Below are positions 1-64,000 of a stretch of 64,000 nt of DNA, piece after piece (position 1 is the stretch's first letter; each line of letters begins with the position of its first letter). The notes beneath the pieces are model-generated. The model was not told the DNA's origin and did not search any database. It saw only the letters and a program-made list of their open reading frames with translations. Source of the stretch: Actinomadura citrea (GTDB lineage: Bacteria; Actinomycetota; Actinomycetes; Streptosporangiales; Streptosporangiaceae). The stretch lies in contig NZ_JACCBT010000001.1 in assembly GCF_013409045.1 (NCBI RefSeq), positions 4,526,001 through 4,590,000 of the forward strand, given 5' to 3'. The translations under genes and the position numbers were made by a program.

Positions 1-1
1 G

Positions 2-724
2 GGGGAGCCGGTGCTGCCCGTCGACACCGTCCGCGAACGGCCCGCCACCATCACCGCCACCAACCGCGGCGACATCGCCGCCACCCTCGTCCACCTGTAC
101 CGGGGCGGGCCCGCCGAAGACCTCTACGCCGCCCTCGGCCGCTACGTCGGCGCCGCCGCCGCGGCGTTCCCCCGCTTCACCGGCACCGTCGCCCTGGTCA
201 TGGACGCCTCGGCGTCCATGCGCGGCTACGGCGACCGCGAATGGGCCGCACTGTCCCAAACCGCCGCGCTGCGCATGGTGCTGTCCCAGGTGTGCGCCCG
301 GCTGGAGGTCATCGAGACCGGCGGCGACGAGCGCACCCCCCGCGGCGCCACCGACCTGGCCACCGGCGTCCTGGACGCCCTGGGCGCCGGCCCCGACCTG
401 GTCGCCGTCGTCTCCGACGGCTACGAGAACGTCTTCCCCGGCGACCTGGCCAGGGTCGTGGCGAGCCTGCCGCACGCCGGCATCACCACCCCCGTGGTGT
501 TCTGCCACGCCCTGTTCACCGGCAGCGACGACCTGACGCTGCGGCGCCCCGCCCCGGCCCTGCCCCAGCGCGGCTTCTGGCACCAGGACGACTTCGCCGA
601 ACTGCTGCCCTGGATGTTCGGGCACTGCGACGCCGGCGCGCCCTGGCTGCGCGCCGCCCTGCACGACCGCCTGGACGCCCTCGACCGGCAGGCCGACACC
701 CTCACCGCCCGCATCGCCGCCTGA
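2..724 (+). CDS. VWA (von Willebrand A) domain protein, 5'-truncated by window edge
   Basis: The frame is open to the left window edge, so the true N-terminus lies outside and only the last ~240 residues are seen. The visible part is a VWA fold with a complete metal-ion (MIDAS) site. Counting from the GTG at position 11, D65-A-S67-A-S69 follows a hydrophobic strand, the MIDAS threonine is T114 (GATDLATG) and the aspartate is D136 (VVSDG). No signal peptide or membrane segment is visible in this part. Such VWA domains usually bind partner proteins through a metal. The next gene starts 83 bases downstream on the same strand and looks like an ARPP-1 protein, so the two probably form one operon whose other members are upstream and unseen. 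The missing N-terminus could carry a further domain. Confidence 0.75.
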   Translation, partial: GEPVLPVDTVRERPATITATNRGDIAATLVHLYRGGPAEDLYAALGRYVGAAAAAFPRFTGTVALVMDASASMRGYGDREWAALSQTAALRMVLSQVCARLEVIETGGDERTPRGATDLATGVLDALGAGPDLVAVVSDGYENVFPGDLARVVASLPHAGITTPVVFCHALFTGSDDLTLRRPAPALPQRGFWHQDDFAELLPWMFGHCDAGAPWLRAALHDRLDALDRQADTLTARIAA

Positions 725-807
725 ACCGGCCCGTGCGCGGACGCGCCGCGCCCGCACGCCCGACGCACGCGCGATGCACGCCCCCACCACCCTGAAGGGA
801 GCACCGC

Positions 808-1818
808 ATGACCCAGATGACGGCGCTCGACACCCTCGTCCCCGGCCCCCTCAGCCTCGCCGGGCACCGCCTGGGCACCCCCCAGCAGGCCGGCGCGCTC
901 ACCATGGTGCCCATCTCCGGACCCGCCCACCGCGGCTTCGTGCCGCCCCGCACCGGCCTCAAACTGACCCGCGTCGTCGGCTACGGGCAGGTCGAACTCG
1001 CCAACCGCGCCGACTCCGGCGTCGCCATCGTCCCCCTGCACATCGGCTACATCCAGGACCACGCCCAGAACCACGCCCTGTGCCGGTCGGCGTTCCTGGC
1101 CGCCGGGCAGACCGTGCGCTTCGACGACGCCTGCTGCGTCCAGCAGAGCCAGGGCGGCTACCTCAGCGAGCGCGACCAGTGGTTCTTCGTCCTGCCGCTG
1201 GAACTGCGCGCCCGCGCCCTGGACCTGCGCGGCGTCACCGGCTACAGCAAGCTGTGGGACGACATCGCCGCCCTCAACGCCCGCCACGGCCTGCCCCGCC
1301 GCGGCCACCTGGAGCAGATCCTGTCCCGCAAGCGGGCCGTGCTGACCCAGTTCCAGTCCCGCCTGGAACCGCAGCCCGGCCAGCTCGGCGCCCTGTTCTT
1401 CGTCTCCGGCCGCTTCGCCGGCCTGGAGATCGCACCCGACCCCCGCTACTTCGCCGAGATGTGGACCGCGCTGGTCTGCTTCGCCTACGGCGTCGCCGCC
1501 TGGCACGCCGAACCCGCCCCGCCCGGCCCCGACACGGCCCCCTACGACCTCGGCCCCACCGACCTCGCCCCCAACGACGGGGCGCCGTACGAGGCGGCCG
1601 GGCTCGCCGGGCTGCGCGCCGCCCTGGAACGCGACCGCTCCGCCCGCCTCACCGAGATCGGCGGCTGGCTCGCCGACGCCCCCGCCGGCCCCGTCGAACT
1701 GCGCGAGGAGGAGCGCTACCTCGACCTGCGGCTGTCCACCGTCACCGGCCCCCACCTGGCCGGGCAGATCGTCACCGACGGCGACCGCACCGTCTACGCG
1801 TCCCTGTTCGCCCGCTGA
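808..1818 (+). CDS. ARPP-1-like domain protein
   Basis: A 336-residue soluble protein with a good Shine-Dalgarno (gaagggag) before ATG 808. Its N-terminal two thirds match my recollection of the ARPP-1 domain, named for its link to ADP-ribosylglycohydrolase and rhodanese/phosphatase proteins in bacterial conflict and nucleotide-processing loci. A strand ending in ELANRADSG is followed by a short QN motif, a FLAAGQTVRF strand, a CC pair near residue 110, and a helix-rich middle with a long basic stretch (residues ~165-190). No catalytic motif is recognisable, so activity is unknown. It directly follows the VWA gene, and the pairing is the best clue to its role. The family call is by pattern recognition only; a lineage-specific hypothetical protein is the alternative. 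Confidence 0.6.
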   Translation: MTQMTALDTLVPGPLSLAGHRLGTPQQAGALTMVPISGPAHRGFVPPRTGLKLTRVVGYGQVELANRADSGVAIVPLHIGYIQDHAQNHALCRSAFLAAGQTVRFDDACCVQQSQGGYLSERDQWFFVLPLELRARALDLRGVTGYSKLWDDIAALNARHGLPRRGHLEQILSRKRAVLTQFQSRLEPQPGQLGALFFVSGRFAGLEIAPDPRYFAEMWTALVCFAYGVAAWHAEPAPPGPDTAPYDLGPTDLAPNDGAPYEAAGLAGLRAALERDRSARLTEIGGWLADAPAGPVELREEERYLDLRLSTVTGPHLAGQIVTDGDRTVYASLFAR

Positions 1819-1824
1819 CCGCCC

Positions 1825-1867
1825 GCCCCGGGGCGTCCCCGAACGAAAAAGGGGTTGCCCCCGGGGC
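1825..1867. terminator. Strong hairpin between convergent genes
   Basis: The left arm GCCCCGGGGCGTCCCC (1825-1840) pairs with GGGGTTGCCCCCGGGGC (1851-1867), with one bulge and an A-rich 10-base loop. It lies just after the ARPP-1-like stop and before the 3' end of the opposing thioesterase gene, so it could end transcription from both sides. There is no clear U-tract, as is common in actinomycetes. Confidence 0.6.
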
Positions 1868-1965
1868 GCGGCGCCCGGTTGAATCAGAACCGCGGGAACT
1901 GTGCCGGGCGCGTCAGGCTGAAACCCGATTCCAGATCCGGGAAACGCGCGATGCTCGAGACATCG

Positions 1966-2430
1966 TCAAGGCGATAGTGAACCTGACGAGGCGCCGGCCG
2001 CCTGTCCCGCCACTCCGTCCAGGTAAGGCTCCAGAACCGACCTCACCTGCGGCGGCATCTCCTTCTTGGCCTTGGACGCCGGGTCGATGAACACGTGCCG
2101 CACCTCCCCGTCGGCGATGAGCCGCCCATCCACCCGGAACACCGGCCGCACGATCATGCTCGTCGTCCCCAGATGCGCCACCGGCATCGACACCTCCAGC
2201 AGCTCGTCGAACCGCGCGCCCTCCCGGAACCGGATCCGCGCCTCGGCCACCACCAGGTCGTAGCCCTGCTCCACCATCTGCGCGTAGTCGCCGAACAGCG
2301 CCCGCCACATCTCCGTCAACGCCACGTCGTAGAAGAACAGGTAGTGGCCGTTGAACACCACGCCCTGCTGATCGCACTCGCTGTACCGAACCCGCAACCG
2401 ATGCGCGAAGATCTCACCCATACCCGGCAT
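1966..2430 (-). CDS. Acyl-CoA thioesterase, 4HBT hotdog family
   Basis: About 154 residues forming one hotdog fold. The N-terminal motif RYSECDQQGVVFNGHYL carries the catalytic aspartate typical of 4-hydroxybenzoyl-CoA/YbgC-type thioesterases, followed by the long hydrophobic helix and a VRPVFRVDGRLIADGEV sheet. It should hydrolyse an acyl-CoA thioester in the cytoplasm; the substrate is unknown. The start at 2430 (MPGMGEIF) or 2421 (MGEIF) overlaps the 3' end of the APC permease gene by a few bases, so translation is probably coupled to the permease. The C-terminal ~20 residues are low complexity (AGQAAGASSGS). Confidence 0.85.
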   Translation of the reverse strand: MPGMGEIFAHRLRVRYSECDQQGVVFNGHYLFFYDVALTEMWRALFGDYAQMVEQGYDLVVAEARIRFREGARFDELLEVSMPVAHLGTTSMIVRPVFRVDGRLIADGEVRHVFIDPASKAKKEMPPQVRSVLEPYLDGVAGQAAGASSGSLSP

Positions 2431-3793
2431 TGTGCACGCCGCCGGGTGCACCCGGGCCCCGCCGCCGCAGCACCAGCCACCGGCCGCCCAGCCCCACGGC
2501 GAACATCGCCGCCCCCGCCAGCACCGACGTCCACGGCAACGCCACCACCAGGACCACGCACCCCGCGGCGCCGAGCACGTTGAGCGCCCGCGGCCGGCGG
2601 CGATCGGCCGCCGGCTGGGTGAACGCGCACACGTTGGCGACCGCGTAGTACACCAGGACACCGAACGAGGAGAACCCGATCACCCCGCGCAGGTCCGCCG
2701 CCGCCACCAGCGCGCACACCGCGACCGCCACGGCGACCTCGGCATGGTGCGGCACCCGGTACCGGGGATGCACGGCCGCCAGCCACCCCGGCAGGTCGCG
2801 GTGCCGCGCCATGGCCAGCGCCGTGCGGCCGATCCCCGCGATCAGCGCCAGCAGCGCGCCCAGCGACGCCACCGCCGCGCCCGCCCGCACCACCGGCGCC
2901 AGCGCCCCGGCCCCCGCCGCCTCGACCGCGGCCGCCAGCGGCGCCGCCGCGGCCGCCAGAACGTCCGGCCCCGCCGCCAGCAGCGCCGCCGCTCCCACCA
3001 CCAGGTACACCGCCACCGCGATGGACAGCGCCACCGGGATCGCCCGGGGGATCGTGCGGGCCGGGTCCCGCACCTCCTCGCCCATCGTCGCGATGCGGGC
3101 GTAGCCGGCGAAGGCGAAGAACAGCAGCCCCGCGGCCTGCAGCACGCCGTGGACGCCGCCCTCGCCCACCGCCGTCCACCCGCCCAGGCGCGCCGCGCTC
3201 GCCTGCCCGCCCGCCGCGATCCCCGCCACCACGACGGCCAGCACCGCCAAGCCGGCGACCACCAGCACCCGCGTGAGCAGCGCCGTCCTGGTCACCCCGC
3301 GATAGTTCAGCGACGCCAGCGCCACCACGGCCGCCGCCGCGACCGCGCGGCGGACCCACCCCGGGCCGGGCACCGCGTAGGAGGCGAACGTGAGCGCCAT
3401 GGCGGCGCACGAGGCGGTCTTGCCCACCACGAAGCCCCAGCCCGCCGCGAACCCCCACCACGGGCCCAGGCGCTCGCGGCCGTACACGTAGGTGCCGCCC
3501 GACATCGGATACACCGCCGCGAGCTGCGCCGAGGCGACCGCGTTGCAGTACGCGACCCCCGCCGCGACCACCAGCCCCACCAGCAGGCCCGTGCCCGCCA
3601 CCCGCGCCGCGGGCCCGAACACGGCGAACACCCCCGCCCCGACCATCGACCCGAGGCCGATCAGCACCGCGTCCCCGGTGCCCAGCCGCCGCGCCAGCCG
3701 GTCGCCCCCGGCGGACGGCCCGCCCGGTCCGGGCCCGGCCGATCCGGACGCCGCCGTCTCGGCCCGGCCCCGGTTCCGGCGCCGGATCGCCAT
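2414..3793 (-). CDS. APC-family amino acid/polyamine permease
   Basis: A 459-residue integral membrane protein with about 12 hydrophobic segments and the APC first-helix signature (GDAVLIGLGSMVGAGVFAVFG at residues ~38-58, containing the substrate-backbone-binding GSMVGAG). A basic, Gly/Ser/Pro-rich cytoplasmic tail precedes it. It should import an amino acid or related amine with protons; the substrate cannot be read from sequence. It starts 49 bases from the divergent ArsR-phosphatase fusion, and a perfect CATCAA-N6-TTGATG operator lies between, so the fusion protein may control it. It overlaps the downstream thioesterase start. Confidence 0.88.
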   Translation of the reverse strand: MAIRRRNRGRAETAASGSAGPGPGGPSAGGDRLARRLGTGDAVLIGLGSMVGAGVFAVFGPAARVAGTGLLVGLVVAAGVAYCNAVASAQLAAVYPMSGGTYVYGRERLGPWWGFAAGWGFVVGKTASCAAMALTFASYAVPGPGWVRRAVAAAAVVALASLNYRGVTRTALLTRVLVVAGLAVLAVVVAGIAAGGQASAARLGGWTAVGEGGVHGVLQAAGLLFFAFAGYARIATMGEEVRDPARTIPRAIPVALSIAVAVYLVVGAAALLAAGPDVLAAAAAPLAAAVEAAGAGALAPVVRAGAAVASLGALLALIAGIGRTALAMARHRDLPGWLAAVHPRYRVPHHAEVAVAVAVCALVAAADLRGVIGFSSFGVLVYYAVANVCAFTQPAADRRRPRALNVLGAAGCVVLVVALPWTSVLAGAAMFAVGLGGRWLVLRRRGPGAPGGVHNAGYG

Positions 3794-3812
3794 CGCCCAC
3801 CCCCGCCTATTC

Positions 3813-3830
3813 CATCAAGCTCATTTGATG
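3813..3830. promoter_or_regulatory. ArsR-type operator CATCAA-N6-TTGATG
   Basis: A perfect inverted repeat (arms 3813-3818 and 3825-3830) in the 49-base gap between the divergent APC permease and ArsR-phosphatase genes. ATCAA-N6-TTGAT is a familiar ArsR-family half-site arrangement. A -10-like TATCGT (3831-3836) touches the repeat and sits six bases before ATG 3843, so binding would block the regulator's own promoter. Confidence 0.65.
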
Positions 3831-3842
3831 TATCGTCCGGGC

Positions 3843-4631
3843 ATGGCGTCACCGAGTCAAGCCGCCCCGGCGTTCGTGCGGCTGGCCGCCCACCCGCTGC
3901 GCTGGCGGCTGCTGACCGCCCTCGCCGACGGCGACCTGCGCGTCCGCGAGCTCACCGACATCGCCGCCGCGTCGCAGAACCTGGTCTCCTACCACCTGCG
4001 GCTGCTGCGCGACGGCGGCCTGGTCACCGCCTCCCGCAGCAGCCACGACGGCCGCGACAGCTACTACCGCCTGGACCTGGACCGCTGCGCCCACGCCCTC
4101 GCCGGCGCCGGCGCCGCCCTGCACCCCGCGCTGCGGTGCGCCCCCGCACCACCGCGGTTCCCTGACGGCCCGCACCGCCAGGCGCCCCCGGCGGTGCTGT
4201 TCGTGTGCACGGGCAACAGCGCGCGCTCACCCATCGCCGAGGCCCTCCTGAGCCACCACACCGGCGGCCGTGTCACCGCGGCCAGCGCCGGCACCCGCCC
4301 CAGACCCGAGATGCACCCCAGCGCCGTCCAGGTCCTGCGCGAGCGGTACGGCATCGACATCTCCGCGCAGCGGCCCCGCCGCCTGGACGCCCTGCGCCGC
4401 CGCTTCGACCGCGTCATCACCCTGTGCGACAGGGCCCGCGAAGCCTGCCCCGACTTCGGCGACCACGCGCGGCACGCCCACTGGAGCACTCCCGACCCGG
4501 CCGCCGCGGCGCCGGCCGGGCTCGCGGCCTTCCGCCGGGCGGCGGCCGACCTCGACGCGCGCGTCCGCCACCTGCTGCCCCTCCTCGCCCAGACCCCACC
4601 ACCCGCGCGGATGACGGAGGAACACCCATGA
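3843..4631 (+). CDS. ArsR-family regulator fused to low-molecular-weight phosphatase/arsenate-reductase domain
   Basis: 262 residues in two parts. Residues ~8-85 form an ArsR winged helix (LRWRLLTALADGDLRVRELT, then recognition helix NLVSYHLRLLRDGGLV). Residues ~116-255 form a low-molecular-weight protein-tyrosine-phosphatase/ArsC fold with the CX5R loop C122-TGNSA-R128 and the general-acid region TPDP near D218. The canonical arsenite-sensing cysteine pair (ELCVCDL type) is absent from the HTH part, so signal input may come through the phosphatase domain. The start is ATG 3843, just after the operator; there is no Shine-Dalgarno, suggesting a leaderless mRNA. It overlaps the glyoxalase start as ATGA. 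Arsenic resistance is possible but unproven: no arsenite pump is adjacent. Confidence 0.88.
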   Translation: MASPSQAAPAFVRLAAHPLRWRLLTALADGDLRVRELTDIAAASQNLVSYHLRLLRDGGLVTASRSSHDGRDSYYRLDLDRCAHALAGAGAALHPALRCAPAPPRFPDGPHRQAPPAVLFVCTGNSARSPIAEALLSHHTGGRVTAASAGTRPRPEMHPSAVQVLRERYGIDISAQRPRRLDALRRRFDRVITLCDRAREACPDFGDHARHAHWSTPDPAAAAPAGLAAFRRAAADLDARVRHLLPLLAQTPPPARMTEEHP

Positions 4632-5005
4632 CGGAACCCGAGAAGTACGCAGGCGTCCGCTACCTCGTCGACGACGTCCAGGCCGCCGTCGACTTCTACA
4701 CCACCCACCTCGGCTTCGCCCTCAACCGCGACGCGGCGCCCGCGTTCGCCGACGTCGTGCGCGGCCCGCTGCGCCTCCTGCTGTCGGGACCGGCCAGCTC
4801 CGGCGCCCGCGCCACACCCGCGGACGCCGCCGTCGCCGGAGGCAACCGTATCCACCTGCTCGTCGACGACCTGGACGCCGAGGTCTCCCGGCTGCGCGCC
4901 GCGGGCCTGACCTTCCGCAGCGACCTGGTCACCGGGCCCGGCGGCCGCCAGATCCTGCTCGCCGACCCCGCCGGGAACCTGGTCGAACTGTTCCAGCCCG
5001 CATAA
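4628..5005 (+). CDS. Glyoxalase/bleomycin-resistance (VOC) family protein
   Basis: 125 residues, one VOC module: N-terminal YLVDDVQAAVDFYTTHLGF, central IHLLVDDLDAEVSRLRAAGL and C-terminal LADPAGNLVELFQP with the usual glutamate ligand. It starts inside the stop of the ArsR-phosphatase gene (ATGA overlap) with a GGAGG Shine-Dalgarno, so the two are translated together. It contains no cysteine, which argues against an ArsI-type C-As lyase despite the ArsR/ArsC-like neighbour. The substrate is unknown. Confidence 0.85.
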   Translation: MTEPEKYAGVRYLVDDVQAAVDFYTTHLGFALNRDAAPAFADVVRGPLRLLLSGPASSGARATPADAAVAGGNRIHLLVDDLDAEVSRLRAAGLTFRSDLVTGPGGRQILLADPAGNLVELFQPA

Positions 5006-5101
5006 GCGACGCTTCTGGAATGCAGAAGAAGCATCTCTTGGACTTCTCGCCCCATGGCGCCCACGATGGGAGGTGACAGCACACGCAACCTGGGGGGAAC
5101 C

Positions 5102-5476
5102 ATGACGGAGTACGAGAAGGCCATGCGGCCGGAGGACATCACCCGCCTGTTCGTCGAACGCTCCAACGCCGGCGACGCGGCCGGAGTCGCCGCCCTCTAC
5201 GAGGAGAACGCGGTGTTGGCCTACCCGCCCGGCTCCCAGACCGTCGGACGCCAGGCCATCCGCGAACTGTGGGAGAAGGTCCTGGACGTGCGCCCCCGGT
5301 TCACCCCCGAGGAGCCGCTGCCCACCCTGATCAGCGGCGACCTCGCCCTGACCTCCACCCCGCCCAAGGACGGGGCGGGGGCCCGCGCGCAGGTCGTCCG
5401 CCGCCAGCCCGACGGCAGCTGGCTGCGCGTCCTGGACCAGCCCGAGTTCGTCACGCCCTCCGCAACCGGCGCCTAG
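5102..5476 (+). CDS. NTF2/SnoaL-like protein
   Basis: 124 residues with the cone-shaped NTF2-like pattern: N-terminal helix DITRLFVERSNAGDAAGVAALYEENAVLAYPPG, then GRQAIRELWEKVL and the terminal sheet RAQVVRRQPDGSWLRVLDQPEF. The start at ATG 5102 (MTEYEKAM) has the GGGGGG/GGAACC Shine-Dalgarno region directly before it. Such proteins act as small isomerases or binding domains; no catalytic pair is identifiable. It follows the glyoxalase by about 96 bases, perhaps as a separate transcript. Confidence 0.82.
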   Translation: MTEYEKAMRPEDITRLFVERSNAGDAAGVAALYEENAVLAYPPGSQTVGRQAIRELWEKVLDVRPRFTPEEPLPTLISGDLALTSTPPKDGAGARAQVVRRQPDGSWLRVLDQPEFVTPSATGA

Positions 5477-6615
5477 GACCCCGCCCAGATCGGACAGTCG
5501 ACGTACCCGCGCGCCCCGCCGCCGTAGTGGGTGCTCTCGTCCTCGCGCACCACGGCATGGCCCAGCGCGAACCGGGCGACCAGATCGGGATTGGCGATGA
5601 ACGGCCGCCCGAACGACACCGCGTCGGCGATCCCCGCCTCGACCACCGCGTTCCCCGACTCCCGCCCGAACCCGTGATTGGCGACCAGGGCACCGTCGAA
5701 CAGTTTGCGGTAGCGGGCGAACTCGTCGAAGTCCGGCACCGCGTCCGGCCCGGTCAGGGCTCTCCCGCGCAGGTGAAGGTAGGCCAGGGGACGGGTGCCG
5801 AGCTCCGCCACCAGGGCGTCGTAGGCGGCGAGCGTCGCCTCGTCGGCGGTGTAGGGGTAGTCGGCGCGGCGCGCCCCGGGCGAGGTGTCGTGCACCGTCC
5901 AGTGCGGCGACAGCCGCACCCCGGCGCGGCGCCCGTCCCACGCCGCCGTCACGGCGTCCACGACCTCCAGGAGCAGGCGGCCCCGGTCGGTGCCGTAGGC
6001 GTCGGTGCGGCGGTTCAGCCGCGGGTTGAGGAACTGCGCGAGCAGGAACGTGCCGTTCGCGGCGACCTCCACCCCGTCGAACCCCGCCCGGCGCGCCCGC
6101 GCGGAAGCCGCGCCGTACTCGGCGACCGTCTCCTCGATCTGCGCGCGTGTCATCTCCCGGGGCGTGACCGTCGCCTTGGGGCCCTCCGCCGTCCAGCACA
6201 CCTCGCCCGGATCGACCGCCGACGGCCCCGCGGGCCGTGCTCCGCCCCGGTGGTCGGGATGGGAGTGGGCGCCGGTGTGCCACAACTGCAGCACGATGCG
6301 CCCGCCCAGCGCGTGGACGAGATCGGTGACGCGGCGCCAGCCCCGCACCTGCCGCTCGCCGTAGACGCCGGGGACGCCGGGGAACCCGATCGCCCCCTCA
6401 CCGACCCACGCCCCCTCGGCGACGATCAGCCCGGCCGTGGCGCGCTGCCCGTAGTAGGCGGCGTGCAGCTCAGTCGGCTCCAGGCCGGGACCGGACGCGC
6501 GCGACCGCGTCAACGGGGCCATCACCACCCGGTTGGGCAGCTCCAGGTCCCCGAGCGCCACCGGCCGCAGCAGCGGCGAACCGCCCGGCTCGCTACCCTC
6601 GTCATGTCGGATCAT
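5473..6615 (-). CDS. Old Yellow Enzyme-family NADH:flavin oxidoreductase, atypical active site
   Basis: 380 residues forming an FMN (beta/alpha)8 barrel of the OYE family: N-terminal ALGDLELPNRVVMAPLTRSRA, middle GRIVLQLWHTGAHSH, then FDGVEV, LNPRLNRRTDAYG and C-terminal DAVSFGRPFIANPDLVARF. Members reduce activated alkenes with NAD(P)H. The usual substrate-binding HxxN and proton-donor Tyr (HGANGYL) read VAANGTF here (V184, N187, T189), so both canonical His and Tyr are missing. The start at ATG 6615 (MIRHDEG) is chosen because upstream sequence is not protein-like. The 3' end overlaps the convergent NTF2-like gene by four bases. Its start lies 69 bases from the divergent sigma factor. Confidence 0.88.
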   Translation of the reverse strand: MIRHDEGSEPGGSPLLRPVALGDLELPNRVVMAPLTRSRASGPGLEPTELHAAYYGQRATAGLIVAEGAWVGEGAIGFPGVPGVYGERQVRGWRRVTDLVHALGGRIVLQLWHTGAHSHPDHRGGARPAGPSAVDPGEVCWTAEGPKATVTPREMTRAQIEETVAEYGAASARARRAGFDGVEVAANGTFLLAQFLNPRLNRRTDAYGTDRGRLLLEVVDAVTAAWDGRRAGVRLSPHWTVHDTSPGARRADYPYTADEATLAAYDALVAELGTRPLAYLHLRGRALTGPDAVPDFDEFARYRKLFDGALVANHGFGRESGNAVVEAGIADAVSFGRPFIANPDLVARFALGHAVVREDESTHYGGGARGYVDCPIWAGS

Positions 6616-6684
6616 CTGTCTTCCTGCCGTCGTCGTCTCTCGGATGCCACGAAGCAGACGCAACGCGGCACGGAAAGGTGACCG

Positions 6685-7545
6685 ATGCACGACCAACTCG
6701 CCGAACGCTTCGAGGCGCACCGCCCCAGCCTGCGCGCGGTCGCCTACCGGATGCTCGGCGACCCCGGCGAGACCGACGACGCCGTCCAGGAGGCGTGGCT
6801 GCGGCTCGACCGCACCGGCCCCGCCGGAATCGACGACCTGGAGGCGTGGCTGCGCACCGTCGTGGCCCGCATCTGCCTCGACATGCTCCGCGCCCGCACC
6901 TCCCGGCGCGAGGAACCCTACGGATGGCACTCACCCGTCCAGCCCGACGACGGCGACCCCGAGACCGAGACCGTCCTCATCGAGTCCGTCGGCCGCGCCA
7001 TGCTCGTCGTGCTGGCCACCCTCGGACCCGCCGAACGCGTCGCCTTCGTCCTGCACGACGTGTTCGCCGTCCCGTTCGACCAGATCGCCCCCATCGTCGA
7101 GCGCACCCCGGCCGCCGCCAAGAAACTCGCCAGCCGCGCCCGCCACCGCGTGCGCGGCGCCGCCGCCCCACCGGAACCCGAACTCGCCGAACAGCGCCGC
7201 GTCGTCGAGGCGTTCCTCGCCGCCGCCCGCAGCGGCGACCTCGACGCCCTCCTCGGCGTGCTGGCCCCCGACGTCGTCCGCCGCGCCGACCGAGCCGCCC
7301 TCACCCCCGGCCGCCCCGCCGTCCTGCGCGGCGCCGACTCCGTCGCCCGCGAGATGCAGCTGTTCGGCCGCCGCGCCGGATACGCCGGACCCGCCCTCGT
7401 CGACGGGACGATCGGCGCCGTCGTCGCCCCGCACGGCCGCCTCCTGCTCGCCATCGCCATCACCGTCCGCGACGGCCGCGTCACCGGCTACGAGATGATC
7501 GCCGACCCCGCCCGCCTCACCGCCCTCGACCTCGCCGTCCCCTGA
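6685..7545 (+). CDS. ECF sigma factor with C-terminal SnoaL-like domain (SigJ/ECF41-like)
   Basis: 286 residues. Region 2 (residues ~8-75) contains RMLGDPGETDDAVQEAWLRL. Region 4 (~105-155) contains LGPAERVAFVLHDVFAVPFDQIAPIV followed by a basic recognition helix. Residues ~170-280 form an NTF2/SnoaL-like extension (RRVVEAFLAAARSGDLDALLGVL onward), the hallmark of SigJ/ECF41-type factors, in which the extension tunes activity instead of a separate anti-sigma. Shine-Dalgarno GGAAAGG lies before ATG 6685. Divergent from the Old Yellow Enzyme gene; ECF41 genes often sit beside a small oxidoreductase they control, so the neighbour is a plausible target. Confidence 0.88.
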   Translation: MHDQLAERFEAHRPSLRAVAYRMLGDPGETDDAVQEAWLRLDRTGPAGIDDLEAWLRTVVARICLDMLRARTSRREEPYGWHSPVQPDDGDPETETVLIESVGRAMLVVLATLGPAERVAFVLHDVFAVPFDQIAPIVERTPAAAKKLASRARHRVRGAAAPPEPELAEQRRVVEAFLAAARSGDLDALLGVLAPDVVRRADRAALTPGRPAVLRGADSVAREMQLFGRRAGYAGPALVDGTIGAVVAPHGRLLLAIAITVRDGRVTGYEMIADPARLTALDLAVP

Positions 7546-7592
7546 CCGATTCCTACAAGACCGCGCCGCCCGAACCGTCCTACGTTGGCCCC

Positions 7593-7862
7593 ATGAGCAG
7601 CGAACTCTCCGAACTGACCAACGTGGGACCGGCCGTCGCCGCCTACTTCGGCCGCATCGGCATCACCGCCGTCGCCCAACTCGAAGGCCAGGACCCCGTC
7701 GAGCTGTACGAGCGGATGTCGGCCGCCTACGGTCGCCGCCTCGACCCCTGCCTGCTCGACACCGTCATGTCCGCCGTCGACCAGGCCGACGGAAAGCCCG
7801 CCCGCCACTGGTGGCACTACACCCCCGAACGCAAACGCCTCCTCGCCGGCACCCGCCCCTGA
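7593..7862 (+). CDS. Small helix-hairpin-helix (Cdd1-like) protein
   Basis: 89 residues. A helix-hairpin-helix core (LTNVGPAVAAYFGRIGITAVAQLEGQ) is followed by ELYERMSAAYGRRLDPCLLDTVMSAV and a C-terminal WWHYTPERKRLL, the pattern of the Cdd1 / pathogenicity-locus family of small putative DNA-binding proteins. ATG 7593 lies six bases after TACGTT, a -10-like hexamer, with no Shine-Dalgarno, suggesting a leaderless transcript separate from the sigma gene. Function is unknown. Confidence 0.8.
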   Translation: MSSELSELTNVGPAVAAYFGRIGITAVAQLEGQDPVELYERMSAAYGRRLDPCLLDTVMSAVDQADGKPARHWWHYTPERKRLLAGTRP

Positions 7863-8130
7863 TTCCCCACCGTGCCCGCACAGACCCGAAGCCTCTGACT
7901 ACGCGGCGTTCAGCCTTCGGGTGAGCGGTTCCGTGGCATCCGGCCACGGAGCCTCCACGAAAACCCGTTGGCGGACCACGGCGGCCACTGCTACTTTTCC
8001 GGAAGCCGTGCCAGAGGACGAGGAGGTGGTACCCGTGAACATTGCGACATGGGTGCTCCCCTCCGGGGTCACGGTCGGACGGTAGGTCGTCCGGGAGCGC
8101 CGTTCACGAGCACTCCCGAAAGGCACGACC

Positions 8131-8868
8131 ATGCACTTCACCTCCGAGCGGCGCCTCGACGACGGCGTCCTCGAACGCGAATTCACCCTCGGCGAGATCC
8201 CCGGCATCCTGTGGACGCCCGGATCCGCATCCTCATCCGCGCCGGCCCCGCTGATCCTGATCGGCCACCCCGGCGGACTGCACAGGATGCGCCCCCGACT
8301 GGCGGCCCGAGCCCGGCACTCCGCGGCGGACGGCTTCGCCGCGGCCACCATCGAGCTCCCCGGAAGCGGTGACCGCCCCCGCTCGGCCGCCGCCGAGCAG
8401 GCCCGCGCCGACCTGCACCGGGCGCTGGAGGCCGGCGAGCCGGTCGGCGAGGAGATCGTCGACCGGCTCGTCCTCCCGCTGGTCGACAAGGCGGTCCCGG
8501 AATGGCGGACCGCCCTGGACGCCCTCCTCTCGCTGCCCGAGATCGACGGCCCGGTCGGGTACTCGGGTGGAGTGATCTCCATCGGCGTCCGGCTGGCGGT
8601 GGTCGAGCCGCGCATCTCGGCCGCCGTTCTGTTCGCCGGGAGTTTCGTGCCCCGCACCATTGTCGAGGAGGCCCGCCAGGTCACCATTCCGCTGCACGTC
8701 CTGCTGCAGTGGGACGACGAAGGCAACGACCGGCAGGCCGCCCTGGACCTGTTCGACGCCTTCGGCGCCAAGGAGAAGACACTGCACGCCAACATGGGCG
8801 GGCACACCGGCGTCCCGCAGTTCGCGGGGGACGCCGCGGCCCAGTTCTTCACCCGGCATCTGAGCTAG
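8131..8868 (+). CDS. Alpha/beta hydrolase (dienelactone-hydrolase-like)
   Basis: 245 residues with an alpha/beta-hydrolase core: strand and oxyanion region LILIGHPGGLHRM, nucleophile elbow G-Y-S-G-G near residue 148, acid region LLQWDDEGNDRQAALDLFDAFGAKEKTL and catalytic histidine in NMGGHTGVP. Shine-Dalgarno GAAAGG precedes ATG 8131. The 268 bases upstream contain no gene that I can see. A strong hairpin follows 36 bases after the stop, so it is probably monocistronic. Substrate unknown. Confidence 0.85.
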   Translation: MHFTSERRLDDGVLEREFTLGEIPGILWTPGSASSSAPAPLILIGHPGGLHRMRPRLAARARHSAADGFAAATIELPGSGDRPRSAAAEQARADLHRALEAGEPVGEEIVDRLVLPLVDKAVPEWRTALDALLSLPEIDGPVGYSGGVISIGVRLAVVEPRISAAVLFAGSFVPRTIVEEARQVTIPLHVLLQWDDEGNDRQAALDLFDAFGAKEKTLHANMGGHTGVPQFAGDAAAQFFTRHLS

Positions 8869-8903
8869 CCGCCGGCCGCCGGCCTGCAGAATGGTAGGCG
8901 GTG

Positions 8904-8943
8904 CCGGCCGGGCGTACCGGCCGTCGTCGGTACGCCCGGCCGG
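8904..8943. terminator. Intrinsic-terminator-like hairpin
   Basis: Perfect 16-base arms, CCGGCCGGGCGTACCG (8904-8919) and CGGTACGCCCGGCCGG (8928-8943), with an 8-base loop, 36 bases after the hydrolase stop and before the convergent DinB-like gene. The stem is exceptionally stable; there is no U-tract. Confidence 0.65.
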
Positions 8944-9022
8944 GACGGCGGAGGCCGCCGGCCGACCACTCCGAGGGGTTCGCCGCTGCGGTACCACCTG
9001 ACGCGATGACACCGGTGGGAGG

Positions 9023-9523
9023 TCAGCGCCCGGTCGCGCCGTCGATCTGTTCGCGGAGGATGTCGGCGTGGCCCGCGTGGCGGCCGGTCTCCTCGATCAT
9101 GTGGGTCAGTGCCCAGCGGACGCTGGGGGCGGTGCGCCCCGGCCGCCGTCGGGGAACGGGTGCGCCGAGGTCGGTGCACCCGTCGAGCACTTCGTTCGCG
9201 CGCTCGACCGCCTCCCGGTAGCGGGCCACGATGTCGGCCACGCCGTCGGTCGGCGCGGCCTGGAACGTCGCCTGCCAGTCGGTGACGTCCTCCCCGAGGA
9301 ACATCGAGCGTTCGACGAAGGTCAGGTGGTGGAGCAGGCCGAGCAGGTTGGTGCCCGAGGGCACCGCGGCCGCTCGCACCTGCGGCTCGGGCGCACCCTC
9401 GACCTTCGCGGCGATCGAGGTCCGCAGATAGTCGAGGAACCCGCGCAGGGTCCCGGCCTCGTCGCCGCCGGTGCGGGGCGGCGGGGTGTCGCCGCGGCGG
9501 GCGCGGCGCGTGGTGCTGGGCAC
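9023..9523 (-). CDS. DinB/DUF664-family protein
   Basis: 166 residues with the four-helix DinB-like metal-binding pattern: FLDYLRTSIAAKVEGA, then LLGLLHHLTFVERSMFLG (first His), and the C-terminal THMIEETGRHAGHADILREQIDG (further His ligands). Members are probable thiol-dependent transferases or isomerases, often mycothiol-linked in actinomycetes. The start is taken as GTG 9523 because gaggaga precedes it; sequence further upstream is not protein-like. Confidence 0.85.
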   Translation of the reverse strand: MPSTTRRARRGDTPPPRTGGDEAGTLRGFLDYLRTSIAAKVEGAPEPQVRAAAVPSGTNLLGLLHHLTFVERSMFLGEDVTDWQATFQAAPTDGVADIVARYREAVERANEVLDGCTDLGAPVPRRRPGRTAPSVRWALTHMIEETGRHAGHADILREQIDGATGR

Positions 9524-9707
9524 GGTGATCTCCTCTTCGCGGGACCGGCGCCGACCGCCGGGCCGCAGCGCGTCGTCGGCGGCAGGCCTGTGGTGGCTCT
9601 GCGGCCAGTCTTGGCAGGGGCGCCGCGACTCGGCACGAAATCTTGCGGTTCCGGCAAAGAGGGACCTGGATCCGCCCGGAAGGTGGCGGAGCGGCAAGGG
9701 CGTGGAA

Positions 9708-10115
9708 TCACAGGCGTCCGCCCAGGGGAGTGCGGTGCGCGCGGACCGTCCGGTGGCTGATCCGCCAGCCGTGCGGGGTGCGGACGACGGTGTCCTCGTA
9801 GGTCACGCTGCCGACGGTGCCGTCCGCGTTGACGCCGAGCCCCTTGGAACGCGCGTGCACCCGGTCGCCGGCGGCCTCGGTGAGGACGATGTTGGTGACG
9901 TGATGCCCGACGGGGTTGAGTTCGCCCACCGCACGCGCGGCGGCGGCGCATGCGGCAACGCCGAGCAGGGGCTCCTGCCCGAAGTCGGTGACGTCGTACA
10001 CGACGTCGGGGGTGAACAGCTCCTCCAGCCGGTCCAGATCCCCGCTGTCGCACAGGTGGCCGTGCATGGAGATCAGCTCGGTGATCTCGGTGCGGTCGTC
10101 GGCGGTGAACGCCAT
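9708..10115 (-). CDS. SnoaL-like/NTF2-like protein
   Basis: 135 residues; N-terminal EITELISMHGHLCDSGDLDRLEELFTPDVVYDVTDFG and C-terminal EDTVVRTPHGWRISHRTVRAHRTP are typical of SnoaL_4-type proteins (ring-hydroxylating-dioxygenase-beta-like fold). ATG 10115 has a GAGGAG Shine-Dalgarno. It is divergent from a TetR gene with two palindromic operators in the 104-base gap, so it is very probably that regulator's target. Substrate unknown. Confidence 0.85.
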   Translation of the reverse strand: MAFTADDRTEITELISMHGHLCDSGDLDRLEELFTPDVVYDVTDFGQEPLLGVAACAAAARAVGELNPVGHHVTNIVLTEAAGDRVHARSKGLGVNADGTVGSVTYEDTVVRTPHGWRISHRTVRAHRTPLGGRL

Positions 10116-10140
10116 GGCTCCTCCTCAGGTCCGGCCGGAG

Positions 10141-10170
10141 GCATTAAACGGGGAGGTCCCCGTTTAATGC
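10141..10170. promoter_or_regulatory. Perfect 30-bp palindromic TetR operator
   Basis: Arms GCATTAAACGGGGA and TCCCCGTTTAATGC are exact reverse complements around a central GG. It lies between the divergent SnoaL-like and TetR genes. A second, related palindrome follows at 10185-10198 and shares the CGGGGA..TCCCCG core. Confidence 0.75.
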
Positions 10171-10184
10171 CCCGCTAGACTAAC

Positions 10185-10198
10185 CGGGGACGTCCCCG
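10185..10198. promoter_or_regulatory. Second palindromic TetR operator
   Basis: CGGGGACGTCCCCG is a perfect 14-base palindrome with the same core as the 30-bp site, centred 36 bases from it. It lies just downstream of TAGACT (10176-10181), a possible -10 of the tetR gene. Confidence 0.6.
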
Positions 10199-10219
10199 TT
10201 CGACAACCAGGGAGCCGCG

Positions 10220-10777
10220 ATGACCGCCGCCGCCGGCCGGGCGCGCCGTGCCGACGCCGAGCGCAACGCGCGGCTGCTCGTCGCGGCCGCCAGGGAGCTG
10301 TTCGACGAGCGGGGCCCGGGCGCCCCCCTGGACGAGATCGCCAAGCGCGCGGGCGTCGGCAACGCGACCCTCTACCGGCACTATCCGACCCGCGACGACC
10401 TGCTCGCCGCCGTCTACGCCGACGAGGTCGCCGCCCTGTGCGACCGGGGCGCCGCCCTGCCGGCCGAGGCCGGCGCCGGCGAGGCGCTCCACGCCTGGCT
10501 GGAGGCCTTCGCCGTCCAGGTCGCGACCGGGCGGGCCCCGGCCTTCGCGGGCGCGGGCGACGACGACGCGCGGCGCACCGAGCTGTTCGCGCGCTGGCAC
10601 GCCGCGCTGACCTCCACGGCGGAGACCCTCCTCGCGCGAGCGCAGCGGGCGGGTGACGTCCGCGGCGACATCACCGTGGCCGAGGTGCTGACACTGGCCC
10701 ACGCCATCGCCACCTCCTGCACCGACCCCGGCCAGGTCCGCCGCCTGCTCACGATCGTCCGGCACGGCCTGACCTGA
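10220..10777 (+). CDS. TetR-family transcriptional regulator
   Basis: 185 residues. N-terminal HTH: RNARLLVAAARELFDERGPGAPLDEIAKRAGVGNATLYRHYPTRDDLLAAVY; the C-terminal ligand domain has the SbtR-like pattern ending [17 protein letters not shown]. Shine-Dalgarno gggag precedes ATG 10220. Divergent from the SnoaL-like gene, with two operators between, so it should repress both. Its 3' end overlaps the convergent ABC-F gene by 29 bases. Confidence 0.9.
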   Translation: MTAAAGRARRADAERNARLLVAAARELFDERGPGAPLDEIAKRAGVGNATLYRHYPTRDDLLAAVYADEVAALCDRGAALPAEAGAGEALHAWLEAFAVQVATGRAPAFAGAGDDDARRTELFARWHAALTSTAETLLARAQRAGDVRGDITVAEVLTLAHAIATSCTDPGQVRRLLTIVRHGLT

Positions 10778-12404
10778 CCGGCGGCACCCGGCGTCCCTCG
10801 GCCAGTTCGAGGCGGGCGCCGGTGAACGCGGCGCGCAGGCGCCGGTCGTGCGTGACCACCACCAGCGCGCCCTGGTAGGAGGCCAGCGCCTCTTCCAGTT
10901 GCTCCGTGAGCATCGGCGACAGGTGGTTGGTCGGCTCGTCGAGCAGAAGCAGGTCCCGGGGCTCGCCCACCAGCCGCGCCAGCTCGACCCGGCGCCGCTG
11001 CCCATGGGACAGCTCCCCGAGGCGCAGCCCCAGGTCGGACGGCCGGAACAGGCCCAGGGCGAGCAGGGCGTCCGCGTGCTCGTCGGGGCTTCCCGGACGT
11101 CCGTGCGCGTAGGCCTGCAGCACGGTGCGGTGCCCCGCGCCGGTCGGCCCGTCCTGCCGGAAGAACCCGACCCGGCAGGACCGCCGCACCTCGCCCGCGT
11201 CCGGGCGCAGTTCTCCGGCGAGGACCCGCATCAGGGTCGTCTTGCCCGCTCCGTTCGGGCCGGTGACGAGCAGCCGCTCACCGGCGTGGACGGTCAGGGA
11301 CTCCAGGCGGAGCCGCCCCGGCACCACCACGCCGTCGAGCGCGGCCACCTCGTCCCCGGCGGCGCCCCCGGTGGCGGGGACGGCGGTGAAGCGCAGCGGC
11401 TCCGGGGGCGGCGCGGCGGGGTGATCGTTGAGCCGGCGCAGCCGTTGCCGGGACTGCCGGATGCGCCCGGCGGCGCCGTGGGTGCGCGAGCGCGCCCGCC
11501 AAGCGCCGGTGCCCATGCCCGCCTTGACCGTCCTGCGCGGGATCGCGGCGAGCCGGCCCGCGTTGGCGGCCACCAGCGCGGCGTGCCGGTCCAGCTCCGT
11601 CCTCCACTCCTCGTGGGCCCGCGCCTGCGCGGCGCGTTCGGCGGCCTTGGCGGCGAGATAACCGGCGTACCCGTCGCCGTAGCGGCGCACGTGCCCGCCC
11701 TCCACCTCGACCACGGCGGTGGTCACCCGCTCAAGGAACATCCGGTCGTGCGTGATCGCCACGACCGTGCCCCGATGGGCGCGCAGGCGCTGTTCGAGCC
11801 AGGCCGTGGCCTGATCGTCCAGGTCGTTGGTCGGCTCGTCGAGCAGCAGCAGCTCGGGGGCGGAGGCCAGCGTGGCGGCCAGGGCCAGCCTGGAGAGCTC
11901 TCCGCCGGAGAGCGTGTCCAGCGGGCGGCCCCGGTCGAGCCCGGGAAGCCCGAGCCCGTGCAGCGCGACGTCCACACGAAGGTCGGCCTCGTATCCGCCC
12001 CGCGCCTCGAACTCCGCCACCACCTCCGCATAGGCGTCCAGGCCCGGGGGCTCCTGCGCGTCCGTCGCGCCAAGCGAACGTTCGGCGGCCCGCATCCGGG
12101 CCTCGAGGTCGCGCAGGTCGGCCAGTGCCAGGTCGACGGCGTCGGCGACGGTGGCCGCCGGCGGCAGCGCCAGCGACTGCGGCAGGTACCCGACTCCGCC
12201 GGGCGCGACGGCCACGCGTTCGCCGTTGTCCGGACGCTCGACGCCCGCCATGAGCTTGAGCAGCGTGGACTTCCCGGACCCGTTGTCGCCGATCACTCCG
12301 AGCCGCTCGCCGGGCCTGACGGTGAGCGAGACCCGGTCCAGGACGACGCGGGTGCCGTAGCGCTTGGTGATCTGGTCGAGTGCCAGTTGGGCAGGGGCGC
12401 GCAG
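10749..12404 (-). CDS. ABC-F family ATPase (antibiotic-resistance/translation-factor type), probable CTG start
   Basis: Two ABC ATPase domains and no membrane segments. Domain 1: Walker [10 protein letters not shown], signature [12 protein letters not shown], Walker [11 protein letters not shown]. Domain 2: Walker [10 protein letters not shown], signature [12 protein letters not shown], Walker [12 protein letters not shown] basic linker lies between. This is the ABC-F layout of ribosome-binding factors, including antibiotic-protection proteins. An in-frame GTG at 12296 would delete the first beta strands. The coding frame continues upstream ([22 protein letters not shown]), and the only start after a Shine-Dalgarno (GGAGG, 12412-12416) is CTG 12404, giving 551 residues. 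A frameshift or a non-canonical start are the options. Confidence 0.85.
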
Positions 12405-12444
12405 AGCGCCACCTCCTTCCAGTCGGTGCGGACAGCGTTCAGGG

Positions 12445-13266
12445 TCAGCCAGGGGCCTTACGGCTGAGCTGCTCCCAGGCCCGGTACTCCTCGGTCCGTG
12501 CCCGGTCCATCTGCTGGACCATGTCGTAGGAGGCGGCGCCGACGATCAGCCGCAGGGGCGGCTCGTCCAGGTCGGCGAGCTCCATGACCACGGGGGCCGC
12601 GGTGCTCGGATCGGGTCCGGCGTCCTCGCCCCACATCTCGGCCAGCCGGACGCGCAGCGGCTCGTACTCCGGGAGCGGCGGGGTCACCGTGGTGCCGCGC
12701 GTGAACAGGTCCGTGCCGTACCCGCCGGGCTGCACGATCGTCACCTTGACCCCGAACGGCGCCACCTCCATCGCCAGCGCCTGGCTCAGCGAGTCGAGCG
12801 CGCTCTTGCTCGCCGCGTAGAACCCGGCGGACGCGACCCCGCCGCCGGTCCCCATCGTGGTGACCTGCAGGATGTGGCCGGAGCCCTGCGTGCGCAGGTG
12901 CGGCACCACGGCTTGGGCCACCCAGACCGCGCCGAAGAAGTTGACGTCGAACTGGGCGCGGATCTGCTCCTCGGTCGCCTCCTCCACCATGCCGAGCAGC
13001 ATGGCCCCGGCGTTGTTGACCACGACGTCCAGCCGCCCGAACGTCGCCGCCGCACGGTCCACCACCGTCCGCACGGCGGCGCGGTCGCGGACGTCCAGCG
13101 TCAGCCGTGCGAGGCGGTCGGGGTGGTCGGCGGCCAGGTCGTCGAGCGGGGTCAGGTCGCGCGCGGCGGCCACGACGCGGTCCCCGGCGGCGAGCGCCGC
13201 CTCGGCGAACGCCCTGCCCAAGCCCCTCGACGCACCGGTGATGAACCAGACCCGGGCGGTCGTCAT
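12445..13266 (-). CDS. Short-chain dehydrogenase/reductase (SDR)
   Basis: 273 residues, classical SDR: nucleotide site TGASRGLGRAF (residues ~10-20), NNAG motif (VVVNNAGAMLLG), active-site YAASK with preceding serine region, and a C-terminal substrate loop ending EYRAWEQLSRKAPG. It should oxidise or reduce a hydroxyl/ketone with NAD(P)(H). The start at ATG 13266 lies 23 bases from a palindromic operator shared with the divergent TetR gene, which presumably represses it. The ABC-F gene follows on the same strand about 40 bases later. Confidence 0.9.
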   Translation of the reverse strand: MTTARVWFITGASRGLGRAFAEAALAAGDRVVAAARDLTPLDDLAADHPDRLARLTLDVRDRAAVRTVVDRAAATFGRLDVVVNNAGAMLLGMVEEATEEQIRAQFDVNFFGAVWVAQAVVPHLRTQGSGHILQVTTMGTGGGVASAGFYAASKSALDSLSQALAMEVAPFGVKVTIVQPGGYGTDLFTRGTTVTPPLPEYEPLRVRLAEMWGEDAGPDPSTAAPVVMELADLDEPPLRLIVGAASYDMVQQMDRARTEEYRAWEQLSRKAPG

Positions 13267-13288
13267 GCACGCTCCTCGCTCCTCGGAG

Positions 13289-13307
13289 ACGAGACGGTCC
13301 GTCTCGT
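13289..13307. promoter_or_regulatory. TetR operator ACGAGACGG-T-CCGTCTCGT
   Basis: Perfect 9-base arms around a single central base, between the divergent SDR and TetR genes. A shorter copy of the same core lies at 13344-13356. Confidence 0.7.
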
Positions 13308-13343
13308 ATGACACGAGTATGGGGATGTGCCGCCGCTGAGTCA

Positions 13344-13356
13344 AGACGGACCGTCT
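13344..13356. promoter_or_regulatory. Second TetR operator AGACGG-A-CCGTCT
   Basis: Perfect 6-base arms with a single central base, the same core as 13289-13307. It sits about 15 bases upstream of TATACT (13371-13376), the probable -10 of the tetR gene, so binding would block its own promoter. Confidence 0.6.
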
Positions 13357-13383
13357 CGTCTCGTCGGAGGTATACTCCCGGCC

Positions 13384-13977
13384 GTGTCCAGCACCAGAAA
13401 ACCGAACCCCGCGCGGCGCAGCGAGCGATCCCGAAAGGCCGTCCTGGCCGCCGCGCGCGAACTGGTCTCCGAACTCGGGTACGCCAAGGTCACGATCGAG
13501 GCGATCGCCGCGCGGGCGGGAGTCGGCAAGCAGACCATCTACCGCTGGTGGCCGTCCAAGGGCGCGGTGATCTTCGACTCGTTCCTGGCGCTCAGCGAGG
13601 GGGAGGAGGGCGTCCGGCTCCCCGACACCGGCGACATCGAGGCCGACCTCAGGACCGTCATGCGGGCGACGGTCGCCGAGTTCGCCGACCCGGCGTTCGA
13701 GACGCCCCTCAGGGCGCTCAACACGCAGATCATCGATGACCCCGACCTGGCCGGCCTGTACCGCGAGAAACTGGCCGGCCCCCTCGACCAGGCCAAGAAG
13801 GAACGACTGCGCAGCGCCCAGCGGGCGGGCCAGTTGCGCGCGGACGCCGACCTCGACCTGGTGCTGGAGGTGCTGTACGCCCCGCTCTACCAGCGCTGGC
13901 TGCACCGCTCCGGCCCGCTCAGCCCCGAGTACGCCGACGCGCTCGTGGACGTCGCCCTCCGCGCCTTCGCCCCCTGA
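13384..13977 (+). CDS. TetR-family transcriptional regulator
   Basis: 197 residues. HTH: RKAVLAAARELVSELGYAKVTIEAIAARAGVGKQTIYRWWPSKGAVIFDSF; the C-terminal domain matches TetR_C_11 type (LRALNTQIIDDPDLAGLYREKLAGPLDQAKKERL). The start is GTG 13384; TATACT lies exactly seven bases upstream and there is no Shine-Dalgarno, so the mRNA is probably leaderless. Two operators with the AGACGG core separate it from the SDR gene, its likely target. Confidence 0.9.
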   Translation: MSSTRKPNPARRSERSRKAVLAAARELVSELGYAKVTIEAIAARAGVGKQTIYRWWPSKGAVIFDSFLALSEGEEGVRLPDTGDIEADLRTVMRATVAEFADPAFETPLRALNTQIIDDPDLAGLYREKLAGPLDQAKKERLRSAQRAGQLRADADLDLVLEVLYAPLYQRWLHRSGPLSPEYADALVDVALRAFAP

Positions 13978-14094
13978 CCCGCGTCAGAGAGGCCGCAGGT
14001 CTGGTCCGGTGTTCCCGCCCGGCCCGCGCACCCACGGGCCGACCGGAGTCCGCGGTGATCATGGCGAGGTTCACCCTGTGATCGAGCAGGCGCG

Positions 14095-14985
14095 TCAGGG
14101 GTGCTGCTCCTTGTGGGGGTGGGTGGGCGTGGGGTGGTCCTGGGTGGCGGCCCAGGTGGCCAGCAGGCGGAGGTTGTCGGCGCTGGGGGTGTCGGGGGCG
14201 GCGGTGTAGATGAGGAGTGTGAGCGCCGGGTCGGAGGTCAGCGTCATGGCCTCGAAGTGGAGTTCCAGGTCGCCGACGGCGGGGTGGTGGAGCCTTTTGA
14301 CCCCGGCGCGGTGGTGGCGGACGTTGTGGTCGGCCCAGCGCTTGCGGAAGACCTCGCTGCGGGTGGACAACTCGCCGATCAGGTCGGTGAGGTTGCGGTC
14401 GTGGGGGTTGCGGCCGGCTTCGGCGCGGAGCATCGCGGCGACGTCGTCGGCGGCCTTGTCCCAGTCGGTGAAGAAGTCCCTGGCGGCGGGGTCGAGGTAG
14501 ATGAAGCGGGCGGTGTTGGCCGGCCGGCGCGGGTCGGCCAGGATCGGCGCGTACAGGGCGCGCGCGAGGCGGTTGGTGGCCAGGACGTCGTGGCGGTCGT
14601 TGCGGATCCAGGCGGGTGCGTCGCTGATCGCGTCCAGCATGTGCTGCAGGGCCGGCGGCGGGGGCTTGGTCGGGCTCCTGCGGCGGGTGGCGGGAGCGGG
14701 GCCGGTGGCCCGGCGCGCGAGCTCGAACAGGTGCTCGCGCTCGGCGTCGTCGAGTTGGAGGGCGCGGGCGACGCCGTGCAGGACGCCGTCGGAGGCGCCG
14801 GACAGGTTGCCGCGCTCCAGGCGGACGTAGTAGTCGACCGAGACCCCTGCGAGCAGGGCGACCTCCTCGCGGCGCAGTCCCTTGACCCGCCGGTTGCCGC
14901 CGTAGGCGGGCAGCCCGGCCTGCTCGGGGGTGATGCGGGCCCGGCGGGAGGCGAGGAACTCCTTGATCTCGGTGCGGTCGTCCAT
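14095..14985 (-). CDS. XRE-family regulator with MmyB-like ligand-binding domain
   Basis: About 296 residues. N-terminal HTH (residues ~8-80) contains NRRVKGLRREEVALLAGVSVDYYVRLERG. The C-terminal MmyB-like, PAS-related domain contains WIRNDRHDVLATNRLARALYAPI, FIYLDPAARDFFTDWDKAADDVAAMLRAEAGR, and KRLHHPAVGDLELHFEAM. MmyB-like domains can bind fatty acids. Start taken at ATG 14985 (MDDRTEIKEF); ATG 15000 is possible. It is divergent from the alcohol dehydrogenase / aldo-keto reductase cluster, which it probably regulates. Confidence 0.88.
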   Translation of the reverse strand: MDDRTEIKEFLASRRARITPEQAGLPAYGGNRRVKGLRREEVALLAGVSVDYYVRLERGNLSGASDGVLHGVARALQLDDAEREHLFELARRATGPAPATRRRSPTKPPPPALQHMLDAISDAPAWIRNDRHDVLATNRLARALYAPILADPRRPANTARFIYLDPAARDFFTDWDKAADDVAAMLRAEAGRNPHDRNLTDLIGELSTRSEVFRKRWADHNVRHHRAGVKRLHHPAVGDLELHFEAMTLTSDPALTLLIYTAAPDTPSADNLRLLATWAATQDHPTPTHPHKEQHP

Positions 14986-15185
14986 GCCCTTCTCGCCCAT
15001 GCCCTTCACGGTATGCGGGCGTCGGTCGACGCAGCAGGTACTGGCATTACCTGGAACGACAGGCACTCCCGGGGCCCGGCAAAAGAACGTTTGCTGGGGA
15101 TGGGTCGCTTTGCCGACCTGCCCCGCTCGGACCGTGATTCCTCTGGGTAGGGGTTCTGACCAGCGTTGACGTAAGGAAGTTGGAT

Positions 15186-16220
15186 ATGCGAGCAGTGTTC
15201 ATGTACGGGGCCGGGGACGTGCGGGTCGACACCGTGCCCGATCCGGTCCTGTCCGAGCCGACCGACGCGCTGGTGCGGGTGGTGACGGCCTGCATCTGCG
15301 GGTCGGACCTGCACCCCTACCACTCGATGCCCGCCGGCCAGGCGTCCCCAATGGGCCACGAGTTCATCGGCGTGGTGGAGGAGGCCGGCTCGCAGGTTTC
15401 CACGGTGAAGCGGGGCGATCTGGTGATCGCGCCGTTCGCCTGGTCGGACGGCACCTGCGAGTTCTGCCGCGAAGGCCTGCAGACCTCCTGCCTGCACGGC
15501 GGTTTCTGGGCCAGGGAGGGGATCGGCGGCGGCCAGGCCGAGGCCGTCCGGGTGCCGCTGGCCGACGGGACGCTGGTGAAAGCCCCGGTCGGTGAGGATT
15601 CGGAGCTGCTGCCGGACCTGCTGACGCTGTCGGATGTGTACGGGACGGGCTGGCACGCCGCCAAGCGTGCGGGCGTCGGCCAGGGCGATTCGGTCGTGCT
15701 GATCGGCGACGGCGCGGTCGGGCTGCTGGCGGTGCTGTCGGCCCGGCGGTCGGGCGCCGAGCAGATCGTGCTGATGGGGCGGCACAAGGACCGCACCGAC
15801 CTGGGCGGCGAGTTCGGCGCGACCGACGTGGTCGCCGAGCGCGGCGCCGAGGGCATCGCCAAGGTCCGCGAGCTGACCGGGGGGCACGGCGCCCGCAAGG
15901 TGCTGGAGGCCGTCGGCCACATGCCCGCCTACACCCAGGCGGTCGGCGTGGTCCGGCCCGGCGGGGTGATCTCCCGGGTGGGAGCGCCGCAGTACGAGGA
16001 GGCGCCGGTCGGGTTCGCGAGCCTGTTCGGCCCGAACGTCACCCTGACCGGCGGGCCGGCACCGGCCCGCGCCTACATCGAGGAGCTGATGCCGGCGGTG
16101 CTGGACGGCTCGGTGCGGCCGGGCAAGGTCTTCGACCGCACCGTCGACCTGGACGGCGTCCCCGACGGCTACCGGGCCATGGACCGCCGCGAGGCGCTGA
16201 AGGTCCTCGTCCGGCCGTAG
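15186..16220 (+). CDS. Zinc-dependent alcohol dehydrogenase (MDR family)
   Basis: 344 residues. Catalytic zinc ligands lie in CICGSDLH (Cys) and MGHEF (His/Glu). The structural-zinc loop is reduced to GTCEFCREGLQTSC, three cysteines instead of the usual four. The Rossmann fold has VLIGDGAVGLLAVLSA. It should interconvert an alcohol and aldehyde/ketone with NAD(P). ATG 15186 has Shine-Dalgarno AAGGAAG (15173-15179). First of a four-gene run (aldo-keto reductase, cupin, DUF2255), divergent from the XRE/MmyB-like regulator. Confidence 0.9.
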   Translation: MRAVFMYGAGDVRVDTVPDPVLSEPTDALVRVVTACICGSDLHPYHSMPAGQASPMGHEFIGVVEEAGSQVSTVKRGDLVIAPFAWSDGTCEFCREGLQTSCLHGGFWAREGIGGGQAEAVRVPLADGTLVKAPVGEDSELLPDLLTLSDVYGTGWHAAKRAGVGQGDSVVLIGDGAVGLLAVLSARRSGAEQIVLMGRHKDRTDLGGEFGATDVVAERGAEGIAKVRELTGGHGARKVLEAVGHMPAYTQAVGVVRPGGVISRVGAPQYEEAPVGFASLFGPNVTLTGGPAPARAYIEELMPAVLDGSVRPGKVFDRTVDLDGVPDGYRAMDRREALKVLVRP

Positions 16221-16273
16221 TGGGGCCGAGGCCCGGATCGACCTGTAGACGACCGTACCGGGAGGCGCGATTC

Positions 16274-17152
16274 ATGATCTTGACCTTGAACAACGGCGTC
16301 TCGATGCCCGCTCTCGGGTTCGGGGTGTACCAGACGCCGCCCGACGCCACCGCCGAGGCGGTGCAGACCGCCCTGGAGACCGGGTACCGGCTGATCGACA
16401 CCGCCGCCGCCTACGGCAACGAGCGTGAGGTCGGCGAGGCGATCCGCCGCTCGGGCCTGGACCGGGACGAGGTGTTCATCGAGACCAAGGTGTGGATCAG
16501 CGACTTCGGCCACGAGGAGACCCTGCACGCCTTCGACAAGAGCTCGGGCAAGCTCGGCGTCGACCGCATCGACCTGTTCATCCTCCACCAGGCGCTGCCG
16601 ACCCGCTTCGACCTGACCCAGGGCGCCTACCGGGCGCTGGAGACGCTGCTGTCGGACGGGCGCGTCCGCGCCATCGGCGTCAGCAACTTCATGCCCGAGC
16701 ACCTGGACGCCCTGATGAAGGAGGCGGGCGTGGTGCCCGCGGTGAACCAGGTGGAGGTGCACCCCTACTTCACCCAGCCCGAGGTGCAGGCCGCCGACGC
16801 CGACCGGGGGATCGTGACCCAGGCGTGGTCGCCGATCGGCGGGATCACCAGCTACCGGGGCACCGGCGCCGCGACCAGCACCTTCGACGACCCGGTGATC
16901 GTCGGGATCGCCGACGCCCACGGCAGGACCCCCGCCCAGGTCATGCTCCGCTGGCACCTGCAGGAAGGACGCTCGGCCATCCCCAAATCGGTGCGGCCCG
17001 AACGCATCGCCGAGAACTTCGGGGTGTTCGACTTCGACCTCACCGACGCCGAACGCGCGGCCCTGGACGCCCTCGACACCGGCATCCGCCACGGCCCCGA
17101 CCCCCGGGACATCACCTTGGAGGCCTACGGCAGCCCCATCCCCGAGGCCTGA
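16274..17152 (+). CDS. Aldo/keto reductase
   Basis: 292 residues, (beta/alpha)8 aldo-keto reductase. The catalytic tetrad is visible: Asp in YRLIDTAAAYGNE, Tyr in the same motif, Lys in IETKVW and His in LFILHQ. NADPH-binding IPKSVRPERIAENF lies near the C-terminus. It should reduce aldehydes or ketones with NADPH. Shine-Dalgarno GGGAGGCG precedes ATG 16274, 53 bases after the dehydrogenase. Two redox enzymes plus a cupin suggest aldehyde/ketone detoxification. Confidence 0.92.
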   Translation: MILTLNNGVSMPALGFGVYQTPPDATAEAVQTALETGYRLIDTAAAYGNEREVGEAIRRSGLDRDEVFIETKVWISDFGHEETLHAFDKSSGKLGVDRIDLFILHQALPTRFDLTQGAYRALETLLSDGRVRAIGVSNFMPEHLDALMKEAGVVPAVNQVEVHPYFTQPEVQAADADRGIVTQAWSPIGGITSYRGTGAATSTFDDPVIVGIADAHGRTPAQVMLRWHLQEGRSAIPKSVRPERIAENFGVFDFDLTDAERAALDALDTGIRHGPDPRDITLEAYGSPIPEA

Positions 17153-17181
17153 TGGCACCGCCGATTCCGACGAGGAGGACC

Positions 17182-17598
17182 ATGGAGATTCTCAAGCGGC
17201 AGCCCACCAGCAAGGCCCCGGCCGACTGGTTCACCGGAGACGTGTGGTGGGACGTGATCTACGCCGGGCAGGAGCCGTCAAGGATGCGCGCCAACCTGGT
17301 GCGGTTCTCGCCCTGCGCCCGCACCGACTGGCACTCGCACGCGATGGGCCAGACCCTGCACATCGTGTCGGGCGTCGCCCTGATCCAGTCGCGCGGCGGC
17401 CAGATCATCGAGGCCCGTCCCGGCGACACCGTCCACACCCCGGCTGGTGAGGAGCACTGGCACGGCGCCACCCCGGACGCCTTCATGGAGCACCTGGCCT
17501 TGTGGGAGGGGCCCGGACCGGACGGCGGCCCCGAGACGGTGTGGGGCGAGAAGGTCACCGACGCCGAGTACCAGGGGCCCCGTACCCCGGCGACCTAG
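17182..17598 (+). CDS. Cupin-domain protein
   Basis: 138 residues, single beta-barrel cupin. Metal ligands are visible in TDWHSHAMGQTLHIVSG (H-x-H and later His) and in the second motif PAGEEHWHGATPD. It resembles the cupins often found beside aldo-keto reductases and carboxymuconolactone decarboxylases. ATG 17182 with GAGGAGGACC Shine-Dalgarno, 29 bases after the reductase stop, so cotranscribed. Function may be dioxygenase, isomerase or binding. Confidence 0.88.
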   Translation: MEILKRQPTSKAPADWFTGDVWWDVIYAGQEPSRMRANLVRFSPCARTDWHSHAMGQTLHIVSGVALIQSRGGQIIEARPGDTVHTPAGEEHWHGATPDAFMEHLALWEGPGPDGGPETVWGEKVTDAEYQGPRTPAT

Positions 17599-17717
17599 CG
17601 GACACCGGGACGGACATCCGGCCGGCTACGGCTCGGGACCGCTGAAGGGAGGAGAGGACGGGAGAAGGAGATGACCGCGACCATGCCCACCACAACCGAC
17701 CGCTGAGGAGAACGACG

Positions 17718-18125
17718 ATGTCTTCGCCCGCAACGACCTGGAACGACGACGAGTTCGCCCGTATCAACAGCGCCGACGAAATGCAGATCGCCTCGCGCCG
17801 CGACGGGGGCTCGCTGAGCAGCCCGCGCACGATCTGGATGGTGGAGGTCGACGGCGACCTGTACGTCCGCTCGGTGAACGGGCCCGGCTCGGTCTGGTTC
17901 CGCGCCACCCGCCAACGCCGTCAGGGACGCATCCAGGCCGGCGGCGTCACCAAGGACGTCGCCTACACCGACGTCGGCACCGGCGTCGACCCGGGCCTCA
18001 ACGACCGGATCGACGCCGCCTACCGCACGAAGTACCACCGCTACTCGGCTCCGGTCGACAGCATCACCAGTCCACAGGCGGCGACCACCACGATGCGCCT
18101 CACCCCGCAGCCCGCTCAGGGGTGA
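17718..18125 (+). CDS. DUF2255-family protein
   Basis: 135 residues. The core FARINSADEMQIASRRDGG, then TIWMVEVDGDLYVRSVNGPGSVWFR and the terminal DDRIDAAYRTKYHRY-like segment, match DUF2255, a small flavin-reductase-fold-like family of unknown role common in actinomycetes. Shine-Dalgarno GAGGAGAACG precedes ATG 17718. A possible 11-codon mini-ORF (17671-17706, MTATMPTTTDR) with its own GAAGGAG ends 11 bases before it; whether translated is unknown. Last gene of the dehydrogenase cluster. Confidence 0.82.
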   Translation: MSSPATTWNDDEFARINSADEMQIASRRDGGSLSSPRTIWMVEVDGDLYVRSVNGPGSVWFRATRQRRQGRIQAGGVTKDVAYTDVGTGVDPGLNDRIDAAYRTKYHRYSAPVDSITSPQAATTTMRLTPQPAQG

Positions 18126-18291
18126 GCGGCCGGACGAGCACCGAGATCAGTGAAGTGCCAGCGGGGTGCAACGCCGTACCTCGAGACCATCGGACCGGAC
18201 ACGCATCCCGATGCCCGCTCCGGCCACGGCCAGGGGCGCCTGGATCGACCGCCAGGACGCCTGTCGGAGCCTGGTCCTACGGTGAGGCGCC

Positions 18292-21200
18292 ATGGACGAG
18301 GAGACGTTGGTCGTTCCGGCGGTGTGGCGGCGCCGGTTGCATCCGCGGCGGGGCGGCACGCCCGGCACCGTGCTCAAGCTCGACCCCGCGGCGGGCGACG
18401 CGCTCTCCGAGAAGATCCGGGCGCGGTCGGCCGATGTCGAGGACGTGCTCGGCAACCCGCGGAGCGACCCCGGGCTCGTCGCAGCGGCCCGGCGGTACCT
18501 GAGCGGCGAGGACGACCCGCTCGGCGCCTCGGTCGTCGGGCAGATCGCCGTCCGCAAGGAGTCCGGGCAGGACGAATCGCACACCCTGCTCGTGGACGCC
18601 TGGTGCGCCGAGCGCGGTGCCGCGTTCGCCGCCGCCGCGGTCGCGGGCCTCAGCAAGGCCGAGCCCACGTGGCGGTGGATCGAGCAGGGCGTGCGGCACG
18701 AGGCGTGGGTCCGGCTGCGGGACCCGCACGAGAAGTACGGCCACTGGTGGGGGATGCGCGGTGCGCTGGTCCGGATGCGGGCCGTTCTCGCCGCCGTGGA
18801 CGACACCGAGTACGAGCGGGCGGTCTCGCGCCTGGCGGAGTACCGCGGCAACATCCTGCTCCGCTCCGTCACCACCTACCTCGTGCCCACCCGGCAGGAC
18901 TGGGTCGAGGAGTCGTTGGCCGAAACCGGCGGCCCGCTGGACTACATGTACTCCTGGATGCTGTGGTGCTCCATCGCCTCCCCGGCGCAGCTGGCCCGCC
19001 TGGGCGTCCTGGGATGGCAGGCGGGCAACGCCGAACTGGTGACCACCGCCGTGGACGGTGTGGGCGCTGCCCTAGCGCCGCCGCTGGCCCACGCCTACGA
19101 CACGGCGCACAACGCCAAGGCCCGCGAGAACAGCGCCGAGGCGCTGGCGGTCCTGCCCACCGACGAGGCGTTCCAGGCCCTGGTGGACCGCGCCGACCAG
19201 GACCGTGTCAGGCCCGCGCTGGCGACGGCGATGAAACGGTTCCCCGCGCGGGCGGCGCGGCTGCTGGGCGGTGCGGCGGCGGGCACCGGCAAGGCCGCCG
19301 AGGTCGCCGCCGAACTGCTGGAGGAGCACCTGCTCACCCACCCCGAACTGGGCGAGGGGGGTAAGGCGGGGCCGGCGCGCGTGCCCGACGCCGCGGCGCG
19401 GGAGCTGCCCGCCTCGCTGGTGACCCCGCCCTGGAGCCGCCGGCGCCGCGAGCGCCGGGCCGTGGTGATCGACGGGCTGGTGCCGCCGGACGTCGCCGCC
19501 GTCCGCTGGAAGCGCGGCGAACGCGAGGCCTGGTCGCCGTCCGGCCGATGGTGGGACCGGGACGGCTGGGTCGGCAGGATCCTCGACCACAAGGCGGGGC
19601 GGCTGGCCTACTGGCAGACGCTGGAGCTGTTCGCCGAGGGGCCCGAGGAACTGGTGCGGCCCCTGTTCGCCGCATGGGCCGCCGGTGACCCGCCCCTCAC
19701 CTGGTACAAGAAGGAGATGGCGGCCCGCTACGAACTGGACGCCGCCCCGCTGCTGACCAAGGCCGCCGCGGACGCGCCCGCCTCCGACGGCGAGGTGCTG
19801 CTGCCGTTCCTCACCCCGCGCATCGCCGCGCTCATGGCGGACTGGGCGCTGCGGCTGAAGTCGGCGCGGCCCGTCGCCCACGACTGGTTCGCCCGCCACC
19901 GGATCGCCGCCGTCCCGCAGCTCATCCCCGCGGCGCTGGGCCCGGCCGGACGCGAGCGCCGCGCCGCGCAGCTCGCTCTGCTGCACATCGCCGGGAACGA
20001 GAGCGCGGAGGCGGTCGTGGAGGCCGCCCGCGTCCACGGCGACCGCGCCGCCGCCGCGATCGCGGACCTGATGACCGCCGACCCGCTCGACCTGGTCCCG
20101 CTGCGCGCGCCGACGATCGGCGGCTGGGCCGACCCGGCGCTGCTGCCGCAGATCCTGACCGTCCGGCGCGACCGGGCGCTGCCCTCCGGTGCGACGCGCC
20201 ACCTGCTGCTCACGCTCGCGCTCGAACACCCCGGCGGGGCGCGCCCCGACCTCGCCGATGTCGAACGGGCCTGCGACCCCGAGTCGCTCGCCGCCTTCTC
20301 CTGGGCGGTGTTCGAGCGGTGGGAGGCGGCCGGGCACCCGGCCAGGGACGGCTGGGCGCTCACCCAGCTCGGCCTGCTCGGCGGCGACGAGGCCGCCCGC
20401 CGCCTCACCCCGCTGATCCGCGCGTGGCCCGGCCAGAGCCGCCACAGGAACGCCGCCGCCGGCCTGGACGTCCTGGCCGAGATCGGCACCGACGTCGCGC
20501 TCCTGCACCTGCACGGCATCTCCCAGAAGCTGCGGTTCACGGCCCTCAAGGAGCGCGCCCGCCAGAAGATCGACCAGATCGCCGGCGGCCTCGGGCTCAC
20601 CGAGGACGAACTCGCCGACCGCCTGGTGCCCGACCTCGGGCTCGACGCCGCCGGCACCCTCGTCCTGGACTACGGGCCCCGCCGCTTCACCCTCGGCTTC
20701 GACGAGCAGCTCAGGCCCTACGTCCTGGACGACGCGGGCAGGCCGCGCAAGGCGCTGCCCAAACCGGGCGCCAAGGACGACCCCGACCTCGCCCCCGCCG
20801 CCCACAAGCGGTTCGCGGCGCTGCGCAAGGACGTGCGCGCCGTGGCCGCCGGCCAGGTGCGCAGGCTGGAGTCCGCCATGGTCCAGCGGCGCTCCTGGGC
20901 CCTGCCCGACTTCCAGCGGCTCCTGGCCGGCCACCCGCTGCTGCGCCACATCGTCCGGCGGCTGGTGTGGCTCACCGGCGACGGCACGGCCTTCCGGGTC
21001 GCCGAGGACGGCACGCTCGCCGACTCCGCCGACGACGCCCTCGTCCTGGACGGCGCCGCCCGGGTCCGCGTCGCGCACCGCCTCGACCTGGCCGCGGGGG
21101 ACCTGGCCGCCTGGACGCAGGTGTTCGGCGACTACGAGATCGCGCAGCCGTTCCCGCAACTGGACCGCCCCGTGTACGCCCTCGGCGAGGAGGAACGCCG

Positions 21201-21495
21201 GACCGGCCGCCTCGCCCGGTTCGACGGCGCCACGGTCCCGCTCGGGCGGCTCCTGCGCCTGGAGCACGACGGCTGGGAGCACGACATGCCCGCCGACGCC
21301 GGCATCGTCGGCGGGATGACGCGCGCCCTTCCCGGCGGCGTGGCCGCCGGGCTCGGCTTCGAGCCCGCGGTCGCGATCGGCGACCGCGACCCCGCCGAGC
21401 TCGTCACGATCGGCGGCGTCCACGTGACCGGCGACCTGGATGCCGTCCAGGCCAGCGAACTGCTCGCCGAACTTACCGCGGCCACCCAGGGATGA
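18292..21495 (+). CDS. Large DUF4132-domain protein
   Basis: 1,067 residues, soluble, rich in alpha-helical repeats (many A/L/E/R stretches, HEAT-like in residues ~230-700). The C-terminal third holds the DUF4132 region: KRFAALRKDVRAVAAGQVRRLESAMVQRR, then LLAGHPLLRHIVRRLVW and FGDYEIAQPFPQLDRPVY. DUF4132 occurs in large MolR-like proteins of unknown mechanism. No signal peptide, P-loop or nuclease motif seen. ATG 18292 lacks a strong Shine-Dalgarno. It stands alone between the DUF2255 and AI-2E genes; the 166 bases upstream hold nothing else I recognise. Confidence 0.88.
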   Translation: MDEETLVVPAVWRRRLHPRRGGTPGTVLKLDPAAGDALSEKIRARSADVEDVLGNPRSDPGLVAAARRYLSGEDDPLGASVVGQIAVRKESGQDESHTLLVDAWCAERGAAFAAAAVAGLSKAEPTWRWIEQGVRHEAWVRLRDPHEKYGHWWGMRGALVRMRAVLAAVDDTEYERAVSRLAEYRGNILLRSVTTYLVPTRQDWVEESLAETGGPLDYMYSWMLWCSIASPAQLARLGVLGWQAGNAELVTTAVDGVGAALAPPLAHAYDTAHNAKARENSAEALAVLPTDEAFQALVDRADQDRVRPALATAMKRFPARAARLLGGAAAGTGKAAEVAAELLEEHLLTHPELGEGGKAGPARVPDAAARELPASLVTPPWSRRRRERRAVVIDGLVPPDVAAVRWKRGEREAWSPSGRWWDRDGWVGRILDHKAGRLAYWQTLELFAEGPEELVRPLFAAWAAGDPPLTWYKKEMAARYELDAAPLLTKAAADAPASDGEVLLPFLTPRIAALMADWALRLKSARPVAHDWFARHRIAAVPQLIPAALGPAGRERRAAQLALLHIAGNESAEAVVEAARVHGDRAAAAIADLMTADPLDLVPLRAPTIGGWADPALLPQILTVRRDRALPSGATRHLLLTLALEHPGGARPDLADVERACDPESLAAFSWAVFERWEAAGHPARDGWALTQLGLLGGDEAARRLTPLIRAWPGQSRHRNAAAGLDVLAEIGTDVALLHLHGISQKLRFTALKERARQKIDQIAGGLGLTEDELADRLVPDLGLDAAGTLVLDYGPRRFTLGFDEQLRPYVLDDAGRPRKALPKPGAKDDPDLAPAAHKRFAALRKDVRAVAAGQVRRLESAMVQRRSWALPDFQRLLAGHPLLRHIVRRLVWLTGDGTAFRVAEDGTLADSADDALVLDGAARVRVAHRLDLAAGDLAAWTQVFGDYEIAQPFPQLDRPVYALGEEERRTGRLARFDGATVPLGRLLRLEHDGWEHDMPADAGIVGGMTRALPGGVAAGLGFEPAVAIGDRDPAELVTIGGVHVTGDLDAVQASELLAELTAATQG

Positions 21496-21602
21496 CGGCG
21501 GCACCGCGTGACCGCGGCGGGGGCTGAAATCCCGGCAAAGCTTGCGCCTGCCGCGGTGCGGGGCGCCCGGAATGCCCGCCCGGACGCCGTTAACGTGCAG
21601 GA

Positions 21603-22805
21603 ATGCCGCAGACGCCCGGCCAGCCGCCCGGCGACACGCCCGGCGCTACGCCGGCCCATGAACCGCCCGACGCCCCCACCCCCGAGCAGACCCCCCAACG
21701 GTCGCACCAGATGCCGCCGTGGCTGCCCAAGGCGTTCGCGCTCGCCGGCGGGAGCGTGCTGGCGTTCCTGGCGGGCCTGTGGCTGTTGGGGCGGCTGCGC
21801 GAACTGCTGCTGCTCCTGCTGATCTCGCTGTTCCTGGCCTTCGCGATCGAGCCAGCGGTGAACTGGCTCGCCGCGCGCGGATGGCGCCGCGGCCTGGCGA
21901 CCGCGGCGATGTTCGTCGTCGTGGGGCTGCTCATCGCAGGGTTCCTCGGCGGTATCGGGTCGCTGCTGGCGGCCCAGGTCACCAACCTGATCGGCGGGTT
22001 CCCCGGCTACGTCCGCCGGTTCGTCGGATGGGTGAACGCCACGTTCGGGACGCACCTGTCGCAGCAGACGGTCTTCCAGCGGCTCCCCACGGTCACCGGC
22101 GCGCTGTCGCGGCACCTGTCGGACCTCGCCGCGAACGTGTGGGGATTCGGCACCACCGCCCTCGGCGTCCTCTTCAACACCCTCGGCGTCCTGCTGTTCA
22201 CCTTCTACCTGTCCGCCGAGGGCCCCCGGTTCCGCCGGACCGTGTGCTCCCTGCTTCCGCCGCACCGCCAGCGCGAGGTCCTGCGCGCCTGGGAGATCGC
22301 CGTCGACAAGACCGGCGGCTACATCTACTCCCGGGGACTGCTCGCCCTCATCTCCGGCGTCGCCCACTACGCCGCCATGGCCGGGCTCGGCGTCCCGTAC
22401 GCGGCGGCCCTGGCACTGTGGGTGGGCGTGGTCTCCCAGTTCATCCCGGCCGTCGGCACCTACCTGGCCGGGGCCGTGCCGGTCCTCATCGCCCTGACCA
22501 GGTCACCGAGCACGGCGCTGTGGATCCTGCTGTTCATCATCGCCTACCAGCAACTGGAGAACTACCTGCTGCAACCGCGCATCACCGCCCGGACCCTGGA
22601 CATGCACCCGGCGGTCGCGTTCGGGCTCATCCTGGCCGGCGCCGCCGTCGCCGGGCCCATCGGGATCCTGCTGGCGATCCCGCTCGGCGCCAGCCTCCAG
22701 GCGTTCGCCGGCGCGTACGTGCGCCGATACGAGGTGGAGGAGCATCCCCTGACCAAGCCGGACGCGCCCCCCGGGCGCTGGTGGCGGTGGCTGCGCCGCG
22801 GCTGA
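21603..22805 (+). CDS. AI-2E family transporter (UPF0118)
   Basis: 400 residues. A Pro/Thr-rich N-terminus (residues 1-40) is followed by about eight membrane segments. Two pairs come early (LAGGSVLAFLAGLWLLGRL, LLLLLLISLFLAFAIE) and the rest late, with an amphipathic middle domain and the family motif AYQQLENYLLQPRITA near residue 325. Members were named for autoinducer-2 export, but many act in ion or small-molecule transport. Shine-Dalgarno AGGA before ATG 21603. The C-terminus is short and basic. Confidence 0.9.
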   Translation: MPQTPGQPPGDTPGATPAHEPPDAPTPEQTPQRSHQMPPWLPKAFALAGGSVLAFLAGLWLLGRLRELLLLLLISLFLAFAIEPAVNWLAARGWRRGLATAAMFVVVGLLIAGFLGGIGSLLAAQVTNLIGGFPGYVRRFVGWVNATFGTHLSQQTVFQRLPTVTGALSRHLSDLAANVWGFGTTALGVLFNTLGVLLFTFYLSAEGPRFRRTVCSLLPPHRQREVLRAWEIAVDKTGGYIYSRGLLALISGVAHYAAMAGLGVPYAAALALWVGVVSQFIPAVGTYLAGAVPVLIALTRSPSTALWILLFIIAYQQLENYLLQPRITARTLDMHPAVAFGLILAGAAVAGPIGILLAIPLGASLQAFAGAYVRRYEVEEHPLTKPDAPPGRWWRWLRRG

Positions 22806-22936
22806 GGCTTTACCGGATCGGGGCCGGTTCCGGAGCGGATCGTCGAGCATTGCCGTGGACGGGAGCCGCCCGCCGCGGCTACCGTGCCGGGAGGAACCTT
22901 GATCATCAGGCAGCTCGGGGGCGGGAGGGAGCCGTC

Positions 22937-24775
22937 ATGTACCGTCCCCGCACGCGCCGGCGCCGGTGGCTCGCCGGCATCACGGCCGGAGCGCTCGCGG
23001 TGACCGGCCTCGGCGCATTGGACGCGTCCGCCGCGCAGGCCGCGCCGCACGCCGGCAAGGATCCGCGGCTGATGCGGATCCTGCGGTCGATGTCACTGCA
23101 GGAGAAGGCCGCGCAGCTGTTCGTCCTGCAGGTCTACGGCAAGAGCGCCACCACCGCGGAACCGGCCGACGTCGCCGCCAACCGCAGGCTGTACGGGGTC
23201 GACAACGCCGCGCAGGTCGTCGCCCGCTACCACCCCGGCGGCTTCATCTACTACGGCGACAACGTCACCGACCCGCGGCAGCTCGCCGCGTTCTCCAACG
23301 GCATCCAGCGCGCCGCCGCGGCGCAGCCGCTGCGCGTCCCCGCCACGATCGCCATCGACCAGGAGGGCGGCATCGTCGCCCGCGTCCAGCCGCCCGCGAC
23401 GCAGTCGCCCGGCAACATGGCCCTGGCCGCCGGGCGCCGCAGCGGCGACGCCCGCGCGCTCGCCCGCATCACCGGCGGCGAACTGCGCGCCATCGGCGTC
23501 AACCAGGACTACGCGCCGGACGCCGACGTCAACGTCAACCCGGCCAACCCCGTCATCGGCGTCCGGTCCTTCGGCTCCGACCCCGCCCTGGTGTCGGACA
23601 TGGTGACCGCGCAGATCGGCGGCTACCGGGCCGGCGGGGTGACCCCGACCGTCAAGCACTTCCCCGGGCACGGCGACACCACCACCGACAGCCACACCGG
23701 CGTCCCGCACATCGACCACACCCGCGCCGAATGGGAACGGCTCGACCTGCCCCCGTTCCGCGCCGCGATCAAGCAGCGCGTCGACTCCATCATGACCGCG
23801 CACATCGTCGTGCCGTCGCTGGACCCCTCCGGCGACCCCGCCACCCTCTCGCGGCCCATCCTCACCGGCATCCTGCGGGACCGCCTCCACTACCGCGGCG
23901 TCGTCGTCACCGACGCCCTGGACATGCAGGGCGTCCGCGACAAGTACGGCGACGAGAACATTCCCGTCCTGGCCCTCAAGGCCGGCGTGGACGTCCTGCT
24001 GAAGCCGCCCGCCGACGCCCAGGGCAACGGCGTGTTCCCCCGCCAGCTCGCCGCGGTCGTCAACGCCGTCAAGTCCGGCGAGCTGACCGAGAAGCGCATC
24101 GACGAGTCGGTCTACCGGATCCTGGAGCTGAAGCAGCGGCGCGGCCTGTTCCGTGACCCCTACGCCGACGAGTCGAAGATCGGCCAGGTCGTCGGGACGC
24201 CCGAACACCTGGCCGCCGCGCAGCGCGCCACCGACCGCACCACGACCCTGGTCAAGAACGGCGCCGGGGTCCTGCCCCTGCGCCCCGGCGCCCGCAAGGT
24301 CCTGGTCACCGGATGGGGCGTGTCCACCACCGCGTCCCTCGGCACCGAGCTCGCCCGCCGCGGCGCCACCGCGACCATCCGGCAGACCGGCCTCAGCCCC
24401 GGTCAGGCCCAGATCGACGAGGCCGTCGCCGCCGCCCGGGACCAGGACCTGGTCGTCGCCGTCACCAACCGCGCCTGGGACGTCAAGCAGGAGCCCGGTC
24501 ACAACGGGCCCGGGCAGACGGAGCTCGTCAAGGCGCTCGTCGCCACCGGCAGACCGGTCGTCGTCGTCGCCGTCCGCGACCCCTACGACATCGCCTGGTT
24601 CCCCGAGGCGACCACCTACCTGGCGACCTACTCCTACACGGCCGAGGCGCTGCGGTCGGCCGCCAAGGTCCTGTTCGGCGAGCTGGACCCGCGCGGGCGG
24701 CTGCCCGTCGCCGTCCCCGCCCGCGACGAACCGGGCACCGTCCTCTACCCGTTCGGGCACGGCCTGGACTACTGA
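22937..24775 (+). CDS. Secreted glycoside hydrolase family 3 (beta-N-acetylhexosaminidase type)
   Basis: 612 residues. Signal peptide with RTRRRRWLAGITAGALAV and a probable cleavage after AQA (residues ~36-38); the arginine cluster could route through Tat. The GH3 N-domain shows IAIDQEGGIVARV, the NagZ-type loop KHFPGHGDTTTDSH (His/Asp acid-base) and nucleophile Asp in VVTDALDMQGV. A second alpha/beta domain (VLVTGWGVSTT onward, ending FGHGLDY) is the GH3 C-domain. It should release N-acetylglucosamine or similar beta-linked sugars, perhaps from peptidoglycan fragments. Shine-Dalgarno GGGAGGGA. A perfect hairpin follows. Confidence 0.92.
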   Translation: MYRPRTRRRRWLAGITAGALAVTGLGALDASAAQAAPHAGKDPRLMRILRSMSLQEKAAQLFVLQVYGKSATTAEPADVAANRRLYGVDNAAQVVARYHPGGFIYYGDNVTDPRQLAAFSNGIQRAAAAQPLRVPATIAIDQEGGIVARVQPPATQSPGNMALAAGRRSGDARALARITGGELRAIGVNQDYAPDADVNVNPANPVIGVRSFGSDPALVSDMVTAQIGGYRAGGVTPTVKHFPGHGDTTTDSHTGVPHIDHTRAEWERLDLPPFRAAIKQRVDSIMTAHIVVPSLDPSGDPATLSRPILTGILRDRLHYRGVVVTDALDMQGVRDKYGDENIPVLALKAGVDVLLKPPADAQGNGVFPRQLAAVVNAVKSGELTEKRIDESVYRILELKQRRGLFRDPYADESKIGQVVGTPEHLAAAQRATDRTTTLVKNGAGVLPLRPGARKVLVTGWGVSTTASLGTELARRGATATIRQTGLSPGQAQIDEAVAAARDQDLVVAVTNRAWDVKQEPGHNGPGQTELVKALVATGRPVVVVAVRDPYDIAWFPEATTYLATYSYTAEALRSAAKVLFGELDPRGRLPVAVPARDEPGTVLYPFGHGLDY

Positions 24776-24782
24776 CCCGCCG

Positions 24783-24814
24783 GACCGGGCCGCCGCACGT
24801 GCGGCGGCCCGGTC
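24783..24814. terminator. Perfect 32-bp palindromic terminator between convergent genes
   Basis: Arms GACCGGGCCGCCGCAC (24783-24798) and GTGCGGCGGCCCGGTC (24799-24814) are exact reverse complements with no spacer. It lies 8 bases after the GH3 stop and 67 bases before the end of the opposing esterase gene, so it likely serves both directions. Confidence 0.7.
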
Positions 24815-24881
24815 GCGGAACGGCAGCCGCTGCCGCACCGGAACCGGGCCGGGTTCGCACCAAGGGACGCGCGGGCGCGCG

Positions 24882-25922
24882 TCACACCCGGCGGGCGCCG
24901 ATCGACTTCATCAGCGTCGGCCACACCGCGCCCGCCTCACGCACCCACGCCGGCCAGTTGTGCCGGCCGTCGCCGTAGATGTGGGCGGTGTGGGGGATGT
25001 TCAGCTGCTCCAGCCGCTTCTGGAAGTCCTTGTTGTTCGCGCCGACCGCGATCTCGCTGAGCAGGCCGATGTCCCACGGCGCCACATCGGGGTCGCCGGG
25101 GCCGGGGCGCCCGGTCGTGCCGGCGGAGAAGTACAGGCCGGTGCCGCGCAGCTTGGGCGCCAGCGAGTACGGGTCGTGCGCCGCCCAGTTGGCGTCGTCG
25201 GACCACGGGACGCCCCATATCGCGAACGGGTCCTGGCCGTTGCCCGCGTTGGTGAACATCAGCAGCGCCGGCATCCCGATCGAGCGCATCGACAGGATCC
25301 CGCTCAGCGACGCCGCGTACTTGAACATCCCCGGGTGCCGGGCCGCGTAGGACATCGCGCCGGCACCGCCGGAGGAGTTGCCGATCACCGCGCGCAGCGC
25401 GCCCGCGTGGTAGTTGCGCTCCATCAGCTGGCGCACCTCGGCGGTGTGGAAGGTCTCCCACCGGGGAGTCCCGCCCTTGCCGTAGTTGTACCAGTCGGTG
25501 TAGGAGCCGTTGTCGCCCTCCGGCATGACGACGATGACGTTGTACTTGGCCGCCCACGCCTCGATGTCGGTGTTGCGCGTCCAGGAGGTGTAGTCGTCCT
25601 GGCCGCCGTGGTAGGCGTACAGCACCGGCCACGTCGCCGTCGCGTTCCGCGTCCAGTTCTTCGGCAGCAGGATGCGGGTCTTGACCGCCTTGCCCAGGGC
25701 GGGGGAGTCGATGGCGATGTCGACCTCGTGGGAGGCGATCTTCTTCTCCGCGGTGATGCGCGCCCCGTCGTCCGCCCTGACCGGTCCCGCGAACGCCTGC
25801 GCGGGACCGGTGCCGACCGCGCCGAGGCCGGCCGCCAGGACGGCGGTGATCGCCCCCGAGGCCAGCGAGCGCCGCCAGGTCACCCGGTGCGGTCGGCGGC
25901 GGACGGTCGGTGTCGTGTGCAA
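24882..25922 (-). CDS. Secreted esterase (PF00756/antigen-85-like fold)
   Basis: 346 residues. An N-terminal signal (RRSLASGAITAVLAAGLGAVGTGPAQA) exports it. Putative-esterase fold: VLYAYHGGQDDYTSW, then nucleophile elbow G-N-S-S-G-G (residues ~190), and catalytic His in YGDGRHNWPAW near the end. Related to actinobacterial mycolyltransferase-fold esterases, but an ordinary esterase is as likely. The start appears to be TTG 25922 with GAGGTGAG before it. Convergent with the GH3 enzyme. Confidence 0.88.
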   Translation of the reverse strand: MHTTPTVRRRPHRVTWRRSLASGAITAVLAAGLGAVGTGPAQAFAGPVRADDGARITAEKKIASHEVDIAIDSPALGKAVKTRILLPKNWTRNATATWPVLYAYHGGQDDYTSWTRNTDIEAWAAKYNVIVVMPEGDNGSYTDWYNYGKGGTPRWETFHTAEVRQLMERNYHAGALRAVIGNSSGGAGAMSYAARHPGMFKYAASLSGILSMRSIGMPALLMFTNAGNGQDPFAIWGVPWSDDANWAAHDPYSLAPKLRGTGLYFSAGTTGRPGPGDPDVAPWDIGLLSEIAVGANNKDFQKRLEQLNIPHTAHIYGDGRHNWPAWVREAGAVWPTLMKSIGARRV

Positions 25923-26052
25923 GGCTCACCTCGCGGATCAGGCCCGACCCCCGCGGCCGTGCGACTTCCGCAGAGTGTCCTCGCCTCCACCGAAATGATC
26001 TACGTGGGCCGGTTACAAGATTTCTCGGTGCGGCTGTGGAGAAGTGAGTGAT

Positions 26053-26820
26053 TCAGCCCCCGGCGGCGGCGGTCCCGGCCAGCAGCGCGGCCAGATCGCG
26101 GGGCCGGGAGAACATCGGCCAGTGCCCGGTCGGCAGTTCGTGGTACGTCCAGCCGGGCCCGGTCATCATCGAGAACACCGGGTGACCGCCTTCGCCCATC
26201 TCCCTGACCGCGGCCAGCGGGATCGTGGTGGCGATCAGCGTGCGGGGCGTGGTCGGCAGCGGGTCGGGGCGGGTGAGCGCCTGCGTCGCGGTGCCGAACG
26301 GCTGGGGCGTGCCGCGCTCGCGCATCGCCGCCAGGTGCTCGCCGGTCAGGCCGGCGAGGTTGACCGGGTCCTCCTGCGGATCGAACGCCGGAACCGGGAT
26401 CTTCCAGCCGTCGCCGTGCTCGGCGACGGCCTTCTCCAGGTCCGCGCGCGAGACGGGGTCGTGGAAGTCGATGCCTGCCAGGCCGGACGGCATGGGGCCG
26501 GTGTCGACGTAGACGACCCGGGCGATGCGCTCGGGGATCCGGTCGGCGGCGCCGGTGACCGCCATGTTCGCTCCGCTGTGCGCGACGAGGACGACCCCGG
26601 TCAGGTCGCCGTCCTCGATGAGCCGCAGCAGGTCGTCGACCTGCGCGCCGACGTCGGCTCCGGGCCCGACCCCGGAGGCCCGCTCGGCCTGCCCGGCCGG
26701 CGTCACCGCGCGCACCTCGTGGCCCGCGGCCCGCAGGTCCGCCGCCACCTCGTCCCACGCCCAGGCGCCCAGCCAGTACCCGGGCACCAGTACGAACGTC
26801 GTCTTGCCAGTGGTCGTCAT
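26053..26820 (-). CDS. Alpha/beta hydrolase
   Basis: 255 residues. FVLVPGYWLGAWAWDEVAADLRAAGHEV (oxyanion region), nucleophile elbow VAHSGAN (Ser near 82), and catalytic His in LPTGHWPMFSRP. This is the small esterase/haloperoxidase-like group with H-S-G at the elbow. ATG 26820 is 79 bases from the divergent WYL-domain regulator, which probably controls it. Confidence 0.88.
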   Translation of the reverse strand: MTTTGKTTFVLVPGYWLGAWAWDEVAADLRAAGHEVRAVTPAGQAERASGVGPGADVGAQVDDLLRLIEDGDLTGVVLVAHSGANMAVTGAADRIPERIARVVYVDTGPMPSGLAGIDFHDPVSRADLEKAVAEHGDGWKIPVPAFDPQEDPVNLAGLTGEHLAAMRERGTPQPFGTATQALTRPDPLPTTPRTLIATTIPLAAVREMGEGGHPVFSMMTGPGWTYHELPTGHWPMFSRPRDLAALLAGTAAAGG

Positions 26821-26899
26821 CGGTCGTCCTCTCGGTGGATGCAGTACCCACGCTAGGGTCGATACCGGACAGAAACCGCCCGGATTGAGCGAGTGACCC

Positions 26900-27862
26900 G
26901 TGCCACACCCCGCGCCGTCCCATCCGACGACCCGCGTCCTGGCCATGCTGGAACTGCTGCAGGCCAACCCCCGCATGGGCGGGGCGGAACTGGCGCGGCG
27001 GCTCGGCGTGGACGAGCGGACCGTCCGCCGCTACGCCGCCCGCCTGGACGATCTCGGCGTCCCCGTCGTCGCCGAACGCGGCCGCTACGGCGGCTACCGG
27101 CTCATGCCCGGCTACAAGCTGCCGCCGCTCATGCTCACCGACGACGAGGCCACCGCCGTGGTGCTGGGGCTGCTGGCCGGACGGCGGGTGGGGCTGCCCG
27201 GGCAGGCCACCGAGAGCGCCCTGGCCAAGGTGCAGCGCGTCCTGCCCGCGGCGCTGCGCGACCGCGTCCAGGCGCTGCGGGACACGCTCGGGTTCACCCT
27301 CGCCGCCCGGGACTCGGCCGCGCCCGACACCGGCGCCGTCCTGACCCTCGCCGCGGCGGCGAGGGAGCAGCGCCGCGTCCGGATCCGCTACCGGTCCTGG
27401 CAGGGCGCCGAGACCGAGCGCGACCTGGACCCCTACGGGCTGGTCTTCCACTCCGGACGCTGGTACGTCACGGGCCACGACCACCGCAGCGGGGAGATCC
27501 GCACGTTCCGCGTCGACCGCGTCGCCGCCGCCGAGCCCGGCACCGCCCGCTTCGAGATCCCCGATGACGTCGACCCCGTCCAGCACGTCACGCGGTCACT
27601 GGCGCGCGTGCCCTACACCCACGAGGTCGAAGTGCTGCTGGAGACGACCCTCGCCGAGGCGCGGCGCCGCATCCCCGCCACGACCGCGACGTTGACCGAG
27701 GCCGCCGGGGGAGTGGTGATGACCACGCGCGCCGAACGCCTGGACGGAATGGCGCGGATGCTGGCGGGTGTGGGCTTCCCGTTCGTCATCCGCCGGCCCG
27801 AGGAACTGCGCGGCCACGTCCGCGACCTGGCACAGGCCCTGCGGGAGCAGGCCGCGCGGTGA
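26900..27862 (+). CDS. WYL-domain (YafY-type) transcriptional regulator
   Basis: 320 residues. N-terminal HTH_11 (VLAMLELLQANPRMGGAELARRLGVDERTVRRYAARL), then the YafY linker GRYGGYRLMPGYKLPPLML, a WYL/Sm-like region (RVRIRYRSWQGAETERDLDPYGLVF...GRWYVTGHD) and a C-terminal WCX-type domain ending IRRPEELRGHVRDLAQAL. WYL domains bind nucleotide or DNA-damage ligands in several systems. GTG 26900. Divergent from the hydrolase 79 bases away. Confidence 0.9.
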   Translation: MPHPAPSHPTTRVLAMLELLQANPRMGGAELARRLGVDERTVRRYAARLDDLGVPVVAERGRYGGYRLMPGYKLPPLMLTDDEATAVVLGLLAGRRVGLPGQATESALAKVQRVLPAALRDRVQALRDTLGFTLAARDSAAPDTGAVLTLAAAAREQRRVRIRYRSWQGAETERDLDPYGLVFHSGRWYVTGHDHRSGEIRTFRVDRVAAAEPGTARFEIPDDVDPVQHVTRSLARVPYTHEVEVLLETTLAEARRRIPATTATLTEAAGGVVMTTRAERLDGMARMLAGVGFPFVIRRPEELRGHVRDLAQALREQAAR

Positions 27863-27878
27863 CCGCGGGCAGGGCCCG

Positions 27879-28445
27879 TCAGGAACCGGCGCGGGCGTCC
27901 CACTCGTGGCGCAGCATCGCGTAGACGACCTCGTCGCTCCACTCGCCCTTGACGATCTCGTTCTGCACCAGGTGCGCCTCGCGGCGCAGCCCGAGGCGCT
28001 CCAGGACGCGGGCGGACGCGGCGTTGCGGCCGTCCAGCCGCCCGCAGACGCGGTGCAGGTCCAGCCCCTCGAAGCCCAGCCGCAGCACCACCTCGGCTGC
28101 CTCGGTGGCGAACCCCTTGCCGTGGTAGGCGGGGTTGAAGATGTAGCCGATCTCGCCCTGGCGGTGCTCCCGGCTGCGCCACTGCAGGTTGACCTCGCCG
28201 ATCAACTCGCCGGTCTCGCGCCACTCCACTGCCAGGACCAGCCAGTCGCCCTCCTTCTCCACGGTGGAGGCGCTCATCTTCTGCTTCAGGAACGACCGCG
28301 ACTCCTCCAGGGAGCGGGGCTCCCAGTACAGGAAGCGGGCCACCTCGGGCAGGGACTGGTAGGCGTACAGGCCCTCCAGGTCGGTCTCGCGAAACGGCCG
28401 CAGGATCAGCCGCTCGGTCTCGATCGGGTAGGCGGGACGGAGCAT
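27879..28445 (-). CDS. GNAT-family acetyltransferase (RimJ/RimL-like)
   Basis: 188 residues. ETERLILRPFRETDLEGLYAY at the N-terminus, EIGYIFNPAYHGKGFATEAAEVVL as the acetyl-CoA-binding motif A (here H-G-K-G-F/Y), and CGRLDGRNAASARVLERLGLRREAHL as motif B. This is the ribosomal-protein-N-acetyltransferase-like subgroup. Convergent with the WYL regulator, 16 bases apart. Target unknown. Confidence 0.9.
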   Translation of the reverse strand: MLRPAYPIETERLILRPFRETDLEGLYAYQSLPEVARFLYWEPRSLEESRSFLKQKMSASTVEKEGDWLVLAVEWRETGELIGEVNLQWRSREHRQGEIGYIFNPAYHGKGFATEAAEVVLRLGFEGLDLHRVCGRLDGRNAASARVLERLGLRREAHLVQNEIVKGEWSDEVVYAMLRHEWDARAGS

Positions 28446-28522
28446 GCGATGATCCTATTCAGGGGATTCGGTCTTGTGCGACCCGTAATTCCCCGGAAAC
28501 ATGCTCCGCCCGCCGACCTGCG

Positions 28523-29548
28523 CTATAGCCGGTGCGCCCCGTGCTCGTCCTCGGTGCCGTTCTCGGCGCCGTCCTCGACGCCGGTCTCGCGGCGCTCCTC
28601 CTCGTCGAAGGCGCGGGTGTCGCGGAACTCCACGTACGGCTCCTCCTTGGGGGGCTGCCCGGCGGCGATCGCGCGGCTGCGTTCGAGTTCGGCGTCCAGT
28701 TCGGCACCCAGCAGGATCGCCAGGTTCGTGATCCACAGCCACACCAGGAAGATGATGATCCCCGCGAGGCTGCCGTAGGTCTTGTTGTAGGAGGCGAAGT
28801 TCGCCACGTACAGCGCGAACAGTCCGGACGCCACCAGCCACAGCAGGATCGCGAGCGCGCTCCCCGGCGTGACCCAGCGGAATCCGCGCTTGGCGTTGGG
28901 GGAGGCCCAGTACAGCAGCGAGAACAGGAAGCCGACCACCACCACCAGGACCGGCCATTTGGCGATGCCCCAGACGGTGACCGCCTCGGAGCCGAACCCG
29001 AGCGTGTCGCCGACCTTGCGCGCCAGCGGCCCGGACACCACCACCGCGATCACCGACGCCGACAGCAGCACCAGCGTCAGCAGCGTGACCCCGATGCGCA
29101 GCGGCACGGTCTTCCAGAGCGGCCGGCCCTCGGGCACGTCGTAGATGGCGTTGGAGGCGCGCATGAACGCCCCGACGTAGCCCGACGCCGACCAGACGGC
29201 GGCCGCGAGGCTCAGCACGGCGACGACGCCCGCGCCCCCGGTGCCGCCCTCAAGCTGCCTGATCGAGCTGACGAGCAGGTTCCGGACCGCGCCCGGCGCC
29301 AGGCTCCCGACGTTCTTGACCAGGTTGTCGGTGGCCGACTGCCCGGCCAGACCGACCAGCGACACCACCACCAGGATCGCCGGGAAGATCGACAGGATGG
29401 AGTAGTAGGTGAGAGCGGCGGCCCAGTCCGAGAGGTCGTCCTTCTGGAACTCGCCGAGGGTGCGTTTGAGCGTCTGCCCCCACGACCGCGCGGGCAGGTC
29501 GGTGGGGGCTCCAGGTCGCTTGCGCATGTGTGTCTTCTTCCCGGCCAC
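28523..29548 (-). CDS. YihY/virulence factor BrkB family membrane protein
   Basis: 341 residues with six membrane segments. N-terminal FQKDDLSDWAAALTYYSILSIFPAILVVVSLVGL is the YihY signature, followed by VWSASGYVGAFMRASNAIYDVPEGRP and ending IIIFLVWLWITNLAILLGAELDAELER. The C-terminal 60 residues are acidic and hydrophilic. Once called ribonuclease BN by mistake; function unknown. Its start abuts the DUF3618 gene stop, so the three-gene envelope cluster is one operon. Confidence 0.92.
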   Translation of the reverse strand: MAGKKTHMRKRPGAPTDLPARSWGQTLKRTLGEFQKDDLSDWAAALTYYSILSIFPAILVVVSLVGLAGQSATDNLVKNVGSLAPGAVRNLLVSSIRQLEGGTGGAGVVAVLSLAAAVWSASGYVGAFMRASNAIYDVPEGRPLWKTVPLRIGVTLLTLVLLSASVIAVVVSGPLARKVGDTLGFGSEAVTVWGIAKWPVLVVVVGFLFSLLYWASPNAKRGFRWVTPGSALAILLWLVASGLFALYVANFASYNKTYGSLAGIIIFLVWLWITNLAILLGAELDAELERSRAIAAGQPPKEEPYVEFRDTRAFDEEERRETGVEDGAENGTEDEHGAHRL

Positions 29549-29962
29549 TCAGGACCGACCGGTGCGGCGCACAGTGACGGCGCGCTTCTGCCCGAGGCGC
29601 ATCCGCACCTGTACCGGGGCCTTGCGGCCGCCTCTCAGCCGCAGGTGCGGCATGGTCCGCGACGTGCGGCGGCGGCGCAACCACACCGCGCCCAGCGCGA
29701 GCGCCCCGGCCGAGGCGATGACCACACCGCCCTGGCGCGCCCGCGCCTTGCCCTGCTCCGAACCCGCGATCTCCCGCGCCGACGCCGCGGCGCCGCGGGC
29801 CCTGCCGCGCGCCTGCTCGACCTTCTGCCGCGCCATGGCCTTCACGTCGGCCTTGGCCGCGAGCTGCTCCACCGTCTCACCGAGCTCGTGCCGGGCCCGG
29901 TCGACCTCCTGACGCAGTTCCTCGGTGCCCGCCTCGGCGCCGTGCTTGCCCTGCATCGTCAT
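29549..29962 (-). CDS. DUF3618-family membrane-anchored protein
   Basis: 137 residues. EELRQEVDRARHELGETVEQLAAKADVKAMARQKVEQARG is the DUF3618 amphipathic coiled segment; one membrane helix (VVIASAGALALGAVWL) and a strongly basic tail (RGGRKAPVQVRMRLGQKRAV) follow. ATG 29962 overlaps the holin-like stop by 4 bases with GGAGAGG Shine-Dalgarno. Usually found with holin-like and YihY proteins in actinomycetes; role in the envelope is inferred only. Confidence 0.85.
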   Translation of the reverse strand: MTMQGKHGAEAGTEELRQEVDRARHELGETVEQLAAKADVKAMARQKVEQARGRARGAAASAREIAGSEQGKARARQGGVVIASAGALALGAVWLRRRRTSRTMPHLRLRGGRKAPVQVRMRLGQKRAVTVRRTGRS

Positions 29963-30447
29963 CGGTGCGTCGCCCTCTCCTTCAGTTCGGCCACGGCCAG
30001 CTTCGCCTCGTCCATGGCCTGCTCGGGCTTGGGTGGTGTGGCCCGCCTGGTCTGCGCCCGGCCCATCAGCGCCAGCACGCCCGCCACCACCAGCAGGAAC
30101 ACGCCGATGATCAGCGCGGCCGCCCACACCGGCAGTGCCAGCGCGATCGCGGCCACCGCCGCCGCCAGCAGCACCCCCACCCCGTAGAGCGCGACCAGCG
30201 CGGCGCCGCCGAACAGGCCGGCTCCGGTGCCGGCGTGGCGGCCCTTGTCCTTGAGCTCGGCGACGGCCAGGCGCATCTCGGCCCGCATCAGGTCCGACAC
30301 CTGCTGTGCGGCCTGCCGGACCAGCTCGCCCGTTCCCGCCTCGTGGTGCTCGGCGCGGAACTCCGGTGCGCGTCCGAAGTCCTGCCGGTGCGCGCCCGTC
30401 GTTCCGGCCTGGCCGTCTCCGTCATGTTGCTGCCGCACGATGCTCAT
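29959..30447 (-). CDS. Phage-holin-family (DUF1469, putative ActP-superfamily) membrane protein
   Basis: 162 residues. ELVRQAAQQVSDLMRAEMRLAVAELKDKGRHAGTGAG leads into two membrane helices (LFGGAALVALYGVGVLLAAAVAAIALAL and WAAALIIGVFLLVVAGVLALMG), then a charged tail with a repeat of the AKLAVAELKERA motif. This is the holin-X/DUF1469 pattern, a chromosomal envelope protein and not evidence of a prophage. First gene of the holin-like/DUF3618/YihY operon. Start ATG 30447. Confidence 0.87.
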   Translation of the reverse strand: MSIVRQQHDGDGQAGTTGAHRQDFGRAPEFRAEHHEAGTGELVRQAAQQVSDLMRAEMRLAVAELKDKGRHAGTGAGLFGGAALVALYGVGVLLAAAVAAIALALPVWAAALIIGVFLLVVAGVLALMGRAQTRRATPPKPEQAMDEAKLAVAELKERATHR

Positions 30448-30578
30448 GCCTCCAGGCCCCCCTCCACTTTGTGAAACCTGGAAAAGGGCGTTCCCCGTGC
30501 GCATGGGCTAAACGTGGCAGCGCCCCGACACGCGGTGACCAGGCAGGGTTCAGCCGCGACGGGCCCCCGCCGCTCGGC

Positions 30579-31703
30579 TCAGGCCGTGCTGAGCCAGTCG
30601 ACCCGGTGCGCCTCGGTCGGGTCCGGGGTCTCCCACCGGCGCACGAGCCGGTCGATCACCGCGTCCGGGACGGGCGAGCTGCGCGCCCGGTTGCGGTCCC
30701 GCAGCACCCGCGGCGGCGCCTCCAGTGCGACGACCTCGACCCGCCCCCGGTAACCGGCGACGAGGCCGGTGCACAGGTCGCGCTGCTGCCGGGACACGTT
30801 GGTGGCGTTCCACACGAACGACCTCCCGGCGCGCAGGTGTTCGCGGGCCAGCTCGTGCGCGGCGGCCGCCACGGCGCGCTGGTCGCCGGCCGGGTCGACG
30901 CCCATCTCGGCGCGGAGCCGGTCGAGGCTGACGACGGGCACGTCCGGGCGGTGCGCGGCGATCCAGTGGTCCTTGCCGACGCCCGGCAGCCCGGACAGGA
31001 CGGTCACGGTGCAGCGCGTGTCGTCGTAGGCGGCGTAGCCGGGGTCGCGGTCGGGCTTGCGGAAGTACCAGAACCGCGCATGGTCGGAGGGGAAGGCGCG
31101 CGGTGCGTCCAGGCAGTCCTGCTCGGCGCAGTACTCCCCGTACAGGGCGACGTTGTCCAGCAGCTCCTCGGTGTCGGGGCAGATCCGGCCGAGGATGTCG
31201 GCGGAGGCCAGCAGCAGCAGGTCGTCGTTGCGGGCCAGCAGGCTGACGCGGAACGCGATCTGCCGCAGGTCGGGGCGTTCCAGGGCCCAGAACGGCACCT
31301 GGTGGTGGCGGATCAGCGCCGCCACGTGCTCGCGCCAGGCGACCGGTGCGCCCAGTTCCCACAGGATGCGCCGCACCATCAGGTCGCCGCGGCGGGAGTG
31401 GCCCCGCGCGGTGATGCGCCCGTCGTCGTCCAGGGCCGTGCAGTGCGGCTTGGCGATGTCGTGCATCAGCACGGCGGTGAACAGGCGGACCCGCTCCCGC
31501 GGCGGGCGGGCCCGCCACCGCGGCAGCGCCGCAAGCGCTTCACACGCCATCCGCGTGTGGGTCTCGACGTCCCCTTCGCCGTGGTACACGGCGTCCTGCG
31601 GGACGCCCGCCATGTCGCGCACCCAGGCGAAGGCGTCCCGGATCCGCTCCCACGGGACGGTCCAGTGCGGCGGCGCCGGGCACAGCTCCTCAAACACCCG
31701 CAT
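30579..31703 (-). CDS. HD-Pnk: bifunctional HD phosphoesterase + 5'-OH polynucleotide kinase (RNA end healing)
   Basis: 374 residues. Residues ~40-180 are an HD domain (H49 in ETHT, H81-D82 in LMHDIAK, histidines in RGHSRRGD and IRHHQVPFW), predicted to open 2',3'-cyclic phosphates. Residues ~232-374 are a P-loop kinase: Walker A GLPGVGK with K244, catalytic-type Asp D261 in VSLDRLR, and arginine-rich lid RQQRD near 307. This N-HD/C-kinase order matches the characterised Runella HD-Pnk family. It overlaps the RNA ligase gene by 14 bases; together they could heal and seal broken RNA. No obvious toxin nuclease is adjacent. Confidence 0.88.
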   Translation of the reverse strand: MRVFEELCPAPPHWTVPWERIRDAFAWVRDMAGVPQDAVYHGEGDVETHTRMACEALAALPRWRARPPRERVRLFTAVLMHDIAKPHCTALDDDGRITARGHSRRGDLMVRRILWELGAPVAWREHVAALIRHHQVPFWALERPDLRQIAFRVSLLARNDDLLLLASADILGRICPDTEELLDNVALYGEYCAEQDCLDAPRAFPSDHARFWYFRKPDRDPGYAAYDDTRCTVTVLSGLPGVGKDHWIAAHRPDVPVVSLDRLRAEMGVDPAGDQRAVAAAAHELAREHLRAGRSFVWNATNVSRQQRDLCTGLVAGYRGRVEVVALEAPPRVLRDRNRARSSPVPDAVIDRLVRRWETPDPTEAHRVDWLSTA

Positions 31704-32475
31704 ACAGCACCTCCGGGTCGGCCAGGCCGTTGGCGACGATGGGCCGCTCCTGCCAGTGGGTGCCCGAGTCGAGGATCGCGGTCAGGAAGCTCGGCCGGAC
31801 CCACTTGTAGCGGTCCACCGTCTTCCCGTCCTCCTCCACCTTGATGTAGAGGCCCTCCATCTCCTCGGAGGCGTCGGTCTCCTCGGCGACGCGGCCTGGG
31901 TCGGCGCCCCCCGCCTCGGCCGCGGCGCGCAGCGCGTCCCGCCACCGCGGGGTGCGGCACGTGGAGGGGCCGGCCAGCTTCGTCAGCGCCGCCATGTCCG
32001 GCAGCGGGCCCTGGTACAGGACGGGCACCGACACCACCGGCGTCCCGGCGAGCAGCTCGCGGCGCCGCTCGGTCGACAGGAACGTCCCGTCGGTCTGGTC
32101 GAGGACGTCGAACTCGCAGAAGTAGTGGGGGAGCGCGTCGTAGAAGACCGTGTGCTTGGCGTACAGCCATTCCCCGTACAGGACGTACCGGTCCTGCAAG
32201 CGCTCGTGCAGGACGTGCTGAACCGACGCCGCCCACGCCTTCAGCGGCCCGAACTGGCGCTCGCGCGGCCCGCCGGCAAGGTAGTGGCCGCGGCTCTGCA
32301 GCCGCAGCCCGCCGCCGGAGGAGAAGCTGATGCCGGCGTTGGCGCCGTCGAGCTTCTCCTCCACCACCAGGAACCGCCCGGCGATCGCCTCGAACGGCAC
32401 GGCGGCGAGATCGTGGTCGCCCGGTTGGAGCCGGGAGCCCGCGATGTGCCGGGTCCGGGGGTACTTGTGCAGCAT
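31690..32475 (-). CDS. RNA ligase (Rnl family, ATP-dependent)
   Basis: 261 residues with the covalent nucleotidyltransferase motifs in order: motif I EEKLDGANAGI (adenylylated Lys K41), motif III-like LYGEWLYAKHT (E102), motif IV MEGLYIKVEEDGKT (E207) and motif V RYKWVRPSF (K224). It should adenylate and seal 5'-phosphate to 3'-OH RNA ends. The size fits a minimal RNA ligase without a large C-terminal domain. It is translated just before HD-Pnk with a 14-base overlap, giving a heal-and-seal pair. Confidence 0.88.
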   Translation of the reverse strand: MLHKYPRTRHIAGSRLQPGDHDLAAVPFEAIAGRFLVVEEKLDGANAGISFSSGGGLRLQSRGHYLAGGPRERQFGPLKAWAASVQHVLHERLQDRYVLYGEWLYAKHTVFYDALPHYFCEFDVLDQTDGTFLSTERRRELLAGTPVVSVPVLYQGPLPDMAALTKLAGPSTCRTPRWRDALRAAAEAGGADPGRVAEETDASEEMEGLYIKVEEDGKTVDRYKWVRPSFLTAILDSGTHWQERPIVANGLADPEVLYAGV

Positions 32476-32526
32476 CCGACCGTTCTAGGGCCGGGCCGCC
32501 GGTCCTGCCAACCGGTTTTCGGTCCG

Positions 32527-33918
32527 TCAGCGGGCCGGGACGACGCGGGTGAGGGCCAGCGCGGTCAGCCACAGCGCCACACTCGCCCAGGCCAGGACGT
32601 GCAGGCCGGAGGCGAACGCCGGGTGCTGCGCCGGACCCGCGACCGTCCCGTAGACGGCGACGCCGAGCGCCGTCCCGACCTGCCGGGCGGTGTTGTTGAA
32701 CCCGCCGGCCAGCCCGGCGTGCGCCGGAGGGACGGCGCGCATCGCGGCGGCGACCACCGCGGTGACGATCAGGCCGTCCCCGATCCCGATGCCCAGCAGC
32801 GCCGGGAGCAGCGCCGCGTAGCCGCCGCCGGGACCGGCGCCGAGCAGCGACAGGGACCCGGCCGCCGCGACGGCGGTGCCCGCGGCGAGCGGTACCCGCG
32901 TCCCGAACCGGGCGGTGAGGCGCCCGCTCACCGGGGCCAGGACCGCCAGCGGCACGGCCATCGGCAGCAGCATCGCCCCGGAGACCAGCGCGGAGCGGTG
33001 CCCGGCCTGCTGCAGTTGCAGCGTCGCCACGAACAGGACCCCGTTGGTGACCAGGTTCATGATGAGCGCGATGCCGCCGGCGCCGAGGAAGGCCGGGGCC
33101 CGCAGCAGCCCGCCCGGGACCATCGGCGCGGCCGCGCGCCGCTCGGCCAGGGCGAACGCCGTCCCGGCGGCCAGGGTGAGCGCGGCGGTCGCGGCGGCGC
33201 CGTCCCGGTGGCCGTGGCCAGCGGCGATGACCGTCCAGACCAGGCCGCCGAGGGTGAGCGGCGCGAGCACCATCCCCGCCCGGTCCAGCGTGATGCCCGG
33301 CCGGGCGCGGCGGGGCTCGCGGACCAGGGCGCGGACGCCGCCGATCGCCGCCGCGGCGATCGGCGCGTTCAGCAGGAAGATCCACCGCCAGCCGATCGTG
33401 TCGACCAGCAGCCCGCCCAGCAGCGGCCCGGCCGGCAGCGCCGTGGAGGAGATCCCGGCCCACACCCCGAGGGCCCGCGCCTGCTCGGCGCGTCCGGGGT
33501 AGCAGGCGGTGATCAGGGCGAGGCTGCCGGGCAGCAGCAACGCGGCGCCCGCCCCCTGCGCGACGCGCGCCGCGATGAGCGGGCCGGCGCCGGGCGCGGC
33601 CCCGCAGGCCAGCGACGCCAGCCCGAACAGCGCGAACCCGGTGAGCGTCATCCGGCGGTGCCCGATCCGGTCGCCGAGGGCGCCGCCGCCCAGCAGCAGC
33701 CCCGCGATCGCGACCGCGTAGCCGTCCACGACGCCCTGCAGGCCGGGCAGGCCGGTGCCGAGCGCCCGGCCGATGCCGGGGAGCGCGACGTTGACGATCG
33801 TCACGTCCAGCAGCACCAGGAACATCCCGGCGCACAGGATCGCGAGCATCGCCCCGCGCCGGGGCGCGGGGCCGGCCTGCCGGGCGGGGACCTCGGCGGC
33901 GTGCGTTGGGGAACCCAT
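32527..33918 (-). CDS. MFS drug transporter, DHA2 (14-helix) type
   Basis: 463 residues with about 14 membrane segments. N-terminal LCAGMFLVLLDVTIVNVALPGIGRAL and motif A GALGDRIGHRRMTLTG are DHA2 signatures (EmrB/QacA type), and the family motif C-like ALLLPGSLALI follows. Predicted proton-driven multidrug exporter. Start ATG 33918 (MGSPTHA). It follows the virginiamycin-B-lyase-like gene on the same strand (67 bases), so the two could be cotranscribed as an antibiotic-resistance unit. Confidence 0.9.
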   Translation of the reverse strand: MGSPTHAAEVPARQAGPAPRRGAMLAILCAGMFLVLLDVTIVNVALPGIGRALGTGLPGLQGVVDGYAVAIAGLLLGGGALGDRIGHRRMTLTGFALFGLASLACGAAPGAGPLIAARVAQGAGAALLLPGSLALITACYPGRAEQARALGVWAGISSTALPAGPLLGGLLVDTIGWRWIFLLNAPIAAAAIGGVRALVREPRRARPGITLDRAGMVLAPLTLGGLVWTVIAAGHGHRDGAAATAALTLAAGTAFALAERRAAAPMVPGGLLRAPAFLGAGGIALIMNLVTNGVLFVATLQLQQAGHRSALVSGAMLLPMAVPLAVLAPVSGRLTARFGTRVPLAAGTAVAAAGSLSLLGAGPGGGYAALLPALLGIGIGDGLIVTAVVAAAMRAVPPAHAGLAGGFNNTARQVGTALGVAVYGTVAGPAQHPAFASGLHVLAWASVALWLTALALTRVVPAR

Positions 33919-33985
33919 GCCGCCCACGGTGGCCCGCGGACGTTTCGGTGCGGCTCGAACCGTCCCGTCCCCGAGGGCCGGCGGG

Positions 33986-34876
33986 TCAGGCGACGGCGAC
34001 GCGGGCGAGCGCGCCGATCTCCAGCGCCACCCACAGTGCGCCGTCCGGGCCGACCGCGATGCCGTGCGGCTCGCATCCGGGCGTCGGCAGCGGGTGCTCG
34101 TCGATGCGGCCGTCGGGGCTGATGCGGCCGATGTGGGCGGTGGCCCACTCGGTGAACCACAGGTCCCCGCCGGGCCCGGCGACGATGGCGTGCGGGCGGG
34201 CGCTCCGGTCGGGCAGCGGGAACTCGGTGACCTTCCCGTCCGTGGTGATCCGCCCGATGTGCCCGGTGCCGATGCCGGTGAACCAGAGCGCGCCGTCCGG
34301 CCCGGCGGCGATGCCGACCGGTGCGGAGCCCTCGGTGGGCAGCGGGTGGACGGCGACCTGCCCGTCCGGCGCGATCCGCCCGATGGCGTTGCCCTGGTTG
34401 AGGGTGAACCACAGGGCCTCGTCCGGACCCGCCGCGATCATCGAGGGCATCGCGCCCTCTCCGGGCACCGGGAAAGCGCTGACCTGGCCGTCCACGGTGA
34501 TCCGGCCGATGCCGCCGGCGTGCATGCGGGTGAACCACAGCGCGCCGTCCGGCCCGGCCGCGATCCCGCACGGACCCCACCCCTCGGGCAGGGCGAACGA
34601 CGTGACCTCGCCCGCGGGGGTGATCCGGCTGATCGCGTCGCCGTGGAACGCGGTGAACCACAGCGCGCCGTCCGGACCCGCGGTGATGATCATCGGTCCG
34701 GCGGGGACGGGCCCGTGCACGGTGAGGCCCCCGTCGGGCGCCATCCGCGCGATCCGGCCCTCGTGGACGAGCGTGCACCACAGCGCCCCGTCCGGCCCGG
34801 CGGCGACGCTGTACGGCCCCGCGTCCGGACCGGACACCCGGAACTCCTTGATCGTGGCGTGCGAACCCTCTGACAT
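33986..34876 (-). CDS. Virginiamycin B lyase-like beta-propeller
   Basis: 296 residues, a seven-bladed propeller: the motif AAGPDGALWFT recurs seven times, once per blade, each followed by I-(G/S)-R-I. The overall pattern is that of Vgb (streptogramin B lyase) and related SMP-30-like proteins. His and Glu residues lie in late blades (RPHAIVAGP, LWFTEWATAHIGRI, EPHGIAVGP, ALWVALE), compatible with the Vgb metal site, but I cannot align them reliably. Start ATG 34876. Divergent from a TetR gene with a palindromic operator; a DHA2 pump follows. Streptogramin resistance is a hypothesis: many Vgb homologues have other roles. Confidence 0.82.
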   Translation of the reverse strand: MSEGSHATIKEFRVSGPDAGPYSVAAGPDGALWCTLVHEGRIARMAPDGGLTVHGPVPAGPMIITAGPDGALWFTAFHGDAISRITPAGEVTSFALPEGWGPCGIAAGPDGALWFTRMHAGGIGRITVDGQVSAFPVPGEGAMPSMIAAGPDEALWFTLNQGNAIGRIAPDGQVAVHPLPTEGSAPVGIAAGPDGALWFTGIGTGHIGRITTDGKVTEFPLPDRSARPHAIVAGPGGDLWFTEWATAHIGRISPDGRIDEHPLPTPGCEPHGIAVGPDGALWVALEIGALARVAVA

Positions 34877-34928
34877 GAATGTCGTCCCCCCTCGTCCCTC
34901 CACTGCTGTTTCCGTCCGAGGACGAAGT

Positions 34929-34950
34929 TAACGCAACCGGAGTTGCGTTA
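34929..34950. promoter_or_regulatory. TetR operator TAACGCAA-N6-TTGCGTTA
   Basis: Perfect 8-base arms (34929-34936, 34943-34950) with a 6-base spacer between the Vgb-like and TetR genes. The right arm overlaps TACGAT (34949-34954), the likely -10 for the regulator, so binding should block it and probably the Vgb-like gene as well. Confidence 0.72.
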
Positions 34951-34993
34951 CGATCGGGGGCGTGGAGACCAGCCGGGACCGCCGGGCCGCGCG

Positions 34994-35611
34994 GTGACCG
35001 CCTCCGGGCCCGGGAGCGCCCGCCCAGGCGGCCGCACCGCGCGGGTGCGCGACGCCGTTCGCGAGGCGACCCTCGCCGTGCTGTCCGAGCACGGCTACCC
35101 GGGGCTCGCCGTCGAAGCGGTGGCGGCTCGCTCCGGGGTGCACAAGACCACCGTCTACCGGCGGTGGGGGAACGCCGACGGCCTCATCGCCGACGCCCTC
35201 GGCATCGCGGCCGCCGAACCGTGGCCGATCCCCGACACCGGCACCCTCGCCGGCGACCTGCGCGCCCTCGCCCGGCTCGTCGTGGCCAACTTCGCCGATC
35301 CCGTCGAGGGCCCGGTCGCCCGCGCGTTCGTGCTGGCCGCGGCGCAGAGCGGCGACGCCGCCCGCTCCCTGCACGCCTTCTTCGCCCGGCGCCACGAGCA
35401 GGCCGCCGTCGTCGTCGCGCGGGCCGTCGAGCGCGGCGAGGTCCCCGCCGGCACGGACGCGGCCGAGGTCGTCCGCCTCGCCGTCGCCCCCCTGTACTAC
35501 CGGCTGTTCATCACCGGGGAGCCGATCGACGAGCAGGCCGCCGACCGGGCCGCCGCGGCCGCGGGCGCCGCCGCCCGCGCCGGCGCCCTCACGGCCGCGC
35601 CGGTCCCATGA
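34994..35611 (+). CDS. TetR-family transcriptional regulator
   Basis: 205 residues. HTH: RDAVREATLAVLSEHGYPGLAVEAVAARSGVHKTTVYRRWGNADGLIADAL; C-terminal TetR_C_11-type domain. GTG 34994 is chosen because a 12-codon mini-ORF (GTG 34962, product VETSRDRRAAR) ends on it as GTGA; that mini-ORF begins seven bases after -10 TACGAT. Divergent from the Vgb-like gene and its operator, which it presumably represses. Confidence 0.88.
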   Translation: MTASGPGSARPGGRTARVRDAVREATLAVLSEHGYPGLAVEAVAARSGVHKTTVYRRWGNADGLIADALGIAAAEPWPIPDTGTLAGDLRALARLVVANFADPVEGPVARAFVLAAAQSGDAARSLHAFFARRHEQAAVVVARAVERGEVPAGTDAAEVVRLAVAPLYYRLFITGEPIDEQAADRAAAAAGAAARAGALTAAPVP

Positions 35612-35656
35612 CCGCCGCCGTCGTGGAACGGGGCGGCCGCCTTCCAGCCCGAGGGC

Positions 35657-36505
35657 TCAGCGGGCGTTGAGGGCGGTGCGCAGGGCGGCGGCGTAGGCGC
35701 GGGGGTGGGTGGTGTTGCCGTTGTGGCCGCCGGGAAACTCGTGCATGTCCGCGCCGAGGAGGTCGGCCAGCGCGAAGGCGCACTTGTTGTCGAAGACCGT
35801 GCGCGGGGTGGTGCGCCCGACCGCCGGAACGATCCGGGTCCGGGTCTCGGTGAGCGCGGCGACGTCGAGGGTGTCCTCGATGACCGCGGTGAAGTCGTGC
35901 TCGACGAAGAAGTCGAAGTTGCGCGCCCGCTGGGGTGTCATGGGGTGGCGCGTGAGGCCGGGTTCGGCGTCGGGGCCGGCGGGGTCGATGCCCAGCACGC
36001 CGGCGATCGCGGTGAACGTGGCGGCCAGCCCCTCGCGGCGGTGGACCTGCTGGATGTGCGCCAGTTCCCCTTCGTGGTGGGCGCGCTGGTCGGCGGGAAG
36101 CAGCCGCGGGGTGACGGGCTCGTGGGCCACGAGCACGCTGATCTGGCCAGGATGGTCGACGGCCAGGTGGAGCCCGATGGAGGCGCCCAGACTGCACCCC
36201 AGCATGAGCACCGGTTCGTCCGACAGTTCGGCCAGCAGGCGGTGGACGTCGTCGGCGTGTGCGGCCAGGCTCACTCCTTCGGCGGGGTCGTCCAGCACGC
36301 TGCGGGACAGTCCGCGGCGGTCGTAGGTCACCACGGTGTAGTCGGAGACGAGCCGGTCGACCAGGTCCGTACTGCGCCCGGCGTCCCCCTCGCCGCTCTG
36401 GGAGACGAGCAGCATCGGGCCGGTTCCGCGCACTTCGTAGTAGAGCGTGGCTCCGTCGGTCCGCAGCGTGCCCGTGCTCGGGATCGGGGTCGTGGCGGTG
36501 TCCAT
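35657..36505 (-). CDS. Alpha/beta hydrolase
   Basis: 282 residues. LYYEVRGTGPMLLVSQSGEGDAGRSTDLVDRL (cap/oxyanion), YDRRGLSRSV, nucleophile elbow M-L-G-C-S-L-G-A (Ser near 104), catalytic His in FPGGHNGNTTHPRAY near the C-terminus. Close in layout to the hydrolases next to MarR/HxlR regulators in actinomycetes. ATG 36505 has an AGAGGACC Shine-Dalgarno. Divergent from the MarR-family gene with a shared palindrome. Substrate unknown. Confidence 0.9.
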   Translation of the reverse strand: MDTATTPIPSTGTLRTDGATLYYEVRGTGPMLLVSQSGEGDAGRSTDLVDRLVSDYTVVTYDRRGLSRSVLDDPAEGVSLAAHADDVHRLLAELSDEPVLMLGCSLGASIGLHLAVDHPGQISVLVAHEPVTPRLLPADQRAHHEGELAHIQQVHRREGLAATFTAIAGVLGIDPAGPDAEPGLTRHPMTPQRARNFDFFVEHDFTAVIEDTLDVAALTETRTRIVPAVGRTTPRTVFDNKCAFALADLLGADMHEFPGGHNGNTTHPRAYAAALRTALNAR

Positions 36506-36568
36506 CGCAGGTCCTCTCGGTCGGAGGGGCGGCGCCCCTGCGAGGATCGACCATAAAACATCAAACTA

Positions 36569-36590
36569 GATACATCAAGCCTGATGTATC
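36569..36590. promoter_or_regulatory. MarR-type operator GATACATCA-N4-TGATGTATC
   Basis: Perfect 9-base arms with spacer AGCC between the divergent hydrolase and MarR-family genes. Extra ACATCA and TGATGT half-sites flank it (36558-36563 and 36596-36601), suggesting more than one dimer can bind. Confidence 0.72.
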
Positions 36591-36612
36591 AAGAATGATG
36601 TAGCTTGGCGGC

Positions 36613-37065
36613 ATGGACGGAGTCGAGCTTTTCCTGCTGGGGCGGACCCTGATGAAGATCGGCGAGGAGGCACTGCCCACCGAGGGCATCGGCCGGCACT
36701 CCACCAGCGTCCGGACCGTCCTGATCGTCGTGAGCGACGTGCGCGCGCACCCCGGCAGCGCCGTCGGAGAGGTCGCCACCCGCACCGGCCTTCCGCAAAG
36801 CGCGGTGTCGGCGGCGGTCGCCCGGCTCCGCGAAGCCGGCGCCGTCGTCACCGAGCCCGATCCCGACGACCGCCGCCGAGTCCGCATCCTCCCCGCGGCC
36901 CAGCCCTCCGCCAGGGTGGAGGAGGTCAGGTCGAGCACCGTCGACGCCGCCCTCGCGGCGGCCCTGGACACCGACGATCCGCGACGGGTCGCCGAGATCG
37001 TCGGCCTCCTCGAGGAACTCGCGCGGCACCTGACCCCGCAGGCGATCACCCGCATGCGCGGCTAG
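36613..37065 (+). CDS. MarR-family transcriptional regulator
   Basis: 150 residues. Winged helix: HSTSVRTVLIVVSDVRAHPGSAVGEVATRTGLPQSAVSAAVARLREAGAVVTEPDPDDRRRVRI, with the wing DPDDRRRV typical of MarR. ATG 36613 follows a -10-like TAGCTT (36601-36606) by six bases without a Shine-Dalgarno, so probably leaderless. Controls the divergent hydrolase through the operator at 36569. The 3' end overlaps the convergent sigma gene by four bases. Confidence 0.85.
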   Translation: MDGVELFLLGRTLMKIGEEALPTEGIGRHSTSVRTVLIVVSDVRAHPGSAVGEVATRTGLPQSAVSAAVARLREAGAVVTEPDPDDRRRVRILPAAQPSARVEEVRSSTVDAALAAALDTDDPRRVAEIVGLLEELARHLTPQAITRMRG

Positions 37066-38339
37066 TCGCCCGCCGGGCCACCGGGCCGCACGGCCGTCCC
37101 CGCCAGGCGGGCGGCGCGGGCGTGGAGGTAGCGCTGCTCGGGGAGGCTGTGGGTGCGCTCGGCCGCCGCCAGGTAGGAGGCTCGCGCGGCGGCGGTGTCG
37201 CCGGACATCTCCAGCAGGTGGGCGCGGACGGCGTGCAGGCGGTGGTGCCCGGCGATCCGCGTGTCGTCCCGCAACTCCTCCAGCAGGGCGAGCCCGGCGC
37301 CCGGCCCGCGGGCCATCGCCACGGCCACGGCGTGGTTGAGCGCCGCCATCGGATTGGGCGACAGCTCCATCAGCACCCCATAGAGGGCGGCGATCTGCGG
37401 CCAGTCGGTCTCCCGCGCCGTCGCGGCCTCATCATGGAGCGCGGCGATCGCGGCCTGCACCTGGTAGGGGCCGGCGGGCCCGCGCGGCAGCGCCGCAGCC
37501 AGCAGTTCCACTCCCTCGGCGATGTACCCCGCGTTCCACAGGCTCCGGTCCTGCTCGGCGAGCGGGACGAGGTCCCCGCCCGGCCCCGTGCGGGCGGGCC
37601 GGCGCGCGTCGGTGAGCAGCATGAGCGCGAGCAGCCCGGCCGCCTCGGCGTCGCCGGGCAGCAGCCGGTGCACGATCCTGGCCAGCCGGATCGCCTCGGC
37701 CGCCACCTCTCCCCGGAACAGATACGCCCCGGCCGTGCTCGCGTACCCCTCCGTGAAGATCAGATAGAGGACGCGCAGCACCGCGGCGACCCGGGCGGGA
37801 CGCTCGTCCGCGGCGGGCATCCGGAAGGGGAGGTGGCTGTCGCGGACGCGCCGCTTGGCGCGGCTGATGCGCTGCCCCATGGTCGACTCGGGCACGAAGA
37901 ACGCGCGGGCGATCTCGGCCGTGGTCAGCCCGCCGACCGAGCGGAGGGTCAGCGCGATCTGCAGGTCCGGCGCCAGCACCGGGTGGCAGCACATGAACAG
38001 CAGGATCAGGGTGTCGTCGCCGCCCGGCGGCGGGCGGTCGGCGGCGGGAACGAGCCAGGCGTCCGGCGGCGTCCACGCGGCCAGGGCGTCCTCGCGGCGC
38101 CGGCGGGCCTGCTCGGCGCGCAGCAGATCGGTCAGCCGGCGCGACGCCACCGTGATCAGCCAGGCGCGCGGGTCGTCGGGGACCCCCTGCTCCGGCCACT
38201 GCGACGCGGCGGCGATCAGCGCCTCCTGGACGGCGTCCTCGGCGGTGTCGAAGTGCCCGTACCGGCGGACCAGCGCGCCGAGGACCTGCGGTGCCAGCGG
38301 GCGCAGCAGGTCCCAGGTCCCCACCTGAGGCGCGGTCAC
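37062..38339 (-). CDS. ECF42-type sigma factor with C-terminal TPR-like domain
   Basis: 425 residues. Region 2 contains YGHFDTAEDAVQEALIAAASQWPEQGVPDDPRAWLITVASRRLTDLLR; region 4 contains LTTAEIARAFFVPESTMGQRISRAKRRV; the long helical C-terminus (residues ~185-420, repeated ALHDEAA/ALNHAVAVAMARGPGAGL) is TPR-like. This is the ECF42 architecture, which carries no separate anti-sigma. It starts inside the stop of the DGPF gene (GTGA), the usual ECF42 partner. Confidence 0.92.
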   Translation of the reverse strand: MTAPQVGTWDLLRPLAPQVLGALVRRYGHFDTAEDAVQEALIAAASQWPEQGVPDDPRAWLITVASRRLTDLLRAEQARRRREDALAAWTPPDAWLVPAADRPPPGGDDTLILLFMCCHPVLAPDLQIALTLRSVGGLTTAEIARAFFVPESTMGQRISRAKRRVRDSHLPFRMPAADERPARVAAVLRVLYLIFTEGYASTAGAYLFRGEVAAEAIRLARIVHRLLPGDAEAAGLLALMLLTDARRPARTGPGGDLVPLAEQDRSLWNAGYIAEGVELLAAALPRGPAGPYQVQAAIAALHDEAATARETDWPQIAALYGVLMELSPNPMAALNHAVAVAMARGPGAGLALLEELRDDTRIAGHHRLHAVRAHLLEMSGDTAAARASYLAAAERTHSLPEQRYLHARAARLAGTAVRPGGPAGD

Positions 38340-38755
38340 GGCTCCAGGTCGGCGCGCCCGTCGACGATCGGCCGCAGGTCAGCGTACGCCCGTTCCCGCG
38401 CCCCCTCCGGGCCGGGGCACTGCGCCAGCCGCGCGGCGATCTGCGAGGCGCGGTCGAAGCTGTCGCACTCGATGACGGTGTATCCGGCGAGCACCTCGGC
38501 GGTCTCGGGGTAGGGGCCGTCGGTCACGGCCGGCGCCCCGTCCTTCATGTGGAAGCGGCGGGTGTGGACCGGCGCGGCCAGGCCCTGGGCGTCCACGAAC
38601 TCCCCGGACTCGACCAGATCCTGGTTGAACTTCTCCATGAACTCGTACATCTCGGCCAGTTCCTCGGCGGACCAGACGGCCTCGTCCTCGGGCACGTTGC
38701 CCGCCATCTCGTCGTAGGCCCGCTGCGACGCGTACAGCATGAGCATGTACTTCAC
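38336..38755 (-). CDS. DGPF/YCII-domain protein (ECF42 partner)
   Basis: 139 residues. KYMLMLYASQRAY and the TDGPYPETAEVLAGYTVIECDSFDRASQIAARL motif are the DGPF/YCII signature. GTG 38755 has GGAGGGG Shine-Dalgarno; the stop overlaps the sigma start (GTGA). DGPF genes are the regular neighbours and likely targets or modulators of ECF42 factors. Confidence 0.9.
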   Translation of the reverse strand: MKYMLMLYASQRAYDEMAGNVPEDEAVWSAEELAEMYEFMEKFNQDLVESGEFVDAQGLAAPVHTRRFHMKDGAPAVTDGPYPETAEVLAGYTVIECDSFDRASQIAARLAQCPGPEGARERAYADLRPIVDGRADLEP

Positions 38756-38830
38756 GGTGGTCTCCCCTCCGGCCCGGCGCCCCGGTGGCGCCTCGCACAG
38801 GAGACGTCGGAGCCGCTCAGCCGTCTTCGA

Positions 38831-38968
38831 CACACCTTCCCAGTTTTTCTCGCCGCGATCTTCGCCGTGCTCGCCGTCCTCGTGGCGGCGCCGGCCCGCC
38901 GCGGCGCGGCCCCGGAGCCCGCTCCGACCGCGGACGCGGAGGCCGAAGCCCGGCCCGCCGTGGTGTGA
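38831..38968 (+). pseudogene. Possible remnant: C-terminus of a membrane protein
   Basis: An open frame of about 45 codons ends in TGA at 38968. It encodes one hydrophobic segment (FLAAIFAVLAVLVAAP) followed by an acidic Ala/Glu/Pro tail (EPAPTADAEAEARPAVV) such as closes many MFS transporters. No start codon or Shine-Dalgarno is present in the frame, so it may be the remnant of a deleted gene, or chance. Confidence 0.25.
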
Positions 38969-38978
38969 GGGGACGGTG

Positions 38979-39539
38979 TCAGGAGGACGCCGTCCACTCC
39001 TGCTCCTTCCAGGCCGGGTCGAGCGGAGTGTGGGCGATGTGGTTGGTGTAGTTGGACAGTGTCTTCATGCCGACGCCGAGGACGACGTCCAGGACGTGCC
39101 GGCGGGTGTGGCCGGCGGCCAGGAACGCCTCGACGTCCGCGTCGTCCACCCAGCCGCGCTGCGTCACCATGGCACCGGTGAGGCGGCGGACGGCCTCCAG
39201 CGCGGGATCGTCCAAAGGCCGCCCCGCGCGCAGCGCCTCCACGACCTCGGCGGGGACGCGGGCCCGCAGCGCCACCGTGGAGTGCGCGGCCACGCAGTAC
39301 TCGCAGCCGTTCAGCACGCTGGCGGTGATCAGCACGGCGTGCTTGGCGTGCCCCGGCAGCGACGACCTGGTGAACTGCTCCGACAGGGCGTTGTAGCCGG
39401 CGAGCAGCTCCGGCGACTCGGCCATCACGCCGTTGAGCGTGGTGACGAACCCCATCCGCTTCTTGGCGGCCTCCAGTTGCGGGCGGGCGTCGGCGGGGGC
39501 GTCGGTCTCGTCGTAGACGGTGAACTCGGCCATCGTCAT
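38979..39539 (-). CDS. Carboxymuconolactone decarboxylase (AhpD-like) family protein
   Basis: 186 residues. AhpD-like core with the redox pair C-E-Y-C in VLNGCEYCVAAHSTVALRA, preceded by RMGFVTTLNGVMAESPELLAGYNAL. These proteins are hydroperoxide-reducing or decarboxylase-like. ATG 39539. It lies 16 bases after the TetR gene on the same strand, so the two are cotranscribed and share the TTGGAA operator upstream. Confidence 0.92.
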   Translation of the reverse strand: MTMAEFTVYDETDAPADARPQLEAAKKRMGFVTTLNGVMAESPELLAGYNALSEQFTRSSLPGHAKHAVLITASVLNGCEYCVAAHSTVALRARVPAEVVEALRAGRPLDDPALEAVRRLTGAMVTQRGWVDDADVEAFLAAGHTRRHVLDVVLGVGMKTLSNYTNHIAHTPLDPAWKEQEWTASS

Positions 39540-39555
39540 CTCCTTTAAAGGGGCG

Positions 39556-40149
39556 TCAGGGAAGCGGGGAGAGGGAGCGCAGGGCGGCGTCCACCGTGTC
39601 CGCCAGCTCGCCGGGACCGGCGCCGGCGCGGGAGCGCAGGTTCACCCCGTAGGCCAGCAGCGCCAGCATCTGCGCGGCGGTGCGGACGTCCACGTCGCCG
39701 CGCAACTGCCCGTGCTCGCGGGCGGCGAGAAGGGCGGTGCGCATCGCGGTGCACAGCGCCTCGTGGTGGGCGGCGAGCACCTCCCGCTCGCCGGCGTCGC
39801 TCCCGTCCTGTGCGGCGTGGGCGTTGGACACCATGCAGCCCCAGCGGGCGTACTCGCCGGAGCAACGCGCGGCGACGAGCCCGTCGAAGAACGCGGCGAT
39901 GCCGGGCAGGCCCCGCCCGTCTGCGGCGAGCCGGTCGAACACCGGGCGCGACTGCCGGTCGGCGTAGCGGCGCAGTGCCGCCACGTACAGGTCCCGCTTG
40001 CCGCCGAACGTCGCGTACAGGCTGGACCGGTTGATCCCGGTCTCGGCCACCACCTCGGCGATCCCCGTCGCGGCGGCGCCGCGCCGCCAGAACAGCAGCA
40101 CCGCCCGGTCCAGGACGGCGTCGGGATCGAAGTGCTTGACGTCCGGCAT
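39556..40149 (-). CDS. TetR/AcrR-family regulator
   Basis: 197 residues. HTH: DPDAVLDRAVLLFWRRGAAATGIAEVVAETGINRSSLYATFGGKRDLYVAALRRY; the C-terminus is TetR_C_16/AcrR-like (GCMVSNAHAAQD). ATG 40149 is 14 bases from a perfect palindrome (40164-40187). Operon with the AhpD-like gene, an autoregulated redox-responsive pair by analogy with similar loci; cysteines lie at residues ~97 and ~105. Confidence 0.9.
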   Translation of the reverse strand: MPDVKHFDPDAVLDRAVLLFWRRGAAATGIAEVVAETGINRSSLYATFGGKRDLYVAALRRYADRQSRPVFDRLAADGRGLPGIAAFFDGLVAARCSGEYARWGCMVSNAHAAQDGSDAGEREVLAAHHEALCTAMRTALLAAREHGQLRGDVDVRTAAQMLALLAYGVNLRSRAGAGPGELADTVDAALRSLSPLP

Positions 40150-40163
40150 CGCCCCGCCTCCCT

Positions 40164-40187
40164 ATCTTGGAATGATCGTTCCAAGAT
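40164..40187. promoter_or_regulatory. TetR operator ATCTTGGAA-N6-TTCCAAGAT
   Basis: Perfect 9-base arms (40164-40172, 40179-40187) with a 6-base spacer, directly upstream of the TetR/AhpD-like operon. Confidence 0.75.
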
Positions 40188-40248
40188 TGTCATGCGGGCA
40201 CGACGGAGCGCAAGAGGACGGAACCGTGGGGGAGCGGGGCGAGGAAGG

Positions 40249-40911
40249 TCAGGCGAGGCCGGCGTCGTGCGCCAGCAGCGCGATCTGGGTGCGGTTGTCC
40301 AGGTCGAGCTTGGTCAGGACGCTGGACACGTGCGCCTTGACCGTGGCCACGCTCATGAACAGCTCGGCGGCGATGTCGGCGTTGGAACGCCCGTGAGCGA
40401 TCGCCAGAACCACCTCGTGCTCGCGGGGGCTCAGCCGGGCGAGCGCCGCGCGGGCGCGCTGGTAGGCGCCGGCCTCCACCGCCGCGCGGTCCATGAGTCG
40501 GCGGGTGATGCGCGGCGACAGGATCGGGTCGCCGGCGGCGACCTGCCGCACGGCCCGGACGATCTGGTCCGGCGGCGTGTCCTTCAGCAGGAAGCCGCTG
40601 GCTCCCGCGCGCAGCGCGTGCAGGATGTTCTCGTCGGAGTCGAAGGTCGTCAGCACGATGACCTCCGGCGGGTTCGGCCGCTCCCGCAGCCTGCGGGTCG
40701 CGGTGATGCCGTCCACGCGCGGCATCCGCAGGTCCATCAGCACGACGTCGGGGGCGTGCGCGTCGGCGGCCGCGGGGACCTCGTCGCCGTCGGCGGCCTC
40801 GCCCGCCACGGTGATGCCGCCCGTCCCGTCCAGCATCATCGACAGCCCGGCGCGGACGAGGGCGTCGTCGTCCACGATCAGTACGCGCAGGGGGCGGGTC
40901 ACGCGGGCCAT
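40249..40911 (-). CDS. NarL/LuxR-type response regulator
   Basis: 220 residues. Receiver: VLIVDDDALVRAGL with the acidic triad, phospho-acceptor Asp in VVLMDLRMPRVDGI, and Lys in LLKDTPPDQI. LuxR HTH: LSPREHEVVLAIAHGRSNADIAAELFMSVATVKAHVSSVLTKLDL. ATG 40911 overlaps the kinase gene by 13 bases, so the pair is coupled. Targets unknown; the divergent small membrane protein at 42222 is a candidate. Confidence 0.94.
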   Translation of the reverse strand: MARVTRPLRVLIVDDDALVRAGLSMMLDGTGGITVAGEAADGDEVPAAADAHAPDVVLMDLRMPRVDGITATRRLRERPNPPEVIVLTTFDSDENILHALRAGASGFLLKDTPPDQIVRAVRQVAAGDPILSPRITRRLMDRAAVEAGAYQRARAALARLSPREHEVVLAIAHGRSNADIAAELFMSVATVKAHVSSVLTKLDLDNRTQIALLAHDAGLA

Positions 40912-42059
40912 GGTAGCCAGGCGCGCAGCCGGAACTCGCCCGCCGCGGCCTGGTGGTCGAGCCGCCCGCCGGCCAACCGCACCCGCTCGGTCAGCCCCAC
41001 CAGCCCGGTGCCGCTGCCGGGCGCGAGCGGCCCCGCGCCGTCCTCGGCCAGCGGGTTGCGGATGTCGACCACGAGCCGGCCCCCCGGCCGCCCCTCCAGC
41101 ACCACCCGGACGGGACGTCCCACGGCGTGCTTGCGGGCGTTGGTCAGCCCCTCCTGCACGACCCGGTACGCCGTGCGCCCGGCGGCCGCCGGGAGCGCGG
41201 ACGCGCCGACCGTCTCGTCGCGCAGCTCCACCTGCCCGCCCGCGTCGCGGCACTCCTCCACCAGCCGGGGCACGTCGTCCAGGACGGGCTGGGGCCGGTC
41301 CTCCTCGTCGGTGTCCTCGGCGCGCAGAAGCAGGATCACCTCGCGCAGCTCGTCGAGCGCCTGGTGCACCCCGGCGCGGATCACCCCGGCCGCATGCGAC
41401 AGCTTCTCCGGCGGGGCGTCCGGCCGGTACTCCAGCGCGCCCGCGTAGGTCGCCAGCAGCGACAGCCGGTGGGCGAGCACATCGTGCATCTCACGGGCGA
41501 TCCGGGTCCGCTCCGCCATGCGCGCCTCGGCGACCCGGCGGCCCTGCTCGGCCTCGGCCCGGCGGGCCCGCTCGCGCAGCGACATCAGCAGCTCCCGGCG
41601 CGCCCGCGCCAGCGCGCCCCAGCCGACCATCGCGCCGTAGCCGAGGGCGATGAGCAGCAGCCACCAGCCGAAGGAGATCCCCCGGTTCGGCTGCCACAGC
41701 CCCTGCACGACGTGCGCCGCGATTCCCGCCGCGCCGACCAGCGCCGCCACCCGGAACGGGCGCCGCTGCGCGACCTGCAACACGCCCATGCTGGCCGCCG
41801 GTGTGGCGGTGGGGGACAGGGCCGCCAGAACGGTCAGCGCCAGGGCGACGCCCACCGGCCGCCAGAGCAGCAGCGGCGACAGCAGCCAGCTCACCAGGGC
41901 GACCGCGATGTCCAGGGCCAGAACGGCGCCGGCCACGTCCGCGCTGAAGCGGCCCCACAGCGTCAGCGCGCCCAGCGCCCCCGCCGCCGCGGCGACGCCG
42001 GCCGCGCACCACAGCATGCGCCGGCCATCGGGCCTTGCCTGGTCGAACGTCTCGCTCAC
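40899..42059 (-). CDS. Sensor histidine kinase (HisKA_3)
   Basis: 386 residues. About five or six membrane segments (residues 15-150, e.g. MLWCAAGVAAAAGALGALTL, WWLLLIALGYGAMVGWGAL) with no sizeable extracellular domain, then a coiled linker, H-box RIAREMHDVLAHRLSLLATYAGAL (His near 206) and HATPase with N-box EGLTNARKHA and G-boxes GTGLVGLTERVRLAGG. GTG 42059 start. An intramembrane-sensing kinase of the actinobacterial type. Confidence 0.93.
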   Translation of the reverse strand: MSETFDQARPDGRRMLWCAAGVAAAAGALGALTLWGRFSADVAGAVLALDIAVALVSWLLSPLLLWRPVGVALALTVLAALSPTATPAASMGVLQVAQRRPFRVAALVGAAGIAAHVVQGLWQPNRGISFGWWLLLIALGYGAMVGWGALARARRELLMSLRERARRAEAEQGRRVAEARMAERTRIAREMHDVLAHRLSLLATYAGALEYRPDAPPEKLSHAAGVIRAGVHQALDELREVILLLRAEDTDEEDRPQPVLDDVPRLVEECRDAGGQVELRDETVGASALPAAAGRTAYRVVQEGLTNARKHAVGRPVRVVLEGRPGGRLVVDIRNPLAEDGAGPLAPGSGTGLVGLTERVRLAGGRLDHQAAAGEFRLRAWLPWPA

Positions 42060-42221
42060 GGGGCCGAGGCTATCCACCGGGCCGCGGCACCGACACCCGA
42101 CCAAAGTCGGTGCCCGCCCGTACCGCGGGCGGACCGGCTCTCGCCGCGCGCCCGATGTGCCGGCCGCGCTCGGGCGGCCACGCTGCCGGACATGAACGAG
42201 CCGCGACGAAGGGAGAGGCAC

Positions 42222-42662
42222 ATGTCCGGAGGTACCGGTGGACGGCGGGTGCTGACCGTGGCGGGAGCGGTCGCCGCCCCCCTCGCGCTGTGGGTGGTCA
42301 CCGGCCCGGTGACCGGGCTCGACCCGTCCGCCGAGATGGGCGGGGAGGTCCAGCGGGTCGGGGCGGGCCCGGTGATCGCGGGCAGCCTGATCGCGGGGCT
42401 GGCCGCCTGGGGACTGCTCGCGCTGCTGGAACGCGTGACCGGGCGGCCGGGGCGCGTGTGGACCGTCATCGCCCTGGTGGCGCTCGTGCTGTCGATGACC
42501 GGACCGCTCGGCGACGCCGCCGACGGCGCGTCCGTGGCCGTCCTGGCGGCGATGCACCTGGTCGTGGCCGCGGTCCTGATCCCCGGTCTCGGCCGTTCGG
42601 CCCGACCGTCGCGAGCGGCGGCCCCCGCGCGGCGAGTTCCTGATCGGGATCCGAACCACTGA
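42222..42662 (+). CDS. Small four-helix membrane protein (DUF6069-like)
   Basis: 146 residues, four hydrophobic segments: VLTVAGAVAAPLALWVV, PVIAGSLIAGLAAWGLLAL, VWTVIALVALVLSMTGPL and VAVLAAMHLVVAAVLIPGL. The spacing and the short GPVTGLDP extracellular loop fit the DUF6069 family. ATG 42222 with GGGAGAGG. Divergent from the kinase gene; two-component systems of this type often control such neighbours. Function unknown. Confidence 0.78.
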   Translation: MSGGTGGRRVLTVAGAVAAPLALWVVTGPVTGLDPSAEMGGEVQRVGAGPVIAGSLIAGLAAWGLLALLERVTGRPGRVWTVIALVALVLSMTGPLGDAADGASVAVLAAMHLVVAAVLIPGLGRSARPSRAAAPARRVPDRDPNH

Positions 42663-42740
42663 TCAGGGAGATCCGATCCGTGAGACAGGCGCACCTCTGA
42701 CCGCGGCCATGCCCAGGCGTCTCGTGATCGTTGTGCGTCA

Positions 42741-43985
42741 TCAGGGGCGGTACGCCTCGGCCTTCTCCGAAGTGGAGGGGGTCGGCAGAGGTGCCGCGGG
42801 CGCACGGCGGCGTGCGGTGGTCAGGTGGTAGAGCAGCGCCAGGGTCGTGACACCGGCGGCCGGCAGCCCCAGCCCGGCGGGCACGATGGCAAACCACTCC
42901 TGGGCCAGTCCGCCCAGGCCGCCGCCGAGGGCCATCCCGACGTAGACGGCCGAGGAGTTGAGGCCGAGCAGAACCGGTGCCGCGGCCGGGCTGAGGGCGA
43001 TGAGCCGGTGCTGCTGGGGCACGACGATGAGGCCCAGGGCCACGCCCCAGATCGCGGCCCATGCCAGGGTGGACGCGAGCGTGGCGGTCGCCACCGAAGT
43101 GAGGCCAAGGGCGATCGCGGCAATGGCGAGGGGACCGGTCAACACGTGCGCGGGGTCGTGCCGGTCGACCAGCCGTCCCGCGATGATGTTTCCGGCCAGG
43201 ACCCCGATTCCCCAGGCCAGCAGGATGACGGTGAGCAGCGACTCGGAGCCGCCGGTCGCCTCCTGCAGGGCCGGGCCGATGTAGGTGTAGAGGGTGTAGG
43301 CGCCGAGGAAGACCAGCGTCGTGACGGCCAGTAGCGCGAGGACCCGGCCCTGCCTGAGCGGGCGCAGCCGGTCGCCCAGTGAGGCGGCGGGGAGCGTCAC
43401 CTTGGGCAGGCCGGCCGCGACTCCGATGACCGCGACGAGGCCGATCCCGGCGACGGCCCACAGGGTGATGTGCCAGTCGGTACGGCCGATGAGGGTACCG
43501 AGAGGAAGGCCCAACGCCGTCGCCAGCGTGAGACCGCCCAACACGAAGGCCAGTGCCCTGCCCCGGCGTTCCGGGGATGCGATGGCCCCCGCAGTGCTGG
43601 AGGCGGCGGAGTTGATCATCCCGGCGCCGGCCGCGGTGACGATACGAGCGGCCATCACCACCTCGTAGCTGGTGCCAAGGGCGGTGACGGCGTTGCCGAC
43701 CACGAAGACGCTCAGCGCGATCAGCAGCGCGGACCGCCTGTCCAGTCCACTGGTGAGCGCGCCCATGACGGGTGCCGACAGGGCCATCACCAGCGCGAAC
43801 ACCGTCACCAGCTGCCCGGCGGCGGGAGTGGAGACCTGCAGATCCGTGGCGATGGCGGGGAGCAGCCCCGCGATGACGTAGCTGTCGGTGCCGACGGCGA
43901 AGGTCGCCAGGGCCAGAGGAAGCAGCCGTTTCAACACCGGGCGGTGCCGCCTTTCCAGAGGATTCTCGGAAGTACCGAGCGGCAC
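42741..43985 (-). CDS. MFS transporter (Cmx/DHA1-type, 12 helices)
   Basis: About 414 residues with 12 membrane segments. RLLPLALATFAVGTDSYVIAGLLPAIATDLQVS is the typical start of chloramphenicol-exporter-like and sugar-efflux MFS proteins; APVMGALTSGLDRRSALL is motif A-like. GTG 43985 is used: TATATT (43993-43998 on the complementary strand) is seven bases upstream, suggesting a leaderless mRNA; GTG 43937 (VLKRLLP) is the alternative. Divergent from an ArsR gene with the shared ATGGAT/ATCCAT operator. Confidence 0.88.
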   Translation of the reverse strand: MPLGTSENPLERRHRPVLKRLLPLALATFAVGTDSYVIAGLLPAIATDLQVSTPAAGQLVTVFALVMALSAPVMGALTSGLDRRSALLIALSVFVVGNAVTALGTSYEVVMAARIVTAAGAGMINSAASSTAGAIASPERRGRALAFVLGGLTLATALGLPLGTLIGRTDWHITLWAVAGIGLVAVIGVAAGLPKVTLPAASLGDRLRPLRQGRVLALLAVTTLVFLGAYTLYTYIGPALQEATGGSESLLTVILLAWGIGVLAGNIIAGRLVDRHDPAHVLTGPLAIAAIALGLTSVATATLASTLAWAAIWGVALGLIVVPQQHRLIALSPAAAPVLLGLNSSAVYVGMALGGGLGGLAQEWFAIVPAGLGLPAAGVTTLALLYHLTTARRRAPAAPLPTPSTSEKAEAYRP

Positions 43986-43997
43986 CCTAGGCAATAT

Positions 43998-44021
43998 ATG
44001 GATGCTTGTCCATGTATCCAT
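43998..44021. promoter_or_regulatory. ArsR operator ATGGAT-N12-ATCCAT
   Basis: Inverted repeat (43998-44003 and 44016-44021) between the divergent MFS and ArsR genes; nested GGAT/TCC elements inside add to the dyad. It overlaps the -10 TATATT of the MFS gene, so the ArsR protein should repress the pump. Confidence 0.6.
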
Positions 44022-44063
44022 GGGTTGGTAGTGTGCGGGTGTGCGGGACACAGGGGGGCGGCG

Positions 44064-44414
44064 ATGCGTGAGGTTTCACAGCCGGCGACCGAGGCCATCC
44101 GGCTGGTGGAGGTGCTGCGCGCTCTGGCCGATCCGGTGCGGCTGGATCTCGTCCTGCGGCTCGACCGGATGGGCGAGGACTTCTGCAACGCGATCGGCGC
44201 CGAGATCGACGTGCATCAGACGACGCTCTCGCACCACTACCGGGTGCTGCGTGAGGCCGGCGTGACGTGGACGACGGTGCAGGGCCGATCCCGGCTGGTA
44301 CGGCTGCGCCGAGAGGACCTCGACGCCCTGTTCCCCGGCCTGCTCGACTCGGTACTGGGCGCACGGCGCCGAACGAGCGACACCGCGATCACCGGCACGG
44401 TCGAGGCGCCGTAG
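44064..44414 (+). CDS. ArsR-family transcriptional regulator
   Basis: 116 residues, winged helix: RLVEVLRALADPVRLDLVLRLDRMGEDFCNAIGAEIDVHQTTLSHHYRVLREAGVTWTTVQGRSRLVRLRREDLD. Only one cysteine (FCN), so no metal-thiolate pair; it probably senses an organic ligand. ATG 44064 with GGGGGGCG Shine-Dalgarno. Regulates the divergent MFS pump through the operator at 43998. A hairpin follows at once. Confidence 0.9.
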   Translation: MREVSQPATEAIRLVEVLRALADPVRLDLVLRLDRMGEDFCNAIGAEIDVHQTTLSHHYRVLREAGVTWTTVQGRSRLVRLRREDLDALFPGLLDSVLGARRRTSDTAITGTVEAP

Positions 44415-44416
44415 GC

Positions 44417-44433
44417 GCGGGCCCCCGGCCCGC
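44417..44433 (+). terminator. GC-rich terminator hairpin
   Basis: GCGGGCC-CCC-GGCCCGC, perfect 7-base arms, 3 bases after the ArsR stop. Confidence 0.55.
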
Positions 44434-44470
44434 TCGCAACATGCGATCAGCCGCAAACGGGCGCGTTCTT

Positions 44471-44493
44471 CGGCGTCCGCTCCGCGGACGCCG
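44471..44493. terminator. Second hairpin in the ArsR-TetR gap
   Basis: CGGCGTCCGC-TCC-GCGGACGCCG, perfect 10-base arms and a 3-base loop. Two stems in 80 bases separate the ArsR/MFS unit from the TetR operon. The remaining 44494-44640 contains no gene I can support. Confidence 0.5.
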
Positions 44494-44667
44494 CGCACAG
44501 TAGGAAGCGGCACCGGCCCCGGGCGCCGCCCGTCTTCGCCCCGCCTTCGCCCAGATGCGCCTGCGCCGAAGGCCGGAACCCGCGCAGATCCCAGCCGATC
44601 CCCGGCCCGTCCTGCACGGTGCGCACGTCCAGCAGCGCGGAATTCACATACGGCTATGTATGCGGAT

Positions 44668-44682
44668 ACGGTGATGTATCTT
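44668..44682. promoter_or_regulatory. Promoter and half-dyad of the TetR-oxidoreductase-DinB operon
   Basis: A TATCTT -10-like hexamer (44677-44682) lies six bases before ATG 44689, overlapping a short dyad GATAC-N6-GTATC; further CATACGG/TATGCGG repeats lie upstream. Suggests a leaderless, autorepressed operon. Confidence 0.4.
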
Positions 44683-44688
44683 GTCGGC

Positions 44689-45282
44689 ATGGCACGAGAG
44701 ACGCGCGCCGAACGGCGGCAGCGCACGCGTGAGGAGCTGGTGGCGTCGGCGATGCGGCTGTTCGCCGAGCGCGGGGTCGCCTCGACCTCGGTCGAGGCGA
44801 TCGCGGAGACGGCCGGATACAGCCGCGGCGCCTACCACAGCAACTTCGAGACCAAGGAGGAGGTCCTCGACGCCGTCGTCGCTCGCGTGGTCGGGAGCCT
44901 GGAGCCAGAACTGGTCGCCGTGCTGCGCGATCAGGGCAGTGTCCTGGAGCGGCTCGCGGCCTATGTCCGCGGGTTCCTTCTGTATTACGCGCGGCGACCG
45001 GTGGAGACGCGCGCCCTGGTCGCGGTCGTCGCCCACCGCACCACAGCGGCGGCCGACGCCTATGACGAGCTCGTGGCGGCGTCGCTTGCCGACGTCATCG
45101 CTCTGCTGGAGGAGGGACAGCGCAACGGCGAGATGCGCGGCTTCGACCTCGTCATGATGGCCGCGATGCTCCGCCGCACACTCGATGCCGAAGGACTGCG
45201 GGTCGCGCACGGCGCTCCCGTGGATGCCGTCAGTGACGAACTGGTCGCCACGTTCAGCCGAGCGACACGCTCGGCCCCCTGA
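44689..45282 (+). CDS. TetR-family transcriptional regulator
   Basis: 197 residues. HTH: RTREELVASAMRLFAERGVASTSVEAIAETAGYSRGAYHSNFETKEEVLDAVV; the C-terminal domain is TetR_C_6-like with FLLYYARRPVETRALVAVVAHRT. ATG 44689 (MARETRAERR) chosen over upstream GTG/ATG because it sits right after the -10. First gene of an operon with the oxidoreductase (16 bases) and DinB-like gene. Confidence 0.9.
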   Translation: MARETRAERRQRTREELVASAMRLFAERGVASTSVEAIAETAGYSRGAYHSNFETKEEVLDAVVARVVGSLEPELVAVLRDQGSVLERLAAYVRGFLLYYARRPVETRALVAVVAHRTTAAADAYDELVAASLADVIALLEEGQRNGEMRGFDLVMMAAMLRRTLDAEGLRVAHGAPVDAVSDELVATFSRATRSAP

Positions 45283-45298
45283 CCGAGAGGCTGAAGTC

Positions 45299-46336
45299 AT
45301 GCCCGTGCGGACCTTCCGCCAGATGGTGCTTCGTGAACGCCCCGCCGGCGGCATCACCCCTGGCACTTTCGCTGAGCAGCGCAGCCCCATACCGGCACTC
45401 GACGATGGTGACGCTCTGGTCGAGGTCGTCTGGCTCGGCATCGACGCCACTCAGCGCACGTGGCTCAACCCCGGCACCACCTATACGGCACCGGTCGGGA
45501 TTGGCGAGGTGATGCGCGGCAGCGGTGTCGGGCGTGTGGTGACCTCCCGAAATCCGGCGCTGCCGGAGGGGCAGTGGGTCTATGGCGACCTGGGTTGGCG
45601 AGAGTACGTCGTGGCGCGCGAGGGCGGCGTGTTCGGGGTCAACCCGGTGCCGGAGGGGATTGATCCGCGTCACGTGCTCACCGTCTTCGGGGTGAGCGGG
45701 CTGACGGCCTTCGTCGGGATGTCCGAGGTGCTCGGCGTCACCGCGGGGGACACGGTGCTGGTCACCGGCGCGGCCGGCAGTGTCGGTTCCCTCGCCGGGC
45801 AGATCGCGCGGTTTCTGGGCGCTCGGGTGATCGGCACCGCCGGTTCGGCCGAGAAGGTCGCTTGGGTGAAGGACGTCGCGAAGTTCGACGCCTGTGTGGA
45901 CTACCGCGCCGACAGCGTTCCGGATGCGTTGCGCGAATTCGCGCCCGACGGGCTCACCGCCGTTTTCGACAACGTGGGCGGTGTGCTGCTGGAGAACGCG
46001 CTCGACCGGCTCGCCGTCCATGCGCGCATCGCGCTGTGCGGGTCGATCTCGTCCGGCTACACGGCCGCAGGATACGGCGCGGGCCCCGCCAACTACATGC
46101 AACTCGCGTTTCGACGGGCCCGCATGGAGGGTTTCGTGTTCCTCGACCATCAGCCGCTTTTCCCCAAAGCACTGTCTCGGCTCGCCGGCTGGGTGTCGGC
46201 CGGCGACCTGCGCTGGGCCGAGGACGTCGTCGACGGTCTCTCCAACGCCCCCGTTGCGCTGCAGCGCCTCTTCGACGGCGCCAACCTCGGCAAACAGCTG
46301 GTGAGGGTGAACGCGGCCGAAACGAAGGTGCACTGA
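45299..46336 (+). CDS. NADP-dependent oxidoreductase (MDR, zinc-free; curcumin-reductase-like)
   Basis: 345 residues. Medium-chain reductase without zinc ligands: AGDTVLVTGAAGSVGSLAGQIARFLGARVIGTAGSAEKVAW is the NADP-binding Rossmann motif (AxxGxxG), with VFDNVGGVLLENAL and GAGPANYMQLAFRRARMEGFVFLDH further on. This matches the enone/curcumin reductase group. It likely reduces alpha,beta-unsaturated carbonyls. ATG 45299 with CCGAGAGGCTGAAG upstream. Operon with TetR and DinB-like genes. Confidence 0.92.
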   Translation: MPVRTFRQMVLRERPAGGITPGTFAEQRSPIPALDDGDALVEVVWLGIDATQRTWLNPGTTYTAPVGIGEVMRGSGVGRVVTSRNPALPEGQWVYGDLGWREYVVAREGGVFGVNPVPEGIDPRHVLTVFGVSGLTAFVGMSEVLGVTAGDTVLVTGAAGSVGSLAGQIARFLGARVIGTAGSAEKVAWVKDVAKFDACVDYRADSVPDALREFAPDGLTAVFDNVGGVLLENALDRLAVHARIALCGSISSGYTAAGYGAGPANYMQLAFRRARMEGFVFLDHQPLFPKALSRLAGWVSAGDLRWAEDVVDGLSNAPVALQRLFDGANLGKQLVRVNAAETKVH

Positions 46337-46873
46337 ATGACCGAGGTCAAGCAGGTACTCCAACAGCAGATGTCCACCGCTTGGGCACTGCTCGACTACC
46401 ACGTGCAGCAGTGGCGCGACGACGACCTGTTCTGGGAACCGGCGCCGTCACACTGGACGATGCACCAGGTCGAGGGCGGTTGGGCTCCCGACTTCGCCGA
46501 GGTCGAGCCCACTCCTGTCCCGGCCCCCACGATCGCATGGCTGACCTGGCACATCGGCTGGTGGTGGACCACAGCACTCGCTCACCTGGAACGAACCGAC
46601 ATCCCGGCCCGCGAAGACATCGGCTGGCCGGGCACCTGCGCCTCGATCACCGAATGGCTGGGGAACATCCACCAGGCGTGGCGAACGGGGCTGGCCGCCA
46701 CCGACCGCCTCGACGACGAATCGGCGTTCCCCTGGCCCGCAGGATCGGGCCACACCGTCGCCGACATGTGCGCATGGGTGAACATCGAGCTGACAAAGAA
46801 CGCCGCCGAGATCGGTCAGCTACTGATCCTTCGACACGCACGACACCGACCGGCGCACCGTTCACCTCGCTGA
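46337..46873 (+). CDS. DinB-family protein
   Basis: 178 residues. DinB-like helices: WALLDYHVQQWRDDDLFWEPAPSHWTMHQ, then TIAWLTWHIGWWWTTALAHLERTD (His), and WVNIELTKNAAEIGQLLIL. The usual late HxxxH ligands are not evident, so metal binding may be reduced. ATG lies directly after the TGA of the oxidoreductase with no gap, so it is coupled. Probably a thiol-transfer partner of the reductase. Confidence 0.86.
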   Translation: MTEVKQVLQQQMSTAWALLDYHVQQWRDDDLFWEPAPSHWTMHQVEGGWAPDFAEVEPTPVPAPTIAWLTWHIGWWWTTALAHLERTDIPAREDIGWPGTCASITEWLGNIHQAWRTGLAATDRLDDESAFPWPAGSGHTVADMCAWVNIELTKNAAEIGQLLILRHARHRPAHRSPR

Positions 46874-47131
46874 AACGGCTTCAGTCAGCCGGCGCAGTGC
46901 CCACGACCTCTCCACGCCGAACTGGTGAAAAAGCGCAGGCTGTCGCGCCAGCCTGGCATCACCTTCCGAGGACCAGAGCGTCAGCGCCACCATCGAGGGG
47001 GACAGCGCCGGCCTGCGATGCCCGACATCTCCCAGACGCCGTCCGAGGAGCTGGAGATGAACGGCCTTGACGGGGGCGGTGTGAGCGTGGCATCCTGATT
47101 GCGGGATCGAGGTTGACTATTTATGTAGGTG
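46874..47131. other. Gene-poor stretch upstream of the solitary rpoB
   Basis: From the DinB-like stop to the rpoB start there are 390 bases with no convincing gene. A 26-codon open frame (ATG 47018, stop TGA 47096-47098) reads MPDISQTPSEELEMNG then LDGGGVSVAS; it has no well-placed Shine-Dalgarno and no recognised family. TTGACT at 47113-47118 could be an additional -35. The last 130 bases hold the rpoB promoter. Confidence 0.4.
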
Positions 47132-47161
47132 TGGACATCTGTCTGCATTCTGCTCTATGCT
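47132..47161 (+). promoter_or_regulatory. Predicted sigma-70-type promoter of the solitary rpoB
   Basis: TGGACA (47132-47137) and TATGCT (47156-47161), spacer 18, both close to consensus. Expected start near 47168, giving a 5' leader of about 96 bases before TTG 47264. This local promoter shows the gene need not depend on an upstream ribosomal-protein operon. Confidence 0.6.
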
Positions 47162-47263
47162 GCCCTTCCGTGCTCGCCTCGACGTCCCCTCCCTCCGTAT
47201 CGGCCGTGATGTCGTCCGGCGTGCGCGCCGTCAACCCGCCGCGAGCCCTCGGAAGGACACCTG

Positions 47264-50200
47264 TTGGCAGCCTCGCGCACCGCTTCCGCCGTACCCGCCG
47301 GTCCCCGCCGCGTCTCTTTCTCACGCATCCACGAGCCTCTCGAGGTTCCCGATCTGCTCGCCCTGCAGACCAACTCCTTCGACTGGCTGGTCGGAAACGA
47401 GCGCTGGAAGGCCCGGGTCGAGGCGGCCCAGAAGGCCGGAAGTAAGAGCGTCCCGACGCAGTCGGGGCTGGAGGAGATCTTCGAAGAGATCAGTCCGATC
47501 GAGGACTTCTCCGGGACGATGTCCCTGTCGTTCCGGGATCACCGGTTCGAGCCTCCGAAGTACTCCGTGGAGGAGTGCAAGGACAAGGACATGACCTACT
47601 CCGCCCCGATGTTCGTCACGGCGGAGTTCATCAACAACACCACCGGTGAGATCAAGAGCCAGACGGTGTTCATGGGCGACTTCCCGCTCATGACCCCCAA
47701 GGGGACGTTCATCGTCAACGGCACCGAGCGGGTGGTGACGTCCCAGCTGACGCGTTCGCCGGGGGTGTACTTCGATCGGGCGCTGGACAAGGCGTCGGAC
47801 AAGGACATCTACGGGTGCCGGGTGATCCCGAGTCGGGGTGCCTGGCTTGAGTTCGAGATCGACAAGCGCGACAACGTGGGTGTGCGCATCGACCGCAAGC
47901 GCAAGCAGCCGGTGACGGTGCTGCTGAAGGCGCTGGGGTGGGACGAGGCGCGGATCCGGGAGCGGTTCGGCTCGTATGAGTCGATCAATGTGACGCTGGA
48001 GAAGGATCACACCTCCGGGCAGGATGACGCGCTGCTGGACATCTACCGCAAGCTGCGGCCGGGTGAGCCGCCGACGCGGGAGTCGGCGCAGACGCTGCTG
48101 GAGAATCTGTACTTCAATCCCAAGCGGTACGACGTGGCGAAGGTCGGCCGTTACAAGATCAACAAGAAGCTCGGTCTGGACCTGGACATGAACCAGGGGA
48201 CGTTGACCGAGGATGACGTGGTCGCCACGATCGAGTATCTGGTGCGTCTGCATGCGGGTGAGGAGGAGGCGACCCTGGGCAGTGTGGCGGTGCCGATCGA
48301 GGTCGATGACATCGACCATTTCGGTAACCGGCGGCTGCGCACGGTGGGGGAGCTGATCCAGAACCAGGTGCGTCTGGGGCTGGCCCGCATGGAGCGTGTG
48401 GTGCGGGAGCGGATGACGACGCAGGACGTCGAGGCGATCACGCCGCAGACGTTGATCAACATTCGGCCGGTGGTGGCCTCCATCAAGGAGTTCTTCGGCA
48501 CCAGCCAGTTGTCGCAGTTCATGGACCAGACCAACCCTCTGGCCGGGCTCACCCACAAGCGGCGGCTGAACGCGCTCGGCCCGGGCGGTCTGTCGCGTGA
48601 GCGGGCGAGCATGGAGGTCCGTGACGTCCACCCGTCGCACTACGGGCGGATGTGTCCGATCGAGACGCCCGAAGGCCCCAACATCGGCCTCATGGGGTCC
48701 CTGTCGTCCTTCGCACGCGTCAACCCCTTCGGCTTCATCGAGACGCCCTACCGCAAGGCCGTCGAAGGCCGCGTGACCGACGAGATCGAGTACCTGACGG
48801 CCGACGTCGAGGACCGCTACGTCATCGCGCAGGCCAACACGCCGCTCGACTCCGACGGCGCCTTCGCCGAGGACCGCGTGCTCGTCCGCCGCAAGGGCGG
48901 CGAGATCGAGGCGATCCGGCCCGACGAGGTCGACTACATGGACGTCTCACCGCGCCAGATGGTGTCGGTCGCGACGGCGATGATCCCGTTCCTGGAGCAT
49001 GACGACGCCAACCGGGCGTTGATGGGTTCGAACATGCAGCGTCAGTCGGTGCCGCTGTTGCGTAGTGAGGCGCCGCTGGTCGGGACGGGTATGGAGTACC
49101 GTGCCGCGACCGATGCGGGTGATGTGATCACTGCGGAGAAGGCGGGTGTGGTCGAGGAGGTCTCGGCCGACTACGTCACGGTGATGAACGATGACGGGAC
49201 CCGGACGACGTATCGGGTGTCGAAGTTCAAGCGGTCCAACCAGGGCACGTGCTTCAACCAGAAGCCGATCGTGGACGAGGGCCGGCGGGTCGAGGTCGGT
49301 CAGGTGATCGCCGATGGGCCGTGCACCGATGACGGTGAGATGGCGCTGGGCAAGAACCTGCTGGTGGCGTTCATGCCGTGGGAGGGCCACAACTACGAAG
49401 ACGCGATCATCCTGTCGCAGCGGCTGGTGCAGGACGATGTGCTGTCCTCGATCCACATCGAGGAGCACGAGGTCGACGCCCGGGACACCAAGCTGGGTCC
49501 TGAGGAGATCACCCGTGATATCCCGAACGTGTCCGAGGAGGTCCTGGCCGACCTGGACGAGCGGGGGATCATCCGGATCGGTGCCGATGTGGTGCCCGGT
49601 GACATCCTGGTCGGCAAGGTCACTCCGAAGGGGGAGACCGAGCTGACGCCCGAGGAGCGGCTGCTGCGGGCGATCTTCGGTGAGAAGGCGCGTGAGGTGC
49701 GCGACACCTCGCTGAAGGTGCCGCACGGTGAGCAGGGCAAGGTCATCGGGGTGCGGGTGTTCTCCCGTGACGACGGTGACGAGCTGCCGCCGGGGGTCAA
49801 CGAGCTGGTCCGGGTGTACGTGGCGCAGAAGCGCAAGATCACCGATGGGGACAAGCTCGCGGGCCGGCACGGCAACAAGGGCGTCATCTCCAAGGTGCTG
49901 CCGGTGGAGGACATGCCGTTCCTGGAGGACGGCACCCCCGTCGACATCGTCCTGAACCCCCTGGGCGTGCCCGGCCGCATGAACGTCGGACAGGTCCTGG
50001 AGACCCACCTCGGCTGGATCGCCTCCCGCGGCTGGGACATCAGCGGGGTGGAGGAGGAGTGGGCCGGGCGGCTGAGGGACAAGGGCCTCGACCGCGTCGA
50101 GCCGCGCACCAACGTCGCCACCCCCGTCTTCGACGGCGCCGGGGAGCAGGAGATCATCGGCCTGCTCGGCACCACGCTGGTCAACCGCGACGGCGACCGC

Positions 50201-50740
50201 ATGGTGATGCCCACCGGCAAGGCGCGGATGTTCGACGGCCGCACCGGCGAGCCCTACCGGGAGCCCATCTCGGTCGGCTACATCTACATCCTCAAGCTGC
50301 ACCACCTGGTCGACGACAAGATCCACGCCCGTTCGACCGGCCCGTACTCCATGATCACCCAGCAGCCGCTCGGCGGTAAGGCCCAGTTCGGCGGCCAGCG
50401 CTTCGGTGAGATGGAGGTCTGGGCACTGGAGGCCTACGGCGCCGCCTACGCCCTCCAGGAGCTGCTGACCATCAAGTCCGACGACGTCCTCGGCCGCGTG
50501 AAGGTCTACGAGGCCATCGTCAAGGGCGAGAACATCCCCGAGCCCGGCATTCCCGAGTCCTTCAAGGTGCTCATCAAGGAGATGCAGTCGCTGTGCCTCA
50601 ACGTCGAGGTGCTCTCCAGCGACGGCATGTCCATCGAGATGCGCGACACCGACGAGGACGTCTTCCGCGCCGCGGAGGAGCTCGGCATCGACCTCTCCCG
50701 CCGCCCGAACGAGGGCGCGATGAACGTCGACGAGATCTGA
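47264..50740 (+). CDS. rpoB: RNA polymerase beta subunit, solitary second-type copy with rifampicin-pocket substitutions
   Basis: 1,158 residues, full-length actinobacterial beta subunit from [18 protein letters not shown] to the C-terminal [16 protein letters not shown] start with GGAAGG (47251-47256). The rif region reads [29 protein letters not shown]. Relative to E. coli numbering: V146 is Thr159 here, N518 is Thr423, S531 is Asn436 and I572 is Met477, while D516 and H526 positions are unchanged. rplJ/rplL do not precede it and rpoC does not follow; the next gene is opposite-strand. All known housekeeping rpoB genes of actinomycetes are followed by rpoC, so this is likely a paralogue of the Nonomuraea rpoB(R)/Nocardia rpoB2 type that gives rifampicin resistance and alters expression. 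Codon use changes in blocks (48,660 / 48,960 / 49,910). Confidence 0.95.
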
Positions 50741-50783
50741 CGGCCGGCGCCTCCGGCCCGAGCGCTCGCCCCCCATCGCGGGA

Positions 50784-50809
50784 GGCGGCCGCCCGGGCCG
50801 GGGGCCGCC
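50784..50809. terminator. Possible terminator after rpoB
   Basis: GGCGGCC (50784-50790) pairs with GGCCGCC (50803-50809), 44 bases after the rpoB stop, in a GC-rich gap before the convergent dehydrogenase gene. Stem short, so modest support. Confidence 0.35.
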
Positions 50810-50825
50810 CGGTCCCCGAGAGCGG

Positions 50826-51857
50826 TCATCGGCGCAGGTCGAACGACAGGTGCGCGGACAGCGCGCGCAGGAAGTCGGCCGCGTCGAAGATCTCCCCGGC
50901 GGAGGCGGCGCCGGTCGTCCTGGTCCGGCCCGTGAGGATGCGGCCGACCGCCTCCACCGCCAGCGGCGCGCTGACGGCGTAGATGTCCCGGCCGCTCGCC
51001 GTCGCGCGCCGTTCCTCGCCGCCGGAGCGCACGACGACATCGACCAGGAACGTCTGGTCGGAGCGTCCGCGTTCGTCGGCGGCCTCCGGCGCCGGCGTGT
51101 CGGGGGCCGACAGGTCCTCGACCGCCTCGACGGTCATGTACGAGCGCACCTCGGGGACCGCCAGGTGGCTGGGGATCGTGACGACGTCGGCCATGCTGAA
51201 CTCCCCGATGACGGGCCGGACGCCCATCGGCTCGGGGAACGTCCACTTCAACGAGGGGAGCACGTGCTGGTGGTAGTCCAACCTCCCGCCGGTGAAGCGG
51301 ACCCGCCGCCCGTCGCGCCGCTCGTGGGAGACCGTGCCCGCGGCGCGCGTGCCCGTGGTGGGGCGCCAGCTGCTCAACCCGTAGGCGACGTGCACCTCGT
51401 CGGCGGCGGTCCAGTCGCCCATCGCGGCGGTGGCCAGCAGGTCGCCGAGTCCGCCGAAGAAGGCCATCGCGGGAACGACCGCGACTCCCGCGTCGCGGGC
51501 GCGCTCGGCGAAGTGCGCGAGCGTGTCGGCGTTGGCCTCGATCTCGGCCGCCACGTCCACGTAGGGGATGCCGGCGCGCAGCGCCGCCTCGATCACCGGC
51601 CCGGCCGTCGCGGCGAAGGGTCCCGCGCAGTTGACCACCGCGGCGGCGCCGGCCAGGGCGCGGTCGAGCGACGCCGGATCGTCGGCCGACGCGGGCCGGA
51701 CGTCCAGCCCTGGAAAGGATTCCGCCAGTGCTTGCAGCTTCCCGGCGTCGCGGCCGGACGGCACCGGGACGAACCCGCGGTCCCGCAGCTCCGCCACAAC
51801 GAACCGCCCGGTGTGCCCGTACGCGCCGAACACCGCGACCGTCTGACCCGCACCCAT
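50826..51857 (-). CDS. Saccharopine-dehydrogenase-like/trans-acting enoyl reductase family protein
   Basis: 343 residues. N-terminal Rossmann AVFGAYGHTGRFVVAELRDRGF, then VVNCAGPFAATAGPVIEAALRAGIPYVDVAAE, the hallmark of the saccharopine-dehydrogenase-like family (Sccpdh_NADP), followed by a long C-domain. In actinomycetes the family includes enoyl reductases of lipid synthesis; the substrate here is unknown. GGGAGAG before ATG 51857. Convergent with rpoB; divergent from the GlxA-type regulator 101 bases away. Confidence 0.88.
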   Translation of the reverse strand: MGAGQTVAVFGAYGHTGRFVVAELRDRGFVPVPSGRDAGKLQALAESFPGLDVRPASADDPASLDRALAGAAAVVNCAGPFAATAGPVIEAALRAGIPYVDVAAEIEANADTLAHFAERARDAGVAVVPAMAFFGGLGDLLATAAMGDWTAADEVHVAYGLSSWRPTTGTRAAGTVSHERRDGRRVRFTGGRLDYHQHVLPSLKWTFPEPMGVRPVIGEFSMADVVTIPSHLAVPEVRSYMTVEAVEDLSAPDTPAPEAADERGRSDQTFLVDVVVRSGGEERRATASGRDIYAVSAPLAVEAVGRILTGRTRTTGAASAGEIFDAADFLRALSAHLSFDLRR

Positions 51858-51958
51858 CGTCTCTCCCGTTGCCCTCGGTCGAACCACTGGACCGATCATG
51901 GCGGCGGCGGCCGTCCCGCACGAGCGTCCGGAACGCCATGCCTCGTACAATTCCGGAC

Positions 51959-52960
51959 ATGAGGACTGTCGCGGTCGCGGTCACCGACGGGATGCTGCAT
52001 TTCGAGCTGTCGGTGGCCTACGAGGTGTTCGGCAGCGCACCGGCCGACGTGACCGAGCCCTGGTACCGCCTCCTCGGCTGCGGACCGGGCACCGTACGGG
52101 CCGGCGGCTTCCGGCTGGAACCCGACCACGGCCTCGACCGGCTGCCGACCGCCGACACCGTGATCGTCCCGGGCTGGGCCGACGTCGACGTGGAACCGCC
52201 CGGCGACCTGGTCGACGCGGTGCGCGCGGCCCACCGGGCGGGTGCGCGCGTGGCCTCGCTCTGCACCGGCGCGTTCGTGCTGGCCGCCGCGGGCCTGCTG
52301 GACGGGCGCCGCGCGACCACGCACTGGGCGCACACCGGGGCGCTGGCCGCGCGCTATCCCCGGGTGCAGGTCGATCCGGACGTCCTCTACGTGGACAACG
52401 GCAGCGTGCTCACCTCGGCCGGCAAAGCCGCGGCGATGGATCTGTGCCTGCACCTGGTCCGTCTCGACCGCGGCTCGGCGGTCGCGAACGCGGTCGCGCG
52501 TCGCCTGGTCGTGCCGCCGCACCGGGCCGGCGGCCAGGCCCAGTTCGTCCCCTCCCCGGTGCCGGCACAGGAGAACCACCCACTCGCCGAGCTGTTCCCG
52601 TGGGCGATCGAACGGCTGGACCACCCGCTCACCGTGGAGGACCTGGCCCGCCGGGCCGCCATGAGCTCGCGCAACCTGGGCCGCCAGTTCAGATCGGTCA
52701 CCGGCACCACCCCGCTGCAGTGGCTGCTGACCCAGCGGATCCGCCGCGCCCAGGAGCTGCTGGAGACCACCGACGACAGCGTCGAGGCGATCGCGGCGGC
52801 CACCGGCATGGGCACCGGCACGACGCTGCGCCGCCACTTCAACCGCACGGTCGGCGTCCCGCCCGACAGCTACCGCCGAACCTTCCGCCGCTCACGCGCC
52901 GAGGGCGCCGCCGACGGGACCACGACCAGCGAACGGCAGGCCGCGACATCCCAGACGTAG
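51959..52960 (+). CDS. GlxA-family AraC regulator (DJ-1/PfpI + AraC HTH)
   Basis: 333 residues. Residues ~1-170 are a DJ-1/PfpI-type domain (VAVTDGMLHFELSVAYEVFG, ASLCTGAFVLAAAGLLDGRRATTHW with the nucleophile-elbow Cys near 98). Residues ~215-315 are two AraC HTHs (MSSRNLGRQFRSVTGTTPLQWLLTQRIRRAQELLETTDDSVEAIAAATGMGTGTTLRRHFNRTVGVPPDSYRRTF). ATG 51959 lies seven bases after TACAAT (51946-51951), so probably leaderless. Divergent from the saccharopine-dehydrogenase-like gene. Confidence 0.92.
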   Translation: MRTVAVAVTDGMLHFELSVAYEVFGSAPADVTEPWYRLLGCGPGTVRAGGFRLEPDHGLDRLPTADTVIVPGWADVDVEPPGDLVDAVRAAHRAGARVASLCTGAFVLAAAGLLDGRRATTHWAHTGALAARYPRVQVDPDVLYVDNGSVLTSAGKAAAMDLCLHLVRLDRGSAVANAVARRLVVPPHRAGGQAQFVPSPVPAQENHPLAELFPWAIERLDHPLTVEDLARRAAMSSRNLGRQFRSVTGTTPLQWLLTQRIRRAQELLETTDDSVEAIAAATGMGTGTTLRRHFNRTVGVPPDSYRRTFRRSRAEGAADGTTTSERQAATSQT

Positions 52961-53133
52961 CGACCCCCGTTCCAGGACGCCTCCCGGCGAATCCGCCCCG
53001 GCAGATCGTCGTGCTCCTGACGTAGCCGATCTGCCTGCCCGGTTCCAACGCGGTCCGCACCACGGCCGCGATCTCAATACGCCCCGGCATGTGCCGGGCC
53101 GATGGCACGTGCCGTTCAATCGAGGGAGAGTGC

Positions 53134-54675
53134 ATGGACGCCGATGTGATCATTGTGGGTGCCGGTCCGACCGGCCTGATGCTGGCCTGCGAGCTGCGGT
53201 TGACCGGTGCGCGGCCGCTGGTCCTGGAACGCCAGCCGCAACGCCGCGACACCCCGAAGGCCGGGGGCCTGGGCGGGCAGATCCTGGAGCTGCTGCGCTA
53301 CCGGGGGCTGCTGGACCGCCTCGAAGCGGCCTGCACCGCCCCTGTTCCGGCCCCCCGGTTCCCCTTCGGCGGGGTGCACCTGGACTTCACCCGCCTGCAG
53401 GATCCCCCGATGCACGCGCTGCCGCTGCCGCAGCAGCTGCTGGAGCGGGTGCTCGCCGAACGCGCCGGCGAACTCGGCACCGAGGTCCGGCTGGGGCACC
53501 AGGTGGTCGGGGTGAGCCAGGACGATGCCGCGGTGACCGCGGAGGTGCGCGGCCCGGACGGGACCTACCAGGTGAGCGCCCACTACCTGGTGGGGTGCGA
53601 CGGTGCGCGCAGCCGCGTCCGCGACCGGGCGGGGATCGGCTTCCCCGGCACGACCTATCCGGAGGTCAATCGGCTGGCCCAGGTCACCCTGCCCGACACG
53701 GTGACCGTGCTCGGCGACGGCGACCTCGACGTCCCCGGCTACGGCACGATCCGTGCGGGGTTCACCCAGACCGACCGCGGTCTGTTCGGTCTCGGCTCGT
53801 CTCCGGACTCCAAGGTCGTGTCGCTCTACACCACCGAGGACGAGGCCGTCGAGTACGACGACGACGTGCCGATGACCGTGGCCGAACTCCAGGGCAGCAT
53901 CCGCCGCGTGCTCGGCGCGGACGTGCCCGTGGGGGAGGCGCACCGGCTGTCGCGGTTCACCTTCAAGGCCCGGCAGGCCGAGCACTACCGTCTCGGGCGG
54001 GTTCTGCTGGCCGGGGACGCGGCGCACCTGTTCCCCGCCACCGGCGTGGCGATCAACGCCGGCATGCTGGACTCGGTCAACCTGGCCTGGAAACTGGCCG
54101 CCGCCGTCCACGGCTGGGCGCCGTCGGGCCTGCTGGACACCTACCACGGCGAACGCCACTTCGCCGGCGCCCGCACCATGCTGCACACCCAGGCCCAGGT
54201 GGCGCTGCGGCGCGGGCACGATCCCGCCGCCGAAGCGCTCCGGGAGGTCTTCCAGGAACTGCTCGCCGACGAGCAGCCGCTGCTCCGCATGGGAGCGCTT
54301 CTCTCCGGCGCCGACATCCGCTACCCGATGCCCGGTGCCGCCCACCATCCCCTGGCCGGCACCTTCGCTCCCGATCTCACCCTGCACACCGACCAGGGCA
54401 TCATCGGCGTCGCCGACCTCATGCGCTCCGCGCGGCCCGTCCTGCTCGACCTCGCCGACCGGCCGGACCTGCGCGAGGCGGCCCGGGACCGGCAGCACCG
54501 CGTCGACGTCCGCACCGCCAAGACCGATGAGCGCCCGGCCGACGTCCTGCTGATCCGCCCGGACGCCCGCATCGCCTGGGCCGCGGCCGTCGACGAACCG
54601 GCCGACACCGCCGCGCCCGCGCTGCGCCAAGCGCTCTCCGACTGGTTCGGCGCTCCTGACGCCGACGGTGTCTGA
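53134..54675 (+). CDS. Class A FAD-dependent aromatic monooxygenase (PgaE/RIFMO-like layout)
   Basis: 513 residues. GxGxxG FAD motif VIIVGAGPTGLMLACELRLTGARPLVLER, then the DG motif YLVGCDGARSRVRDRAGI and GD motif VLLAGDAAHLFPATGVAINAGMLDSVNLAWKLAA, plus a C-terminal thioredoxin-like domain (DVLLIRPDARIAWAA). Typical of polyketide hydroxylases and rifampicin monooxygenase (Rox). The GD motif reads GVAINAGMLDS instead of the usual GQGLNTGIQDA. GAGGGAGAG before ATG 53134. It lies 2.4 kb from the solitary rpoB; a link to rifamycins is speculative. Convergent with the next monooxygenase. Confidence 0.9.
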   Translation: MDADVIIVGAGPTGLMLACELRLTGARPLVLERQPQRRDTPKAGGLGGQILELLRYRGLLDRLEAACTAPVPAPRFPFGGVHLDFTRLQDPPMHALPLPQQLLERVLAERAGELGTEVRLGHQVVGVSQDDAAVTAEVRGPDGTYQVSAHYLVGCDGARSRVRDRAGIGFPGTTYPEVNRLAQVTLPDTVTVLGDGDLDVPGYGTIRAGFTQTDRGLFGLGSSPDSKVVSLYTTEDEAVEYDDDVPMTVAELQGSIRRVLGADVPVGEAHRLSRFTFKARQAEHYRLGRVLLAGDAAHLFPATGVAINAGMLDSVNLAWKLAAAVHGWAPSGLLDTYHGERHFAGARTMLHTQAQVALRRGHDPAAEALREVFQELLADEQPLLRMGALLSGADIRYPMPGAAHHPLAGTFAPDLTLHTDQGIIGVADLMRSARPVLLDLADRPDLREAARDRQHRVDVRTAKTDERPADVLLIRPDARIAWAAAVDEPADTAAPALRQALSDWFGAPDADGV

Positions 54676-54700
54676 GGGAGAGAGCAGCATCGCCCGTGGT

Positions 54701-55870
54701 TCACGTCTGGGACGGGACGAGGCGCTCGGTGTGCTGCCAGCCTTCGGTCACGTCGTGGGTGTACAACCACGAGGTGCCGCGTTCGTAGAAGAGTTTCATA
54801 GCCACGGGCATGACGAGGTTGCGGGCTCGGCGGGTGATGGGGCCCGCGGTCTTGGCGTCGCGGTTGGCGCTGGCTGATTTCACCATCTTGGCGACACGTG
54901 CCCGCCGCATCTGCTCGTAGACGGCCAGAGCGGCGGGGACGTCGTTCTCCTGGAGTGCCCGGGCCAGGACGATGGCGTCCTCGATCGCCATGGAAGCACC
55001 CTGCCCGGCGCCGACCGGGTGGCCGGAGTCGCCGACGAGCACGGTCCGGTCGGTGCGCCAGACCGGGATCTCGGGCAGCACGTGCATCAGGGTGGGGCGG
55101 TGCCATTCGGTGGCCGCCGCGAGCACGGCGGCGGGCATCCGTTCGCGCTGGTAGAGCCGTTTGAGCAGGTCCAGGTCGACCGAGGCCAGGTCGGGCTGCC
55201 GGGGGGAGGCGACCTGCGCGGCCCACCAGACCGCGCCGTCCGGCGCGGCGAGGTAGATGAAGGCACCGCCGCGGCCGAAGACCATGTTGAACACGCCGGG
55301 CTCCACGTCGACGCCGCGGGCGACCCCGGACGCCGAGTAGAGCCCCGCGTACCGGGGCTCCGGCGCGCCGGGGTCGAGGATCTGCCGGGTCGCCGACCAG
55401 ATTCCGTCCGCGCCCACCAGCAGGTCCGCCTCGGCGGTGAGGCCGCTGTCGAACTCCGCCCGGACCGTCGATCCCTCGGTGACCGCGCCCACCAGGCGCT
55501 GCCCGGTCACGAGCCGGGCCCCGGCCCGGACGGCCTCCGCGCGCAGCGCCTCCACCAGCCGGCCGCGCATCAGGGTGACGCTCATGAGGGAGTCGCCGGC
55601 CGGCCGCCCGCGCGGGGTGTCGCCCAGCAGCCTGCCCGTTTCGGCCCACAGCCGCTGCCGGGGGACGGTGAAACCCGCCTGCCGGACGGTCTCCAGGCAG
55701 CCGAGCGCGTCCAACCCCCGCAGCCCGTTGGCCGCCAGGCTCAGGAACGAACCGACCTGCCCCGCCGGGTCGGCATACGCCTCATACACCGTCACCTCGG
55801 CCCCGATACGCCGCAGCGCGACTGCGCCTGCCGCTCCGGCGACCCCGCCACCGATCACGATGACTCGCAC
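54701..55870 (-). CDS. FAD-dependent monooxygenase (class A, salicylate-hydroxylase-like)
   Basis: 389 residues. FAD motif [34 protein letters not shown] motif [18 protein letters not shown] motif [30 protein letters not shown]. No thioredoxin domain. GTG 55870 with AGGAGGAG. It starts 103 bases from the divergent TetR gene with a palindrome between, and is presumably repressed by it. Probably hydroxylates an aromatic or tetracycline-like compound. Confidence 0.92.
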
Positions 55871-55889
55871 AGCTCCTCCTGAATCCAAG

Positions 55890-55913
55890 TTCACCGAATC
55901 ATTATTCGGCGAA
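55890..55913. promoter_or_regulatory. TetR operator TTCACCGAAT-N4-ATTCGGCGAA
   Basis: 10-base arms (one mismatch) around CATT; the inner CCGAAT/ATTCGG is perfect. Lies between the monooxygenase and TetR genes, 20 bases from the former's GTG. Confidence 0.72.
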
Positions 55914-55973
55914 TCGTGGCTCAGTATCTGGGATACTGCGTCTGCTGTCAACGGCGAGTCCGGGAGGAGCCTC

Positions 55974-56600
55974 GTGAGCGGCGTGCGGAAGGCGAAGGCG
56001 GCCGAGACCCGGGCCGCCCTCAAGGACGCCGCGCGTCGGGTGTTCATGGAGCGCGGCTACCTGAACACCAAGATCACGGACATCACGGCGGCGGCCGGCC
56101 GCGCCACCGGGTCGTTCTACGACCATTTCGCCGGCAAGGAGGAACTGCTCCAGGCCCTCATGGCCGATCTGGAGGAGCAGGCGGACGCGGAGGTCGCGGC
56201 CTCGGAGCACCCCCGCGACCACGACCTGTCCGACCGGGGCCAGCTGCGGTGGCACCTGGCGATCGCCTGGCGCGCCTACCGGGAGCACCTCCCGGTGATC
56301 GCCGCCCGGCTACAGTCGATCATGGCCGACGGTCCCGCGTCCGGACACGCCTGGACGGCCCTGGCCGCCGAGACCGGCACCTTCCGCGACCACCTCGAAT
56401 GGCTCCGCGAACAGGGCCACCCGCTCCCCGGAGATCCCGCGCTGGTGGCCGCCGCCATCGGCGCCATGCTCTCGATGTTCGGCTACTCCGTCCTCACCGC
56501 GGGCGACAACGCCCCGGACGTCACCGACGACGAGATCATCGACACCCTGACCGACCTGCTCCTCCACGGACTCGCCGGCCCCGGGGACCCCGGCCCCTGA
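55974..56600 (+). CDS. TetR-family transcriptional regulator
   Basis: 208 residues. [55 protein letters not shown]; the C-terminal domain is TetR_C_33-like ([35 protein letters not shown]). GTG 55974 with GGGAGGAG. Represses the divergent monooxygenase through the palindrome at 55890. Nothing recognisable lies in the 215 bases after it. Confidence 0.92.
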
Positions 56601-56815
56601 GACTCCCGGGCCTCCGCGCTGCCGAGGCCCCGTCGGCCAGGGAACCTCCACGGGCCTCGCGTGCCCAGCCGGCGAGCCCGGCTCCCGTGAACGCCGCCGA
56701 CCGGCGACCGCCGTTGCAGCCGCGGCTCGCCCGCCGCCAGACGGAGGGGCGCCTGCAGTTGCGCGGCGTGGCCGAAAGGCACCTCCGCCGCGGACGGCGC
56801 CCTGCCCTCGACGTC

Positions 56816-57712
56816 TTACAGGCGTCCTCGACGCGTGCTCGGCGCAGCGCCATCGCCGGGGGAGAGGCCGAAGCGTCGGGCGAAGGCGGACATCTGCTCG
56901 CGCTGCTGCTCCAGATCGGGTGCGGTGGCACTGACGACGATGCGGGTCACACCGTGCCCGGCGAACTCCTCGACCCGTTCCTCGGACATGTCCATCGAAC
57001 CCCAGCGGGTGTACTCCAGGGCCGCCGGATCACGGTCCGCTTCGGTCGCGGCCGACCGAGCGAGTTCCAGTTGGGCGGCCCGCTGGTCCGGGGTCAGCGA
57101 GCCGCCGGGGAAGAAACCGTCCCCGTGGCGTCCGGCGCGGCGGGCGGCCGCCGGGCTGGAACCGCCGACATGGATCGGGAGGCCTGTGCCGCCGAAGGGC
57201 TTGGGGAAGCTGCACAGGTTCTCGAAGGAGAAGAACTCTCCGTCGAAGCCGACACCGTCGTCGTCCCCGGCCCACAGCAGCCGCAGCACCTGGATGGCCT
57301 CATCGGCGCGGCGGCCGCGGGTGCGGAAGTCGACCCCGACCGCCTGAGCCTCGCCGGGCAGCGCGCCGAGCCCCACGGTCAGCAGCCTCATCCGCCCTTT
57401 GGACAGCTGGTCGATCGTCGCCAGGCGCTTGGCGAGCGTCACCGGGTGGTGATACGGCAGCAGCAGGACGCCCGTGCCGAGGAGGATCCGCTCGGTTGCG
57501 GCCGCGACGAAGTTCAGGCAGTCCAGCGGGTCGCCGTAGGGCAGCGAGGGAGGCAGGTCCATCCCGCCCACCTGCGCGCCGGGGTAGAGAACGATGTGCT
57601 CGGGCACGTAGAGCGCCTCGAAACCGCACTCCTCGGCGTGCCGGGCGTAGGCGGTGATCCGGTCGGGATCCACGCCGAAGAAGGGCGTGCTGTAGCTGAT
57701 CGCGAATTTCAC
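56816..57712 (-). CDS. LLM-class F420-dependent oxidoreductase
   Basis: 298 residues, luciferase-like TIM barrel. MxFAISYSTPFFGVDPDRITAYARHAEECGFEALYVPEHI, AAATERILLGTGVLLLPYHHPVTLAKRLATIDQLSKGRMRL, and GGTGLPIHVGGSSPAAARRAGRHGDGFFPGG match the Rv2161c-like group, probably using F420. GTG 57712 (VKFAISY) or GTG 57730. Upstream lies a GTCAA repeat array. Substrate unknown. Confidence 0.92.
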   Translation of the reverse strand: MKFAISYSTPFFGVDPDRITAYARHAEECGFEALYVPEHIVLYPGAQVGGMDLPPSLPYGDPLDCLNFVAAATERILLGTGVLLLPYHHPVTLAKRLATIDQLSKGRMRLLTVGLGALPGEAQAVGVDFRTRGRRADEAIQVLRLLWAGDDDGVGFDGEFFSFENLCSFPKPFGGTGLPIHVGGSSPAAARRAGRHGDGFFPGGSLTPDQRAAQLELARSAATEADRDPAALEYTRWGSMDMSEERVEEFAGHGVTRIVVSATAPDLEQQREQMSAFARRFGLSPGDGAAPSTRRGRL

Positions 57713-57774
57713 GTCGTCCCCGTGTTCCACTGCGACCAGGGCGAGGTCCCTGATCTCGGTGTTGGACGGTAACC

Positions 57775-57798
57775 GTTGACGTCAATGTCAATGTCAAC
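57775..57798. repeat. GTTGAC + (GTCAAT)2 + GTCAAC array
   Basis: GTTGAC, GTCAAT, GTCAAT and GTCAAC follow one another without gaps, making an inverted repeat with outer arms GTTGAC/GTCAAC and three direct GTCAA units. It sits 62 bases upstream of the LLM gene start and reads as TTGACA-type -35 elements on its strand, so it is probably an operator-promoter for a regulator located elsewhere. Confidence 0.55.
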
Positions 57799-57814
57799 CC
57801 CGAGAAGGACGGAG

Positions 57815-59344
57815 CTACCGCGCGAGCAGGGGGAGCGCCGGGAAGGCGTGGTCCTGCCACAGCATCCGCGAAGTCTCTTCGGGATAGGCACCGGTCGTCG
57901 ACGGCTGGTCGAAAAGCCGCGCGAGGCGGTGCTGGGCGTCGTAGGCAGGCCAGCCCGGGTCGCCGTGAGCGGCGAACGCCCTCCACGCTCCGCGGAGCTG
58001 CGCCGACAACTCTTCCGCCGCCGGTGAGGGCGCGTCGCCGATCAGCATGGCAGGCCGTCCGCTGGTCAGGTTGCCGAAGACGAGCGGAACGTCCAGGCCG
58101 TGACAGGCGCCGAGGCCACCGCCGGCTCCCGGGGCGGACCAGGTCAGCTCGTACAGGTGGGCCTGGCCGCCGCCGGCGATCTGGGCGACGGCGAGGTGGA
58201 GGCTCGGCATGCGGAACAGCCAGTCCGCGTTGACCAGTTCGTAGAGTTCCTCATCGGTCGCGGCCGGGAACGCCTCGCGATACCGGCGTGCGCCGTCCGG
58301 GCCGGGGGCGAGCAGGTGAAGGGCGGTCTCGGTCTGCTCGTGCGTGACCTGGCCGAGCACGCCGTCGATCAGGCTGAACAACCGGTGCTCGTCACGGGTG
58401 TGGCCGACGAGGAGTGCGACGTCGCGGGCGGCGCCGGCGGCCAGTGCCCGCCACGGGGTGGCCGGCAGGACGTCACCGTCGACGACCGGCGCGAACGGGA
58501 TCGGCCGGTGCGTGATCTGCCCCCAGCGCTCCCGCCGTCCGGCCATCCCGGCGGAGACCGCGTCACCTGCGGCGGGCAGCCGGGCCGGGGCCACCGCCGA
58601 CATGTCGGACGCCGTGGGCCGTACGCCCAACTCGTCGGCGCAGGCGACGGCGATGTCGGCGGCCAGTTCGGGGGAGAAGAAGGTGCCCGGCACGCTCTGC
58701 GCCACCGCCCGGTGAAAGAGCCCGGCGGCGCGCGGCATGGCCAGCAGCGCGGCGACCGATCCGCCGCCCGCCGACTGCCCGAAGACCGTGACCTGGTCCG
58801 GGTCGCCGCCGAACACCCGGATGGTGTCCCGCACCCACTGCAAGGCCGCGACCTGGTCGAGCAGCCCCCGGTTGGCGGGGGCTCCGTCGATCTGCGCGAA
58901 GCCCTCGATGCCGAGGCGGTAGCCGAGGGACACGACCACGGTTCCGCTTCCGGCCAGGCGCCCGGCGTCGTACTCCGGGAGGCCGGCGTTGCCCATGACG
59001 TAACCGCCGCCGGGGATCCAGACCATCACCGGAAGCCCTGCCCTCGGATCCGGATCCGGCGTCCAGACGTTGACCGTCAGCCAATCGTCGCCGGCGGCGT
59101 CCTGGGACGCCCCGAGCATGCCGGACTGCGGGGGCGGCGGGCCGAACGCCACCGCCGGGCGCACGCCGTCCCAGCTGCGCACCGGTTGAGGGGCGGCGAA
59201 TCGGAGGGCGCCGACCGGCGGCTCGGCGAACGGGACGCCGCGGAAGACCGCGAGGCCCGCCTCCCGCCTGCCGCGTACAACGCCGGCCGCCGTGCGGACT
59301 TCCGGCTCGGACGCTGACAGCTTGCTGGACGCGGTGACAACCAC
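57815..59344 (-). CDS. Type-B carboxylesterase/lipase
   Basis: 509 residues. FRGVPFAEPPVGALRFAAP, DWLTVNVWTPD, PVMVWIPGGGYVMGNAG (oxyanion), nucleophile elbow TVFGQSAGGGSVAALLA, acid in GHTRDEHRLF, and His in GACHGLDVPLVFG. The COesterase family. Cytoplasmic (no signal). The first codons VVTASSKLSASEPEV precede the fold, GTG start. It lies upstream of the LLM gene on the same strand with the GTCAA array between. Confidence 0.92.
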   Translation of the reverse strand: MVVTASSKLSASEPEVRTAAGVVRGRREAGLAVFRGVPFAEPPVGALRFAAPQPVRSWDGVRPAVAFGPPPPQSGMLGASQDAAGDDWLTVNVWTPDPDPRAGLPVMVWIPGGGYVMGNAGLPEYDAGRLAGSGTVVVSLGYRLGIEGFAQIDGAPANRGLLDQVAALQWVRDTIRVFGGDPDQVTVFGQSAGGGSVAALLAMPRAAGLFHRAVAQSVPGTFFSPELAADIAVACADELGVRPTASDMSAVAPARLPAAGDAVSAGMAGRRERWGQITHRPIPFAPVVDGDVLPATPWRALAAGAARDVALLVGHTRDEHRLFSLIDGVLGQVTHEQTETALHLLAPGPDGARRYREAFPAATDEELYELVNADWLFRMPSLHLAVAQIAGGGQAHLYELTWSAPGAGGGLGACHGLDVPLVFGNLTSGRPAMLIGDAPSPAAEELSAQLRGAWRAFAAHGDPGWPAYDAQHRLARLFDQPSTTGAYPEETSRMLWQDHAFPALPLLAR

Positions 59345-59432
59345 TTCGCGGTTTCCTTCCCGTTCCCGTCCGGCAGAGCATCCCTGGGCACACCATCCGC
59401 AGGCAAACCTTTTACGAACGGTCTCAGGGTGT

Positions 59433-60365
59433 TCAGGCCAGCGCAGGTGACTGCGCGACGTTCACGGCGGTGGCCGTCTCACCTCCGGTCGGCGATCGAA
59501 CGAAGATCCCTGGGACGTGGGGCTTGGCGGGTGTTCCGCGGCCGGGCCATGCGATGTCGTCGACGGCGAGGAACGGCTCAGCGACCACGGTCGCGGGGGT
59601 CGCCCCGGTGAACTCCACGACGTCCCGATGCAGGTGGGACTGGTCGGCGTAGCCGGTGTCGGCCGCGACCTGGGCCGCGCCTTCACCCGCGACCAGGCGG
59701 TGGGCGGCATGGTCGAAGCGGACCAGCTTCACAGCGCGCTTGGGCGGCAGGCCGAGCTGCGACCGGAACCGGGACCACAGCCGCTTACGGCTCCACCCGA
59801 CCTCGGCAGCGAGTTCGTCGACCCGGGCCAGGCCACGGCTGCCGACGATCCGGTGCCAGGCCCAGGCCACCTCCGGGTCCACCGGCGGCCCCGCCTCATG
59901 CCTGCGGGCGAGCAGCGCGTCCGTCAACGCGAAGCGATCCTGCCACGACGCGACATCGCTCAGTTGCTCGCAGATCCGTGCCGTTTCCCGACCCCACAGG
60001 TCGCCCAGGGACGCGACGGCGCCGTCGAGGTCGGCGGGGGAGACGCCCAGAACCGCGCGTGCGATGACCGGGGACAGGCGCACCTGCACGCACTCGACGT
60101 TCTCTCCCCGTACGCGGACCGCTCCGCCGGACCCCAACCCGGGGCCGGCGACCATGCTTCCCCGCAGTTGCCGCCCGTCGGCAAAGTCAAGGACGGGTGA
60201 ACCGGCGCCGAACTCCAGGAGCAGCGTCACGGCCGGGTGCGGGACCATCTGGAGCGCGTCCAGGTCACGGACACCGAACCCTGCCATGGTGACACCGGCT
60301 ACACGGCTGGGCCGCCGTGGGCATGCGACATCCCACACAGCCGCGTCGTGCACGAATTTCTGCAC
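59433..60365 (-). CDS. AraC-family transcriptional regulator
   Basis: 310 residues. N-terminal sensor domain followed by an AraC HTH pair at residues ~165-260: RVDELAAEVGWSRKRLWSRFRSQLGLPPKRAVKLVRFDHAAHRLVAGEGAAQVAADTGYADQSHLHRDVVEFTGATPATVV. It carries a ~45-residue C-terminal extension. GTG 60365. Divergent from the hydrolase/monooxygenase operon 77 bases away, its probable target. Confidence 0.92.
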   Translation of the reverse strand: MQKFVHDAAVWDVACPRRPSRVAGVTMAGFGVRDLDALQMVPHPAVTLLLEFGAGSPVLDFADGRQLRGSMVAGPGLGSGGAVRVRGENVECVQVRLSPVIARAVLGVSPADLDGAVASLGDLWGRETARICEQLSDVASWQDRFALTDALLARRHEAGPPVDPEVAWAWHRIVGSRGLARVDELAAEVGWSRKRLWSRFRSQLGLPPKRAVKLVRFDHAAHRLVAGEGAAQVAADTGYADQSHLHRDVVEFTGATPATVVAEPFLAVDDIAWPGRGTPAKPHVPGIFVRSPTGGETATAVNVAQSPALA

Positions 60366-60442
60366 GGTCCAAAGCTACGCGAGCCGGCCGAGGGGAACAT
60401 TCGTCCAATCCTCCGGCACTTACCTGAGGAGACAGTGGGCGC

Positions 60443-61288
60443 ATGACTGTTTCTGACGGCGGCCCGTCCGTGAACGACGGCGCCGAGACCACCGAGTGTT
60501 CGACCCTGTCGCTGGACGACGGCGACATCTACGTGTGCCAGGACGGCCCCCGCGACGCCCCCGCACTCCTGCTCATCCATGGGACCGCCTCCTCGACCCG
60601 CTCATGGGCCCCGATGGTTCCGCTGCTGACCGGATCTCACCGCGTCATCCGGGTCGACCTGCTCGGGCACGGCCGGTCGGCCGAACCGGCCGACGGCAGC
60701 TACGCGCTCCCGGACCAGGCGCGTCGGGTCGGCGCCGCACTGGACCGGCTCGGCGCCGAGCACGCCGTGGTGGTCGGTCATTCCAGCGGCGGCGCGGCCG
60801 CCACCGCCCTCGCCGAACAGCGCCCCGACCTGGTGACCGCGCTCGCGCTCGTCAACACCGGACCCAGCCTGAACGCCTTCATCGCACCGGAGTCCGCGGC
60901 GCTCGACCCCTCTCAGTGGCCGCCGACCGACGAGCAGCTGCGCCGGTTCGCGAGCACTGGTTTCAGCCGCGCCGGCTACCAGATCCCGGAAGAGCTCCTG
61001 GGAGACGTGCGCAGTATGACCCACCACACGCTCGCCGCGACGACGCGGGCCACCCTCTCCTACCTGGACGAACAGGCACTGCCGGATCGGCTGACGGCAG
61101 TTGGCAAGCCGCTACTGGTGATCTTCGGCGAGGACGACCGCAGGTGGCGATCCTCATCCGCCGCCGACTACCGCGCCGTTCCGGGCGCGAAGGTCGAGTT
61201 GCTGCCCGGTCTCGGGCACTCGCCTCTCCTCGAGGACCCGCCGCGGACGGCGGCCTCCCTGCTGGCCTTCACCGCGACCCATGCCTGA
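60443..61288 (+). CDS. Alpha/beta hydrolase
   Basis: 281 residues. LLLIHGTASSTRSWAPMVPLL, VDLLGHGRSAEP, nucleophile elbow V-V-G-H-S-S-G-G, acid FGEDDRRW, and His LPGLGHSPLLEDPP. Standard alpha/beta fold with lid. ATG 60443, after TACCTGAGGAG. The FAD monooxygenase starts 12 bases after its stop, so the two form an operon that may open and hydrolyse an aromatic substrate. Confidence 0.93.
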   Translation: MTVSDGGPSVNDGAETTECSTLSLDDGDIYVCQDGPRDAPALLLIHGTASSTRSWAPMVPLLTGSHRVIRVDLLGHGRSAEPADGSYALPDQARRVGAALDRLGAEHAVVVGHSSGGAAATALAEQRPDLVTALALVNTGPSLNAFIAPESAALDPSQWPPTDEQLRRFASTGFSRAGYQIPEELLGDVRSMTHHTLAATTRATLSYLDEQALPDRLTAVGKPLLVIFGEDDRRWRSSSAADYRAVPGAKVELLPGLGHSPLLEDPPRTAASLLAFTATHA

Positions 61289-61300
61289 CCGGGGGACCGA

Positions 61301-62581
61301 ATGAAGAAGAGGAATGCCACGCGGGTTCTCATCTCCGGCGCCAGCATCGCCGGCCCGGTGCTGGCGTACTGGCTCACCAGGCACGGCTTCTCCGTCACCG
61401 TCGTCGAGCGCGCACCGGCCCTGCGCAAGACCGGCGGCCACGCGGTCGATCTCTTCCGGCCCGCGATGAACATCTCGGAGAAGATGGGCGTGCTCCCGCG
61501 CATCGAGGAGCGGGCCACCGGCACGCACCGGATGACCGTCCACCGGGAGGGCGCGCGGCGTCCCGTCCGGGCGGACCTCTCCAAGATCTTCAGCGCCGCC
61601 TCCGACCGGCACGCCGAGGTCATGCGCGACGACCTGAGCGAGATCTACCACGACGCCACACGCGACCACGTCGAGTACGTCTTCGGTGACTCGATCGCCG
61701 CGCTCTCGCCCGACGGCGAGGTGCGGTTCGACAACGCCCCGCCGCGCCGCTTCGACCTCGTCGTCGGCGCGGACGGCCTGCACTCCAACGTGCGGGGTCT
61801 CACCTTCGGTGAGGAGTCCCGCTTCAGCACCTTCATCGGGGCCTACCTCGAAGTGCTGACCCTGCCGAACACCGCCGGCCTCGACGGCGAACTGCTCATG
61901 CACGTCGGCGTCGGCCGCACTGCCGGCATGTACGGCGCGCGGCACCTCGGCGACGCGCGGGCGTTGTTCCTGTTCCGGAGCGAGCGCGAACTCGACCACC
62001 ACCGCGACGTGCCCCGGCAGAAGGAGTTGCTGCGCGGTGCGTTCGAGGGCCTTCACCCCGACGTGGACCGCTGGCTGGCCGAGCTCGACCGCACCCCGGC
62101 GTTCTACTTCGACTCGATCACCCAGCTCCACATGGACACCTGGTCACGGGGGAGGGTGACGCTCGTCGGCGACGCGGGCTACTGCCCCGGCCCGGCCGTC
62201 GGAGGCAGCACCACCCTCGCCATCGTCGGCGCGTACGTCCTCGCCGGAGAGCTGGCGCGGGGGGACGGCGACCACGAGTACGCCTTCCCCGCCTACGAGC
62301 GCGCGATGGCGGACCACGTCCGCGCCAGTCGTGCGGTCGCGCTGAGCGCCGCGAAGACCCTGATCCCCACCTCACGCCTCGGCGTGTCGGGACTCGTCCA
62401 GGGCGCCCGCCTGATCTCCGCCCTCCCCACCGGCCCCAGCCGCGCCCTCCTCCGCCTCACCACCAAAAGTGCCCGCCTCTACAACTCCATGACCGTCGAC
62501 GACTACCCGCCACCGCCCACCGCACCGAGTGCCCGGACCGTCCTCGCCGGCGCCCCGGACGGCGACCTGCGAGTGGAGTGA
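61301..62581 (+). CDS. FAD-dependent monooxygenase (TetX-like)
   Basis: 426 residues. VLISGASIAGPVLAYWLTRHGFSVTVVERAPALRKTGG (FAD), DG motif LVVGADGLHSNVRGL, GD motif VTLVGDAGYCPGPAVGGSTTLAIVGAYVLAGEL. This is the FAD-dependent-oxidoreductase group that includes TetX-like tetracycline hydroxylases and many uncharacterised enzymes. GGGGGACCG before ATG 61301. Second gene after the hydrolase; regulated with it by the divergent AraC protein. Confidence 0.92.
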   Translation: MKKRNATRVLISGASIAGPVLAYWLTRHGFSVTVVERAPALRKTGGHAVDLFRPAMNISEKMGVLPRIEERATGTHRMTVHREGARRPVRADLSKIFSAASDRHAEVMRDDLSEIYHDATRDHVEYVFGDSIAALSPDGEVRFDNAPPRRFDLVVGADGLHSNVRGLTFGEESRFSTFIGAYLEVLTLPNTAGLDGELLMHVGVGRTAGMYGARHLGDARALFLFRSERELDHHRDVPRQKELLRGAFEGLHPDVDRWLAELDRTPAFYFDSITQLHMDTWSRGRVTLVGDAGYCPGPAVGGSTTLAIVGAYVLAGELARGDGDHEYAFPAYERAMADHVRASRAVALSAAKTLIPTSRLGVSGLVQGARLISALPTGPSRALLRLTTKSARLYNSMTVDDYPPPPTAPSARTVLAGAPDGDLRVE

Positions 62582-62655
62582 GGGATGCCCACCGCCCTGC
62601 TGGCGACCCGGGCTCGCAGAACGGGTGTGAGGGATCGAATCACCGACCTGTGCCT

Positions 62656-63204
62656 CTATGCGGGCGGGACGCGGTCCGCGCCGATGGCGACGCCGACGAT
62701 CGTGCAGGGCTCGGTGCCGTGATTGTGCCAGGCGTGCCGGGTGCCGTTCTGGACGACCACATCGCCCGCCCGCAACACCGTCTTCTCTCCGCCGTCGAGT
62801 TCCAGCGTGGCCTCCCCTGAGACGACCAGGACGTAGTCGATGGTGTCGGTGGTGTGCATCCCCGGGGCGCCGGGCTCATTGGCGGCCATCGCGCCCGGCA
62901 TCTGCCGCTCCAGATCCTCCAAAGCCGCGGCCATGTCCAGATCCGGAGATGGGACCAGCTCGCCCGGCGGGACCGTGTTGATCATGAAGCGCGATCCATC
63001 ACGGGGCGGGTACCACGCCTCGGCGCGGCGCGGCGAACCGTCGTCGGGGAACGTCGGCCGCTCGTCCCGGCCCCACAGCCGGAAGAACGCGCAGCCGGGC
63101 ATCAGCTCCGAAGTGATGGGCTCGACATCACGGTCGTCGACCACGCGCGCCCTGCCCTGGGAGTCGTGACCGGTGACCACTCGGCGAACCTTCATGCGCT
63201 CCAT
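62656..63204 (-). CDS. Cupin-domain protein
   Basis: 182 residues. Conserved C-terminal cupin: MHTTDTIDYVLVVSGEATLELDGGEKTVLRAGDVVVQNGTRHAWHNHGTEPC, with the metal ligand pattern reduced to H..D..(H)AWHNHG. The N-terminal RVVDDRDVEPITSELMPGCAFFRLWG fits small-molecule-binding cupins near TetR genes. Start GTG/ATG 63204 (MERMKV; ATG 63195 possible). Divergent from a TetR gene with four operators. Confidence 0.9.
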   Translation of the reverse strand: MERMKVRRVVTGHDSQGRARVVDDRDVEPITSELMPGCAFFRLWGRDERPTFPDDGSPRRAEAWYPPRDGSRFMINTVPPGELVPSPDLDMAAALEDLERQMPGAMAANEPGAPGMHTTDTIDYVLVVSGEATLELDGGEKTVLRAGDVVVQNGTRHAWHNHGTEPCTIVGVAIGADRVPPA

Positions 63205-63218
63205 CTGATCACTCCTTG

Positions 63219-63299
63219 ATACGGATGCGTATTGATACGGACGCGTATTGATACGCCACCGTATCCACTGCTCGCGAACCCGTCAATACGCTGGCGTAT
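63219..63299. promoter_or_regulatory. Cluster of four ATACG-N4-CGTAT operators
   Basis: Copies at 63219-63232, 63235-63248, 63251-63264 and 63286-63299, each with perfect arms and a 4-base spacer. The first three are spaced exactly 16 bases apart. The fourth overlaps TATCCT (63297-63302), the -10 of the TetR gene. Located between the divergent cupin and TetR genes. Confidence 0.8.
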
Positions 63300-63309
63300 C
63301 CTGTGTCCC

Positions 63310-63870
63310 GTGGTGAACGACTCGACCCGGCTGTCGGCCCAGGACTGGGCGCGGGCCGCACTGGAAGCGATCGCGAACGGCGGGCTCGCCGCGGTCGCTG
63401 TCGAACCGCTGGCGCGGACACTCGGCGTGACCAAGGGCAGTTTCTACGCGCACTACCGGAACCGGGACGAGTTGATCGCGGCTGCACTCGCGGAGTGGGT
63501 GCGAACTCATGGCGCCGAGGCGCTTGCCGACTTCGCCGCGATCTCCGACCCGGCCCAGCGGCTGCGCGAGTTGCTCACCGTCGTCGTGCAGGCCGTCCAG
63601 CCGCTGGCGCCGTCGGTGCACCTCAGCCTGCTCGGCGCACGCAACGACCCCCGGGTCAGGGACGCGATTCGCCAGGTGAACCAGGCCCGGCTGGAACTCC
63701 TGGACCGCACCTACCGCGAACTCGGCCTGCCGCCAGACCGAGCGACCTCTCGGGCACGCGTCGCCTACGCGGCCATCCTCGGACTGTTGCACCTGGCACA
63801 AACCGATCCGGACGCCCCGCACCCCGCCGTACTGGCCGACGAGGCGACCGCCATCTTCCTGCCGTCATGA
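63310..63870 (+). CDS. TetR-family transcriptional regulator
   Basis: 186 residues. HTH: LSAQDWARAALEAIANGGLAAVAVEPLARTLGVTKGSFYAHYRNRDELIAAAL; small C-terminal domain. GTG 63310 lies seven bases after TATCCT with no Shine-Dalgarno, so the transcript is probably leaderless; GTG 63313 is equally possible. Four identical operators upstream imply tight autorepression and control of the divergent cupin gene. Confidence 0.92.
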   Translation: MVNDSTRLSAQDWARAALEAIANGGLAAVAVEPLARTLGVTKGSFYAHYRNRDELIAAALAEWVRTHGAEALADFAAISDPAQRLRELLTVVVQAVQPLAPSVHLSLLGARNDPRVRDAIRQVNQARLELLDRTYRELGLPPDRATSRARVAYAAILGLLHLAQTDPDAPHPAVLADEATAIFLPS

Positions 63871-63905
63871 CGGTGCACGCCGGCTGAGGTCAGCCACAAC
63901 CCCGC

Positions 63906-64000
63906 TCACCGCATCCGCGATTCGAGCAGCATCGACATCGCGGCGCCGACCTGAGCTCGCAGGCCGCCGACGCCGGGGTGCCCCGCTACCGGCCCGGCGT
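63906..64000 (-). CDS. C-terminus of an unidentified protein, truncated by window edge
   Basis: Open to the right window edge with stop TGA at 63906-63908. The visible end reads GHPGVGGLRAQVGAAMSMLLESRMR. Too short for a family call; it is the next gene, convergent with the TetR gene. Confidence 0.4.
   Translation of the reverse strand, partial: AGPVAGHPGVGGLRAQVGAAMSMLLESRMR

Follow-up and report, generated by a model that had tools for sequence, protein, structure and literature searches.

Second copies of rpoB are the closest described counterparts of the gene analysed here. In the available text of three reports, such copies are precedents for rifampicin resistance in Nonomuraea and Nocardia (PMC5431353, PMC10719064, PMC3975073), and the second rpoB of Nonomuraea also alters antibiotic production, as well as expression with pH (PMC5431353). 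As far as that text goes, rpoB(R) of Nonomuraea gerenzanensis ATCC 39727 is, like the solo rpoB of Actinomadura citrea, a second full-length rpoB that lacks an accompanying rpoC and is substituted in the rifamycin pocket (PMC5431353). Nocardia rpoB2 is likewise a second rpoB in the part of the source at hand (PMC10719064), and it is solo in N. farcinica (L130). It comes from a different bacterial family, however, and L130 falls among the outgroups on trees of the divergent segments (islands) described below. Nocardia rpoB2 was reportedly also the subject of a study by Ishikawa in 2006.

In genome G244, taken as N. gerenzanensis, the solo rpoB has V146T and S531N, as in A. citrea, and the pair of copies is likewise mosaic. 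Whereas N. gerenzanensis rpoB(R) has H526N and S574Y, both sites are unchanged in A. citrea, which instead carries I572M and G544S. The solo leader of G244 bears little resemblance to that of A. citrea (score 40), and its pair is less homogenised, with bodies 4.8% apart versus 0.2% in A. citrea. In the G244 solo gene (L140) we read S531N together with S574Y, where the available text has S531Y in rif cluster II (PMC5431353).

The A. citrea solo gene was found in a stretch of 64,000 nt (the window), at 47264..50740 on the + strand. Its reading frame starts with TTG, has the full RpoB length of 1,158 amino acids and contains no internal stops. The gene upstream is DinB-like and the downstream neighbour is a convergent saccharopine-dehydrogenase-like gene (50826..51950, − strand), so the preliminary description of a full-length, standalone RpoB with neither rpoC nor rplJ/rplL next to it was correct. 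It had also called for a search of the genome for another rpoB followed by rpoC. This search, on a genome that is one contig of 8.99 Mb, gave two rpoB genes in all. The main copy lies at 8302301-8305774 (− strand), is 93% identical to the solo copy, has V, S, G and I at positions 146, 531, 544 and 572, and is followed by the only rpoC found in the genome. The presence of this main copy rules out that the solo gene is the sole rpoB. A wider scan gave mostly distant rpoB genes; the closest matches among named records came from A. formosensis and A. craniellae. With a single rpoC, it is plausible from the gene content that A. citrea makes two polymerases sharing one beta-prime subunit.

Residue numbers of E. 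coli were placed by fitting on conserved motifs, using what we take to be the E. coli numbering of the RpoB pocket sites (146, 516, 518, 526, 531, 544, 572). The solo and main proteins of A. citrea differ at 80 amino acids, and solo residues V151, T159, T163, N436, S449, M477, S481, S482 and A484 correspond to I, V, V, S, G, I, A, A and G in the main copy. In E. coli numbering, the pocket changes are V146T, S531N, G544S and I572M. With a second full-length rpoB beside the rpoC-linked one and substitutions at contact positions relative to the main copy, the solo gene belongs to the duplicated actinomycete rpoB genes known as rpoB(R)/rpoB2; a pocket-altered rpoB duplication as such is already known. 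H526N, which is stressed for Nonomuraea rpoB(R), is absent from the A. citrea solo copy, where His431 is intact.

The residues named earlier as resistance signs (Thr159, Asn436, Met477 and Thr423, with Asp421 and His431, the equivalents of D516 and H526, intact) are all present in the translation, but they differ in value. Thr159 and Met477 stand. Thr423 (N518) is a threonine in both A. citrea copies and therefore does not distinguish the solo copy, and Asn436 (S531N) is weak evidence because it occurs in 7 of 38 other rpoC-linked rpoB genes; neither can serve as proof of resistance. Ser449 (G544S), Thr163 and Val151 are further solo-specific residues that had not been cited, and it is Thr159 and Met477, with Ser449, that carry the resistance argument. 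The unchanged D516 and H526, which are the main resistance sites, count against it.

The same positions were compared in 30 genomes with two long copies, six from this genus and 24 from others. In 29 of them one copy was linked to rpoC; in G312 the copy at a contig start was taken as the main one. As reference we used 68 rpoC-linked rows, i.e., the 30 mains and 38 others (16 named records and 22 further genomes, one of them the possibly chimaeric G020). Across 24 positions in or next to the pocket, every one of the 30 solo copies departs from its own main copy at least once. S531N was present in 21 of 30 solo copies and in none of their mains, next to the 7 of 38 other rpoC-linked copies (G002, G006, G082, G033, G025, G337 and L052). 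Four changes were confined to solo copies, with 0/68 in the rpoC-linked rows: V146T (7/30), H526N/Q (7/30), I572M (6/30) and S574Y (16/30). Fisher p values for solo versus rpoC-linked copies ranged from 5.6e-4 to 1.5e-10, which is too small since the rows are related. As H526 is replaced by N in five and by Q in two of the 30 solo copies, H526N does not define the whole group. D516Q was found in 2 of the 38 other rpoC-linked copies (G087 and A. formosensis) and, together with the Asn531 cases, indicates that pocket changes are not restricted to second copies. In G087 (L029) and A. formosensis (L071) this rpoC-linked gene is the only rpoB found, and its fork resembles that of the G069 and G031 solo copies; judged from the sequences, the main gene of these two may have taken over a solo-type pocket.

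The reading as an extra, pocket-altered rpoB thus stood as regards the second copy, but a further property was not visible in the preliminary description: the solo gene is mosaic, and over most of its length it has been held almost identical to the resident rpoB. Of 3,474 bases, 198 differ between the two A. citrea genes. Only 6 of these differences fall in 15 of the 24 bins (2,250 nt), and the remaining nine bins (1,224 nt) contain 192. The differences are concentrated in four islands. The first covers the N-terminus (47264..47393, + strand, gene nt 1-130) and is other-genus-like in its diagnostic bases. The second, at the V146 loop (47714..47752, +, gene nt about 450-490), encodes residues 151-163 with Thr159 (V146T) and Thr163, and the third, the fork (48569..48964, +, gene nt about 1305-1702), encodes residues 436-567 with Asn436 (S531N), Ser449 (G544S) and Met477 (I572M). 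The fourth island (50018..50302, +, gene nt 2755-3039; residues 919-1013) is the most divergent segment, differing from the main copy at 27.0% of its bases; the histidine adjoining its end, residue 1014, presumably corresponds to E. coli H1237, near the initiating-nucleotide site. A near-identical mosaic profile was found in G061, G005 and G080, and also in G081 where it is readable (468 N).

The mosaic recurs in the 30 two-copy genomes. The fork (residues 421-580) and residues 919-1013 each exceed the body in divergence in 30/30 genomes, and both do so more than twofold in 21/30, with body differences between solo and main copy from 0.1% to 10.0%. The lobe at residues 316-350 is a further island in several other-genus genomes. 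For the body columns of seven genomes, paralogs are 0.2-0.7% apart and species about 2-9%. For the island columns, copies of the same type differ by 1.6-7.9% among the five nearest species, compared with about 21-23% between the types. When the nearest row was determined, the solo body joined its own main copy in 23 of 30 genomes and another genome's solo copy in seven, indicating that conversion is far from complete in these seven. In the fork, only 4/30 solo copies joined their own main, and in residues 919-1013 this number was 3/30, with 24/30 joining another genome's solo copy. The longest identical run over informative columns exceeded all 500 shuffles in 29 of 30 genomes; in G318 it was reached by 10 of 500. 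The solo branch is longer in the body for G031, G061, G005, G080 and G065, as expected if the main gene overwrites the solo gene, although it is not for A. citrea (G000). The pattern is that of concerted evolution with the islands spared, for which gene conversion would be the cause. In the open-licence literature, to the extent covered, we found no report of rpoB paralogs being mosaic or undergoing gene conversion. Relative to that literature, the spared-island mosaic, the fact that it recurs in several genera and the shared leader described below appear to be new.

We consider it probable that the solo gene is a second beta-subunit gene of the rpoB(R)/rpoB2 kind that has become a mosaic by conversion while its pocket was kept apart. 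The resident rpoB would have overwritten most of the solo gene, here and in related genomes, and the pocket segments and residues 919-1013 would stay different, probably by selection. The dN/dS ratio of the solo copies in the islands is about 0.11-0.15 among near species, which points to purifying selection on the solo gene. Against this, the ratio in residues 919-1013 rises to 0.59 in comparison with the more distant solo copy of G065.

The origin of the islands was examined with diagnostic bases, at which the 17 main-copy rows from this genus are fixed for one base and the 36 from other genera for another. In the N-terminus, the A. citrea solo copy carries the other-genus base at 16 of 20 such sites, in the fork at 14 of 18 and in residues 906-1015 at 31 of 42. 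Elsewhere it does so at 0 of 74, where 73 are own-genus and one is neither. Fisher's test on 61/14 versus 0/73 gives p = 2.4e-28, with sites that are not independent. The islands are thus mostly of an other-genus (Nonomuraea-like) type, and the rest of the gene is of own-genus type. The solo copies of G031 and G069 are of other-genus type at residues 906-1015 and of own-genus type in the fork, and that of G065 has mixed diagnostic bases in more places.

The leader gives a related result. The segment at 47067..47263 (+ strand) is conserved among solo copies, and homology to differently flanked solo loci stops near its left edge. The A. citrea solo leader scores (of 200) 106 with the solo leader of G262, 78 with that of G095 and 77 with that of G164, compared with 27 for its own main leader and a ceiling of 14 in 100 shuffles. 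Its median score is 42 against the 24 other-genus solo leaders, 42 against the 36 other-genus mains and 32 against own-genus mains, so that it is a leader of the other-genus kind, to which three solo leaders are markedly closer than the rest. It contains the promoter-like sequence TGGACA-N18-TATGCT (47132..47161, +), the sole such match in 46800-51000, where 0.3 are expected. Seven of the nine solo copies in the genus have the element in the same position, and the other two have a one-base variant of the first hexamer (compared by eye), which makes the own promoter claimed for the solo gene plausible. Among other genera, a pattern of the same class is present in 21 of 24 solo leaders and all 36 main leaders. 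It therefore represents the ordinary rpoB promoter of that group and is not specific to solo copies. An inverted repeat, (C)ATCC-N8-GGATCG at 47090..47109, read by eye in the leaders, is a candidate operator.

These comparisons favour lateral movement of the solo rpoB. A sharper form of the preferred reading, which may well be right but which we hold tentatively, is that gene and leader came from a Nonomuraea- or Streptosporangium-like genus and were later overwritten except in the islands. It agrees with the diagnostic bases, which are of other-genus type in the islands and nowhere else, and with the leader scores, in which G262, G095 and G164 far exceed the own main. The solo gene of G262 (taken as Nonomuraea roseoviolacea) has a body that is 98.6% identical to its own main copy, whereas its leader scores 120 with the Actinomadura-type solo leader of G065 and only 49 with its own main leader; in residues 919-1013 it is 86.3% identical to the A. 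citrea solo copy versus 84.6% to its own main, a small gap. Neighbour genes of the solo rpoB are common only to G061, G005, G080 and G081, while homology ends close to gene and leader in G007, G020, G031, G065 and G069, and likewise in the short flanks of G262, G164 and G095. On the other hand, the own-genus type of the G031 and G069 forks counts against such an origin, as do the equal median leader scores with other-genus solo copies and mains (32 with own-genus mains). In approximately unbiased (AU) tests, one Actinomadura clade for residues 919-1013 was not rejected (p = 0.149 for DNA, 0.117 for protein), and for the fork it was the grouping of Actinomadura solo copies with other genera that was rejected (p = 0.044); the AU results therefore cannot be used as proof of lateral origin. 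A tentative extension is that leader, promoter and gene travel together as a cassette: once it has entered a new genus, the host rpoB would rewrite all of the solo rpoB but the foreign-type pocket and C-terminal segment. Such rewriting would fit contacts with the host's other subunits and could yield a host-tailored second RNA polymerase.

The AU tests also do not reject an ancient duplication, which would have preceded the split of the genera and been kept by descent, the islands being an old difference and the Actinomadura main copy having changed at residues 919-1013. In the tree of island columns, the solo copies of the genus group together as a single clade (support 1.000), and the outgroups are ambiguous at residues 906-1015 (9 versus 7 columns), as this account would allow. 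It is nevertheless rather doubtful, because a lone rpoB in 5 of the 9 single-contig genomes of the genus requires many losses, and because the leaders are of several kinds, with the nearest ones in three other genus groups. That the mosaic is passive, with recombination failing where the copies are too divergent and the islands persisting without selection or special function, we regard as unlikely. Residues 316-350 and 919-1013 are generally fast-changing, and the former, the lobe, is as divergent as the islands in some genomes. However, the fork island spans strongly conserved pocket motifs, and solo-specific residues recur at drug-contact sites in separate genomes. Moreover, residues 316-350 are identical in 4 of 6 two-copy genomes of the genus, showing that overwriting can also reach fast-changing parts. 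A decaying or unexpressed extra copy, suggested by broken-frame rpoB copies in two drafts (G007 and G076, the latter beside rpoC), is very improbable in view of the low dN/dS in near species, the kept promoter and the open frame of all 30 analysed solo copies over the matched length, these having been chosen as intact matches.

Copy number in the genus and the order is affected by assembly. Matches to rpoB were found in 62 of 65 genomes of the genus, in two places in at least 15 of 65 (read from the listing), a lower bound since rpoB pieces stop at contig ends in eight drafts (G020, G024, G032, G060, G063, G066, G069 and G074). Four of the nine single-contig genomes have rpoB in two places. 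Over the order, at least 274 of 345 genomes match a query of residues 919-1013, but other-genus mains match it nearly as well as solo copies, and this count is therefore silent on second copies. In G020 (L012, L013), the one full rpoB is main-like in its leader and N-terminus and solo-type in its 3' part, and the remaining piece shows the opposite arrangement; this is likely an assembly chimaera via the identical body, and the genome was retained in the island and body trees and among the 38 other rpoC-linked rows. The broken frames in G007 (L017) and G076 (L024) reflect decay or sequencing error, and the rpoC by the G076 copy is also in two frames. The use of rpoB as a marker for these genera is affected too: draft contigs break within the gene, and the two copies may be mixed. 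With the body alone, the copies resemble recent separate duplications, which the islands contradict.

We also examined whether the solo gene is linked to other rifamycin defences. The rifamycin-associated element (RAE) was searched with a 19-bp palindrome whose letters we take to be correct, and no match was found in the 64,000-nt window at up to 3 mismatches, so that RAE control of the solo rpoB was rejected. Elsewhere in the genome, a rifampin monooxygenase (G000:C1:4644414, L191; 888.9 bits, cut-off 800) and a HelR homologue (G000:C1:5158616, L192; 774.6 bits over an incomplete stretch, cut-off 750) each have an RAE-like palindrome with one mismatch on their 5' side. These loci lie about 68 kb and 582 kb past the solo rpoB end region and indicate that A. 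citrea has other rifamycin defences. Arr (PF12120) was absent in the genome search. A role of RAE in rifamycin resistance is described in the available parts of two papers, with HelR and rifampin monooxygenase under its control (PMC12802891, PMC10719064), and A. citrea has both genes by near-perfect RAE sites. According to the same text, these proteins free the polymerase or alter the drug, a difference from the solo rpoB, whose surroundings lack the element. The convergent-promoter alarm of PMC12802891, as far as the available text describes it, was dropped because a simple consensus scan of 46800-51000 gave no minus-strand promoter. An FAD aromatic-ring hydroxylase of the rifampin-monooxygenase superfamily is encoded at 53089..54675, 2.3 kb downstream of the solo rpoB, and homologues are also located 3' of the solo rpoB in G061, G005, G080 and G081. 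Its assignment as rifampin monooxygenase was dropped (316.8 bits versus the cut-off of 800).

In the preferred reading of a converted second beta-subunit gene, the solo rpoB would be transcribed from its own leader and promoter, and its product would combine with the shared subunits to form a second polymerase with an altered rifamycin pocket. By analogy with the described systems, the main enzyme would serve ordinary growth and the second would allow transcription under RNA-polymerase inhibitors such as rifamycins, perhaps with a changed expression programme, as reported for Nonomuraea. Rifampicin resistance is probably conferred, as it fits the 30-genome pattern and the Nonomuraea and Nocardia precedents. 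On the same analogy, the second enzyme would most likely serve as a spare polymerase when rifamycin-like inhibitors are present, and it may prefer other promoters. The mosaic bears on the question why some bacteria keep two RNA polymerases: it singles out the segments that stay different, i.e., the rifamycin pocket and residues 919-1013, while the rest of the two copies is held alike.
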